The notes under the pieces: model-generated | Database searches by the model: none | What the model was told of the DNA's origin: nothing | Seen by the model: the letters and a program-made list of their open reading frames with translations, nothing else | Shown: positions 1-43,580 of the stretch, piece after piece | Numbering within the stretch: position 1 is the stretch's first letter | Layout of the letters: each line of letters opens with the position of its first letter | Program-made: the position numbers and the translations under genes | NCBI GenBank assembly: GCA_007376195.1 | Contig: VMFT01000004.1 | Coordinates: 1 to 43,580, forward strand | DNA length: 43,580 nt | From: Parcubacteria group bacterium Gr01-1014_29 | Lineage (GTDB): Bacteria; Patescibacteriota; Minisyncoccia; Ryanbacterales; 2-02-FULL-48-12 | Direction: 5' to 3'

Positions 1-310
1 ATAAGGTCACATGTCTATTTTTAATGTGAAATCGAGCGAGGTTGTATTCTTTCGCATAACCATCGAAGAACCCGTTATCGAGCATCTCTGTAGAGATACC
101 TGTAGCGGCATAACGCTCTAAGTCTTTTTGAATTTGTGAGGTAACCCATGCTGGAGCAGGACCATTTAGTTTCTCATCCAAGCGATGTGCCTCAACTTCT
201 ATCACTGGAACTTCCCTTTGCAAGCGACGCACCTTGATCATAAGCGAATTAATAGCGAGTAGTAGTCCTATGATCACTGCTGTCAATAAAAAACGAGTCG
301 TTTTCTTCAT
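1..310 (-). CDS. N-terminal part of a membrane-anchored protein (runs off the window)
   Basis: An open frame on the minus strand starts with ATG at 310 and continues past base 1, giving 103 residues. It begins MKKTTRFLLTAVIIGLLLAI, a short basic stretch followed by a hydrophobic segment, so a signal anchor or signal peptide is likely. The rest is polar (…EVEAHRLDEKLNGPAPAWV…) and presumably extracytoplasmic. I do not recognise the family. It lies only 7 bases after the stop of the truncated dnaE, on the same strand, so the two are probably co-transcribed or the junction is a rearrangement point. Confidence 0.6.
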   Translation of the reverse strand, partial: MKKTTRFLLTAVIIGLLLAINSLMIKVRRLQREVPVIEVEAHRLDEKLNGPAPAWVTSQIQKDLERYAATGISTEMLDNGFFDGYAKEYNLARFHIKNRHVTL

Positions 311-317
311 GTCTGTC

Positions 318-2324
318 CTATTTTGACAAAAATTTTTCTGCTTTGGGGTGGAAGTATGTGATAGGTTTTTTGCCGTGTTTGCGAGCGATATATTCCGGAA
401 TATTATTCATGGGCCCCGGGCGGTAGAGAGCAACCATGGCATTGATATCATAGATGGTGGTGGGTTCCAATTCTTTAAGGTAACTTGTCATATTTGTGCC
501 GTTTAACTGGAACAATCCTTCCGTTTCGCCCCGCGCAAGCATGGCAAATGTTTTTTTGTCGTCAAACGGTATCTCTTCGATGTTAATTTCTACGCCGCAG
601 TGTTTTTGTATCAGACGCACCGCATTTTCCAAAATCGCAAGGTTGCGGATTCCCAGAAAATCAAGTTTTGTAAGACCAACACCATCCTCGCCGATCGTGT
701 ACATATCGTACTGCGTAATGCGTTTGCCGCTTTCTTTGGGGTCATATTGAATGGGCACATACTCTACAAGCGGCCGGGGGGCGATAACCACGCCCGCCGC
801 GTGCACCGAAACGTGGCGTATGGTTCCTTCCAGTTTTTTGGAGATATCAAGAATATGGCGAACCTCCGGGTTAGTGTCATACAAGCGGTTAAGTTCCGGC
901 TGCATTTCCATCGCGTGCTCAATTGTCATGGGAAGTCCTTGTAACCCCATGGGAATTAATCGCGCGATGCTATCGCCCAGTTCATACGGTTTTCCGAGAG
1001 CTCGGGCGACATCGCGCACGGCTCCCCGCGCCATCATGGTGCCAAACGTGCCAATCTGTGCGACTTTATCGTCGCCGTATTTTTTCTTTGCGTAGTCTAT
1101 AACTTCCTCGCGGCGGTTGTCGGCAAAGTCCATGTCAATATCGGGCGCCGAGGGGCGAAACGGGTTCAAAAAACGTTCAAACGGAAGCTGAAATTCCAGA
1201 GGGTCTACATTGGTAATGCCCGAAAGATAGGCAACAAGCGAACCGGCAGCCGAACCGCGTACCGTGGTGTAAATGCCGGATTCTCGCGCGAAGCGCAGAA
1301 GATCTGCTACAACCAAAAAATACGGCGCATAGTTTTTTTGGCGGATTATCTCCAACTCATAGCGCCGGCGTTCTTCTGCTTCGGGGTTTTGCGTAAGATG
1401 CCGGTCACAAGCGCCTGAATACGTGAGCTCGTCCAGCATCTGGTCGGCTGTTTTACCCTGTTCGAGCGGGAAATCGGGAAATATAAATTTCCCCAGCTCC
1501 AGGGTTACGTTGCATTGTTGGGCAACACGCTCGGTGTTTGCCACTGCCTCTGGTATATCCTTAAACAACTCCAACGCTTCCTCGGTGGAGATAAAATGAT
1601 ACTGTCCGTTGCCGGAAAAAATCGCCGTATCGGAGATGTCGCTATTTGTTGATATGGCAATTAATGTTTTATGCGCAAGAGCATCATCCGGATGCAAATA
1701 ATGAGAATCTTGCGTAGCTACTAGGGGAATGTTGAGCCTGCCAGATAGGTCAATGAGTGAAGCACGCCATTCCTGGAAGTGTTCAATTTCAGGATGATGC
1801 GTAACCTCAATATAATAGTTTTCTTTGCCAAAAATTTCTTGATATTCGCGGATTACGTTTTCGGCGCGGTCTCTAGTACCTGATTGAAGCGCGCGACCAA
1901 GTTCACCCGCCACGCAGCCGGAAAGCGCGACCAGACCGTCCGCGTGAAGGCGCAGGAGGTCTTTATCCACGCGCGGTTTATAATAATATCCCTCCAGATG
2001 AGCGGCGGTAATGAGGTGTATGAGATTGTGATATCCGGTGTTGTTTTTGGCAAGCACTGTGAGATGATAGCGTTTGTTATCGGTACCCGGCTCTTTGTCA
2101 AAACGAGAACGGTTGGCAATATAGAGCTCCGCGCCGATGATTGGCTTGATGCCGTTTTTTACGCAGGTGCTGTAAAAATCAATGACGCCATACATGGCGC
2201 CGTGGTCGGTAAGGCCGATGGCAGACATGTTGTATCGCTTTGCAAGCTCCACCATATCGTCAATTTTTGAAAGCCCGTCAAGCAAGCTATAATGGCTATG
2301 GGTATGGAGATGAATGAAGGACAT
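318..2324 (-). CDS. dnaE: DNA polymerase III alpha subunit, C-terminally truncated
   Basis: The 668-residue product matches the N-terminal portion of bacterial DnaE, the replicative polymerase. The PHP domain begins at once (FIHLHTHSHYSLLDG, residues 3-17). The palm carries VRGSAAGSL (355-363), the acidic motif PDIDMDF (394-400) and GLTKLDFLG (550-558), so all three catalytic aspartate positions are present. The frame stops just after YRPGPMNNIPEYIARKHGKK, at …KAEKFLSK. A full DnaE is about 1,050-1,170 residues, so most of the fingers, the tandem helix-hairpin-helix, the clamp-binding motif and the OB domain are missing. Nothing resembling the missing part follows in any frame down to base 1. 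It could be a pseudogene, one half of a split gene, or a dedicated short form. Confidence 0.9.
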   Translation of the reverse strand: MSFIHLHTHSHYSLLDGLSKIDDMVELAKRYNMSAIGLTDHGAMYGVIDFYSTCVKNGIKPIIGAELYIANRSRFDKEPGTDNKRYHLTVLAKNNTGYHNLIHLITAAHLEGYYYKPRVDKDLLRLHADGLVALSGCVAGELGRALQSGTRDRAENVIREYQEIFGKENYYIEVTHHPEIEHFQEWRASLIDLSGRLNIPLVATQDSHYLHPDDALAHKTLIAISTNSDISDTAIFSGNGQYHFISTEEALELFKDIPEAVANTERVAQQCNVTLELGKFIFPDFPLEQGKTADQMLDELTYSGACDRHLTQNPEAEERRRYELEIIRQKNYAPYFLVVADLLRFARESGIYTTVRGSAAGSLVAYLSGITNVDPLEFQLPFERFLNPFRPSAPDIDMDFADNRREEVIDYAKKKYGDDKVAQIGTFGTMMARGAVRDVARALGKPYELGDSIARLIPMGLQGLPMTIEHAMEMQPELNRLYDTNPEVRHILDISKKLEGTIRHVSVHAAGVVIAPRPLVEYVPIQYDPKESGKRITQYDMYTIGEDGVGLTKLDFLGIRNLAILENAVRLIQKHCGVEINIEEIPFDDKKTFAMLARGETEGLFQLNGTNMTSYLKELEPTTIYDINAMVALYRPGPMNNIPEYIARKHGKKPITYFHPKAEKFLSK

Positions 2325-2355
2325 AATAGGTATCGTAGCGTATTATGTATCTACA

Positions 2356-2376
2356 AACAAAAAACCTCATGGGTTT
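2356..2376 (-). terminator. Weak terminator-like hairpin after the RF1 gene
   Basis: On the minus strand the arms AAACC and GGTTT enclose a 5-base loop and are followed by a T-rich run. It lies about 30 bases after the prfA-like stop codon, between that gene and dnaE. The stem is only 5 bp, so this call is tentative. Confidence 0.35.
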
Positions 2377-2406
2377 GCTAACGCCTAAGGCCTAGTTTGC
2401 TAGAGC
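2377..2406. repeat. CTAG-type dispersed hairpin repeat, copy 1
   Basis: The sequence is built from CCTAAGGCCTAG and CTAGAGCCTA words. The same words make up the intergenic repeats around 24.55, 27.3 and 27.75 kb. It fills the gap between the prfA-like stop and the hairpin before dnaE. Confidence 0.5.
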
Positions 2407-3126
2407 CTATTTTCTGAACGCTTTTACAATTTTCCCGAAATCACCCGCGAGGATGCTTTCAATGTTATGCCAGGACTTTTTGATGCGGTGGTCGGTTATG
2501 CGGTCTTGCATAAAGTTGTAGGTGCGGATTTTTTCGGAGCGGTCTCCCGTGCCTATCTGCTCTTTGCGGACTTGCGCCACATTGCCGAACTTTTTTTTCT
2601 GCTCAATCTCATAAAGTTTCGCGCGCAAAATTCCCATGGCCCGTTCGCGATTTTGCTGCTGGCTTCGCTCCGCCTGCGAGCGAACCACAATACCGGTAGG
2701 TTTGTGAAGAATGCGTACCGCTGTCTCCACCTTGTTTACGTTTTGTCCACCAGCCCCGCCGGAACGCGAAAAAGTAACTTCAATATCATTGCTTTTTATT
2801 TCGATTTCAGACGCTTCTACTTCTGGAAGAACAGCGACAGAAACAGTGGAAGTATGAATGCGCCCGGTCTTTTCTGTTTTGGGCACGCGCTGTACCCGAT
2901 GCACGCCCGATTCATGCTTAAAATCTTCGTATGACTCTTTTCCGCGAATACTGAACACAAGCTCACGGATACCGCCAAGATCACTGCTTGACTCGTCTAT
3001 CATGGAAACGCGCCAGTTTTTTTGCTGGGCGTATTTTGTGTACATATCTGCGAGCTTGCGCGCAAATAAGGCGGCTTCCTGGCCGCCCGCGCCTGCGCGG
3101 ATTTCAATAATAATAGAGTCTGCCAT
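2407..3126 (-). CDS. prfA: Peptide chain release factor 1 lacking domain 1
   Basis: The 239-residue protein contains the codon-recognition and hydrolysis domains of RF1. [15 protein letters not shown] (about 8-22) opens domain 2. [10 protein letters not shown] carries PKT, which fits the RF1-type PxT stop-codon motif rather than the SPF of RF2. [11 protein letters not shown] carries the universal GGQ that triggers peptidyl-tRNA hydrolysis. The protein starts where E. coli RF1 residue ~105 would be, so the helical domain 1 is absent (360 residues is usual). Upstream is only repeat DNA with no frame for the missing part. The start is ATG, embedded in a leader sequence shared with the L33 gene. 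Domain 1 is the PrmC-contact and recycling-factor region, so these interactions may differ. Confidence 0.88.
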
Positions 3127-3174
3127 GTGCCAAAAATTAAGGAGTGATAACGACTATAATTTTTGAGCATCCCG
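3121..3174 (-). repeat. 54-bp leader repeat shared with the rpmG upstream region
   Basis: Read on the minus strand, these 54 bases run from CGGGATGCTCAAAAA to TTTTTGGCACATGGCA and include the prfA start codon. They align without gaps to 13070-13123, which ends in the rpmG start codon, with 46 of 54 bases identical by my count. A CCCGAGCGAAGCGAGGG-type hairpin lies directly upstream. This may be a mobile leader or promoter module. Confidence 0.75.
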
Positions 3175-3344
3175 AGCGAAGCGAGGGATTTCCAAAAGAA
3201 TTTTTGAGTACGTTCACTGCGTTCAGTATCTTCGACATCCCGAGCGAAGCGAGGGATTTCCAAAAGAGCGAGGGATTTCCAAAAGAATTTTTGAGCACGT
3301 TCACTGTGCTCAGTATCTTCGACATCCCGAGCAACGCGAGGGAT
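3168..3344. repeat. Imperfect tandem array of CATCCCGAGCGAAGCGAGGG units
   Basis: Three copies of the hairpin word CATCCCGAGCGAAGCGAGGG begin at 3168, 3236 and 3323 (the third has CAACG for GAAGCG). They are joined by nearly identical spacers containing CCAAAAGAATTTTTGAG and TTCAGTATCTTCGA. Copies 1 and 2 are 68 bases apart. Copies 2 and 3 are 87 apart because 19 bases are duplicated. Each CCCGAGCGAAGCGAGGG can fold on itself. The array separates prfA from rpmE. Confidence 0.85.
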
Positions 3345-3350
3345 ACCTAA

Positions 3351-3632
3351 TTATTTTGTCAGTTTCTTTGAGGTTTTTCGTGCGGATGGGTGAGTTATCT
3401 TTTTTGGCTTCTTTTTTTCACGTGCTACTTTTGCCTTTGCTACACGCGCTTTAAATTTCTCTACGCGCCCCGCGGTGTCTATAAGTTTTTCCTTGCCGGT
3501 ATAGAACGGATGACAAGCGCCGCAAATCTCCACACTCATTTCTTTTTTTGTGGCGCCAATATGCATGATATTTCCACACGCGCAGGTAATTGTTGCGTCT
3601 GGATAATATGTCGGATGAGTGTCTGTTTTCAT
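3351..3632 (-). CDS. rpmE: 50S ribosomal protein L31
   Basis: The 93-residue product begins [20 protein letters not shown] and has the zinc-ribbon cysteines of L31 (CAC near residue 18, CGAC near residue 39), followed by [20 protein letters not shown], the classic L31 core. The tail is long and lysine/arginine-rich ([17 protein letters not shown]). I chose the ATG at 3632 because it gives the usual family N-terminus; an in-frame ATG lies 12 codons further upstream. The gene is divergent from rpsB. Confidence 0.93.
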
Positions 3633-3670
3633 AATATGTATTTTACAATAAAACAAGAACGCATGCAAGT

Positions 3671-3699
3671 TTGCGCCATATCGCGCTCTATGGTATTAT
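3671..3699 (+). promoter_or_regulatory. rpsB promoter
   Basis: A TTGCGC -35 box (3671-3676), a 17-bp spacer and a TATTAT -10 box (3694-3699). The chosen ATG at 3707 is only 7 bases after the -10, so transcription probably starts at or next to the start codon and the mRNA is leaderless. Confidence 0.6.
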
Positions 3700-3706
3700 G
3701 ATTTTC

Positions 3707-4456
3707 ATGGTCGAGACTTCAACAATGAAAGATATACCTGTGCCCGGTATGGCTGTAAATCCAGAAATAACAGCCCTCTATCAGGCGGGGGTGCATTTTG
3801 GGTACGCAAAAACTCGCCGGCATCCCAAGATGAGGCAATATATTTTTGGCACAAAAAGCAATGTGGAGGTTTTTGATCTTTTTAAGGTCTTGCCAAAACT
3901 TCAAGAAACGCTTGACGCGCTGCGCGTCATGGGACAAGAAGGCAAAACATTCTTGTTTGTAGGCACCAAGGCATCCGCAAAAGAAGCTATCCGCATTGCA
4001 GCCCAAGAACTCGGCATGCCCTATGTAACGGAGCGCTGGCTTGGCGGTACGCTAACAAATTTTAAAGTTATAACCGACCGCGTTCAGTATTGGCTCACGC
4101 TTAGACAACAACAAGAAAGCGGCGAATTAAAAAAGTATACCAAGCACGAGCAGACAAAACTTGCGCAGGAAATTAATAAGCTTGAATATATGTTTAAGGG
4201 TATTGAGGGCATGAAACACATTCCTCACGCATTGGTAGTGATAGACCTCAAAGAAGAGTCTTTGGCGGTGCGTGAAGCAGAACGGAGAGGCGTGTCTGTC
4301 ATCGCGCTCTCCAACACGGATACCGACCCTTCATGCGCAACATATATTATTCCCGGAAACGACAATGCGAAAGCAAGCATTGCCTATATACTGCAGCGTA
4401 TTGTACAGGCATATAAAGAAGGTGTTGCAATGCAGGTTGCCGAAACTATTATATAG
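3707..4456 (+). CDS. rpsB: 30S ribosomal protein S2
   Basis: The 249-residue protein shows typical S2 blocks: GVHFGYAKTRRHPKMRQYIF, LFVGTKASAKE, TERWLGGTLTNFK, and near the C-terminus PHALVVIDLKEESLAVREA and ALSNTDTDP. S2 helps assemble the 30S head/body platform. I use ATG 3707 because it follows the -10 box by 7 bases; ATG 3725 is an alternative. The gene is followed after 6 bases by tsf, the usual rpsB-tsf pair. Confidence 0.93.
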   Translation: MVETSTMKDIPVPGMAVNPEITALYQAGVHFGYAKTRRHPKMRQYIFGTKSNVEVFDLFKVLPKLQETLDALRVMGQEGKTFLFVGTKASAKEAIRIAAQELGMPYVTERWLGGTLTNFKVITDRVQYWLTLRQQQESGELKKYTKHEQTKLAQEINKLEYMFKGIEGMKHIPHALVVIDLKEESLAVREAERRGVSVIALSNTDTDPSCATYIIPGNDNAKASIAYILQRIVQAYKEGVAMQVAETII

Positions 4457-4462
4457 ATCTTT

Positions 4463-4912
4463 ATGGTAGATTTTTCAACTGTAAAACAACTTCGTAAACA
4501 CTCCGATGCTTCAATGTCTGCATGCAAGAACGCTCTGGAAAAAGCTGATGGCGATATGGACAAAGCAATGATATTTTTGCGCGAAGAGGGAAATAAAGTC
4601 GCCCAGAAAAAAGCGGCGCGCCAAACGGGCATCGGCATCATAGAAGCGTATGTGCATACCACACAGCGCATTGGGGCGCTACTAGAAATTCGCTCCGAGA
4701 CAGATTTCGTCGCACGCAACCCTGAATTTCAAAAACTCGCGCACGACATCGCGATGCATATCGCCGCGTTAAGCCCCGAATCAATTTCCCAGCTTCTGGA
4801 ACAGCCGTTTATCAAAGATGAATCTAAAACAATAGATGATCTTCTGAAAGAAGCTATTGCGCGGTTCGGTGAAAACATACAGATAGCGCAATTTAGCCGG
4901 TTTGAGATATAA
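4463..4912 (+). CDS. tsf: Elongation factor Ts (short form)
   Basis: The 149-residue product has an N-terminal UBA-like helical domain (VKQLRKHSDASMSACKNALE) and the EF-Tu-contact motif RSETDFVARNPEF near residue 75, so it should act as the nucleotide exchange factor of EF-Tu. Only the first part of the core domain follows and the second subdomain is missing (about 280 residues in E. coli). It lies 6 bases after rpsB and 9 bases before the next gene. Confidence 0.9.
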   Translation: MVDFSTVKQLRKHSDASMSACKNALEKADGDMDKAMIFLREEGNKVAQKKAARQTGIGIIEAYVHTTQRIGALLEIRSETDFVARNPEFQKLAHDIAMHIAALSPESISQLLEQPFIKDESKTIDDLLKEAIARFGENIQIAQFSRFEI

Positions 4913-4921
4913 TAGGAGAAT

Positions 4922-5338
4922 ATGATACCCGCTCTTTCAGTATTTTTCTTCAGTATCCTTGGTATCGGAGCGTTATTTTTTAAGCATGTATCAGACGCGG
5001 CGCGTATGTCGCCGGAGGAATTGGCCGGTGTGCTTAGACGGGAGCGCCCGCTGCTTACCCAAGTGTGGGAAAGCGCTTTGAATGGTTTGCGGACTTTTTG
5101 GCATCGCTATCTGCGTGAAAAAACATTTACTTTTTTAGTAAAACTTGTCTCGCAAGTGCGCATTATGATCTTACGCATTGAGCAGCAATTGTTTCGGTTT
5201 GCCTCCCGCATTCGCTTAAAATCATCTGCTCTGAAATCTCCTAAAGAGCCATCAGAATACTGGCGCACTATGCACGGCTGGCGTAAAACAGTTCATTGGC
5301 AAAAAAATCAACCTTCTCAACCCCAAAAGGATAAATAA
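4922..5338 (+). CDS. Small membrane-anchored protein of unknown function
   Basis: A 138-residue protein that starts with a hydrophobic segment (IPALSVFFFSILGIGALFF, residues 2-20) and continues as a basic, probably helical cytoplasmic part ending in a polar Lys/Gln-rich tail. An AGGAGA Shine-Dalgarno lies 5 bases before the ATG, unlike many neighbours. It is the third gene of the rpsB-tsf cluster. I do not recognise a family. Confidence 0.65.
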   Translation: MIPALSVFFFSILGIGALFFKHVSDAARMSPEELAGVLRRERPLLTQVWESALNGLRTFWHRYLREKTFTFLVKLVSQVRIMILRIEQQLFRFASRIRLKSSALKSPKEPSEYWRTMHGWRKTVHWQKNQPSQPQKDK

Positions 5339-5368
5339 TTGACTTTGCCGCCCTAGCTCAGTGGTAGA

Positions 5369-5387
5369 CCTGCCCGCCCTTGCCTGA
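5369..5387 (+). repeat. Left inverted repeat of the tRNA-in-tRNA insert
   Basis: CCTGCCCGCCCTTGCCTGA. It pairs imperfectly with 5460-5477. The same CCTGCCCGCC word follows GGTAGA at 12893, beside tRNA-Thr(GGT). Confidence 0.75.
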
Positions 5388-5459
5388 GCCGGAGTAGCTC
5401 AATGGCAGAGCAGTGCTTTTGTAAAGCAAAGGTTAGGGGTTCGAATCCTCTCTCCGGCT
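5388..5459 (+). tRNA. tRNA-Thr(TGT), nested inside 5347-5527
   Basis: Acceptor GCCGGAG/CTCCGGC (7 bp), D arm GCTC-AATGGCA-GAGC, anticodon loop TTTGTAA with anticodon TGT, and T arm AGGGG-TTCGAAT-CCTCT. The first anticodon-stem pair (G-A) is mismatched. CCA is not encoded. It has the same anticodon as the tRNA it interrupts but a different body sequence, so it is likely the working copy. Confidence 0.93.
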
Positions 5460-5477
5460 TAGGCGATGGCAGGCGGG
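5460..5477 (+). repeat. Right inverted repeat of the tRNA-in-tRNA insert
   Basis: TAGGCGATGGCAGGCGGG, the imperfect reverse complement of 5369-5387 (about 14 paired positions). It contains GGCAGGCGGG, also found after tRNA-Thr(GGT) at 12993-13002. Confidence 0.75.
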
Positions 5478-5580
5478 GCAGCTGTTTTGTAAACAGCAGG
5501 CCGTCAGTTCGAATCTGACGGGCGGCTCAAGGCATGTTGGGCGCGGTAATGAGTTCTTATTATAAAATAAAAATAATTAT

Positions 5581-6096
5581 ATGATAAAAATCGGAGAACA
5601 AGCGCCGGAGTTCAAGCTCAAAGGCTACTTTGGCGGCAAGTTTAAGGAGTACGCGCTGAAAGATTACAAGAATAAGTGGCTCGTGATATTTTTCTACCCG
5701 CTTGATTTTACGTTTGTCTGCCCGACCGAGATAAAAGAATTTTCCGCGAAATACAGCCAATTTAAAAAACTCAACACGGAGGTGGTGGGCGTTTCGGTTG
5801 ACTCCGAGCACTCGCATAAGGCGTGGGTGGAAGGCCCATTGGGCAAAATTAATTTTCCATTGCTTTCAGATTTTCACAAACGCATGACCGAGGATTACGA
5901 TATATTATTGGAAGATGAAGGTGTTGCCTTGCGGGGCACGTTTATCGTGGATCCCTACGGCAAGCTCAAATACATGGTGGTCTCCGACAATGATGTAGGC
6001 CGCTCGGTTGATGAAACGCTTCGCGTGGTTGCGGCTCTGCAAACCGGCAAGCTCTGCCCCGTGGAATGGAAACCGGGTGACAAGACGCTGAACTAG
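5581..6096 (+). CDS. 2-Cys peroxiredoxin (AhpC/Prx1 type)
   Basis: The 171-residue thioredoxin-fold protein has the peroxidatic cysteine in DFTFVCPTEI (Cys47) and a resolving cysteine in GKLCPVEW (about Cys159). It reduces hydrogen peroxide and organic peroxides in the cytoplasm. VVGVSVDSEHSHKAW and PLLSDFHKRM are further family blocks. The C-terminal tail is shorter than in E. coli AhpC. There is no clear Shine-Dalgarno. It heads a stretch of oxidative-stress and Fe-S genes (ArsR regulator, cysteine desulfurase, ferredoxin, SOD). Confidence 0.93.
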   Translation: MIKIGEQAPEFKLKGYFGGKFKEYALKDYKNKWLVIFFYPLDFTFVCPTEIKEFSAKYSQFKKLNTEVVGVSVDSEHSHKAWVEGPLGKINFPLLSDFHKRMTEDYDILLEDEGVALRGTFIVDPYGKLKYMVVSDNDVGRSVDETLRVVAALQTGKLCPVEWKPGDKTLN

Positions 6097-6137
6097 GCGC
6101 TAGAAAATAAAAACTGGACAAAAAGAAAATGCCATGC

Positions 6138-6173
6138 TATAAAAGCCGCGAACAACAACGCGGCTTTTATAGG
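6138..6173 (+). promoter_or_regulatory. 14-bp perfect hairpin overlapping a Shine-Dalgarno
   Basis: CTATAAAAGCCGCG, an 8-base loop, and its exact complement. The 3' arm ends inside AGGAGG (6172-6177), seven bases before the ATG at 6184. It may end peroxiredoxin transcription, but it has no long T run and could instead mask the ribosome binding site of the next gene. Confidence 0.65.
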
Positions 6174-6183
6174 AGGATAATAT

Positions 6184-6495
6184 ATGACTGATTTTGAAAA
6201 AATTAAGGCAAAAATTGATAGTTTAGAAGAGCCAACATACAGGAGAGTCGTGAAGGAGACTCAAGAAAGTCTCCTTCTGGCATGTCTACTCTGGCAACGA
6301 AACATTGAGTTTGTTTTTAAAACAGCCACACTTTTATATATCCGCGTGTTTGATAGGGGAAAAATGTCTGCAGAATTTAAATGGTCAGGACAACTTGTGG
6401 GGGTCATGATCCAGAACGACATAATGGAACTGTATCAAGACAGTGACGGATTTGCACGAATCGATCTCGAAAATGGCATCCTGTCCTGTTCATAA
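6184..6495 (+). CDS. Small soluble protein of unknown function
   Basis: A 103-residue protein (MTDFEKIKAKIDSLEEPTYR…) with a predicted helical N-terminal half and a more beta-like C-terminal half (AEFKWSGQLVGVMIQNDIME). It has no signal peptide or membrane segment. The strong AGGAGG 7 bases before the ATG is partly held in a hairpin. A terminator follows directly. I do not recognise a family; its place between peroxiredoxin and a redox-type operon is the only functional hint. Confidence 0.6.
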   Translation: MTDFEKIKAKIDSLEEPTYRRVVKETQESLLLACLLWQRNIEFVFKTATLLYIRVFDRGKMSAEFKWSGQLVGVMIQNDIMELYQDSDGFARIDLENGILSCS

Positions 6496-6506
6496 AATAA
6501 TTTTCC

Positions 6507-6529
6507 AAGGGAACCATGTTCCCTTTTTT
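6507..6529 (+). terminator. Rho-independent terminator
   Basis: Stem AAGGGAAC/GTTCCCTT with a 3-base loop, then a T run. It lies 12 bases after the unknown gene and directly before the ArsR promoter. Confidence 0.8.
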
Positions 6530-6530
6530 C

Positions 6531-6559
6531 TTGACAAAATACTCATTCACATTTAACAT
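6531..6559 (+). promoter_or_regulatory. Promoter of the ArsR-cysteine desulfurase operon
   Basis: Consensus TTGACA (6531-6536), a 17-bp spacer and TAACAT (6554-6559). The palindromic operator lies just downstream, where a bound repressor would block initiation or escape. Confidence 0.65.
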
Positions 6560-6584
6560 ATAGACATTAATCAATATGTTTATA

Positions 6585-6607
6585 TGTCTAACACTTAGTG
6601 TTAGACA
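6585..6607 (+). promoter_or_regulatory. Palindromic operator for the ArsR-type regulator
   Basis: TGTCTAACAC-TTA-GTGTTAGACA, a perfect inverted repeat with 10-bp arms between the promoter and the ATG at 6619. The half-site TAGACATTA also occurs at 6561-6569. Such a site is expected for an autoregulated ArsR/SmtB dimer. Confidence 0.75.
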
Positions 6608-6618
6608 TTAGTAAGGTT

Positions 6619-6900
6619 ATGACAAACAAAAATAAAACATGCGCGGGGTGTTTCCGTACGCTTTCTGATGCCACGCGCGTGCGGATTATTCAGTTTTTAA
6701 AAACCGGCGGCGAGAAAAACGTGAACGCCATCACCAAACCCCTCGGCGTCTCCCAACCGACCGTCTCTCATCACCTGCGTCTCCTTACTGATGCGGGTTT
6801 TTTACTGCGCCGGAAGCAAGGAAAAGAGGCGCTCTATTCATTTCGGGATGATTATCCGTGCAATGGATGCGGAGTATTTCACGCGCCCATTAGAACATAA
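6619..6900 (+). CDS. ArsR/SmtB-family transcriptional repressor
   Basis: The 93-residue winged-helix protein has RTLSDATRVRIIQFLKTG and the recognition helix VSQPTVSHHLRLL (about 44-56). Two cysteine pairs stand out: CAGC (Cys8, Cys11) near the N-terminus and CNGC (Cys81, Cys84) near the C-terminus. They could bind a metal or an Fe-S cluster or act as a thiol switch. I use ATG 6619; the upstream GTG at 6598 lies inside the operator. It is followed after 17 bases by cysteine desulfurase, so it probably controls sulfur or Fe-S supply rather than arsenic resistance (inference). Confidence 0.88.
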   Translation: MTNKNKTCAGCFRTLSDATRVRIIQFLKTGGEKNVNAITKPLGVSQPTVSHHLRLLTDAGFLLRRKQGKEALYSFRDDYPCNGCGVFHAPIRT

Positions 6901-6917
6901 AACCTGAAACATGAAAC

Positions 6918-8135
6918 ATGAAACTTAAAAAAAGAGTCTACATGGATTATGCTGCTGCTACTCCGTTGGATAAGGAGGTACGCAAGGCAATGCTGCCGTT
7001 TTTGAGGACCCAGTATGGCAATCCATCTTCCATTCATGCCGAAGGTCGCGCGGCAGACGCGGCAATTGCAAAGGCGCGAAAATCCATTGCTGATGTTCTT
7101 GGAATGCGCCCGCCCGAAATTATTTTTACCGGATCCGGCACGGAATCTATTGCGCTTGCAATTCAGGGCGTTATGAATTTGCACCACGGAGCGCATATGG
7201 TAACAAGTGAAGCAGAGCATTCGGCGGTTCTTGAAAATGCCGCAATGGTTGAGAAAATCGGAAGCCGTGTAACCTATATCCCCGTTACCCGCTACGGCAT
7301 TGTGGATATGCGGCTTCTTGCAAAATCCATTCAGAAAGACACGGTTCTTATATCCATCGCATATATAAACAATGAAATAGGCGCCATACAGCCGCTTTCC
7401 GAAATAGCTAACATTGTTCGCAAAGAGCGCAATCGCCGCAAGGTAGTGAGAGAACTATTGCCGCTATGGTTTCATACGGACGCGTGTCAAGCGGGAGAAT
7501 ACGCGCCGTTGCGTCTTGATGCGCTTGGTGTTGACATGTTGACGCTCAACGCATCAAAATTGTACGGACCGAAGGGTGTTGGACTTCTTTGCAAGCGAAC
7601 AACTGTCGGACTGCAACCCTTGTGGGGAGGCGGCGGGCAGGAACAAGGTTTGCGGAGCGGCACAGAAAACATTGCCGGGATCGTTGGTTTTGCAAAAGCG
7701 GTAGAGATAGCAGACAGAAATAAAATAAAGGAGCGGCACCGCATGACAAAATTACAGGAATATTTCTTGCGCGCGCTTAAGCAAGCGGTGCCAGACATAG
7801 AGCTTAACGGACCACCGCTTGGAAACGAGCGTTCATGCAACAACGTTAATATATATATTCCAGGCATATCCGGCGAAACACTTGTGCTGTATTTTGATGA
7901 GCGAGGGATAGCGGCGTCCACAGGTTCTGCGTGTCTCTCGCGGGAAGGGGGCCTTTCTCGTGCTATACTATCACTATCGCAATCAGAAACGCGCGCGGTC
8001 CAGAGTATTCGTTTTACTCTGGGGAGATATACCGCGCGGAGTGATATTGATGGCGCGGTACACGTACTGCGTAATGCCAGAGTACTATTGCGCAATGCGC
8101 CACGGCAAACATATGCAAAAACAAAAAATCGGTAA
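6918..8135 (+). CDS. Cysteine desulfurase (NifS/IscS family)
   Basis: The 405-residue PLP enzyme should release sulfur from cysteine as an enzyme persulfide for Fe-S cluster assembly and tRNA thiolation. It opens with YMDYAAATPLD. The PLP lysine is in NASKLYGPKG (Lys214), the PLP-stacking histidine in EAEHSAVL (His101), and the active-site cysteine in STGSACLSREGG (Cys339). GGGGQEQGLRSGTEN is the second cofactor-binding block. It could supply MnmA, which is encoded in this window. The gene overlaps the ferredoxin gene in another frame. Confidence 0.93.
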   Translation: MKLKKRVYMDYAAATPLDKEVRKAMLPFLRTQYGNPSSIHAEGRAADAAIAKARKSIADVLGMRPPEIIFTGSGTESIALAIQGVMNLHHGAHMVTSEAEHSAVLENAAMVEKIGSRVTYIPVTRYGIVDMRLLAKSIQKDTVLISIAYINNEIGAIQPLSEIANIVRKERNRRKVVRELLPLWFHTDACQAGEYAPLRLDALGVDMLTLNASKLYGPKGVGLLCKRTTVGLQPLWGGGGQEQGLRSGTENIAGIVGFAKAVEIADRNKIKERHRMTKLQEYFLRALKQAVPDIELNGPPLGNERSCNNVNIYIPGISGETLVLYFDERGIAASTGSACLSREGGLSRAILSLSQSETRAVQSIRFTLGRYTARSDIDGAVHVLRNARVLLRNAPRQTYAKTKNR

Positions 8136-8340
8136 AATATTCATAGATCGCGATCTTTGCATTGGCGCGGCAAGCTGTATCGCTGTTTTGCCTGATGTGT
8201 TTGAGCTCGATAATGAAAACAAGGCAGTGGTAAAAAACCCCGCAGCGGCGGATGATGAAACACTACTTCTTGCCGCGCAATCATGTCCCACGAAAGCGAT
8301 TATTGTATATGATGAAGAGGGGAATCAAATTTACCCCTAG
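8113..8340 (+). CDS. Ferredoxin with a CxxA variant cluster motif
   Basis: A 75-residue single-cluster ferredoxin. DLCIGAASCIAVLPDVFEL supplies two cysteines and AAQSCPTKAI a third. The usual second cysteine of CxxCxxC is alanine (CIGAASC), as in ferredoxins that bind a [3Fe-4S] cluster, so a three-iron cluster is plausible. The start could also be ATG 8095. It overlaps the 3' end of the cysteine desulfurase gene by 23 bases, suggesting translational coupling. Confidence 0.85.
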   Translation: MQKQKIGKIFIDRDLCIGAASCIAVLPDVFELDNENKAVVKNPAAADDETLLLAAQSCPTKAIIVYDEEGNQIYP

Positions 8341-8344
8341 CGGG

Positions 8345-8446
8345 GAATTTCCAATTTCCAAAAAACAATTTCCAAACGTTTGGAATTTAGAAATTTGATC
8401 ATTGGAAATTGTTTGGAAATTGTGAAGTTTGGAACTTGGAAATTAA
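8345..8446. repeat. Imperfect palindrome of GGAAATT/AATTTCC words
   Basis: The left half is built from AATTTCCAATTTCCAA words and the right half from TTGGAAATTGTTTGGAAATT words, so the block folds into a long AT-rich hairpin between ferredoxin and SOD. A related AAATTTG repeat lies inside mnmA at 16461. Confidence 0.7.
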
Positions 8447-8462
8447 AAACTAATATGGAATT

Positions 8463-9053
8463 ATGCGCGAAATAAAACCACTCAACTATACACAACTTGA
8501 TGGTCTATCGGAACGACAGCTTAAAGAGCACCATGACGTTTTGTATGCGGGGTACGTTAAAAAGATAAATGAGATTGATGAGAAGCTAAAAACTGCAGAT
8601 ACATCTACCGCAAATGCAACCTACAGCGAATTTGGCGAATTGAAACGCGAGGAAACGTTTGCGCTCAATGGCGTAAAACTCCACGAAGGATATTTTGACA
8701 ACATGAAACCAGAGGGGTCAGAATGCTCCGGCAAAATTCGAGAGCTTATTGAACGTGATTTTGGCTCCTATGAAGCGTGGGAGACGGAATTTCGCGCGAC
8801 AGGTTTAGCAGGCAGAGGATGGGTGGTGCTTGCGTATGATCTAGACGAACGCCGGCTCCGAACTGTTTTGTGCGACGCGCATAATCACGGGGGTGTGTGG
8901 AATTCAATCGCGCTTTTCATTATGGATATTTATGAACACGCGTATTTTCTTGACTACGGCGCCGGACGCAAAGCGTACATAGACGCGTTTTTCAAGAATA
9001 TCAATTGGGAATATGTAAATGGATTGGTGAAGAAATACGTCAGCGCCTTGTGA
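8463..9053 (+). CDS. Superoxide dismutase, Fe/Mn type
   Basis: The 196-residue protein has the four metal ligands of Fe/Mn SOD: His23 or His24 in KEHHDVLYAGY, His74 in KLHEGYFDN, and Asp155 and His159 in MDIYEHAYFLDYG. GWVVLAYD is the usual mid-region block. It converts superoxide to peroxide, which the neighbouring peroxiredoxin could remove. No signal peptide is present, so it acts in the cytoplasm. Metal choice cannot be read safely from the sequence. Confidence 0.92.
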   Translation: MREIKPLNYTQLDGLSERQLKEHHDVLYAGYVKKINEIDEKLKTADTSTANATYSEFGELKREETFALNGVKLHEGYFDNMKPEGSECSGKIRELIERDFGSYEAWETEFRATGLAGRGWVVLAYDLDERRLRTVLCDAHNHGGVWNSIALFIMDIYEHAYFLDYGAGRKAYIDAFFKNINWEYVNGLVKKYVSAL

Positions 9054-9187
9054 CTAACCGAGCTTCGCACACGAGCGTAGCGAAGTGTGAGTAGCTCGGT
9101 TCGGCACATCCGACATTGTTGCATTCGGTGCCGAGCTAAGCTATCCACACTTCGCCTTCGACGAATGTGTAGAGCTTAGCTAGTCAC
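9050..9187. repeat. 138-bp multi-arm inverted repeat (cruciform-like)
   Basis: The outer arms GTGACTA and TAGTCAC are exact complements. Inside are CGAGCTTCGCACAC / GTGTGAGTAGCTCG and GCTAAGCTATCCACAC / GTGTAGAGCTTAGC arms, giving a branched fold. It starts at the SOD stop codon and ends about 50 bases before clpB. It could end SOD transcription or be a dispersed palindromic element. Confidence 0.7.
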
Positions 9188-9199
9188 CATCGATAATCA

Positions 9200-9228
9200 T
9201 TTACATCATCCCATTTGCATGTTATAAT
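9200..9228 (+). promoter_or_regulatory. clpB promoter
   Basis: TTTACA (9200-9205), 17 bp, and a perfect TATAAT (9223-9228). The ATG is 9 bases further on, leaving a leader of about two bases. No CIRCE is present here. Confidence 0.7.
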
Positions 9229-9237
9229 GAAGCTTAT

Positions 9238-11934
9238 ATGACACCATTTCATAACTTTACGGTAAAAGCCCAGGAGGCGCTGAAACGAGCCCATGAGCTC
9301 GCTATTGAGCGCGGCCACAATCAAATAGACGCAATGCATCTTTTGGGCTCTTTATTGTTGCAGGAAGAAGGTCTTGTCATATCTATTTTGGATAAGATGG
9401 AAGTTGATATTCAGCTCTTACTTGATTCTATTCTCGACAAGCTCAATGGCGGCATGCGCGGCGATATTTTAACACCAACCCCGCAGATTTACCTTACGCA
9501 GGATCTCGCTCACGTTTTGGAAGCATCTCATAAGATTGCAGCACTTTTACAAGACGAATTCATATCAACAGAGCATCTGTTTCTCGCGCTTATTGAAGTG
9601 CCGTCGCGCGTCGCGGACATGCTCGGTAAGTTTCGCATAGACAAAGAATCTGTTATGCGTATTCTTGCTGAAATCCGCGGCTCCCAGACAGTAACCGATA
9701 TGGAGCCGGAAACGAAATATCAGTCGCTCGAAAAATATGCCCGCAATCTTACGCGTCTTGCCAAACAAAAAAAGCTTGATCCTGTCATCGGCCGCGAAGA
9801 AGAAGTGCGCCGCGTGATGCAAATTATCTCCCGGCGCACAAAAAACAATCCCGTTCTCATCGGCGAGCCCGGCGTGGGGAAGACCGCCATTGTAGAAGGG
9901 CTTGCGCAACGTATTGTCGCGGGGGACGTTCCGGAAAATCTCAAAGAAAAAGAGCTGATCGCGCTTGATCTGGGGGCACTAGTCGCAGGCACAAAATATC
10001 GCGGCGAGTTTGAAGAACGATTAAAGACGGTATTGCGTGAGATAGACCGCGCCTCCGGGAAAATACTTCTTTTCATAGACGAACTCCACACGCTTGTGGG
10101 AGCAGGGGCAGCCGAGGGGGCTATTGACGCGTCCAATATGTTAAAACCGGCTCTTGCGCGAGGAGAACTTCATGCTATCGGTGCAACAACTATCAAGGAA
10201 TACCAGAAATATATTGAGCGTGATATGGCGCTCGCGCGCCGTTTTCAGCCGGTATATGTCGAAGAACCATCGCCGGACGATGCGATAGCGATTCTTCGCG
10301 GTCTTAAGGAAAAATATGAACTGCATCACGGAATACGGATTTCAGATGATGCGCTTATTGCAGCGGTTCATCTTTCGAGCCGTTATATCACCGATCGATT
10401 TTTGCCAGACAAAGCTGTAGACCTTATGGATGAGGCAGGATCATCTTTGCGCCTAGAGATTGATTCAATGCCAACAGAACTTGATAAAGCGCACCGCGAA
10501 ATCATGCGTCTTGAAATTGAAAAAGAAGCTTTAAAGCGCGAAACTGACGCCCGTACGAAACAGAAAGTGCGCAAAATCCAAAAACAAATAGAAGAGTTGC
10601 AGGAACAAACGGAAGGCTTGGAACTCAAATGGAAAAACGAGAAAGAAGCAATAACCAGCATCCGTGCCATGAAAAAAGAGCTTGATAAGCTTCGACAAGA
10701 TTCTGATGCGGCGGAGCGCGAAGGTAGCCTCGCGAAAGTTGCGGAAATCCGCTATGGCCGTATTCCAACACTTGAGCGTACGGTGCGCTTGGATGAGGAG
10801 CGTTTGCAAAAATTGCAAGCATCACGCCATATCTTGAAAGAACGCGTTACAGAAGAAGATATTGCCCAAGCAGTTTCCCGTTGGACGGGCGTTCCGATAA
10901 CACGCATGCTTGAGGAAGAAGCGGAAAAACTCCTTAACATGGAGGAAGTTTTGAGAAAACGCGTTTTGGGACAAGACGAAGCAATCACAAAAGTTGCGCA
11001 AGCCATCCGCCGTTCTCGGGCAGGCATTGCTGAAGAAGACCGGCCTGTCGGGTCCTTTATGTTTTTGGGTCCTACGGGTGTGGGTAAAACAGAGCTTGCG
11101 CGCACGCTTGCAGAATTTCTCTTTAACGACGAAAAGTCGCTCATACGCGTGGATATGTCCGAGTACATGGAGCGTCATACCGTTTCAAAATTTATCGGCT
11201 CGCCACCCGGCTATGTGGGGCATGAAGAAGGTGGGCAACTTACCGAGCTAATACGCCATCGGCCCTATTCGGTAGTGCTGTTTGATGAAATTGAAAAAGC
11301 GCATCCCGAAGTATTTAATATTATGCTTCAGGTGCTTGACAACGGCCGCCTCACTGACGCCAAAGGCCGCCATGTAAATTTCAAAAACACGGTTATCATT
11401 ATGACCTCAAACATCGGCTCCGAATATGTACGCGAAATGGAGCGGCTCGGTTTTAGCACAGAAGAAGAAACTTCCAACGCACGGCGCGAAGAAGACCTTA
11501 AGACAAAGATCCGACAAGCCCTGGAACAAAATTTCCGTCCGGAATTTTTGAACCGGCTTGATGAAATGATCATTTTTAACAGTTTGCCTCCAGACATATT
11601 GAGCGGTATCGTACAAATTCAGCTCGACCGTGTTGAGCGGCGACTTAAACATAAGGAAATTTCACTCAAAGTAAGCGCGGAGACGCGCAAATTCCTCGCG
11701 AGAGAAGGGTATGATCCGCATTACGGCGCGCGCCCATTAAAACGCTATATACAAACACATATTCTAAACACACTTTCCGAACATATTGTAGGTAATAAAG
11801 TAAAAGCAGGGGATACCGTGTGTGTGGAGGTTCGCAATGGTCAGCTTGTCTTGGAATTGTATCAAAAGAAACAGAAACGAACTGCAGAGAAAAAGGAAGA
11901 ACTAGCCGGCACGGCGGTTGTTGTTGGTTCGTAG
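9238..11934 (+). CDS. clpB: ClpB disaggregase (AAA+ ATPase)
   Basis: The 898-residue protein has the full ClpB layout: an N domain (1-145), a first AAA+ module with Walker A GEPGVGKT (209-216) and [14 protein letters not shown], a coiled-coil middle domain (about 410-530, [20 protein letters not shown]…), and a second AAA+ module with GPTGVGKT (about 611-618) and [11 protein letters not shown]. With DnaK-DnaJ-GrpE, encoded 20 kb away, it rescues aggregated proteins. The middle domain distinguishes it from ClpA/ClpC. The C-terminal tail is charged and poorly conserved. Confidence 0.96.
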
Positions 11935-11984
11935 CTCTCGCGGGTGACAATTGAAAATTTTTTGGCGATTTTTTCTCATAATTT

Positions 11985-12069
11985 GGGTAGGTAGACCCGT
12001 AGGGGGCGGGGGTTGACTGTAAATCAACTGTCTTAAATGGCCCCGTGAGTTCGACTCTCACCCTGCCCA
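11985..12069 (+). tRNA. tRNA-Tyr(GTA)
   Basis: Acceptor GGGTAGG/CCTGCCC, anticodon arm GTTGA-CTGTAAA-TCAAC with anticodon GTA, a long variable arm (TGTCTTAAATGGCCCCG region) typical of class II tRNA-Tyr, and T arm GTGAG-TTCGACT-CTCAC. Discriminator A; CCA is not encoded. Confidence 0.93.
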
Positions 12070-12230
12070 CAAAAATCTGCTTGTTCCCGCTCTAAACGAG
12101 CGGAGGCGGCGGGGCGGAGCGAATTGGATTTTTTCAGGAATTTTTGCTAAAATAGTTTCTAACGTGGTTGTAAAGCCTCCTTATGATCGGTTGGCCCAAA
12201 TCTCCTAAAGAATAGTTCAAGTAAAAGGGC

Positions 12231-12259
12231 TTGAAATTCTAATTCACCTTATGTATACT
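12231..12259 (+). promoter_or_regulatory. Promoter of the RRM protein gene, with a ~90-nt leader
   Basis: TTGAAA (12231-12236), 17 bp, TATACT (12254-12259). Transcription should start near 12266, leaving about 92 nt before the ATG at 12358. That is exceptional here, where most promoters sit directly before the start codon. No clear Shine-Dalgarno is present. Confidence 0.65.
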
Positions 12260-12357
12260 ATTGTCATAGCAAGTGTTCATCTTTTCTTGTCTCCTTACAG
12301 GTAAAGTGCGGGTCGACTTGCTGCATATGTGTAACTTATATATAAAAAGTATCTAGT

Positions 12358-12717
12358 ATGGCTACAAAATTGTATGTCGGCGGGCTGCCTTACACGACAG
12401 ACCAGCAGGCTCTGGAAGACTTGTTTAGCAAAGCTGGCATGGTATCTTCCGCTACGATTATAACCGACAAAATGACAGGCCGATCAAAGGGATTCGGTTT
12501 TGTGGAGATGGCGAGCGAAGAAGATGCCCAGAACGCCATTACCATGTTCAATGGGAAAGATTTTGAAGGACGCAACATTACGGTAAACGAAGCACGTCCC
12601 ATGGAGACGCGTCCTCCGAGCCGCGGTGGCGGCTTCAATCGGGGTGGCAACAGTAACAGTAGGGGAGGTTACGGCGGAGGCCGCGGAAACGACAGTAACC
12701 GCAGAAACAGCTGGTAA
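12358..12717 (+). CDS. Glycine-rich RRM RNA-binding protein
   Basis: The 119-residue protein has one RRM: RNP2 is KLYVGGLPY (residues 4-12) and RNP1 is SKGFGFVEM (about 44-52). The C-terminal tail is rich in Gly, Arg, Asn and Ser (RGGGFNRGGNSNSRGG…), much like cold-induced cyanobacterial Rbp proteins. It should bind single-stranded RNA. The long untranslated leader fits post-transcriptional or cold control, which is inference. It stands alone between tRNA genes and is followed by a terminator. Confidence 0.93.
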   Translation: MATKLYVGGLPYTTDQQALEDLFSKAGMVSSATIITDKMTGRSKGFGFVEMASEEDAQNAITMFNGKDFEGRNITVNEARPMETRPPSRGGGFNRGGNSNSRGGYGGGRGNDSNRRNSW

Positions 12718-12734
12718 CTAAAATAAGATAAAAC

Positions 12735-12768
12735 AAAAAGTGCGGCTTCTGTCGCGCTTTTTGTTTTT
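12735..12768 (+). terminator. Rho-independent terminator after the RRM gene
   Basis: AAAAAG-TGCGGC, loop TTCT, GTCGCG-CTTTTT, then further T residues. The stem has one or two weak pairs. It begins 17 bases after the stop codon. Confidence 0.75.
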
Positions 12769-12828
12769 CGGTATGTAAAGAATCATTGTAATACAGGTTA
12801 GAATGTGTAAGGGTTATAAGTAATATGT

Positions 12829-12892
12829 GCCGTTGTAGCTCCCGCCAGAAGGGCGAGGCTCGCTCCGACGTGGTCGGAGCGGCAGCGGTAGA
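12829..12892 (+). pseudogene. Possible 5' remnant of a tRNA, split by a hairpin
   Basis: GCCGTTGTAGCTC (12829-12841) and CAGCGGTAGA (12883-12892) together look like the first half of a tRNA up to the D loop. They are separated by 41 bases containing a hairpin. The second piece is followed by CCTGCCCGCC, exactly as in the interrupted tRNA-Thr at 5359-5378. No 3' half is found after 13003, so this may be coincidence. Confidence 0.4.
12861..12881. repeat. CTCCGAC/GTCGGAG palindrome, copy 1
   Basis: CGCTCCGAC-GTG-GTCGGAGCG, 9-bp arms. The same CTCCGAC/GTCGGAG arms make up the perfect 42-bp palindrome inside mnmA at 16515-16556. Confidence 0.75.
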
Positions 12893-12911
12893 CCTGCCCG
12901 CCACAGCCAAA
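12893..12911 (+). repeat. Left inverted repeat flanking tRNA-Thr(GGT)
   Basis: CCTGCCCGCCACAGCCAAA. It has an inverted partner at 12985-13003 and a close relative at 5369-5387 beside the nested tRNA-Thr. Confidence 0.7.
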
Positions 12912-12984
12912 GCCCACGTAGCTCAGTTGGTAGAGCAACTCCATGGTAAGGAGTAGGTCCGCGGTTCAAATCCGCGCGTGGGCT
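12912..12984 (+). tRNA. tRNA-Thr(GGT)
   Basis: Acceptor GCCCACG/CGTGGGC, D arm GCTC-AGTTGGTA-GAGC, anticodon arm ACTCC-ATGGTAA-GGAGT (anticodon GGT), T arm CCGCG-GTTCAAATC-CGCG-type. CCA is not encoded. It is enclosed by inverted repeats of the family that flanks the nested tRNA-Thr(TGT). Confidence 0.93.
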
Positions 12985-13003
12985 GTGGCTTTGGCAGGCG
13001 GGG
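12985..13003 (+). repeat. Right inverted repeat flanking tRNA-Thr(GGT)
   Basis: GTGGCTTTGGCAGGCGGGG. GGCTTTGGC pairs with GCCAAAGCC on the left side, and GGCAGGCGGG matches the right repeat of the nested tRNA-Thr locus. Confidence 0.7.
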
Positions 13004-13069
13004 TAACATAGTCTTGAGTATTACATCATAGTAAGGTATGGTGGTCTACAAGGTAATCCCGTCATTCGA

Positions 13070-13123
13070 CGGGATGCTCAAAAAATATATTCGCTAACGC
13101 TCATTATTTTTTGGCACATGTCA
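13070..13123 (+). repeat. 54-bp leader repeat shared with the prfA upstream region
   Basis: CGGGATGCTCAAAAA … TTTTTTGGCACATGTCA, ungapped and 46/54 identical to the minus strand of 3121-3174. A CCCGTCATTCGACGGG hairpin lies directly upstream, as a CCCGAGCGAAGCGAGGG hairpin does at prfA. Confidence 0.75.
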
Positions 13124-13276
13124 CAAGATAATCTTATAAAACTTCAGTGTTCCGCGTGCAAGCGCGTGAACTATTGGTCGAGCAAAAACCGCCGCAAAGT
13201 TGAGCGGAAAATTGAGTTGTCTAAATATTGTCGCTGGTGCAAAAAACATACAAAGCATAAAGAATCAAAAAAATAA
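13118..13276 (+). CDS. rpmG: 50S ribosomal protein L33
   Basis: A 52-residue frame, ATG 13118 to TAA 13276: MSQDNLIKLQCSACKRVNYW, then RRKVERKIELSKYCRWCKKHTKHKESKK. The two CxxC pairs (CSAC, CRWC) and the basic TKHKE tail identify the zinc-binding form of L33. It is a stand-alone gene whose start codon lies within the leader repeat shared with prfA. Confidence 0.9.
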   Translation: MSQDNLIKLQCSACKRVNYWSSKNRRKVERKIELSKYCRWCKKHTKHKESKK

Positions 13277-13288
13277 TAGCGCGTCGGG

Positions 13289-13317
13289 ATTGTAAGATTC
13301 AAAAAAACAGGTATAAT
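13289..13317 (+). promoter_or_regulatory. Promoter of the tRNA-Trp / GIY-YIG locus
   Basis: ATTGTA (13289-13294), 17 bp and a perfect TATAAT (13312-13317). It lies 20 bases before the tRNA-Trp-like 5' half at 13338 and would drive transcription through the GIY-YIG gene and the intact tRNA-Trp. Confidence 0.6.
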
Positions 13318-13337
13318 CTATATATCTGTTTTTTGTT

Positions 13338-13374
13338 GGGGGTATAGTGAAATGGCTAGAATTCTGGTCTCCAA
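13338..13374 (+). pseudogene. 5' half of a tRNA-Trp-like gene
   Basis: GGGGGTATAGTGAAATGGCT… runs through an acceptor strand, D arm and the anticodon loop CTCCAA (anticodon CCA). The cognate 3' half does not follow. Instead comes the palindrome CCCCGCAGCTGCGGGG and then CGAATCC, a T-loop-like stretch. It looks like a tRNA broken at its anticodon by the insertion that carries GIY-YIG and a full tRNA-Trp. Confidence 0.6.
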
Positions 13375-13399
13375 CCCCGCAGCTGCGGGGCGAATCCTA
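13368..13399 (+). repeat. 32-bp direct repeat, left copy
   Basis: Begins TCTCCAACCCCGCAGCTG and ends GCGAATCCTA. It is identical to 13720-13751. The two copies bracket the GIY-YIG gene and tRNA-Trp (13400-13719). Each contains the 16-bp palindrome CCCCGCAGCTGCGGGG. Confidence 0.9.
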
Positions 13400-13401
13400 T
13401 T

Positions 13402-13650
13402 ATGCACTTTGTCTATATTTTAAAAAGTGGTAAAGATGATAAGCTGTATATTGGTTCTACAGAATCTTTAGAAAGAAGACTGAAAGAACATAATACAGGA
13501 AGGGTCCGCTCAACAGCATACCGACGACCACTTACAGTTGTATACACAGAAAAATTTGGAACAAAAAAAGAAGCACTGCAACGAGAAAAATATTTTAAAG
13601 GAGGAGGTAAAGCACGAAAATTGCTTGGAGAATTAATCGAGGGTCTGTAG
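13402..13650 (+). CDS. Single-domain GIY-YIG nuclease
   Basis: The 82-residue protein is a bare GIY-YIG domain (UPF0213/URI-like): FVYILKSGKDDKLYIGSTE supplies the paired tyrosines, ERRLKEHNTG the catalytic arginine region, and ALQREKYFKGGGK the metal-binding glutamate. Such domains make single DNA cuts. The ATG follows the left 32-bp repeat by two bases. The last codons and the TAG stop (GGGTCTGTAG) are the first ten bases of tRNA-Trp, so the nuclease gene and the tRNA overlap. The setting suggests a homing-type nuclease acting on tRNA-Trp, which is inference. Confidence 0.9.
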   Translation: MHFVYILKSGKDDKLYIGSTESLERRLKEHNTGRVRSTAYRRPLTVVYTEKFGTKKEALQREKYFKGGGKARKLLGELIEGL

Positions 13651-13712
13651 TTTTAATGGTAAAACATCGGTCTCCAAAACCGAGGTTCCTGGTTCAAGTC
13701 CAGGCAGACCCG
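13641..13712 (+). tRNA. tRNA-Trp(CCA)
   Basis: Acceptor GGGTCTG/CAGACCC, D arm GTTTTAATGGTAAAAC, anticodon arm TCGGT-CTCCAAA-ACCGA (anticodon CCA), T arm CCTGG-TTCAAGT-CCAGG, discriminator G followed by CC. The body sequence differs from the broken tRNA-Trp-like half at 13338. Its first ten bases are also the end of the GIY-YIG reading frame. Confidence 0.93.
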
Positions 13713-13719
13713 CCGAAGA

Positions 13720-13751
13720 TCTCCAACCCCGCAGCTGCGGGGCGAATCCTA
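13720..13751 (+). repeat. 32-bp direct repeat, right copy
   Basis: Identical to 13368-13399. It is followed by GTGGGCCCGCC, which resembles a tRNA acceptor end but does not pair with the GGGGGTA strand at 13338. Confidence 0.9.
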
Positions 13752-13818
13752 GTGGGCCCGCCAGGGCGTTTCCAGAACTGCCGATATCCGCATATGGAAA
13801 TCATTGCGGATTTTTTGT

Positions 13819-13944
13819 ATACTAACTTTGAATTACAAAACTCATATAAAAATCCCCCTTCATCCCCCTTTTCCAAAGGGGGACATACGCTCCTCCCTTT
13901 GGAAAAGGGAGGTTGGGAGGGATTTCGTAATTCAAAGATACTAA
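13819..13944. mobile_element. MITE-like element with 7-bp target duplication
   Basis: The element (13826-13937, 112 bp) has terminal inverted repeats CTTTGAATTAC / GTAATTCAAAG and a GC-rich inner stem (TCCCCCTTTTCCAAAGGGGG and CTCCCTTTGGAAAAGGGAGG). It is flanked by a perfect direct repeat ATACTAA (13819-13825 and 13938-13944). It has no coding capacity. It lies between a TATACT box (13818-13823) and the ATG at 13945, so it has changed the promoter spacing of the downstream gene. Confidence 0.85.
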
Positions 13945-15705
13945 ATGAATACTATGGACCTTGCGGATTATCTTATACAAAAGGGGGTGTTAAAGACGCC
14001 ACGCATCGTAGAGGCGTTCCGAGATATTCATCGGGTGGATTTTTTGCCGGAAGATGAACGCCCACTCGCAGATGTTGACGAGGCGCTTCCTATCGGCCAA
14101 GGGCAGACTATATCTCAGCCTTACACGGTAGCATTTATGCTAGAACTTTTGCAGCCCAAGCCTGGACAGTATATCCTTGATGTTGGGTTTGGTTCCGGCT
14201 GGCAGTCGTCGCTTCTTGCACATATTGTCACAAACAACAAACAGACAGTCGGGCGTGTGTTTGCGATTGAACGTTTAGCAAACCTGTGTGCGTTTGGCAA
14301 GAAGAACATCGCGAAATATAATTTTATTACCAGCGGTGTTGTGGAGACATATTGCCGCGACGCAGTGGGGGAGCTGTCGGATGTGGCAAAATCTGCGGAA
14401 GGATTTGATAGTATTATAGCCGCGGCTTCTCTGCACGCTTTCGCTGACGAAAAAAACATTCCGTCCGCGTGGAAAAAACATCTCAAATTTGGAGGCAAAA
14501 TCGTGATGCCAATAGGCGAATCGCTGTGGGTGTTTACCAAACAAAAAAACGGCTCGTTTGAAAAAAAAGAACATCCCGGTTTTGTATTTGTACCGCTTGT
14601 GATTTCAAAGAAAAAAAACAAACAAGTCTTATTGTTTAGCAAACTCAAACAGACTGTTTCAAAGCCGTCTTTTTTTCTGTCATTCCTCGTCACATTCATA
14701 CTAGGTATCGTTGCGGCACTGCTATTTTTAGCCACACCGCCGCCGAACGGTTCTTTTCCCAAAGAAGTAACTATTCCGCGTAATTTTTCGGCGCGAGAGG
14801 TGGCAGAGTTGCTTGCCAAAGAAGGTATCATTCGGTCTGAATCCCCTGTATTGTTTTTGCTTCTTGTGCGCGGTGAGCTTAGAAAAATCCAAGCAGGAAC
14901 GTATTTTTTTGAGCATCCCGAGTGGGTGCATGCGGTTGCGGCAGAAATTACTGACCCCAAAACTCATAAAATAGTGGCTATCCGTATAATGGAAGGCTCT
15001 ACCCTGCGCGGCATTGCGGCGCAATACGAAGAACGCGGCGTATTTGTGCCCGCGGAGTTTTTTAAAGTTACCGGCATGCCGGGAATGGATTGGCGCGCTT
15101 CAAACGAAGAAGTACCGAATTATTCCGATCTGATAACACAATTTCCGTTTCTTGCCGAACGCCCACCCACCGCAACACTGGAAGGCTTTCTTCTTCCGGA
15201 TACCTACGAGTTTTTCGACAACGTAACCCCCGGCGAGGTTGTGTTTAAAATGCTGCAAAATTTCCAATCAAAACTAACGAAGGCAGGCTTATTTGAAGAG
15301 ATAAAAAACCGCGGGTTGTCACTCTACGAAGCGCTGACTCTGGCATCCCTCCTTGAACGCGAAGCAATTCATTATGAAGACAAACGTATCATTGCGGGCA
15401 TCATCCAAAATCGTCTCAAGAAAAATATGCCTCTTCAAATAGATGCCTCTCTCATGTATGTAACCGGACGCGGCAGTTTGCTTCTTACAAAAGATGATCT
15501 TGAATCGGACTCGCCTTACAACACCTATACGCAAAAGGGTTTGCCGCTAGGACCCATCGCAAACCCGGGAATTGATTCTATAAAAGCCGCACTTAATCCA
15601 CAGGAAACCTCTTATTTTTATTATCTTTCGGATCGCCACTATACCATTCATTACAGTACGACGTTTGAAGAACACAGACAAAAGAAAGTACTCTATATTC
15701 CGTGA
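13945..15705 (+). CDS. Fusion of PCMT-like methyltransferase and MltG endolytic transglycosylase
   Basis: The 586-residue protein joins two enzymes. Residues 1-230 resemble protein-L-isoaspartate O-methyltransferase: GQTISQPYTVAFM (53-65) and the SAM-binding loop ILDVGFGSGW (77-86). One transmembrane helix follows (about 243-263). Residues 270-586 are MltG/YceG, which cuts nascent glycan strands and ends their elongation: ATLEGFLLPDTYEF, the catalytic glutamate in LASLLEREA (about 470), and LPLGPIANPGIDSIKAALNP. The order puts the methyltransferase in the cytoplasm and MltG outside. The start may instead be ATG 13954. It converges on mnmA, with 9 bases between stops. Confidence 0.92.
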   Translation: MNTMDLADYLIQKGVLKTPRIVEAFRDIHRVDFLPEDERPLADVDEALPIGQGQTISQPYTVAFMLELLQPKPGQYILDVGFGSGWQSSLLAHIVTNNKQTVGRVFAIERLANLCAFGKKNIAKYNFITSGVVETYCRDAVGELSDVAKSAEGFDSIIAAASLHAFADEKNIPSAWKKHLKFGGKIVMPIGESLWVFTKQKNGSFEKKEHPGFVFVPLVISKKKNKQVLLFSKLKQTVSKPSFFLSFLVTFILGIVAALLFLATPPPNGSFPKEVTIPRNFSAREVAELLAKEGIIRSESPVLFLLLVRGELRKIQAGTYFFEHPEWVHAVAAEITDPKTHKIVAIRIMEGSTLRGIAAQYEERGVFVPAEFFKVTGMPGMDWRASNEEVPNYSDLITQFPFLAERPPTATLEGFLLPDTYEFFDNVTPGEVVFKMLQNFQSKLTKAGLFEEIKNRGLSLYEALTLASLLEREAIHYEDKRIIAGIIQNRLKKNMPLQIDASLMYVTGRGSLLLTKDDLESDSPYNTYTQKGLPLGPIANPGIDSIKAALNPQETSYFYYLSDRHYTIHYSTTFEEHRQKKVLYIP

Positions 15706-15714
15706 CGGTAAGTT

Positions 15715-16956
15715 CTATTCAATTATGCCTCCTCCAAGCACTTCGCCTGCTTTTGAGTAAAACACCGCTGACTGCCCGGGTGTAACCGCGCGCTGCGGTT
15801 GCGCGAAGCGCACGCGGATTGACGCGGATGTAACGCGGACTTTCGCAGAAAAAAATTCTGCGCTGTCCTCCATGCTGTCTGCGTAATTCTGCGCTTCAAT
15901 TCTGCATGATTGAAGAGGCTGCCGGTAGCGGATGCGCCCAAGGCATTGTAATGGTAATTTCGGCTGCTCGCCAGAAATCCAGCTTACATCGAAAACTGCG
16001 CATTCACTCTTAAAAAGCTCTGGAGAATCATCAGATGCAACAACTAATGTATTTGTTTCTAGATTTTTATCTGCGACGTATACTGGTTCTCTTTTTCCCA
16101 TAATTCCTGATTCATAATTCTTAATTCCGATGCGTTGTCCTATCGTATAAAACTCCGTGCCATCATGCGTGCCGACTGCCGTTCCATCAGTGGCAACCAC
16201 AACTCCTTCTCGAACAGGCAATTGCGCGCGCAGAAATTTTCCAAAATTAAGTTCTCCCACAAAACAAACGCCTTGCGAATCTTTACGGTCCCAGTTTGGC
16301 AAGCCGAATTTTTTTGCAAGCTGTCGCACGTGCAGCTTTGTATAGCCGCCGATAGGGAAGATGCAGTGCTGCAACTGCCTCTGCGTGAGAGTCCATAGAA
16401 AGTATGATTGGTCTTTATTAATATCAAGTGCAATTTTCAATTTATAATTTTCAATTTTTAGAAATTTGAAATTTGAAATTTGAAATTCCGGCTCGCGCCG
16501 GATATAGTGTCCCGCTCCGACGCTTTTGGTCGGAGCTCCGACCAAAAGCGTCGGAGTCGCCTGTAACCTCACATAATGACCAGTAGAAATATAATGCGCG
16601 CCGGCGCGTCTTGCTGCATCAAGAAACACACCAAACTTTATGTCCTTATTGCACATAATATCTGGGTTTGGTGTTCTACCCGCGGCGTACTCGCGGATAA
16701 GATATGACGCGACGTTTGTTTCGTACACAGCGCGAAAATCCCATACCGCAAAAGGGATGCCAAGATGAGAAGCCGCTCGCGCTGCCATCTGCCGATTTTT
16801 CGGTTCAGAGCATTCCATTCCTTTTGGAACCCACTCGCGCATAAATACGCCAGATACGTCATATCCTGTTTTTTTAAGAAGCGCTGCTGCCACCGACGAG
16901 TCAACCCCGCCAGACATCGCTACAAATACTTTTTTTCTTTTGTTGCTTGCATTCAC
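15715..16956 (-). CDS. mnmA: tRNA 2-thiouridylase with inserted repeats
   Basis: MnmA activates tRNA U34 with ATP and inserts sulfur. The PP-loop SGGVDSS is at 15-21, and the two catalytic cysteines are in PNPDIMCNKD (Cys102) and DSQGVCFVGE (Cys231). The protein has 413 residues against about 360-370 normally. The excess sits between TGHYVRLQ (about 125-132) and DINKDQSYFL (about 178), where an extra segment is encoded by a 42-bp palindrome and an AAATTTC tandem repeat. The start is GTG 16956, 8 bases after a TATAAT box. Sulfur could come from the cysteine desulfurase in this window. Confidence 0.92.
   Translation of the reverse strand: MNASNKRKKVFVAMSGGVDSSVAAALLKKTGYDVSGVFMREWVPKGMECSEPKNRQMAARAASHLGIPFAVWDFRAVYETNVASYLIREYAAGRTPNPDIMCNKDIKFGVFLDAARRAGAHYISTGHYVRLQATPTLLVGAPTKSVGAGHYIRREPEFQISNFKFLKIENYKLKIALDINKDQSYFLWTLTQRQLQHCIFPIGGYTKLHVRQLAKKFGLPNWDRKDSQGVCFVGELNFGKFLRAQLPVREGVVVATDGTAVGTHDGTEFYTIGQRIGIKNYESGIMGKREPVYVADKNLETNTLVVASDDSPELFKSECAVFDVSWISGEQPKLPLQCLGRIRYRQPLQSCRIEAQNYADSMEDSAEFFSAKVRVTSASIRVRFAQPQRAVTPGQSAVFYSKAGEVLGGGIIE
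16461..16487. repeat. 7-bp tandem repeat (GAAATTT) inside mnmA
   Basis: Almost four GAAATTT units in a row. On the coding strand they encode part of FQISNFKFLKIENYKLKI. Sequences of this style are otherwise intergenic here (8345-8446, 21537-21560). Confidence 0.8.
16515..16556. repeat. Perfect 42-bp palindrome inside mnmA
   Basis: The 21-base left arm, starting CTCCGACGCTTTTGG and ending TCGGAG, is followed at once by its exact complement. It is in frame and encodes the TPTLLVGAPTKSVGA stretch. The CTCCGAC/GTCGGAG ends match the hairpin at 12863-12879. Confidence 0.9.
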
Positions 16957-16964
16957 GCTGGTAC

Positions 16965-16992
16965 ATTATAGTATTAGTAGTGGCATAGTCAA
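16965..16992 (-). promoter_or_regulatory. mnmA promoter
   Basis: On the minus strand TTGACT (16992-16987), 16 bp, TATAAT (16970-16965). The GTG start at 16956 begins 8 bases beyond the -10 box, leaving essentially no leader. Confidence 0.65.
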
Positions 16993-17008
16993 CTAACGTA
17001 TTAAAACC

Positions 17009-17605
17009 ATGACGCGGAAATTGTTAGTTGCTCTTATGGTCCTCGTTCTGGGCGGCGGGGGAATATATCTCATGGTTCGAGATGGGGATTCATCAGAAAC
17101 AAAAGACGAAACCATTGAAGCCCAGCCAGTTGTCCAACTAGATCCTTTTGTCGAGAGCGAGCATGAACAGCTCATAGAAGGCGAGACGTCAAAAACAAAG
17201 CGGTATGTAAACACTGCGTATTATTTCACGTTTGAATATCCGGCAGATATGAAAATTAGTTCATTTGGCGAGGGTGAAGAAAGTAATGTCATCCTCATAG
17301 AAGATCCCGCGACAGACAAAGTAAACCGCAGTTTTCAGATATTCATGAATCCGTTTGACGAGGATATAGCGGTTATGACGCCCGCGCGTCTCCGCAGGGA
17401 TATTCCCAATCTTGTTATAGACAACCCGCAGGAGGTGGTACTGGGTGATGGCACTCGTGCGCTGATAGCGCTTTCGAACGACCCGACGCTCGGCCGCACG
17501 CGCGAAGTTTGGATTATCTCAGACGGCATATTGTATCAAATTACCGCGCGTGAGGAAGCAGATCCATGGATCGCGGAAGTAATGAAGTCATGGAAGTTTT
17601 TATAG
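17009..17605 (+). CDS. Membrane-anchored extracytoplasmic protein of unknown function
   Basis: The 198-residue protein begins MTRKLLVALMVLVLGGGGIY, a basic start and a hydrophobic helix, then an acidic linker (EGETSK, DSSETKDETIEAQP). From about residue 65 a compact domain follows (NTAYYFTFEYPADMKISSF, then …GDGTRALIALSNDPTLGRTREVW…YQITAREE), reminiscent of PsbP-like or lipoprotein domains that read 'YYFTFEYP…'. There is no lipobox cysteine. I cannot assign a function. It is divergent from mnmA. Confidence 0.7.
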   Translation: MTRKLLVALMVLVLGGGGIYLMVRDGDSSETKDETIEAQPVVQLDPFVESEHEQLIEGETSKTKRYVNTAYYFTFEYPADMKISSFGEGEESNVILIEDPATDKVNRSFQIFMNPFDEDIAVMTPARLRRDIPNLVIDNPQEVVLGDGTRALIALSNDPTLGRTREVWIISDGILYQITAREEADPWIAEVMKSWKFL

Positions 17606-17607
17606 TA

Positions 17608-17636
17608 TTGACAAATAGTAGTTTATGTAGTAATAT
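17608..17636 (+). promoter_or_regulatory. Promoter of the M23-like gene
   Basis: Consensus TTGACA (17608-17613), exactly 17 bp, TAATAT (17631-17636). It gives a leader of about 43 nt with a GGAGG site (17672-17676) nine bases before the ATG at 17686. Confidence 0.7.
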
Positions 17637-17685
17637 GGACATGGACGGACCTGAAAAATCTAAAAAAAGAGGGAGGTTTAGAGAC

Positions 17686-18267
17686 ATGGACATAACAACT
17701 CTGAAAGAATCAGCCTCTGATCCTTACTGGGATGATGAGGCGAGTAAATCTATCTATCCTTTTCCCTTGCCGCTTAATGATCGTTTTCTGCTCGAAGGCA
17801 AGGAAATTGCAAAAGGCAATCCAGCAGATGAGACGTATGTCATTGAACCATTTGTACTCGCAACCAGTCCGGAGTCGCACATTGGCCCATTCAAACACGC
17901 ACGGGATTTCCTTGTTCCTCAAGGGACATTGGTTCTCGCCGTGGCGGATGGAATCATAATTGAGGTGCAAGAAAACTGCGATCAATGGGGAGACAGCCCA
18001 GAATTTCGCGACTACCTCAACTATCTCACGCTCCAGCATGAAAATGGTGAGTTCTCTCAATACTGTCACTTATTGAAGGGGGTTGTAAGTCAACTCGGTC
18101 TGCATGTTGGTAGTCATGTTAGTAAAGGAGACTGTATCGGAGCGACCAGCATGTCGGGCTGGATGGATAGAGCCCATCTCCACTTTATCGTGTTTCGGCA
18201 CGACACCAATCCTAAAAACTCTTTTGGCTTCAAAAGTTTGAAGGTTAGTTTCAATACGGACTTATAA
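17686..18267 (+). CDS. M23/LytM-like metallopeptidase-fold protein
   Basis: The 193-residue protein has the sequence pattern of M23 (lysostaphin-type) domains: HARDFLVPQGTLVLAVADG (first zinc site, but spaced HxxD instead of HxxxD), QYCHLLKG, then VGSHVSKGDCIGATSMSGW and the HLHF pair. M23 enzymes cut peptidoglycan cross-links. No signal peptide is visible with the chosen start, which is odd for a wall hydrolase. I use ATG 17686 because GGAGG precedes it; in-frame ATGs at 17635 and 17641 lie at or before the expected transcription start. A strong terminator follows. Confidence 0.75.
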   Translation: MDITTLKESASDPYWDDEASKSIYPFPLPLNDRFLLEGKEIAKGNPADETYVIEPFVLATSPESHIGPFKHARDFLVPQGTLVLAVADGIIIEVQENCDQWGDSPEFRDYLNYLTLQHENGEFSQYCHLLKGVVSQLGLHVGSHVSKGDCIGATSMSGWMDRAHLHFIVFRHDTNPKNSFGFKSLKVSFNTDL

Positions 18268-18290
18268 GACCGAGCAATCGGTCTTTTCTT
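18266..18290 (+). terminator. Rho-independent terminator after the M23-like gene
   Basis: AAGACCGA-GCAA-TCGGTCTT and a T-rich tail. The hairpin begins at the last bases of the stop codon. Confidence 0.88.
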
Positions 18291-18400
18291 TTGGATTGAT
18301 AGTGAGCTTCATTTCATTGAGTGATATTGTATCTATCAATTTTTTCTTATACTATTTCATCAGACACACTTGAGCATATTTTGACATAGGAGGTCCTGAA

Positions 18401-19447
18401 ATGAAAGAACTTTTTACGCCGTTAGGAATTGATCACCTTGTGGTGGCATGCAATGACAATGTGTTTTGGAGTTCCCAACTTGAACGATTGGGGTTTATAC
18501 GCGTATGCGCGAAAACTCGTAATGAATATGACGAATTTTTTGGCATTGGACTCCAACTTGGTAATGTAAACATATTCTTGGTGGATCCCAAAACACAACG
18601 ATTTGAGAAAGGGTGCATAAATACATTTTTGGATCGAGGCAATATGCAGGTGGTGGAAGTCGGCATTCGGGTCGACAGCATAAGAAAAGCAAACGAGGAA
18701 TGCGTTAAACGGAATCTGTCCCCATTGATTCCCGAATGTTATTTCGGAGATACGTTTGGAGACTGTGTTGCGGCACTATTTCGCTTTTCAACTCTTTCGT
18801 CATTTCAGTATAAATTTGTAGAAAGGCGAGAACCTTTTTGTCCGGGAGTAGACCATATTGCTATTGCCGTAGATCATCTTGAACGCTGGGTGAACCACTA
18901 TAAATTCTGGGGATTTGAAGTGGAGTACACACCGCAAGGAAAAGAGGAGGGCCTGGTTGAAGGGAAAAAATCCGCAATGAGAACATGCGCCCTCCGGAGA
19001 GACGGTTGGGCAGTTGCACTTGTGAAAGGAGTGGATCAAAAACGAATATCGCAGATCACGACCTATCTTCGCATGCATGGCAGGCATTCTATACACCACG
19101 CAGCACTTCTTTTTACGGACATCGAACAAAAGGTTGAATCCTACCTGCAATCAGGTGTTCAATTTCGGCTAAGCAAAGTCCCTGCTTTGCCAACAGAGCC
19201 GATTACCGCACGACATGTTTTTCATTATGGAGAGGATTATGGAGGTTCCTTGCTTCAGTGTTTTATGAAACCATTCGCAAGAAAGCAGGGAAAGGGAGGA
19301 TTCTTTTTTGAGCTCATTAAGCGATTGTCGGAACAGCCTAAAATAGGCAAACAAGCATTTGATGATTCTACAGTCAGGGGTCTCCTTGAATCTATTGAGA
19401 GAGAAGAAGTGGCCGGTGACCGCGGTCTCATATTTTCTTCAGCCTAA
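18401..19447 (+). CDS. 4-hydroxyphenylpyruvate dioxygenase-like protein
   Basis: The 348-residue protein has the two-module VOC fold of HPPD. The expected Fe(II) ligands are visible: His152 in GVDHIAIAV, His233 in SIHHAALLF, and Glu304 in GGFFFELIKR. True HPPD turns 4-hydroxyphenylpyruvate into homogentisate in tyrosine breakdown; hydroxymandelate synthase shares these residues. No other gene of that pathway is in the window. It has a textbook Shine-Dalgarno (AGGAGG) before the ATG and its own terminator, unlike its leaderless neighbours, which fits recent acquisition (inference). Confidence 0.8.
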   Translation: MKELFTPLGIDHLVVACNDNVFWSSQLERLGFIRVCAKTRNEYDEFFGIGLQLGNVNIFLVDPKTQRFEKGCINTFLDRGNMQVVEVGIRVDSIRKANEECVKRNLSPLIPECYFGDTFGDCVAALFRFSTLSSFQYKFVERREPFCPGVDHIAIAVDHLERWVNHYKFWGFEVEYTPQGKEEGLVEGKKSAMRTCALRRDGWAVALVKGVDQKRISQITTYLRMHGRHSIHHAALLFTDIEQKVESYLQSGVQFRLSKVPALPTEPITARHVFHYGEDYGGSLLQCFMKPFARKQGKGGFFFELIKRLSEQPKIGKQAFDDSTVRGLLESIEREEVAGDRGLIFSSA

Positions 19448-19470
19448 CCATATATATGTCTAACACTAGC

Positions 19471-19496
19471 AGCACCCCCGCGTGGGTGCTTTTTTT
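19471..19496 (+). terminator. Rho-independent terminator after the HPPD-like gene
   Basis: AGCACCC-CCGCGT-GGGTGCT followed by seven T. It lies before the alaS promoter, which excludes alaS starts upstream of it. Confidence 0.9.
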
Positions 19497-19524
19497 GGAC
19501 AAACCAGAAAAAATCTGCTTAAAT
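19495..19524 (+). promoter_or_regulatory. alaS promoter
   Basis: TTGGAC (19495-19500), 18 bp, TTAAAT (19519-19524). The ATG of alaS begins 6 bases after the -10 box, so the message is probably leaderless. Confidence 0.55.
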
Positions 19525-19530
19525 GGCAAT

Positions 19531-21438
19531 ATGAATTCCAGCGATATCCGAAGACGATTTTTAGAATTTTTCAAATCGCGCGGGCATGCCATTGTGCCTT
19601 CCTCATCGCTTGTTCCGAATGATCCAACCACTCTTTTTACTTCAGCTGGCATGCAACCAATGGTTCCCTATTTATTGGGAAAGAAACATCCATCTGGATT
19701 ACGAATTGTAAATTCGCAGCGTTGTTTCCGTTCTCAAGATATTGAAGAGGTGGGAGACAACCGACATGATACGTTTTTTGAAATGTTAGGGAATTGGTCT
19801 TTTGGTGATTATTTTAAAAAAGAGCAGCTTGCGTGGATGTTTGAATTTCTCACGAAAGAATTAGGGCTGGATCCATATAAACTTTATGTAACAGTATTTT
19901 GCGGTAATGAAATTATACCGCGCGATGCCGAATCCATGATCCTCTGGAAAGATTTGTTTAAGTCCGTGGGAATTGAAGCGAAAGACGTGGAAGATTCAGA
20001 AGCAAAAGGCATGCAGGGCGGTAGAATTTTTTATTATGGAGAAAAGAAAAATTGGTGGTCGCGCGAGGGATCGCCAAAGGATATGTCTGTCGGAGAGCCA
20101 GGAGGACCCGATTCAGAAATGTTTTATGAATTTTCTGATGTGGTACATAATCCGACGTATGGACCCTATTGTCATGTGAACTGCGATTGCGGGCGTTATA
20201 TGGAAATCGGCAACAATGTATTTATGGAATATATCAAGAATGTTGATGGCTCTTTTTCACAATTGCCTGCAAAAAATGTAGACTTTGGCGGCGGTTTGGA
20301 ACGAATGGTCGCGGCTACACGCAACGACCCGGATATTTTTAATACGGATCTCTCTCGTCCGTTGATAGAATTTATTGAGAAAACTGCGGAAAAAAAGTAT
20401 GAGGGTGCGGATGCACGGAGCATGAGGATTATCGTTGATCATGTTAAGGCGGCAACTATGCTTATTGCGGACGGTGTATTGCCTTCCAACAAAACGCAGG
20501 GCTATATTTTACGGCGTCTGATTCGTCGGGCTGTACGATTTGGGCGCATACTAGGTATTCAAGAACATTTTATGGAGCAGATATCGAAGCGCGTTAGTTC
20601 ACTTTATCGCGATGTCTATCCAGAGCTTCCACAAAAAACTGATCACATTGCAATGGTTTTGCGAGATGAAGAAACAAAATTTAGCGCCACTATTTCCCGT
20701 GGACTCAAAGAAATTGAAAAACTGACAGAATTGGACGGTACGAGCGCGTTTCGTCTCTACGAAAGCTACGGTTTTCCATTTGAGCTTACGGAAGAAATCG
20801 CACGGGAGCGAGGACAGCAAATAGCATATGGCGAATTTAAAAAAGCTTTTGAGAAACATCAAGAAATCTCTCGTGCCGGCACCGAAAAAAAATTCGGAGG
20901 CCATGGATTACTGCTGGACACGGGCGAGCTTAAAGCAGCCAATGAAGAGGAGCTCAATACCGTTACGCGGCTTCACACCGCTACCCATCTCTTGCAGGCG
21001 GCTTTGCGCAAAGTACTAGGAGACGAGGTACGGCAGATGGGTTCTGATATCACAGCTGAACGCACGCGGTTTGATTTTTCGTTTGAGCGGAAAGTTACTA
21101 AAGAGGAACTCGAACAGATAGAACACATAGTAAACGAAGTTGTGCAACGCGACTATACCGTAGAGGCAAAAAAAATGCCCTACGAAGAAGCCATAAAAAC
21201 CGGTGCGCTCTATGTTTTTTCCGCCAAAGGCGGATCCGCCTCTGGCGGACCAAAAAAATATCCGGAAGAAGTGAACGTATACAGTGTCTATGATTTGAAA
21301 AGCGGGGAGGTATTTTCGCGAGAATTTTGCGGCGGTCCGCATGTTAAGCGCACAGGAGAAATCGGACATTTCCGAATAATAAAAGAAGAGAGCAGTAGCG
21401 CAGGGGTACGCCGTATACGAGGGGTTGTCGAGAATTAG
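19531..21438 (+). CDS. alaS: Alanyl-tRNA synthetase lacking the C-terminal domain
   Basis: The 635-residue enzyme charges tRNA-Ala. The class II catalytic core opens with RRRFLEFFKSRGHAIVPSSSL and has NPTYGPYCHVNCDCGRYMEIG. The editing site has HTATH (RLHTATHLLQAAL) and CGGPHVKRTGEIGHF, which give the zinc ligands that clear mischarged Ser/Gly. The protein ends at SSSAGVRRIRGVVEN, so the C-Ala domain (about 230 residues) is missing. An extra SAKGGSASGGPK peptide is inserted after LYVF in the editing domain, encoded by a palindrome. A second, diverged copy of the gene's 3' end lies directly downstream. Confidence 0.95.
   Translation: MNSSDIRRRFLEFFKSRGHAIVPSSSLVPNDPTTLFTSAGMQPMVPYLLGKKHPSGLRIVNSQRCFRSQDIEEVGDNRHDTFFEMLGNWSFGDYFKKEQLAWMFEFLTKELGLDPYKLYVTVFCGNEIIPRDAESMILWKDLFKSVGIEAKDVEDSEAKGMQGGRIFYYGEKKNWWSREGSPKDMSVGEPGGPDSEMFYEFSDVVHNPTYGPYCHVNCDCGRYMEIGNNVFMEYIKNVDGSFSQLPAKNVDFGGGLERMVAATRNDPDIFNTDLSRPLIEFIEKTAEKKYEGADARSMRIIVDHVKAATMLIADGVLPSNKTQGYILRRLIRRAVRFGRILGIQEHFMEQISKRVSSLYRDVYPELPQKTDHIAMVLRDEETKFSATISRGLKEIEKLTELDGTSAFRLYESYGFPFELTEEIARERGQQIAYGEFKKAFEKHQEISRAGTEKKFGGHGLLLDTGELKAANEEELNTVTRLHTATHLLQAALRKVLGDEVRQMGSDITAERTRFDFSFERKVTKEELEQIEHIVNEVVQRDYTVEAKKMPYEEAIKTGALYVFSAKGGSASGGPKKYPEEVNVYSVYDLKSGEVFSREFCGGPHVKRTGEIGHFRIIKEESSSAGVRRIRGVVEN
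21217..21250. repeat. Coding palindromic element in alaS
   Basis: Core CCGCCAAAGGCGG-ATCCGCCTCTGGCGG (21221-21248) with T and A runs outside. It is in frame and encodes FSAKGGSASGGP. Related copies: 21443-21478 and 28263-28290. Confidence 0.9.
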
Positions 21439-21442
21439 GAAG

Positions 21443-21478
21443 TTTTCCGCTCGAGGCGGATCCGCCTTTGGCGGAAAA
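21443..21478. repeat. Coding-type palindromic element downstream of alaS
   Basis: TTTTCCGCTCGAGGCGG then ATCCGCCTTTGGCGGAAAA, 36 bp with two poorly paired spots. In the frame of the following alaS tail remnant it encodes FSARGGSAFGGK. Confidence 0.88.
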
Positions 21479-21538
21479 ATCATCAAAGAAGAATCATCAT
21501 CCGCGGGCGTGCGGCGGATATGGGCAACAATACAATGA
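21479..21538 (+). pseudogene. Displaced, diverged 3' end of alaS
   Basis: Encodes IIKEESSSAGVRRIWATIQ and a stop. The end of alaS reads IIKEESSSAGVRRIRGVVEN. The 14-residue shared block uses different codons at almost every position (Ser as TCA/TCA/TCC here, AGC/AGT/AGC in alaS). It has no start codon and begins at the palindrome, so it is a leftover from a second alaS allele. Confidence 0.85.
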
Positions 21539-21541
21539 AAA

Positions 21542-21570
21542 TTGTAAATTGAAAATTATCTTTGTATACT
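21542..21570 (+). promoter_or_regulatory. Promoter of the actin-like ATPase gene
   Basis: TTGTAA (21542-21547), 17 bp, TATACT (21565-21570). The ATG at 21577 follows after six bases, so the mRNA is probably leaderless. Confidence 0.65.
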
Positions 21571-21576
21571 ATACGT

Positions 21577-22743
21577 ATGCTCTTCGGCAACAAGAGGGGA
21601 ACAACAAACAGTATTGCTTTTGACTGTGGAACTTCTAGCGTTCGCGCTTCGTTATTGTCATACGCGAGCACGGGTTCCGGCGAAAAACCGACGGTAACAC
21701 AAGTAATCCGCGTGCCATTTGATGTTACGGAGTATATAGATGCACATATTCTCCGCCGCCGCACCTGGGATGGCATGCGGCGCACTTTGGAACAAATTCC
21801 AAAAAACTATCGTCCGAAACACATTGTTGTTGGCTTATCATCGCCGTTTTACATAGCAAAAACATCTCGGATCACGCGTGAACGTACTACCCCCCAACAA
21901 CCCATCACAACGACAGAACTAGAAGCGCTGATTTCCCATGGGAAATCTATGTTTACGGAAGAAACAGTGGGGCACACCGGCGGACACGCAATTACTATTT
22001 TTAATACGATGTTTCTTAAAACGTATGTCAACGGCTACCGCACACCCCAGCCAGTCGGCACCGAAGGAAAAATAATAGAAACGTATCTTCGACTTGAAGG
22101 AACCACCGAACAACTGTATCAAGATTTTACAGGCTTTTTTTCAAATATATTTCCTGACTCACTCATGCATCTAGTTTCCATCCCGACAGCAAACTACTAC
22201 GCGTTGAGATCAATACTAGATTCCGAGAATGGGTTTTTGTTGATTGATATCGGTGGGGAAATAAGTGATGTTTCTCTTATCGTGTATGGCATACTAGAGC
22301 GCGTTGTGACAATGCCGCTTGGAAATAACACATTCCTGCGTCAAGCAGCTTCTTTGTTTGGTATATCCGTATCCGACGTGTTATTTCTTGTACGCCGCTA
22401 TTCAGAACATACCCTTGACGAAAAACAAAAACGGCGTCTCGATCCGCTTATCGAAGATTTTAGAAACATGTGGCGAGCGCGCTTGATGATTGTTTTTGAA
22501 CAATATGCGAAAAACTATGAGATACCGCCGCATATACTGTTTACAGGTGGAGGTACTTTTACGTTTGGTACAGATATGCTGTCGCAAGATTTTCTGCGCG
22601 GTGTTGCTCCCCAAAAAAATATTTCCATTTCACTCGCCACCCCCGCACTTATGGACACGCGATTTGCAAAACATCCTTTTGGCAACCAAAGTGATTTTGG
22701 GCTTGCGTGCCTTTCATTGCTTTGGGCAGAAGGTATTCTATAA
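21577..22743 (+). CDS. Actin-like ATPase, PilM/FtsA type
   Basis: The 388-residue protein has actin-fold nucleotide motifs: phosphate-1 NSIAFDCGTSSVRASLLSY near the N-terminus, phosphate-2 NGFLLIDIGGEISDVSLIV around residue 225, and the adenosine motif PHILFTGGGTFTFG near 320. FtsA and PilM are peripheral membrane ATPases in division and type IV pilus assembly. It is followed after 18 bases by a protein with one membrane helix and a large outer domain, reminiscent of PilM with PilN/PilO. Which role applies cannot be decided here. I prefer ATG 21577 over the upstream ATG 21562, which lies before the -10 box. Confidence 0.8.
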   Translation: MLFGNKRGTTNSIAFDCGTSSVRASLLSYASTGSGEKPTVTQVIRVPFDVTEYIDAHILRRRTWDGMRRTLEQIPKNYRPKHIVVGLSSPFYIAKTSRITRERTTPQQPITTTELEALISHGKSMFTEETVGHTGGHAITIFNTMFLKTYVNGYRTPQPVGTEGKIIETYLRLEGTTEQLYQDFTGFFSNIFPDSLMHLVSIPTANYYALRSILDSENGFLLIDIGGEISDVSLIVYGILERVVTMPLGNNTFLRQAASLFGISVSDVLFLVRRYSEHTLDEKQKRRLDPLIEDFRNMWRARLMIVFEQYAKNYEIPPHILFTGGGTFTFGTDMLSQDFLRGVAPQKNISISLATPALMDTRFAKHPFGNQSDFGLACLSLLWAEGIL

Positions 22744-22761
22744 TAGAGATAGGCTCTAATC

Positions 22762-24237
22762 ATGTCGAACGATCCAGACCTCACAAATAAACCCCGCACG
22801 CTGTCTATTCCTACCGATCCTGCGTCGGGCAAATTTATCGTGTCTGACATCTTGCCTCCTCGCGCGTCAAACATACGCGTTGCCGCAAGCCGGACATTCG
22901 ACGACGTTCCCCATAAAAAACCGGCGCCTCCTCGCGCGACTCCCAAACCCAAGTCCTCTGGGCATCCAATACACACACAAACAAAGCCATCTGGCGCAGG
23001 AAACGAAAGCGCGCTTGATATGTGGTTTCGCAAAGAACAAACAACCCGCACAAAACATGAGACAAGTTCGGCTTCCTCCAAACAGTCTCATCTGCATTCG
23101 CCGGTAAAACTTCGTTTTTTCTTAGTGTTCGTGTCTATTTTTGCGATTCTCCTTGCAAGCGGTGTCGGCGCTTCATACTTTTTTTCGCGCGTCACTGTCA
23201 ATGTTATTTTGAAATCGTCCTCGTATGACTTCAGTAAGGAACTGTCGGTTATGGTTACTCCCACCCACGAAGACACACTTGCGGGCGAGCTTATTGAACT
23301 TTCGGATACGGCAACACAAACATTTACTGCTACCGGCCATACTGATGTGCGCGCGAAGGCAAAAGGCATAATCAGTATTTACAATGCTTTCAACACGCAG
23401 CCGCAGGTGTTGGTGGCCAACACGCGTTTTGAAACGCCTGACGGTAAGATCTACCGCATCAAGGAATCTGTTACCATTCCGGGAGCGGTTGTTGAAAACG
23501 GCTCGCTTTCACCACGATTGGTTGAGGCCACCATTTTCGCTGACCAACCTGGCGAAGAATACAACCATGATCTCACTGATTTTACTATTCCGGGGTTTAA
23601 AAACTCCCCGCGTTTCAAAGGGTTTTACGCGCGCTCAAAAACGCCTCTTGAAGGAGGATTTGTCGGCAAAGCGACAATTGTTACACAAAACGATATTGAT
23701 CAAGCGCGAGAATCTCTTGAGCAAGCGTTACGTACAAAAATTTCTGAAAATATTACCAATGCCGCACCCGAAGGATTTTTATTGCTTGAGGGAGCGTCTG
23801 AAATTACTGTTACCGGAGAATCTATTACCGCAGAGGCCGGAGACGTAACAGATTCTTTTGCCGGAACAGTAACTATTGCAGCCCGAGCTCTTGTATTTAA
23901 GATGAGTGATCTTGATAATTTACTTATAAAAATTGCTGGACTGGATCCCCAACAAGTAACGCTGGTACACAACGATGAACTCACTACATCAATTGTTCGT
24001 CGGACTATAGAGAAAGGATCCATGCTGATTCGCGTTGAAGGAAATGGGCGGTTTGTGTGGAATCTTAATGCTGCAGACCTTGCAAGAGAGTTGGCACTAA
24101 ACGGCAAACCAAACACCCTTGATGACATATTTCGGCAATACGAAGCAATTAAGCAGGCACAAGTGCGATTTTCTCCTTCCTGGATACGTTCTGTTCCCAA
24201 AAACCCTGAACGTATCGTAATTCAGCAGACCTACTAA
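22762..24237 (+). CDS. Single-pass membrane protein with baseplate-J-like outer domain
   Basis: The 491-residue protein has a low-complexity, Pro/Lys/Ser-rich cytoplasmic part (1-112), one transmembrane helix (about 116-137, FFLVFVSIFAILLASGVGAS) and a beta-rich outer domain. Blocks such as VLVANTRFETPDGKIYRIKE, ADQPGEEYNHDLTDFTIPGF and LEGGFVGKATIVTQNDIDQA resemble proteins often labelled baseplate J/gp47-like in Patescibacteria. That label is from memory. It is the second gene after the actin-like ATPase and could link it to the cell surface. Confidence 0.7.
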   Translation: MSNDPDLTNKPRTLSIPTDPASGKFIVSDILPPRASNIRVAASRTFDDVPHKKPAPPRATPKPKSSGHPIHTQTKPSGAGNESALDMWFRKEQTTRTKHETSSASSKQSHLHSPVKLRFFLVFVSIFAILLASGVGASYFFSRVTVNVILKSSSYDFSKELSVMVTPTHEDTLAGELIELSDTATQTFTATGHTDVRAKAKGIISIYNAFNTQPQVLVANTRFETPDGKIYRIKESVTIPGAVVENGSLSPRLVEATIFADQPGEEYNHDLTDFTIPGFKNSPRFKGFYARSKTPLEGGFVGKATIVTQNDIDQARESLEQALRTKISENITNAAPEGFLLLEGASEITVTGESITAEAGDVTDSFAGTVTIAARALVFKMSDLDNLLIKIAGLDPQQVTLVHNDELTTSIVRRTIEKGSMLIRVEGNGRFVWNLNAADLARELALNGKPNTLDDIFRQYEAIKQAQVRFSPSWIRSVPKNPERIVIQQTY

Positions 24238-24242
24238 CGGGG

Positions 24243-24271
24243 TTGACTTATTTGACCGATTCAGCTAGTAT
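24243..24271 (+). promoter_or_regulatory. Promoter of the infA-rpmJ-rpsM ribosomal cluster
   Basis: TTGACT (24243-24248), 17 bp, TAGTAT (24266-24271), leaving a leader of about 25 nt with GGAAGGGG before the ATG at 24304. Confidence 0.6.
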
Positions 24272-24303
24272 ATCCTTTATAGTAGCCTCGGAAGGGGATA
24301 TTT

Positions 24304-24522
24304 ATGTCTAAAAATTCTAACGTTATTTTAAAAGAAGGTATTGTTATAGAGACTCTTCCCAATACAACATTCCGTGTGCGTCTGGATGATGGGGAAGAAC
24401 TTATGGCACATTTGGGTGGGAAAATGCGTCTTCATCATATTCGGGTATTACTGGGAGACCGCATTTCTCTTGAAATAAGTACCTACGATATGACCAAAGG
24501 AAGAATAATTAGAAGACTATAA
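24304..24522 (+). CDS. infA: Translation initiation factor IF-1
   Basis: The 72-residue OB-fold protein has the standard order VILKEGIVIETLPNTTFRVR, GEELMAHLGGKMRLHHIRVL and TKGRIIRRL. IF-1 occupies the ribosomal A site during initiation. It is first in the cluster, with a purine-rich GGAAGGGG before the ATG. Leaderless starts are common around it, so its separate leader is notable. Confidence 0.95.
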   Translation: MSKNSNVILKEGIVIETLPNTTFRVRLDDGEELMAHLGGKMRLHHIRVLLGDRISLEISTYDMTKGRIIRRL

Positions 24523-24526
24523 GATA

Positions 24527-24610
24527 GGCGCTAGGAAATTAGGCTCTAGGCTTTAGGAAAAAACAAATCCTATTCTGCCTAGTGCCTAGTGCCTAGTGCC
24601 TAGCGCCTAA
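24527..24610. repeat. CTAG-type dispersed hairpin repeat, copy 2
   Basis: Left half GGCGCTAGGAAATTAGGC and CTCTAGGCTTTAGGAAAA; right half has CCTAGTG repeated three times followed by CCTAGCGCCTAA. The halves are imperfect complements. It fills the gap between infA and rpmJ up to the rpmJ start. Confidence 0.85.
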
Positions 24611-24611
24611 T

Positions 24612-24725
24612 ATGAAAGTCCGCGCATCAGTAAAAAAAATCTGCAGTAAATGCAAACATGTCCGCCGAAAAGGTCGGTTGTATGTCATATGCGAAACAAA
24701 AAAGCATAAGCAGAGACAAGGATAA
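24612..24725 (+). CDS. rpmJ: 50S ribosomal protein L36
   Basis: A 37-residue frame, ATG 24612 to [23 protein letters not shown] then [21 protein letters not shown], the later cysteine in VICET and the histidine in KKHKQRQG form the zinc site of L36. It sits between hairpin repeats in the usual infA-rpmJ-rpsM order. Confidence 0.95.
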
Positions 24726-24812
24726 CACTAGACGCTGGAATCTAGATGCTGGAAGCTGGAAGATGCTTTTTTTCCAAATCCAGCCTCTAGCCTCCAGTTT
24801 CTAGCTTCTAGA
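24726..24812. repeat. GCTGGAA/TCCAGC hairpin repeat before rpsM
   Basis: Left half TAGACGCTGGAATCTAGATG and GCTGGAAGCTGGAAG; right half CCAAATCCAGCCTCTAGC and CTCCAGTTTCTAGCTTCTAG. The halves are imperfect complements around a T run. It resembles the CTAG repeats in style but uses different words. Confidence 0.8.
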
Positions 24813-24814
24813 CT

Positions 24815-25201
24815 ATGGCTCGTATAGCAGGGGTAAGCATTCCCGACAACAAAAAAATTACGATAGCCCTTACGTATGTGTACGGCATTGGCGCCGCGCG
24901 CGCGAATGAAATTATTCAGTCCGCGCGTGTCGATACCAATAAACGCACAGCTAACTTGTCGAGCGACGAATGGTCGCGTATCCGCGAAATTATTGAAAAA
25001 AACTACAAAGTCGAGGGTGACCTCCGAAGAGATACGGCCATGCATATAAAACGCCTGAAGGACATTGGCACCTACCGCGGAATACGGCACTTGAAAGGCC
25101 TGCCGGTACGAGGACAGCGTACACGCACAAACTCCCGCACGCGCAGAGGTAACGTTCGCCGCACGACCATAAGCGGAAAACGATCGGTGGATAAAAAATA
25201 A
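24815..25201 (+). CDS. rpsM: 30S ribosomal protein S13
   Basis: The 128-residue protein starts [20 protein letters not shown] and has [33 protein letters not shown] and [10 protein letters not shown], all classic S13. S13 lies in the 30S head and contacts the P-site tRNA and the central protuberance. Its stop codon overlaps the start of rpsK by one base. Confidence 0.96.
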
Positions 25202-25635
25202 TGGGAAAAAAACGGATAATTAAAAAGGGTGATACCGCCTCGCCGGAATCGGCGGCGACTCTGGCTCTAAAAAAGAAAATTAAGCGCAAGGTTGCGCGCG
25301 GTTTTGTGTATATCAATTCAACATATAATAATACTATTATCACATTTACAGATGAGACGGGGGGTGTTATATTTTCAGGTAGCGCGGGGTCAATGGGGTT
25401 CTCTGGCGCAAAGAAAGGCACACCGTATGCCGCATCAAAAGTGGCAGGGCTTTTAACAGAACGCGCGCAGGCAATAGGCCTACAGGATGTCAGTGTATTT
25501 GTGCGCGGCATTGGCGCGGGGCGTGAATCAGCTATTCGGTCATTGGCCAGCAGCGGATTGGTTATTCATATGATAAAAGATATTACACCCATACCATTTA
25601 ATGGCCCGAAACTTCCAAAAGTACGCAGAGTTTAA
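25201..25635 (+). CDS. rpsK: 30S ribosomal protein S11
   Basis: The 144-residue protein has a basic N-terminus and the S11 blocks GFVYINSTYNNTIITFTDE, GSMGFSGAKKGTPYAAS, VFVRGIGAGRESAIRSL and DITPIPFNGPKLPKVRRV. S11 lies on the 30S platform near the Shine-Dalgarno helix. Translation is probably coupled to rpsM through the TAATG overlap. Confidence 0.96.
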   Translation: MGKKRIIKKGDTASPESAATLALKKKIKRKVARGFVYINSTYNNTIITFTDETGGVIFSGSAGSMGFSGAKKGTPYAASKVAGLLTERAQAIGLQDVSVFVRGIGAGRESAIRSLASSGLVIHMIKDITPIPFNGPKLPKVRRV

Positions 25636-25663
25636 AACAGTATAGTAAGTACTCAACTGAACA

Positions 25664-26281
25664 ATGGATTCCAAATGTAAAATCTGTCGCCGCGCCGGAG
25701 AAAAGCTCTTTTTGAAAGGGGACCGTTGTTTTACGCCCAAATGCGCTGTCGCGCGAAAACCATATCCGCCAGGCGTCCACACGCGCCCTTCGCGCCGCGG
25801 GCTTTCTGAATTTGGCATGCAGCTGCGGGAAAAACAAAAACTTCGCAATCTCTACCAAATACGTGAAGCGCAGTTTAGCAATTATGTCCACAAAGCAATG
25901 GCCTCAAAAGGAGCTGACGCCGCAGACGCACTTTTGCAATCCCTCGCGCTCAGATTGGACAACATGGTATTTCAAGCCGGTTTTGCGCAGTCGCGCAGCG
26001 TCGCGCGTCAAGTAGTAAGTCATGGCCACGCGCGTGTAAACGGACGAAAAACCACTATTCCGTCGTATGCCCTGCGCGTGGGAGACACTGTTACGCTTTC
26101 TGACCGCATATGGAAATCTGCCGTAATGAAAAACATCGAGCCCGTGCTTCAAAAATATGTGCCGCCTGCATGGATTATCCTCGATGGCGATCGAAAAACA
26201 GCCACCATATCCGCACATCCCGAAACAAAAGACCAGGTATCGTTTAATACAAAATTAATTATTGAATACTATGCACGCTAA
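25664..26281 (+). CDS. rpsD: 30S ribosomal protein S4
   Basis: The 205-residue protein starts MDSKCKICRRAGEKLFLKGD and keeps a four-cysteine zinc knuckle (CKIC, then CFTPKC). RRGLSEFGMQLREKQKLR and the S4 domain (LDNMVFQAGFAQSRSVARQV, HGHARVNG) follow. S4 is a primary 16S binder that starts 30S assembly and can repress its own operon. Its end overlaps the rpoA start by 11 bases. Confidence 0.96.
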   Translation: MDSKCKICRRAGEKLFLKGDRCFTPKCAVARKPYPPGVHTRPSRRGLSEFGMQLREKQKLRNLYQIREAQFSNYVHKAMASKGADAADALLQSLALRLDNMVFQAGFAQSRSVARQVVSHGHARVNGRKTTIPSYALRVGDTVTLSDRIWKSAVMKNIEPVLQKYVPPAWIILDGDRKTATISAHPETKDQVSFNTKLIIEYYAR

Positions 26282-27281
26282 TACGCCTACTATATTATTG
26301 TCGTCACGGCCTCGTATTATTTCTTCTTCCAAAACCAAAGGAATCTTTGAGATAGACGGTCTCTACCCGGGTTATGGCATTACAGTAGGCAATGTGCTTC
26401 GACGCATATTGCTTTCATCTTTGCCGGGAGCCGCCGTTACCCAAGTTAAAATCGACGGCATACAACATGAATTTTCAACTATTCCCCATGTACGCGAAGA
26501 TGTGATTACCATTTTGCTCAATATCAAAAAACTTCGCTTCCATATGCACACCGATGAGCCGCAACATATTGAAATTGCGGCGCAGGGGACAAAAAACATT
26601 ACAGGCAAAGATCTGAAAGTTCCTTCCATGCTTGAAGTGGTAAATCCCGATTTGCATATAGTTTCCCTCACCGACAAACAGGCAAAATTCAACGCAGAGC
26701 TGATAGTGGAATCAGGGTTAGGATATGTATCGCGTGAAGTCGCTCACCATGAGAAAGTTGAAGTCGGTATGATGACAATTGACGCGCTATTTAGCCCCAT
26801 GCGCCGCGCTCATTACGAAGTGGAAAACATGCGCGTGGGCGACCGCACCGACTACAATCGCCTGCGCCTTACGATAGAAACAGATGGCACCCTATCGCCG
26901 GAAGACGCGTTCCAGAAAGCGGCGGAAATTGCTGTACAGCAGTTTTCAGCGCTTGTCGGAAATTTCAGCGCAAGTAGCGATGAAGCCACCTCTCCCCGTT
27001 CCGTTGAAATGCACGCAAATGAAGATGAATCTTCCGTAGAAAGCGAACAACAAAGCGCGCTCGAAAGCGAAAATGACGAAATGGATTATAGCAAGGTGAA
27101 GATCGAGGATCTCCGCTTGCCTTCCCGTACTATCCACGCGCTGCACGAACATGGCATCAAGACGGTGGGAGGACTCATGCGTCGCGACGCGGAAGCTTTG
27201 AGTAAAATCCCCGGTATTGGTGACAAAGCTATATTAGAAGTTAAGCGAGCGCTTGGCAGTATGGGACTTACATTAAAATAG
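26271..27281 (+). CDS. rpoA: RNA polymerase alpha subunit
   Basis: The 336-residue protein has the N-terminal dimerisation domain (LYPGYGITVGNVLRRILLSS, GLGYVSREV, MRVGDRTDYNRLRLTIETDG), an acidic Ser/Glu-rich linker (about 240-270) and the C-terminal helix-hairpin domain (LPSRTIHALHEHGIKTVGGL, KIPGIGDKAILEVKRAL) that contacts activators and UP elements. I use ATG 26271 (MHANTP); ATG 26262, three codons upstream, is also possible. Both overlap the end of rpsD. Confidence 0.95.
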   Translation: MHANTPTILLSSRPRIISSSKTKGIFEIDGLYPGYGITVGNVLRRILLSSLPGAAVTQVKIDGIQHEFSTIPHVREDVITILLNIKKLRFHMHTDEPQHIEIAAQGTKNITGKDLKVPSMLEVVNPDLHIVSLTDKQAKFNAELIVESGLGYVSREVAHHEKVEVGMMTIDALFSPMRRAHYEVENMRVGDRTDYNRLRLTIETDGTLSPEDAFQKAAEIAVQQFSALVGNFSASSDEATSPRSVEMHANEDESSVESEQQSALESENDEMDYSKVKIEDLRLPSRTIHALHEHGIKTVGGLMRRDAEALSKIPGIGDKAILEVKRALGSMGLTLK

Positions 27282-27360
27282 GCTTTAGGAGGTTAGGCTC
27301 TAGGCTTTAGGAAAAAATTCCTAATTCTAGCGCCTAACGCCTAGTGCCTAACGCCTAGAC
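27282..27360. repeat. CTAG-type dispersed hairpin repeat, copy 3
   Basis: GGCTTTAGGAGGTTAGGC and CTCTAGGCTTTAGGAAAA on the left; CTAGCGCCTAACGCCTAG and TGCCTAACGCCTAG on the right. It fills the rpoA-rplQ gap. Confidence 0.85.
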
Positions 27361-27361
27361 A

Positions 27362-27706
27362 ATGCCTTACAACGCGCAAACATCAAAATTAAAGCGTGCA
27401 CGCAATCAACGGCGGGCTGTGTTAAAATTGCTTGCGGCAAGTTTGGTGTTGCATAAGAAAATCAAAACTACCCACGCAAAAGCAAAGTCTGTTCGACCAT
27501 TCATTGAGCGCCTTGTCACGGTGGCAAAACGCGACTCGCTGGCTTCTCGTCGGTACGTAGCGCGTTTTCTCCCGCCAACAGCAATACGCCCGTTGCATGA
27601 ACTTGCAGTCGGGTACAAAGACCGTGCGGGCGGTTATGTGCGCATTGTAAAAACCATACCGCGAAGAGTTGATAATACCAAAATGGCTTTTATTGAGTTT
27701 GTATAA
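27362..27706 (+). CDS. rplQ: 50S ribosomal protein L17
   Basis: The 114-residue protein has the L17 pattern: RNQRRAVLKLLAASLVLHKK, TTHAKAKSVRPFIERLVT, and near the end DRAGGYVRIVKTIPRRVDNT followed by KMAFIEFV. It follows rpoA, as in most bacteria, separated by a hairpin repeat. L17 lies near the peptide exit tunnel. Confidence 0.95.
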   Translation: MPYNAQTSKLKRARNQRRAVLKLLAASLVLHKKIKTTHAKAKSVRPFIERLVTVAKRDSLASRRYVARFLPPTAIRPLHELAVGYKDRAGGYVRIVKTIPRRVDNTKMAFIEFV

Positions 27707-27710
27707 ATAG

Positions 27711-27800
27711 ATTCTAGGAATTAGGCTCTAGGCTTTAGGAAAAATAAATCATGTTTTTCTTAAATCTAATGCCTAATGCCTAAGGCCTAGTGCCTAATAA
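27711..27800. repeat. CTAG-type dispersed hairpin repeat, copy 4
   Basis: TTCTAGGAATTAGGCTCTAG and GCTTTAGGAAAA on the left; CTAATGCCTAATGCCTAA and GGCCTAGTGCCTAA on the right. It fills the rplQ-rplM gap. Confidence 0.85.
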
Positions 27801-27802
27801 CT

Positions 27803-28147
27803 ATGTACACAATAGACGCAAAAGGAAAGATTCTAGGGCGCGTAGCAACCGACGCGGCGCGCATTTTATGCGGCAAACATACTCCCGCGTATGAGCCGCA
27901 TCATGCACCGCGCCACAAAGTGCTTATTATCAACGCCTCTGGCATCCGTGTTTCAGGCAACAAACAAACCGCAAAAATATATAAGCGTTTTTCCGGCTAT
28001 CCCAGCGGCTTAAAAGAGACTTCATTTGAACAGGTATTGGCAAAAAGTCCCCGGAAAGTTATTGAACATGCGATCCGCGGTATGTTGCCAAAAAACAGGC
28101 TCCGCGCGCGCATGATGAAAAACCTTACGGTACATAGTAGCGAGTAA
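27803..28147 (+). CDS. rplM: 50S ribosomal protein L13 (short)
   Basis: The 114-residue protein starts MYTIDAKGKILGRVATDAAR and has NASGIRVSGNKQTAKIYKR, FSGYPSGLKETSFEQVLAKS, and IEHAIRGMLPKNRLRARMMK. L13 is an early 50S assembly protein. About 15 N-terminal and 10 C-terminal residues seen in E. coli (142 aa) are missing. It pairs with rpsI as usual, 18 bases apart. Confidence 0.95.
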   Translation: MYTIDAKGKILGRVATDAARILCGKHTPAYEPHHAPRHKVLIINASGIRVSGNKQTAKIYKRFSGYPSGLKETSFEQVLAKSPRKVIEHAIRGMLPKNRLRARMMKNLTVHSSE

Positions 28148-28165
28148 TTACGCACATACTAAACA

Positions 28166-28618
28166 ATGACTACATCCGCAAAAAAGAAACAAGAAAAACC
28201 AGAGGCGTACAAACAAGGCACCGGGCGGCGGAAAACCGCCATTGCGCGCGTGCGTATTTTTTCCGCCAAAGGCGGATCCGCCTCGGGCGGAGAAAAAGGC
28301 GCAGGAATCACCGTAAATGATAAAGAGTACCATGATTATTTCGCGACTGAACCTCTAGCGCAGATAGTGCTGAAGGCTTTGTCTGTTCTGCAGCTCGACG
28401 GAAAAATAAAAGTTACCGCGCATGTCTCGGGTGGGGGCATTCACGCCCAAGCCCAGGCTGTGCGCCATGGCATTGCGCGCGCGCTTGTGGCACACAACCC
28501 CGACTACCGTAAAAAACTTCGCGACAACAACCTCCTCACACGCGACCCGCGGATGAAAGAACGCCGCAAATTCGGCCTCAAAAAAGCCCGCCGTGCCCCC
28601 CAGTGGAGCAAACGGTAG
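28166..28618 (+). CDS. rpsI: 30S ribosomal protein S9 with a palindrome-encoded insert
   Basis: The 150-residue protein has S9 blocks [51 protein letters not shown] and the conserved SKR tail that reaches the P-site tRNA. Between VRIF and GAGITVN lies SAKGGSASGGEK, encoded by a palindrome, where other S9 proteins have a short turn. The same peptide interrupts AlaRS. The last 26 codons exist a second time downstream at 29171-29251, behind a toxin-antitoxin pair. Confidence 0.95.
   Translation: MTTSAKKKQEKPEAYKQGTGRRKTAIARVRIFSAKGGSASGGEKGAGITVNDKEYHDYFATEPLAQIVLKALSVLQLDGKIKVTAHVSGGGIHAQAQAVRHGIARALVAHNPDYRKKLRDNNLLTRDPRMKERRKFGLKKARRAPQWSKR
28257..28297. repeat. Coding palindromic element in rpsI
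   Basis: Core CCGCCAAAGGCGG-ATCCGCCTCGGGCGG (28263-28290), bordered by T and A runs. It is read as FSAKGGSASGGEK, in the same frame as the copy in alaS. Confidence 0.9.
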
Positions 28619-28625
28619 GTGGATA

Positions 28626-28655
28626 TTGACTCATAGTTTTAGACCATGATATCAT
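28626..28655 (+). promoter_or_regulatory. Toxin-antitoxin promoter
   Basis: TTGACT (28626-28631), 18 bp, TATCAT (28650-28655). The palindrome ATGATATCAT covers the -10 box and is a likely autoregulation site. The ATG follows after 7 bases. Confidence 0.6.
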
Positions 28656-28662
28656 AAAAGAC

Positions 28663-28908
28663 ATGAACACTATCACTATCTCAAAAAATGAAATAAAAAA
28701 AGGGGGGGTGGTTATTCTTCCTCTTAAAGAATATCAGAAACTCCGCGAGCAAGCAGTTCCTACGTATTATTTGCAAGGGAAAGAAGCAAAAGAGCTGGAT
28801 ACATTGGTTGAAGAAGGATTGAAAGAGTATTATGACGGGAAGACTACCAGCGCAAAATCGCTAGATGAAGCGCTGAAAATGCATGGAAAGAAAAATAAGA
28901 GAAGTTAG
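28663..28908 (+). CDS. Antitoxin of a type II toxin-antitoxin pair
   Basis: The 81-residue acidic/basic protein starts MNTITISKNEIKKGGVVILP followed by LKEYQKLREQ, a Phd/RelB-like DNA-binding start, and ends in a charged tail (LDEALKMHGKKNKRS) that should wrap the toxin. It overlaps the toxin gene by 26 bases, the usual coupling. The pair sits between rpsI and a duplicated rpsI 3' end. Confidence 0.75.
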   Translation: MNTITISKNEIKKGGVVILPLKEYQKLREQAVPTYYLQGKEAKELDTLVEEGLKEYYDGKTTSAKSLDEALKMHGKKNKRS

Positions 28909-29155
28909 ATACTCTACGAAGTTCCTGAAGCATGCGGCACGGTTGCCAAAAGAGATTATTCAGAGAGCAGGGAATAAAGAAAGAATTTTTCGCGCAGATG
29001 TTTTTGATCCGCGATTAAATACGCACAAACTCCACGGGGAAGAAAAAGATGCCTGGGTGTTTTGGATAAACTATACATATCGCATTAAATTTGTCTTTAT
29101 TGGCAAAGAAAAGGTTTTGTTTTTAGATATCGGCACTCATACCATTTATATGTAG
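28883..29155 (+). CDS. RelE/ParE-superfamily toxin
   Basis: The 90-residue protein matches the RelE/YafQ-like fold: VRYSTKFLKHAARLPKEIIQ, HKLHGEEKDAWVFWINYTYR, IKFVFIGKEKVLFLDIGTH. Members usually cleave mRNA on the ribosome; some (ParE) target gyrase. The WVFWINYTYRIKF and final IGTHTIY stretches resemble the active face of RelE-type mRNA interferases, but the subfamily is uncertain. The start is in the antitoxin's last codons. Confidence 0.8.
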   Translation: MERKIREVRYSTKFLKHAARLPKEIIQRAGNKERIFRADVFDPRLNTHKLHGEEKDAWVFWINYTYRIKFVFIGKEKVLFLDIGTHTIYM

Positions 29156-29170
29156 GCAAGGAACGTTCCT

Positions 29171-29251
29171 ACGCGCGACCCACGGATGAAAGAACGCCGC
29201 AAATTCGGCCTCAAGAAAGCGCGAAGAGCCCCGCAGTGGAGTAAACGGTAA
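29171..29251 (+). pseudogene. Displaced 3' end of rpsI
   Basis: Encodes [18 protein letters not shown] then RAPQWSKR and TAA, the same 26 residues that end rpsI. The differences from rpsI (GCC/GCG, CGC/CGA, CGT/AGA, CCC/CCG, AGC/AGT, TAG/TAA and others) are all synonymous. It has no start codon. It is the leftover end of a second rpsI allele displaced by the toxin-antitoxin cassette. Confidence 0.9.
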
Positions 29252-29258
29252 TATTCGA

Positions 29259-29285
29259 TTAGCACTCTTGACATGAGAGTGCTAG
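29259..29285 (+). promoter_or_regulatory. CIRCE operator
   Basis: TTAGCACTC-N9-GAGTGCTAG, which differs from the CIRCE consensus only at the last base. HrcA, encoded directly downstream, should bind it and repress the heat-shock operon. The -35 box lies inside its 9-base spacer. Confidence 0.95.
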
Positions 29286-29296
29286 TTTTTTATAAT
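29268..29296 (+). promoter_or_regulatory. hrcA-grpE-dnaK promoter
   Basis: Perfect TTGACA (29268-29273), 17 bp, perfect TATAAT (29291-29296). The -35 is inside CIRCE. The hrcA ATG at 29303 begins 6 bases after the -10. Confidence 0.9.
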
Positions 29297-29302
29297 GGGG
29301 TT

Positions 29303-29971
29303 ATGATTCAACTTTCCGAACGAGAACAAGGTGTCTTAGAGGCTATTGTGCGCGATTATATTACAAGCGCGATTCCTGTTTCTTCCGAACGTGTTCGCAA
29401 AGTGAGTGATATTGATATAAGTTCTGCGACGTTTCGGGCAATTATGGGTGATTTAGAAGATACAGGGTATCTTACCCAGCCGTATACATCCGCCGGCAGA
29501 ATACCAACCCAGCGGGCATATCGGTACTTTGTAGACAACTGCATTAACAAAAACAATTCCCCCGATGAGGTATTTGTGCGGCTTTTCCAAGAACTTGGTG
29601 GATGGAATCTCTGCATGCGTAAAATTACCGCAAGAGCGCATGTATTTGCCGCGGTGCTTGATGACGACGAAGTGACGCATTTTGGAGCAAAGGAAATATT
29701 CAAGGAACCCGAATTTCTAAACGACCCCCTGCTTATGCGTTCGTTCGGCTCTCTGATAGATTCGCTTCATGACTTGCTATATGAATACCGCGAAGCAACC
29801 CGCGATACCTCGGAACCTCGCGCATTCATTGAACGAGAAAACCCCGTCCGCGCGGCGCGCCGTATGAGTATTGTAGCGTCTCCGCTTCGCGAAAAACGCG
29901 GTGTGGTTATTGTGCTGGGGCCTTCACGCATGAACTATGAAGTTGTTATTACTACGCTTCGATCATTATAA
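29303..29971 (+). CDS. hrcA: Heat-inducible repressor HrcA (short form)
   Basis: The 222-residue protein has the N-terminal winged helix (LSEREQGVLEAIVRDYITSA, PVSSERVR, SSATFRAIMGDLEDTGYL) and the motif QPYTSAGRIPTQRAYRYFVD. It represses via the CIRCE element directly upstream and needs chaperones for folding. The usual length is about 340 residues; the central insertion and part of the GAF-like domain are reduced. The ATG at 29273 lies inside CIRCE, so ATG 29303 is the start. Confidence 0.92.
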   Translation: MIQLSEREQGVLEAIVRDYITSAIPVSSERVRKVSDIDISSATFRAIMGDLEDTGYLTQPYTSAGRIPTQRAYRYFVDNCINKNNSPDEVFVRLFQELGGWNLCMRKITARAHVFAAVLDDDEVTHFGAKEIFKEPEFLNDPLLMRSFGSLIDSLHDLLYEYREATRDTSEPRAFIERENPVRAARRMSIVASPLREKRGVVIVLGPSRMNYEVVITTLRSL

Positions 29972-29988
29972 TAAATTTTATAGTACCT

Positions 29989-30546
29989 ATGGCAGAAGAA
30001 GAAACATATATTGATGATACCAGCGGGCATGGCATTGAAGAACCCGAAAACAATAGTTTAATTGAGAAAATAAGCGCGCTGAAGAAAGATCTTGCTCAAT
30101 GCCGCAAGGAGAAAGAGGAATATCTTTCCGGATGGCAGCGGTGTCAAGCAGATTCTATAAACTTTCGGCAGGAAGAAGAACGCAAGCGGAAAGATTATAT
30201 TCAGTTTGCGACGCAAGAAATTATTCAAAAACTTATACCCGTGCTTGATGCGTTTGAACACGCATTCAGTGGTAAAGATAAATCAGACCCTTATATACGC
30301 GGATTTGGACATATATATGCACAGTTGAGAACAATCCTTGAAGAGTATGGTCTCGAGTTAATCGAGGCAACGGGAAAACCGTTTGATGCGTCTTGCCATG
30401 AGGCTCTAGAAAACATACCGGTTGAAAATAAAAACGACGACGGTATAGTTATTGAGGAAGTGGAAAAAGGATATATATTGCATGGGAAAGTAATAAAGCC
30501 AAGCAAGGTAAAGGTGGGGGAATACAAAACAACGAATAACGAATGA
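29989..30546 (+). CDS. grpE: GrpE nucleotide exchange factor
   Basis: The 185-residue protein has an acidic start, a long coiled coil (SLIEKISALKKDLAQCRKEK…) and the C-terminal beta-wing (ATGKPFDASCHEALENIPVE, EEVEKGYILHGKVIKPSKVK). It releases ADP from DnaK. It lies 17 bases after hrcA, within the CIRCE-controlled operon. Confidence 0.95.
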   Translation: MAEEETYIDDTSGHGIEEPENNSLIEKISALKKDLAQCRKEKEEYLSGWQRCQADSINFRQEEERKRKDYIQFATQEIIQKLIPVLDAFEHAFSGKDKSDPYIRGFGHIYAQLRTILEEYGLELIEATGKPFDASCHEALENIPVENKNDDGIVIEEVEKGYILHGKVIKPSKVKVGEYKTTNNE

Positions 30547-30590
30547 GAAACGAATATACGAATTTTATTTAATAGTTAATTAACGCCTCT

Positions 30591-32516
30591 ATGTCAAAAA
30601 TTTTAGGAATTGATCTCGGTACTACCAATTCCGCTATGGCCCTAGTGCAAGCGGGGCAGCCCAAAATTATAGAAAACAAGGAAGGAAACCGTACGACTCC
30701 TTCTATGACAGCCATCTCAAAAACAAACGAGCGGCTGGTGGGCCTTCTCGCAAAACGCCAATCTATCACAAACCCAAAAAACACGATATTTTCCGCAAAA
30801 CGCCTGATCGGCCGCAAGTTCACGGATAAGGAAGTTGAAAAAGACAAAAAACTTCTGCCGTATGAAATTCGTGAAGCATCCGGCGGCGGCGTAGAAATCC
30901 GCATGGGAGACCCCTCGAGTGCCTCAGGGCAGGCAAAGTGGTATCGTCCGGAAGAAATCGCCGCGATGATCCTTCAAAAAATGAAGCACGACGCGGAAGA
31001 ACACTTGGGCGAAAAAATAACGGAGGCAATCATTACCGTACCCGCATATTTCGACGACTCCCAGCGCCAAGCAACGAAAAACGCGGGCGAGATCGCAGGG
31101 CTTACCGTAAAACGCATCATCAACGAACCGACCGCAGCTGCTTTGGCATACGGTTTTGATAAAAAGAAAAACGAAAAAATCGTCGTATACGACTTCGGCG
31201 GCGGCACGTTTGACGTCTCGGTGCTCGAAATCGGAGACGATACGATAGAAGTGAAAGCAACGGGGGGAGACACCCATCTGGGAGGCGATGACTTTGACCA
31301 AATCATAATTAATCATCTCGTTACGGAATTTAAGAAAGAATCCGGCATTGATATCTCCAAAGACCAGCTTGCGCTCCAACGCCTAAAAGAAGCCGCGGAA
31401 AAGGCAAAACACGAACTTTCCACCACGATGGAAACGGAAGTAAATACCCCATTTATTACATCGGGCCCGGACGGCCCCCAGCACTTGCTTATTAAGTTTA
31501 CACGCGCAAAATTGGAATCGTTGGTTGAGGAATATATTACGCGTTCTGTTGAAATAACAAAACAAGTTGTCAAAGATGCGAAATTTGAAATAAAAGATAT
31601 TGATGAAGTTATTCTGGTAGGCGGACAAACGCGTATGCCTGCCATTAACGCGGCTGTGAAAAATTTCTTCGGCAAAGAACCCAATAAATCAATCAATCCG
31701 GACGAAGTCGTCGCGGTGGGCGCTGCAATACAGGGCGGCATATTGCAGGGGGATGTAAAGGACGTCTTATTGCTTGATGTAACACCGCTTTCATTCGGCA
31801 TTGAAACGCTTGGTGGCGTGTTTACGCGGCTCATAGAAAAAAATACGACCATCCCGACATCCCGTAGTCAGATTTTTTCTACTGCGGCGGACAATCAAAC
31901 ATCCGTGGAAGTGCACGTGTTGCAAGGTGAACGCGAGTTCGCACATGATAATAAATCCCTGGGGCGTTTTATTCTAGATGGCATTCCTCCAGCTCCGCGC
32001 GGCATGCCGCAAGTAGAAGTATCGTTTGACATTGACGCAAATGGCATTCTCAATGTAAAAGCAAAAGATAAAGCAAGCAATAAAGAACAATCTATTCGTA
32101 TCGAAGCTTCTACCGGCCTTTCAAAAGAAGAAATTGAACGCATGAAACAAGATGCCGAAACGCACGCCCAAGAAGACAAAAAGCGTAAAGAAGTGATTGA
32201 AGTAAAAAACGCGGCTGACTCACTTATCTATACAGCGGAAAAATCACTTCGCGACGCAGGTGAAAAAATTCCGGAAGACATCCGTAAAGATGTAGAAACA
32301 AAAATCGAAGAGCTTAAAAAAGTAACAAGCGGAGACGATAAGCACGCATTAGAAAACGCATCGCGCGCGCTCTCGGATGCGCTTTCAAAAATGGGAGCTC
32401 ATATGGCCACAGAGCGCGGAACTACTACCGCGCCTCCGTCCGACCAAAAACAAGACGACACCCCCGTACAAGACGCGGAGTATAAAGACGCGCCTCCCAA
32501 TGATCATACCCAATAG
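30591..32516 (+). CDS. dnaK: DnaK (Hsp70 chaperone)
   Basis: The 641-residue protein has ATPase motifs [13 protein letters not shown] (5-17), [20 protein letters not shown] and [10 protein letters not shown], and the substrate-binding domain starting [19 protein letters not shown]. The C-terminal lid ends in a polar tail ([19 protein letters not shown]). It refolds proteins with DnaJ and GrpE and passes aggregates to ClpB. It lies between grpE and an integral membrane protein gene. Confidence 0.97.
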
Positions 32517-32522
32517 GGTACC

Positions 32523-33290
32523 ATGCATATAAAATCAATCATTCTTGCGTTTCTTGCCTCGCTATCAGCGCTCATATTTTGGTTTTTCTACAAAGAAGCT
32601 GTCAGCCTCGGAACATTTCAAGCGGCCGCGGTCTATTATGCAATTTTGTTTGTAACCCTGTATGTAGTAACGATGGGGCTCCTTATGCTGTTTTCAAAAC
32701 GCACCATTGAATATGCTATTGCCGTTGCCGCCGGTGTAGCGCCGCTATGGTATTTTTTCGGCTTTTCCCTGCTTTCCACTCTTACCATTCTTATCTATGG
32801 CGCTCTTGCGTTCTATGCGCTCAGGCATGTGCGTGATGAACTAAAAAGCCGCATCAATTTTAATACCATCATCCTTTTGCGCCAAGGTGTTCCTCTGCTG
32901 TTAACAGCCCTTTCTCTTGCTTTTGCGGCAGCCTATTTTATCGAAACGAGTCGCGCGCCCGAACGTATTACAATCCGGGATATCATACCGCCATCGCTTG
33001 GTAATGCAATCATCAGCCGTGTAAATCCCAGTACATTTAACGCCACGCTTTCTGTTGATGAATATTATGAACTCATTCTTTCTCGAAGCGACCAATTGTT
33101 CGCCTCGTACCGCGCGATCATCCCTGTTACATTCGCTATTGGTTTTTTCTTGTTTCTCCGCACGGTGGCGTTTCCATACGGCTGGCTGATCCTGTGGATA
33201 TCCGCCGGCATGGTAAAAGCTCTTCGCCGCACCGGTATAGTACTACCCCTTGAGGAACAAACAAAAAAAGAGTGGCTTGAGTGGGCGTAG
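32523..33290 (+). CDS. Multi-pass membrane protein of unknown function
   Basis: The 255-residue protein has about six hydrophobic stretches: 5-23, 34-58, 66-84, 85-100, 117-140 and, near the end, 200-225 (VTFAIGFFLFLRTVAFPYGW…). A soluble loop (about 140-190, ERITIRDIIPPSLGNAIISR…SVDEYYELI) lies before the last membrane part. It is inserted between dnaK and dnaJ, 6 bases after dnaK, so it may be a heat-shock gene. No family recognised. Confidence 0.75.
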   Translation: MHIKSIILAFLASLSALIFWFFYKEAVSLGTFQAAAVYYAILFVTLYVVTMGLLMLFSKRTIEYAIAVAAGVAPLWYFFGFSLLSTLTILIYGALAFYALRHVRDELKSRINFNTIILLRQGVPLLLTALSLAFAAAYFIETSRAPERITIRDIIPPSLGNAIISRVNPSTFNATLSVDEYYELILSRSDQLFASYRAIIPVTFAIGFFLFLRTVAFPYGWLILWISAGMVKALRRTGIVLPLEEQTKKEWLEWA

Positions 33291-33336
33291 ACCATTTCAC
33301 TTGAAAATTATTATAAAACGTTTACTATAAAGTACT

Positions 33337-34401
33337 ATGAAAGACTATTATACTATCCTTGGCGTTCCCCATAACGCCTCGCAAGATGACATAAAAAAGG
33401 CATTTCATAAACTTGCGCATCAATATCATCCGGATAAATCAGGCGGCAGTGAGGAAAAGTTCAAAGAAGTAAACGAAGCATACCAAGTCCTGAGCGACGA
33501 AAAAAAGCGCACGCACTATGACCGGTATGGTTCGGGTAGCGTTGGCGGCGGATCCGGTGTTGAGTGGGACTTTTCGAACTCCGGCCAAGGATTTGAAGGC
33601 TTTGATATCGGCGACATATTCGGTGATATGTTCGGCTTCGGCGGGTCTCCTGCCGGATCACACGCCAACCGACAAACGCCGCGGGGACGCGATATCGCGA
33701 TGGACATTGAGTTGCCATTTAAAGAAGCGGCGTTTGGCGCACAACGCGCGGTATTGCTGCGTAAAACCGGCGCATGCACGTCTTGCAAAGGAAACGGAAG
33801 AGAGCCGGGAACAAAAACAAAACCATGCGTAAGTTGCAACGGCAGCGGATCCGTACACGAAACACATCGTTCGTTTTTTGGTACGTTTACAAAACTCCGC
33901 GCGTGCTCGGTATGCCGCGCAATGGGGGAAGTTCCTTTAGAGCCGTGCCGCGCATGCCGCGGTGAAGGAGTGCTTCAAGTATCCGAAGAGATTTCTATTA
34001 CAATACCACCCGGCTTACAAGACGGAGAAATGATTAAACTGGTAGGAAAGGGGGAGGCGACAGCAGGCGGGTATGCGGGCGACTTATACGTGAAAGTTCA
34101 CGTGCTCGGCGACAAACGATTTAATCGATCGGGGTATGATATTACAACTCCACTCGATGTTACCGTTACGGAAGCGCTTCTGGGCGCTGCAAAACAATTG
34201 GAAATACTTGATGGCTCAATTCATGTGCAAGTGCCGCCTTCAACACAATCAGGGTCTCTACTCCGTATTCGCGGCAAAGGAATACCGCGGCCGCGCGGAG
34301 GCAGGGGAGATTTATTGATACATATCGTCGTAAAACCGCCGCACAAGCTGTCAAAAAAAGCAAAACAACTCCTGGAAGAACTGCAGAAAGAAGGAATATA
34401 A
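33337..34401 (+). CDS. dnaJ: DnaJ (Hsp40 co-chaperone)
   Basis: The 354-residue class A DnaJ has the J domain with HPD (31-33), a Gly/Phe-rich region ([20 protein letters not shown]…), four zinc-finger repeats ([32 protein letters not shown], about 147-208) and the C-terminal substrate domains. It stimulates the DnaK ATPase. The gene has a TATAAA box 5 bases before its ATG, so it may have its own promoter besides operon transcription. Confidence 0.96.
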
Positions 34402-34432
34402 TGTATGTTAAACACCCGGTGTTTAACATACA
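34402..34432. repeat. 31-bp palindrome after dnaJ
   Basis: TGTATGTTAAACACC-C-GGTGTTTAACATACA, perfect 15-bp arms with a one-base centre, directly after the dnaJ stop. It lacks a T run, so it may be an operator or a palindromic element rather than a terminator. Confidence 0.8.
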
Positions 34433-34451
34433 ACAGAGACGATAGTTTTCG

Positions 34452-34562
34452 CCGCCCATAGCTCCCTCCTTCACTCGCCTTTGGCGAGCTTCGGAAGGGC
34501 ACGCATCTCAATAACACGATGTTAGTCCTTCCGAAGCTAAGCGGATGCGTAGCGTAGGAGGA
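34452..34562. mobile_element. Palindromic insertion with a 13-bp direct repeat of tRNA-Lys
   Basis: CCGCCCATAGCTC (34452-34464) is an exact copy of the first 13 bases of tRNA-Lys at 34563. Between the copies are 98 bases with ends CCTCCT / AGGAGG(A) and inner arms AGCTTCGGAAGG (34487-34498) / CCTTCCGAAGCT (34527-34538). This fits insertion into the tRNA D arm with a 13-bp target duplication that left the downstream tRNA intact. Confidence 0.75.
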
Positions 34563-34638
34563 CCGCCCATAGCTCAATTGGTAGAGCAGCTCCCTTTTAA
34601 GGAGAAGGTTCCAGGTTCGATTCCTGGTGGGCGGACCA
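34563..34638 (+). tRNA. tRNA-Lys(TTT)
   Basis: Acceptor CCGCCCA/TGGGCGG, D arm GCTC-AATTGGTA-GAGC, anticodon arm GCTCC-CTTTTAA-GGAGA (anticodon TTT), T arm CCAGG-TTCGATT-CCTGG, discriminator A and an encoded CCA. It is the only tRNA in the window that encodes CCA. Confidence 0.95.
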
Positions 34639-34642
34639 ATTG

Positions 34643-35967
<1,325 letters not shown>

Positions 35968-35971
35968 AGAT

Positions 35972-36718
35972 ATGAATCTTTTTTCATTATTGTACCAATC
36001 AAGTCCGATGTTGATCGCGTTGAGCATTAGTATTTTAGTAATTAACATCGTGTTGGTGCTGCTGGTCATCGGTATCGGCTGGTTAGCGTGGCGCCATATC
36101 GGTAGTCTCCAAAAACAGGCCCGCACGGAGGAAGGTTCCGCCGAGGTGCGGGCGGAACACATTATAGCCGATGCCCAGAAAAAAGCCGCAGACGCCGTGC
36201 GTGAAGCGGCGGAAAAAGCTCGCTCCATACTCCAAAGCGCTCTGATAATTAAGGACGATACACTGCATACACTCACACAAGAAGTTACCGCAATTTCCGA
36301 ACAGCATCAACGATATCTCAAAGATGCCTCCCTAAAGTACGTGGAAACCTACGAGCATATGGCCGAAACCGCTCAAGAAGAATACTTGAACACGCTGCAT
36401 GCCGCCTCCCAGGGAATGGCAAAAGATGCCAAATATACACTCGGCATGTTTGAAACATATCTTAAAGACCAAACTGTCGGCTATACACAGGCAATGGAGA
36501 AAAAAATCGAACAGTTGCGCGAACAAACCAATGAATATGTTGACACATACAAAAAAGAGAAGCTGCAACGAGTTGATAAAGCAATATATGAGATAATTGT
36601 CTCAGTTTCAAAAAATGTAATTGGGCGGTCCATTAGCATAAAGGAGCACAATGAGCTTGTGTTGCGGGCGCTGGAAGAGGCAAAGAAAGAAAGTTTTTTC
36701 AGCCATCTTAACTTGTAA
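35972..36718 (+). CDS. atpF: ATP synthase b-like stalk subunit
   Basis: The 248-residue protein has one N-terminal membrane helix (about 12-40, LIALSISILVINIVLVLLVI) and a very long coiled coil rich in Ala, Glu and Lys (AQKKAADAVREAAEKARSIL…). It ends in AIYEIIVSVSKNVIGRSISI, comparable to the delta-binding end of subunit b. Usual b subunits are about 160 residues, so the stalk is extended by roughly 90. It starts 4 bases after the c-like gene. I use ATG 35972, just after that gene's stop. Confidence 0.75.
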   Translation: MNLFSLLYQSSPMLIALSISILVINIVLVLLVIGIGWLAWRHIGSLQKQARTEEGSAEVRAEHIIADAQKKAADAVREAAEKARSILQSALIIKDDTLHTLTQEVTAISEQHQRYLKDASLKYVETYEHMAETAQEEYLNTLHAASQGMAKDAKYTLGMFETYLKDQTVGYTQAMEKKIEQLREQTNEYVDTYKKEKLQRVDKAIYEIIVSVSKNVIGRSISIKEHNELVLRALEEAKKESFFSHLNL

Positions 36719-36725
36719 TGTCTTT

Positions 36726-37235
36726 ATGAGCACTCCGATACACACAACATCGTATGACGACATATGCCTAAACGTGCGGACAACTCACGAACGGAGCATG
36801 CTCTACAACGGAATCGAGGCGTTAACCGAAGCGCTATACAAAAAAAAAGCCGCATCTCTTGAGGAAATCATAGATACGCAACTGCCTTACGCCGTAGCAC
36901 GCCCTCTAAAAGGTACGCTTATGCGGCTTCCGTTATCCTCCCCAGATGCCGCCAAAGAATTTCTTGCGGGCCTTCATGACGCTTTGACGCAGTTGCAAAT
37001 ACTTTCGCTCGAAGTGGCATTTGAACCTACGGAAGAAACAATTGCTGTCTTGACGGTATGGATGCGCGAGCATATCGGCGCCGATGTCATTATGGACATT
37101 TCGATAGATCGCACGCTTTTAGGCGGTTCGCGTATATCGTTTGGGGGACGCTACAAAGAAATTAATCTCGCATCAATCATTGAATCTGCGCTTGGCGATC
37201 AACGGGAAATTATCAAACATATGCTGTATGAATGA
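36726..37235 (+). CDS. atpH: ATP synthase delta-like subunit
   Basis: The 169-residue protein has a helical N-terminal part and a C-terminal beta part ending IDRTLLGGSRISFGGRYKEI, which matches the delta/OSCP 'DPSLIGG…' ending. Its position between b and alpha supports the call. Delta clamps the top of F1 to the peripheral stalk. It is divergent overall. It overlaps the alpha gene by 8 bases. Confidence 0.75.
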   Translation: MSTPIHTTSYDDICLNVRTTHERSMLYNGIEALTEALYKKKAASLEEIIDTQLPYAVARPLKGTLMRLPLSSPDAAKEFLAGLHDALTQLQILSLEVAFEPTEETIAVLTVWMREHIGADVIMDISIDRTLLGGSRISFGGRYKEINLASIIESALGDQREIIKHMLYE

Positions 37236-38700
37236 AGAATTTGCGTCATATCTCAATGCGTCGGGAGAAGTAGGATATGTGCGCCGCGTGGTATCTTCAT
37301 TGCTTTACGTGGAAGGCTTGCCGTCTGTCCGTCCGTTTGAGCTGGTAATGTATGAAAATGGGGCGTTCGGGTATGTAAATTCATTCTCTGAAGAAGAAGT
37401 TGAAACGATTGGATTTTCCGAAACGCCTCTTACGTCGGGGATGCGAGTCGCGCGAACAAACAAGCTCCTTACCGTACCGGTTGGGGAAGAACTGCTTGGC
37501 GCCATGATAAATCCCTTGGGACAATACCTGCGCAAAGATAGTACGAAAGATACTCCTAAAATACAGCGCGCCGTCGACGTAGAACCGCTTCCCATCCGCG
37601 CCCGCGCCCGCGTCTCCCAGCCATGCCTTACTGGTATAACCATTGCCGACATTATGGTACCGTTGGGCAAAGGACAGCGCGCGTTGATTGTGGGTGATCA
37701 AAAAACCGGAAAAACTTCGTTTCTACTGCGTACGCTTACCACACAAATACGCCAGGGAGCAATCGGTATCTATGTTACTGTTGGAAAAAGTAAGCTTGTC
37801 ATAAAACAGATTGAAGAATATCTTAAAGAACAGGGTGTATTTGACCGCACGGTAGTAGTCGCGGCATACGCGGAAAACCCGGCCGGCATTATATTCCTTG
37901 CCCCGTATACCGGTATGACTATCGCGGAGTATTTTCGTGATGCCGGTACGGATGTCATTATTGTAATAGACGACCTCTCTATGCACGCAAAAATGCATCG
38001 CGAACTTGCTCTCTTGGGACGAAGAACTCCCGGACGTAACTCTTATCCGGGCGACATGTTTTTTCTCCATGCCAGGCTTATGGAACGCGCCGGAAACTTT
38101 CTCACCCCGCATGGTGAAAAATCCATAACATGCCTTCCGGTAATTGAAACCCCGCAAGGAGACATTACGGGCTATATTGCCACAAACTCCATATCTATGA
38201 CAGACGGTCATATATTTTTTGACTATAACTTGTTTGTATCAGGACAACGTCCCGCCATTAATCCATTTCTTTCCGTAACACGCGTAGGGCGCCAGATTCA
38301 ACCGCCTCTCACCAAGGAAATAAATCAGCTTCTTACGACGTTTCTTAGCTCCGCGCGCAAACTTGAAACCATAACAAGCTTCGGCGCGGAGCTCAATGAA
38401 CAGATTAAAGAGACACTGGTAAAACAACAGCAGATTTATGTATTCTTCAACCAGCTTGCACATGAAATACTCACACCCTATTTGCAAGTATATTTATTCG
38501 GGTTAGTTTGGAATAACACATGGAAAGAAACGGCGCTCGACACCGTTAATGGCATCCTACGCGCCATGGTAGCCAGGTATTCATCAGACACGACATTCCA
38601 AAAACAGGTGGACGCGCTTGTGAAAGCAAGCGATTCCCTTGATTCCCTTCTTCAAAAAACACGGGAATACCACCTGTTGTCAACAACCCCTAAAGCCTAA
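37228..38700 (+). CDS. atpA: F1-ATPase alpha subunit
   Basis: The 490-residue protein has the P-loop GDQKTGKT (156-163; typical alpha is GDRQTGKT), VIVIDDLSMHAKMHRELALL, RRTPGRNSYPGDMFFLHARL, SISMTDGHIFFD and SVTRVGRQ, which holds the arginine finger. Those features define a nucleotide-binding but noncatalytic alpha subunit. It diverges from usual alphas (SRVGRQIQ for SRVGGAAQ). It starts inside the delta gene and is followed by gamma. Confidence 0.93.
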   Translation: MNEEFASYLNASGEVGYVRRVVSSLLYVEGLPSVRPFELVMYENGAFGYVNSFSEEEVETIGFSETPLTSGMRVARTNKLLTVPVGEELLGAMINPLGQYLRKDSTKDTPKIQRAVDVEPLPIRARARVSQPCLTGITIADIMVPLGKGQRALIVGDQKTGKTSFLLRTLTTQIRQGAIGIYVTVGKSKLVIKQIEEYLKEQGVFDRTVVVAAYAENPAGIIFLAPYTGMTIAEYFRDAGTDVIIVIDDLSMHAKMHRELALLGRRTPGRNSYPGDMFFLHARLMERAGNFLTPHGEKSITCLPVIETPQGDITGYIATNSISMTDGHIFFDYNLFVSGQRPAINPFLSVTRVGRQIQPPLTKEINQLLTTFLSSARKLETITSFGAELNEQIKETLVKQQQIYVFFNQLAHEILTPYLQVYLFGLVWNNTWKETALDTVNGILRAMVARYSSDTTFQKQVDALVKASDSLDSLLQKTREYHLLSTTPKA

Positions 38701-38713
38701 TTTCACCTCACGT

Positions 38714-41287
<2,574 letters not shown>

Positions 41288-41738
41288 GTATCCCGTAAGA
41301 GGCGATTTTTGTTATATTTCTAAAAAAGATGTGGATAACTATATAAATAAATAAATAAGATGCCTAATAATTATATATTCAATTACGTACTAGTTTAGTT
41401 TATCCACACATACTTCAGTATTTAATATTCATTTATTTTATAATGATATACACACATAAAAACAATAACATGATTAAAACATAATAGTGGTTAAAAAACA
41501 TATATATTAGTTTATCAATGTATAGCAATGTCATATAATGCATATTTTTTGTATAACATAAGATTTCTTAATGTATTGTCATCTGTTCAATTTTTTAGTT
41601 TATATAATTATCTATTTCTTAGTCTCAATAATCGATAAAAATATATGTGCTCTATTTATCAAAATATCCTTATAGTACAAGCATTTATCTTCTATAATTT
41701 CTATATAAAGATAAATGCTTTTTTGCTGTCGCTTTCTT
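41288..41738. other. AT-rich noncoding region with two perfect DnaA boxes
   Basis: About 450 bases without a supported gene, far richer in A+T than its surroundings. TGTGGATAA (41330-41338) and TTATCCACA (41400-41408) are perfect DnaA-box consensus sites in inverted orientation, 61 bases apart. Near-matches such as TTTATCAA occur at 41511 and 41656. It may be a replication origin or a DnaA-controlled site. No dnaA or dnaN is in the window. Confidence 0.6.
41679..41724 (+). terminator. Terminator-like hairpin before the fibre gene
   Basis: AAGCATTTATCTT (41679-41691), a 16-base loop, AAGATAAATGCTT (41708-41720), then a T run. It ends 15 bases before the ATG at 41739, so it could end transcription from the AT-rich region. 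Confidence 0.65.
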
Positions 41739-43580
41739 ATGATTTCAAGCATACGAAAATTGATTCAGACGATCATACTGCTGGCGTTTTTTTCTTTTTC
41801 TTATTTCACCTATGCTGACACATCTCGGGACTTTTTTGATGTACCAACTCAACTGCAAAAAATAAAAAGTTATTTTACGCCGACCCCTGCCGCACTGCGC
41901 GGCACATCACGCGTTCAAGATAAAGCACCCCCCGACATACGTGCTGAAACATCTCGAGACTTTTTTGATGTACCAACTAGAAATTTACGCGAGATATTGA
42001 AATCCCCGCGTGAATTATTCCAAACGGTAACCCACGCTGTAGAACAACAGGGTGTTATTTTTAACGGGATAAAAAGTTATTTTACGCCGACCCTTGCCGC
42101 ACTGCGCGGCACATCACGCATTCAAGATAAAGCATCTGCCGACATACGTTCGGCCATAGATCGTCTGCTCTCATTTTCGTTTCGCGATTCGGTCAGTCCG
42201 ATGTCTCTCACACCGGAAGAAGCGGCGCGCATTCGTCAAAAAAATAATCTAACTGGCGAGAATGCGCTTCCGTTTGTGAGCGACAATGCTACAGAACTCA
42301 ACATCAATGCTCAGAGTTTATTTAAAGAGCAAACGCAGTTTCGAAAAAATATTCTTCTTCAGGGTAATCTTCTGGCAGATGGCAGTCGTGTAGAATTGGG
42401 GACTGGAACACTCACAGCTTCTAATGTGCTCTACGGTCTCACGGGCGGTGATGGCATACTCATATCGGGCGGCCGGCAACAACCGATTATTTCTTCATCA
42501 CTCTGGGTTGTTGCTGACAATACCATCACAACGCGCACGCAAGATTTGTCGCTTGCGTTGGGAGGGCAGTTGAGCGTATCTGGCACGGGCAAATCATTGT
42601 TTGCCGGTGACATCGATGTTACCGGAACCCTTACCACTGGAGAAGACCTTACGGTGGGAGGAACGTTACATCTAGGAACAGGACTCCGTTTTACGAAAGA
42701 TGTAATAATACAGCATGATGCAAGCGCGACAATGCTTGTGCCAGATCTTCTTGCAAACGCGTGGCGTATCGCGACCTCACCTGATACTGCCACACCGCTC
42801 TTTTCGGTTTCCACCGCCAATGGCGGTAGCGCTGCATTTGGTACAGCTTCTCCGGAAGCATTTGTAACAATAGCAGCCCCAACTTCCGTTGCGCGCTTGC
42901 AAGTAGGAGCTTTTGCTGAGAGTCCTGATTTGTTTATTTCCAACACCGGTAACGTTGGCATAGGCACGAAAGAACCAGCTTCTAAACTTACTGTTTACGG
43001 ATCGTTTGATGTAACAGAAACCGCGAATTTTGCGGGGGTTACAAAATTCAAAACTGATGTCCGGATACTTTCCGTAAAAAATTGTGCTGGCGGGTCGGTA
43101 CTTGAGACCAATTCAGACGGCACCATTACGTGTGGTGAGGACGATCGCGGCAGAGGAGGCAGAAGCGCTGAAGGACCCTTTAATGCTGTGCAATTTACCA
43201 GTGGCACCGGAGACTTTAAGGGGTCTGCTGATTTGCTGTTTGATGATTCAGCAGACACGTTGACAATCGCGGGGCTTCTTGCTGTAAGTGGCACGGGTAC
43301 TTCTACGTTCAACGAATTTGTTTCCTTGGAACAATTGCACGCGTTTGACCACCTGCGCATCGGAGATACGTCATCAACCACCATTTACGGTTCTGCCACC
43401 TCAACATTTGGAGGCGGCATCACTGCCAATGACTTAAAGACCACCAAAGCACTCACGGTAGATGGCGCAGGAACCTCCACATTCACGGGAGGAGTGTTTG
43501 CAGATGCATTCCGATTTAATCTATCAAGCTGCAATACGTTAGATACCGATGCCGACGGGGGGATTGTCTGCGGGACGGAT
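41739..43580 (+). CDS. Secreted fibre-like surface protein (runs off the window)
   Basis: 614 codons are open from ATG 41739 to the last base with no stop, so the 3' end is missing. It has a signal peptide (IRKLIQTIILLAFFSFSY, then TYA before DTSRD). The N-terminal part carries a near-exact 81-bp duplication (41862-41942 and 42069-42149) and the repeated SRDFFDVPT motif. Later it has beta-solenoid-like repeats (SGTGTSTF, VTGTLTTGEDLTVGGTL), ISNTGNVGIGTKEPASKLTV as in tail-fibre proteins, and a repeated CAGGSVLETNSDGTITCGED / CNTLDTDADGGIVCGTD pattern. It is a plausible adhesin or stalk. Confidence 0.85.
   Translation, partial: MISSIRKLIQTIILLAFFSFSYFTYADTSRDFFDVPTQLQKIKSYFTPTPAALRGTSRVQDKAPPDIRAETSRDFFDVPTRNLREILKSPRELFQTVTHAVEQQGVIFNGIKSYFTPTLAALRGTSRIQDKASADIRSAIDRLLSFSFRDSVSPMSLTPEEAARIRQKNNLTGENALPFVSDNATELNINAQSLFKEQTQFRKNILLQGNLLADGSRVELGTGTLTASNVLYGLTGGDGILISGGRQQPIISSSLWVVADNTITTRTQDLSLALGGQLSVSGTGKSLFAGDIDVTGTLTTGEDLTVGGTLHLGTGLRFTKDVIIQHDASATMLVPDLLANAWRIATSPDTATPLFSVSTANGGSAAFGTASPEAFVTIAAPTSVARLQVGAFAESPDLFISNTGNVGIGTKEPASKLTVYGSFDVTETANFAGVTKFKTDVRILSVKNCAGGSVLETNSDGTITCGEDDRGRGGRSAEGPFNAVQFTSGTGDFKGSADLLFDDSADTLTIAGLLAVSGTGTSTFNEFVSLEQLHAFDHLRIGDTSSTTIYGSATSTFGGGITANDLKTTKALTVDGAGTSTFTGGVFADAFRFNLSSCNTLDTDADGGIVCGTD

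Follow-up and report, generated by a model that had tools for sequence, protein, structure and literature searches.

tRNA genes nested within cognate tRNA genes in Patescibacteria: probable serial replacement by palindrome-ended cassettes

Within a 43,580-nt stretch of a Patescibacteria genome, the whole of which we refer to as the window, a tRNA-Thr(UGU) gene is split in its D-arm by a 109-nt insert that carries a second, complete tRNA-Thr(UGU) gene between imperfect inverted-repeat arms. We conclude with good confidence that this locus is a replaced tRNA gene, and that it belongs to a process of serial tRNA gene replacement by palindrome-ended cassettes. In the mechanism we propose, a non-coding cassette made up of a left arm beginning with CCTGCCCG, a complete but promoterless foreign tRNA gene and a right arm ending in GGCAGGCGGG would insert in the sense orientation into the D-arm of the resident tRNA-Thr(UGU), a single-copy gene, with neither duplication nor loss of target sequence. 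The transcript initiated at the resident promoter would then carry the intact inner tRNA, which RNase P and 3'-processing enzymes would presumably release at its own ends; the resident halves would become leader and trailer, and would subsequently decay. The same process could be repeated on the new copy to give nests of two or three, and would have reached many isoacceptors in the phylum.

Structure of the nested locus and its counterparts in the same genome

The insert (5369-5477) divides the outer, resident gene into a 5' half at 5347-5368, comprising the acceptor 5' strand GCCGCCC and the D-arm as far as GGTAGA, and a 3' half at 5478-5527, comprising the GC of the D-stem, an anticodon arm with TGT, the T-arm and the acceptor 3' strand GGGCGGC; all features of the window described in this section are on the forward strand. 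Joined without loss or gain of a nucleotide, the two halves form a perfect cloverleaf in which 7/7 acceptor pairs are made, and ARAGORN calls the joined sequence tRNA-Thr(tgt) in 36/36 trial cuts. The left palindromic arm (5369-5387, CCTGCCCGCCCTTGCCTGA) and the right palindromic arm (5460-5477, ending in GGCAGGCGGG) enclose the inner tRNA at 5388-5459, which is recognised by ARAGORN (5387-5460) and by Rfam RF00005 (5388-5459, 66.7 bits). Of the 44 tRNAs recovered from this genome, the inner one is the sole intact tRNA-Thr(UGU), and it is probably the functional copy. The insert consists of arms and tRNA only and encodes no integrase. Measured over 5369-5394 and 5452-5477, a span that takes in the inner acceptor stem, the inverted arms are ungapped and 81% complementary. 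The first-pass annotation had described a tRNA-Thr inside the D-arm of another with the same anticodon, an outer gene that pairs perfectly once 109 bases are removed, and a frame of imperfect inverted repeats; sequence, ARAGORN, Rfam and the call on the joined halves all agree with that description.

The 182-nt locus folds at -96.3 kcal/mol (z = -6.5), with 0/200 shuffled sequences equally stable, and in this fold the insert forms one long stem that closes exactly at both junctions. When the window was scanned with Rfam at the gathering threshold, only tRNAs were returned, with no group I or other intron family. A scan for one promoter type, in which matches were no more frequent than in shuffled sequence, gave no own-strand promoter-like match upstream of the window outer. 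Nests of this kind are a trap for tRNA annotation: at this locus ARAGORN reports a false extra tRNA-Thr at 5453-5528, which is the outer 3' half supplied with a spurious 5' end. We rejected an assembly artefact, a very unlikely source of the nested pattern, because the pattern recurs in many independent assemblies, including a genome that consists of a single contig (G120, locus L103).

Six further nested loci in the genome, one of them within the window, had been overlooked in the first-pass annotation. When looser arms are allowed, 7 of the 44 tRNAs are nested, namely Thr(UGU), Thr(GGU), Val(CAC), Arg(CCG), Arg(UCG), Arg(UCU) and Pro(UGG), the last of these twice over; Thr(CGU) is plain. For Arg(UCG) and Val(CAC) the anticodon of the outer gene, judged by eye, still equals that of the inner copy. 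Isoacceptors are mostly single-copy in this genome, and its 1.08 Mb contain six copies of the arm end GGCAGGCGGG, five of which flank a tRNA. In the second nest of the window, a decayed outer tRNA is represented by a 5' remnant at 12829-12892 (GCCGTTG TAGCTC .. CAGCGGTAGA), itself interrupted by a bare palindrome at 12842-12882, and is followed at 12893-13002 by a cassette with the same palindromic ends, identified from these shared ends and by Rfam, that carries a complete tRNA-Thr(GGU) at 12912-12984.

Recurrence of the cassette and its placement in cognate tRNA genes

Defining the cassette by its repeat ends, CCTGCCCG.. and ..GGCAGGCGGG, around a tRNA, we found 122 tRNA-bearing cassettes among the matches listed in public genomes, almost all of them from Patescibacteria; the end of the left arm is common to all 122 and to the bare copies. 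The paired-end pattern yielded about 62 matches in 384 genomes of the class, compared with 2 for a reversed control. A complete tRNA is present in about 23 of these ~62 matches (Thr, Arg, Pro, Val, Cys, Gly and Gln), and the remainder are mostly bare copies of ~100 nt, several per genome and mostly intergenic. In the joined-flank analyses described below, about 11 of the 41 matches classed as 'bare' are probably chance coding matches in other phyla and are not to be counted as elements. A GTDB scan for the arms around a T-loop motif returned at least 115 stretches, again almost all from Patescibacteria. The same arms nest a tRNA-Leu or a tRNA-Val in contigs labelled Ignavibacteria/Bacteroidota (L234, L249 and L290), so that, misbinning of these contigs aside, the range of the element may extend beyond Patescibacteria. 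No cassette was found among 2.9 million viral contigs (IMG/VR), and carriage by phages was accordingly rejected. A survey of tRNA-Thr genes in the class showed many of them to be nested, up to three levels deep, and several families of arms and several cut sites are represented. As a control, flanks were joined around tRNAs with and without strong flanking repeats: a tRNA spanning the cut resulted in 65 of 158 of the former and in 16 of 227 of the latter.

We compared the joined flanks of the 122 cassettes with 487 tRNAs from other loci and with random controls. An outer tRNA scoring above every random control was detected in 114 of the 122, in the same orientation as the inner tRNA in every case (114/114), and its nearest relative had the same amino acid as the inner tRNA in 107 of these 114. 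For five of the seven exceptions ARAGORN calls the cognate tRNA on the joined flanks; the other two, L238 and L243, have arginine-type remnants on one side and are the least certain. The eight cassettes below the detection threshold show cognate remnants by eye. Once the insert is removed, a callable outer of the inner tRNA's isoacceptor is obtained in 58 cases, with matching anticodons in all 58. Conflicting calls on joined outers are explained either by cuts in the anticodon whose position is ambiguous or by damage that additional palindromes have done to the outer, and the apparent amino-acid mismatches (L180, L268, L273, L275 and L290; L291, L310 and L328) were dismissed on the same grounds or as the product of a thin reference panel. 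Cut sites in 56 of the 58 callable outers lie in the D-arm (23), the anticodon (29) or the T-loop (4).

All 122 tRNA-bearing cassettes are thus in tRNA genes and none lies outside a cognate tRNA gene, whereas the bare copies are mostly outside tRNA genes. At two loci (L038 and L339) the D-arm and the anticodon loop of a single outer tRNA-Thr each hold a complete cassette, and both cassettes are of the outer's own isoacceptor.

Origin of the inner copy and fate of the outer gene

The median identity between inner and outer copies is 0.73, against 0.71 between inner copies of different loci. Inner and outer genes are as unlike as unrelated genes of the same type, and the inner gene is therefore foreign, not a local copy. 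At the window locus the two are 62-65% identical; the inner gene is 93% identical to plain genes in two genomes (G199 and G079), and the outer gene is 93% identical to a plain gene in a third (G200). Because this plain tRNA-Thr in G200 is identical to the joined outer over 46 nt across the junction, the outer halves must once have been one gene, as had been supposed in the first-pass annotation. In relatives, uninterrupted counterparts occur at two nested sites: a plain tRNA-Gln in G064 corresponds to the L179 site (89% over the tRNA and upstream DNA), and a plain tRNA-Pro(UGG) in G181 corresponds to the L207 site, where the upstream gene aligns, the outer 3' half is conserved and the 5' half has decayed.

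Across loci, the outer genes are generally in decay. Joining the flanks fails to recover the matching tRNA for 64 of the 122 outers, and recognisable outers have a mean of 0.96 stem mismatches compared with 0.22 in their inner partners (p = 4.5e-4, uncorrected for shared ancestry), although 26 of 55 show no mismatch in the three stems scored. In four loci of a variant insertion type (L010, L065, L085 and L115), the insertion has removed the 5' arm of the outer's anticodon. We identified 62 split structures in which the outer acceptor retains 7/7 pairs; 53 of them enclose an entire inner tRNA, and in no case was an empty interruption convincingly seen. This suggests that the cell does not tolerate an interrupted tRNA gene unless a replacement comes with it.

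Two accounts that dispense with replacement can be weighed against these results. If the inner gene were a diverged local duplicate of the outer, the shared isoacceptor and orientation would follow directly; but even with an intact outer the two genes are just as different as genes at unrelated loci, and their closest relatives differ. Local duplication is therefore extremely improbable, and for the window, with copies 62-65% identical that match different plain genes at 93%, we reject it. The other account, put forward in the first-pass annotation by analogy with Nanoarchaeum, is intron-like: the palindromic stem would hold the outer halves together, the insert would be excised from the RNA and the halves ligated, so that both tRNAs mature. 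The exact closure of the long stem at the junctions is what such a process would need, roughly half of the outers remain tRNA-like (26 of 55 being free of mismatches in the three stems scored), and a match to the RtcB ligase family is present in 9 of 15 genomes with nested loci or bare copies, that in the window genome being weak and partial. Yet the tRNA splicing endonuclease (PF01974) was detected in none of these 15 genomes, with four archaeal controls positive; there is no Rfam intron family match in the window; outers accumulate mismatches and some have lost the anticodon; and the 62 split structures with perfect outer acceptors mostly hold an inner tRNA and are never convincingly empty. 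Across the 122 loci the outers do not behave as exons under selection, the window outer being an exception. Taken together, the endonuclease, ligase, outer-decay and empty-interruption results lend splicing or a split tRNA no support, and we consider it very improbable. As a separate observation, the weak RtcB-family match of the window genome (G000:C29:7592-7999) is placed by the search in an open frame of 24,159 residues.

The replacement reading, which the first-pass annotation had offered as the other possibility, fits the shared isoacceptor, the foreign inner gene, the decay seen at about half of the loci, the anticodon losses and the uninterrupted relatives. The inner tRNA is accordingly likely to be transcribed and processed, and the window outer is probably dead. 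Against this stands the outer gene at the window itself, which, unlike many other outers, is intact with zero stem mismatches and is possibly still under constraint. The negative promoter scan upstream of it, with the limits given above, the lack of phylogenetic independence among nested loci and the failure to find a transposase or autonomous element with these ends also tell against replacement. The perfect state of the window outer would fit a recent insertion; by sequence alone, recent death and residual function look the same.

Mode of insertion and comparison with known systems

How replacement cassettes reach their targets can be read in two ways. Under free transposition followed by selection, cassettes would land anywhere and only sense-oriented, cognate hits in single-copy tRNA genes would survive. 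The dispersed bare copies share the cassette ends, most isoacceptors are single-copy here, so that non-cognate insertions would be costly, and the constant orientation is consistent with reliance on the resident promoter. This scheme, however, predicts many cassettes in neutral intergenic DNA, where the bare copies are found, and all 122 are in tRNA genes; the second cassettes at L038 and L339 are also of the own isoacceptor, though freed of that constraint. The contrast in placement between cassettes and bare copies is not easily produced in this way, and counts to that extent against replacement by freely moving cassettes, which we disfavour and consider unlikely. Alternatively, recombination guided by tRNA sequence could direct the cassette to a cognate gene, with selection acting afterwards, for example on imported DNA in which a cassette already lies between cognate halves. 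The same-amino-acid, same-orientation placement of 122/122 cassettes, the cognate second cassettes and the clustering of cuts all agree with this; on the other side, no recombinase was identified, the founding placement of a tRNA between arms is left unexplained, and inner-outer identity is merely about 73%. Given that none of the 122 cassettes is intergenic and that L038 and L339 hold own-isoacceptor doubles, we therefore favour insertion directed by tRNA homology, to which we would give slightly less than an even chance; a possible route is homologous recombination of imported DNA in which cognate halves already surround the cassette. More tentatively still, a dedicated Patescibacteria process might move cassettes between cells and target each to the gene for its own isoacceptor, a phylum-wide serial overwriting from the inside that would leave nested fossils behind.

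Searches for a mobiliser bear on both readings. In eight genomes, no pairs of the same 12-bp ends lie at a distance expected of an autonomous transposon. A REP/IS200-type Y1 transposase was considered and rejected: only 8 of 15 genomes have one, and four genomes that lack it (G201, G209, G162 and G174) nevertheless have several bare copies. No target-site duplication was seen where the insert lies in a tRNA gene, and the seeming 7-bp repeats that accompany a few bare copies are in low-complexity DNA.

Prophages and integrative elements use tRNA genes as integration sites, and the incoming DNA restores tRNA function. The cassette resembles these elements in entering a tRNA gene and in restoring lost function from the incoming DNA, but it is 109 nt long and lacks an integrase, brings a whole replacement tRNA instead of a 3' end, and cuts in the D-arm, anticodon or T-loop, and the resident gene dies. 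With MITEs, REP sequences and Rickettsia palindromic elements it shares a length of ~100 nt, the absence of coding capacity, imperfect terminal inverted repeats and dispersed bare copies. It is short, non-coding, inverted-repeat-bounded and multi-copy, with the reservation that bare copies occur in other genomes of the class and that GGCAGGCGGG in the window genome is almost only beside tRNAs. It differs from MITEs in carrying a complete, apparently functional tRNA, in that the tRNA-bearing form was found in cognate tRNA genes alone, and in having no clear target duplication and no autonomous partner that we could find. The cassette thus resembles a MITE in size and ends, and we do not class it as one because neither a target duplication nor a partner transposase has been demonstrated; a review of prokaryotic MITEs makes no mention of tRNA (PMC10969869). 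Archaeal split, permuted and intron-containing tRNAs and bacterial group I introns (PMC4033280) likewise involve a structured insert that interrupts a tRNA gene, but for the nested loci there is no splicing endonuclease in the 15 genomes searched and no intron family match in the window, and the outers decay. Bacterial tRNA genes have been described as 'surprisingly uniform', with introns only of group I/II and at 37/38 (PMC4033280). Eukaryotic Dada DNA transposons also target small-RNA genes, including particular tRNA genes; they differ from the cassette in having their own DDE transposase, 6-7 bp target duplications and multicopy gene targets, and in bringing no replacement tRNA (PMC3706591).

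In the open-access literature we found no earlier description of tRNA genes nested inside cognate ones. tRNA genes present in one copy are often taken to be stable markers of vertical descent. The nests indicate that, for many isoacceptors, a foreign cognate gene has probably replaced the resident one from within, and that the fossil left behind documents which gene was replaced and at what place; with such nests, horizontal replacement of tRNA genes could be counted and dated directly.

Other palindromic sequences were seen in similar settings. A different, two-hairpin palindromic element (e.g. TCCCGA..TCGAGGATCCTCGA..TCGGGA) occurs in tRNA-Thr genes at seven loci (L078, L122, L137, L019, L007, L103 and L073), at times with a tRNA in its second hairpin and at others bare. 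At L318 (~1140-1280), one cut in tRNA-Arg is occupied by two elements that share their ends, one bare and 32 nt long and the other carrying a tRNA, arranged head to tail. The minus strand of L304 (~2200-2443) has tandem partial 3' halves of tRNA-Thr(UGU) with GC-rich palindromes between them, perhaps an intermediate of such rearrangements. Within the window, positions 3144-3350 contain a frame with a repeated palindrome-coded peptide (HPERSEGFPKEFLSTFT) of the dispersed-repeat type.
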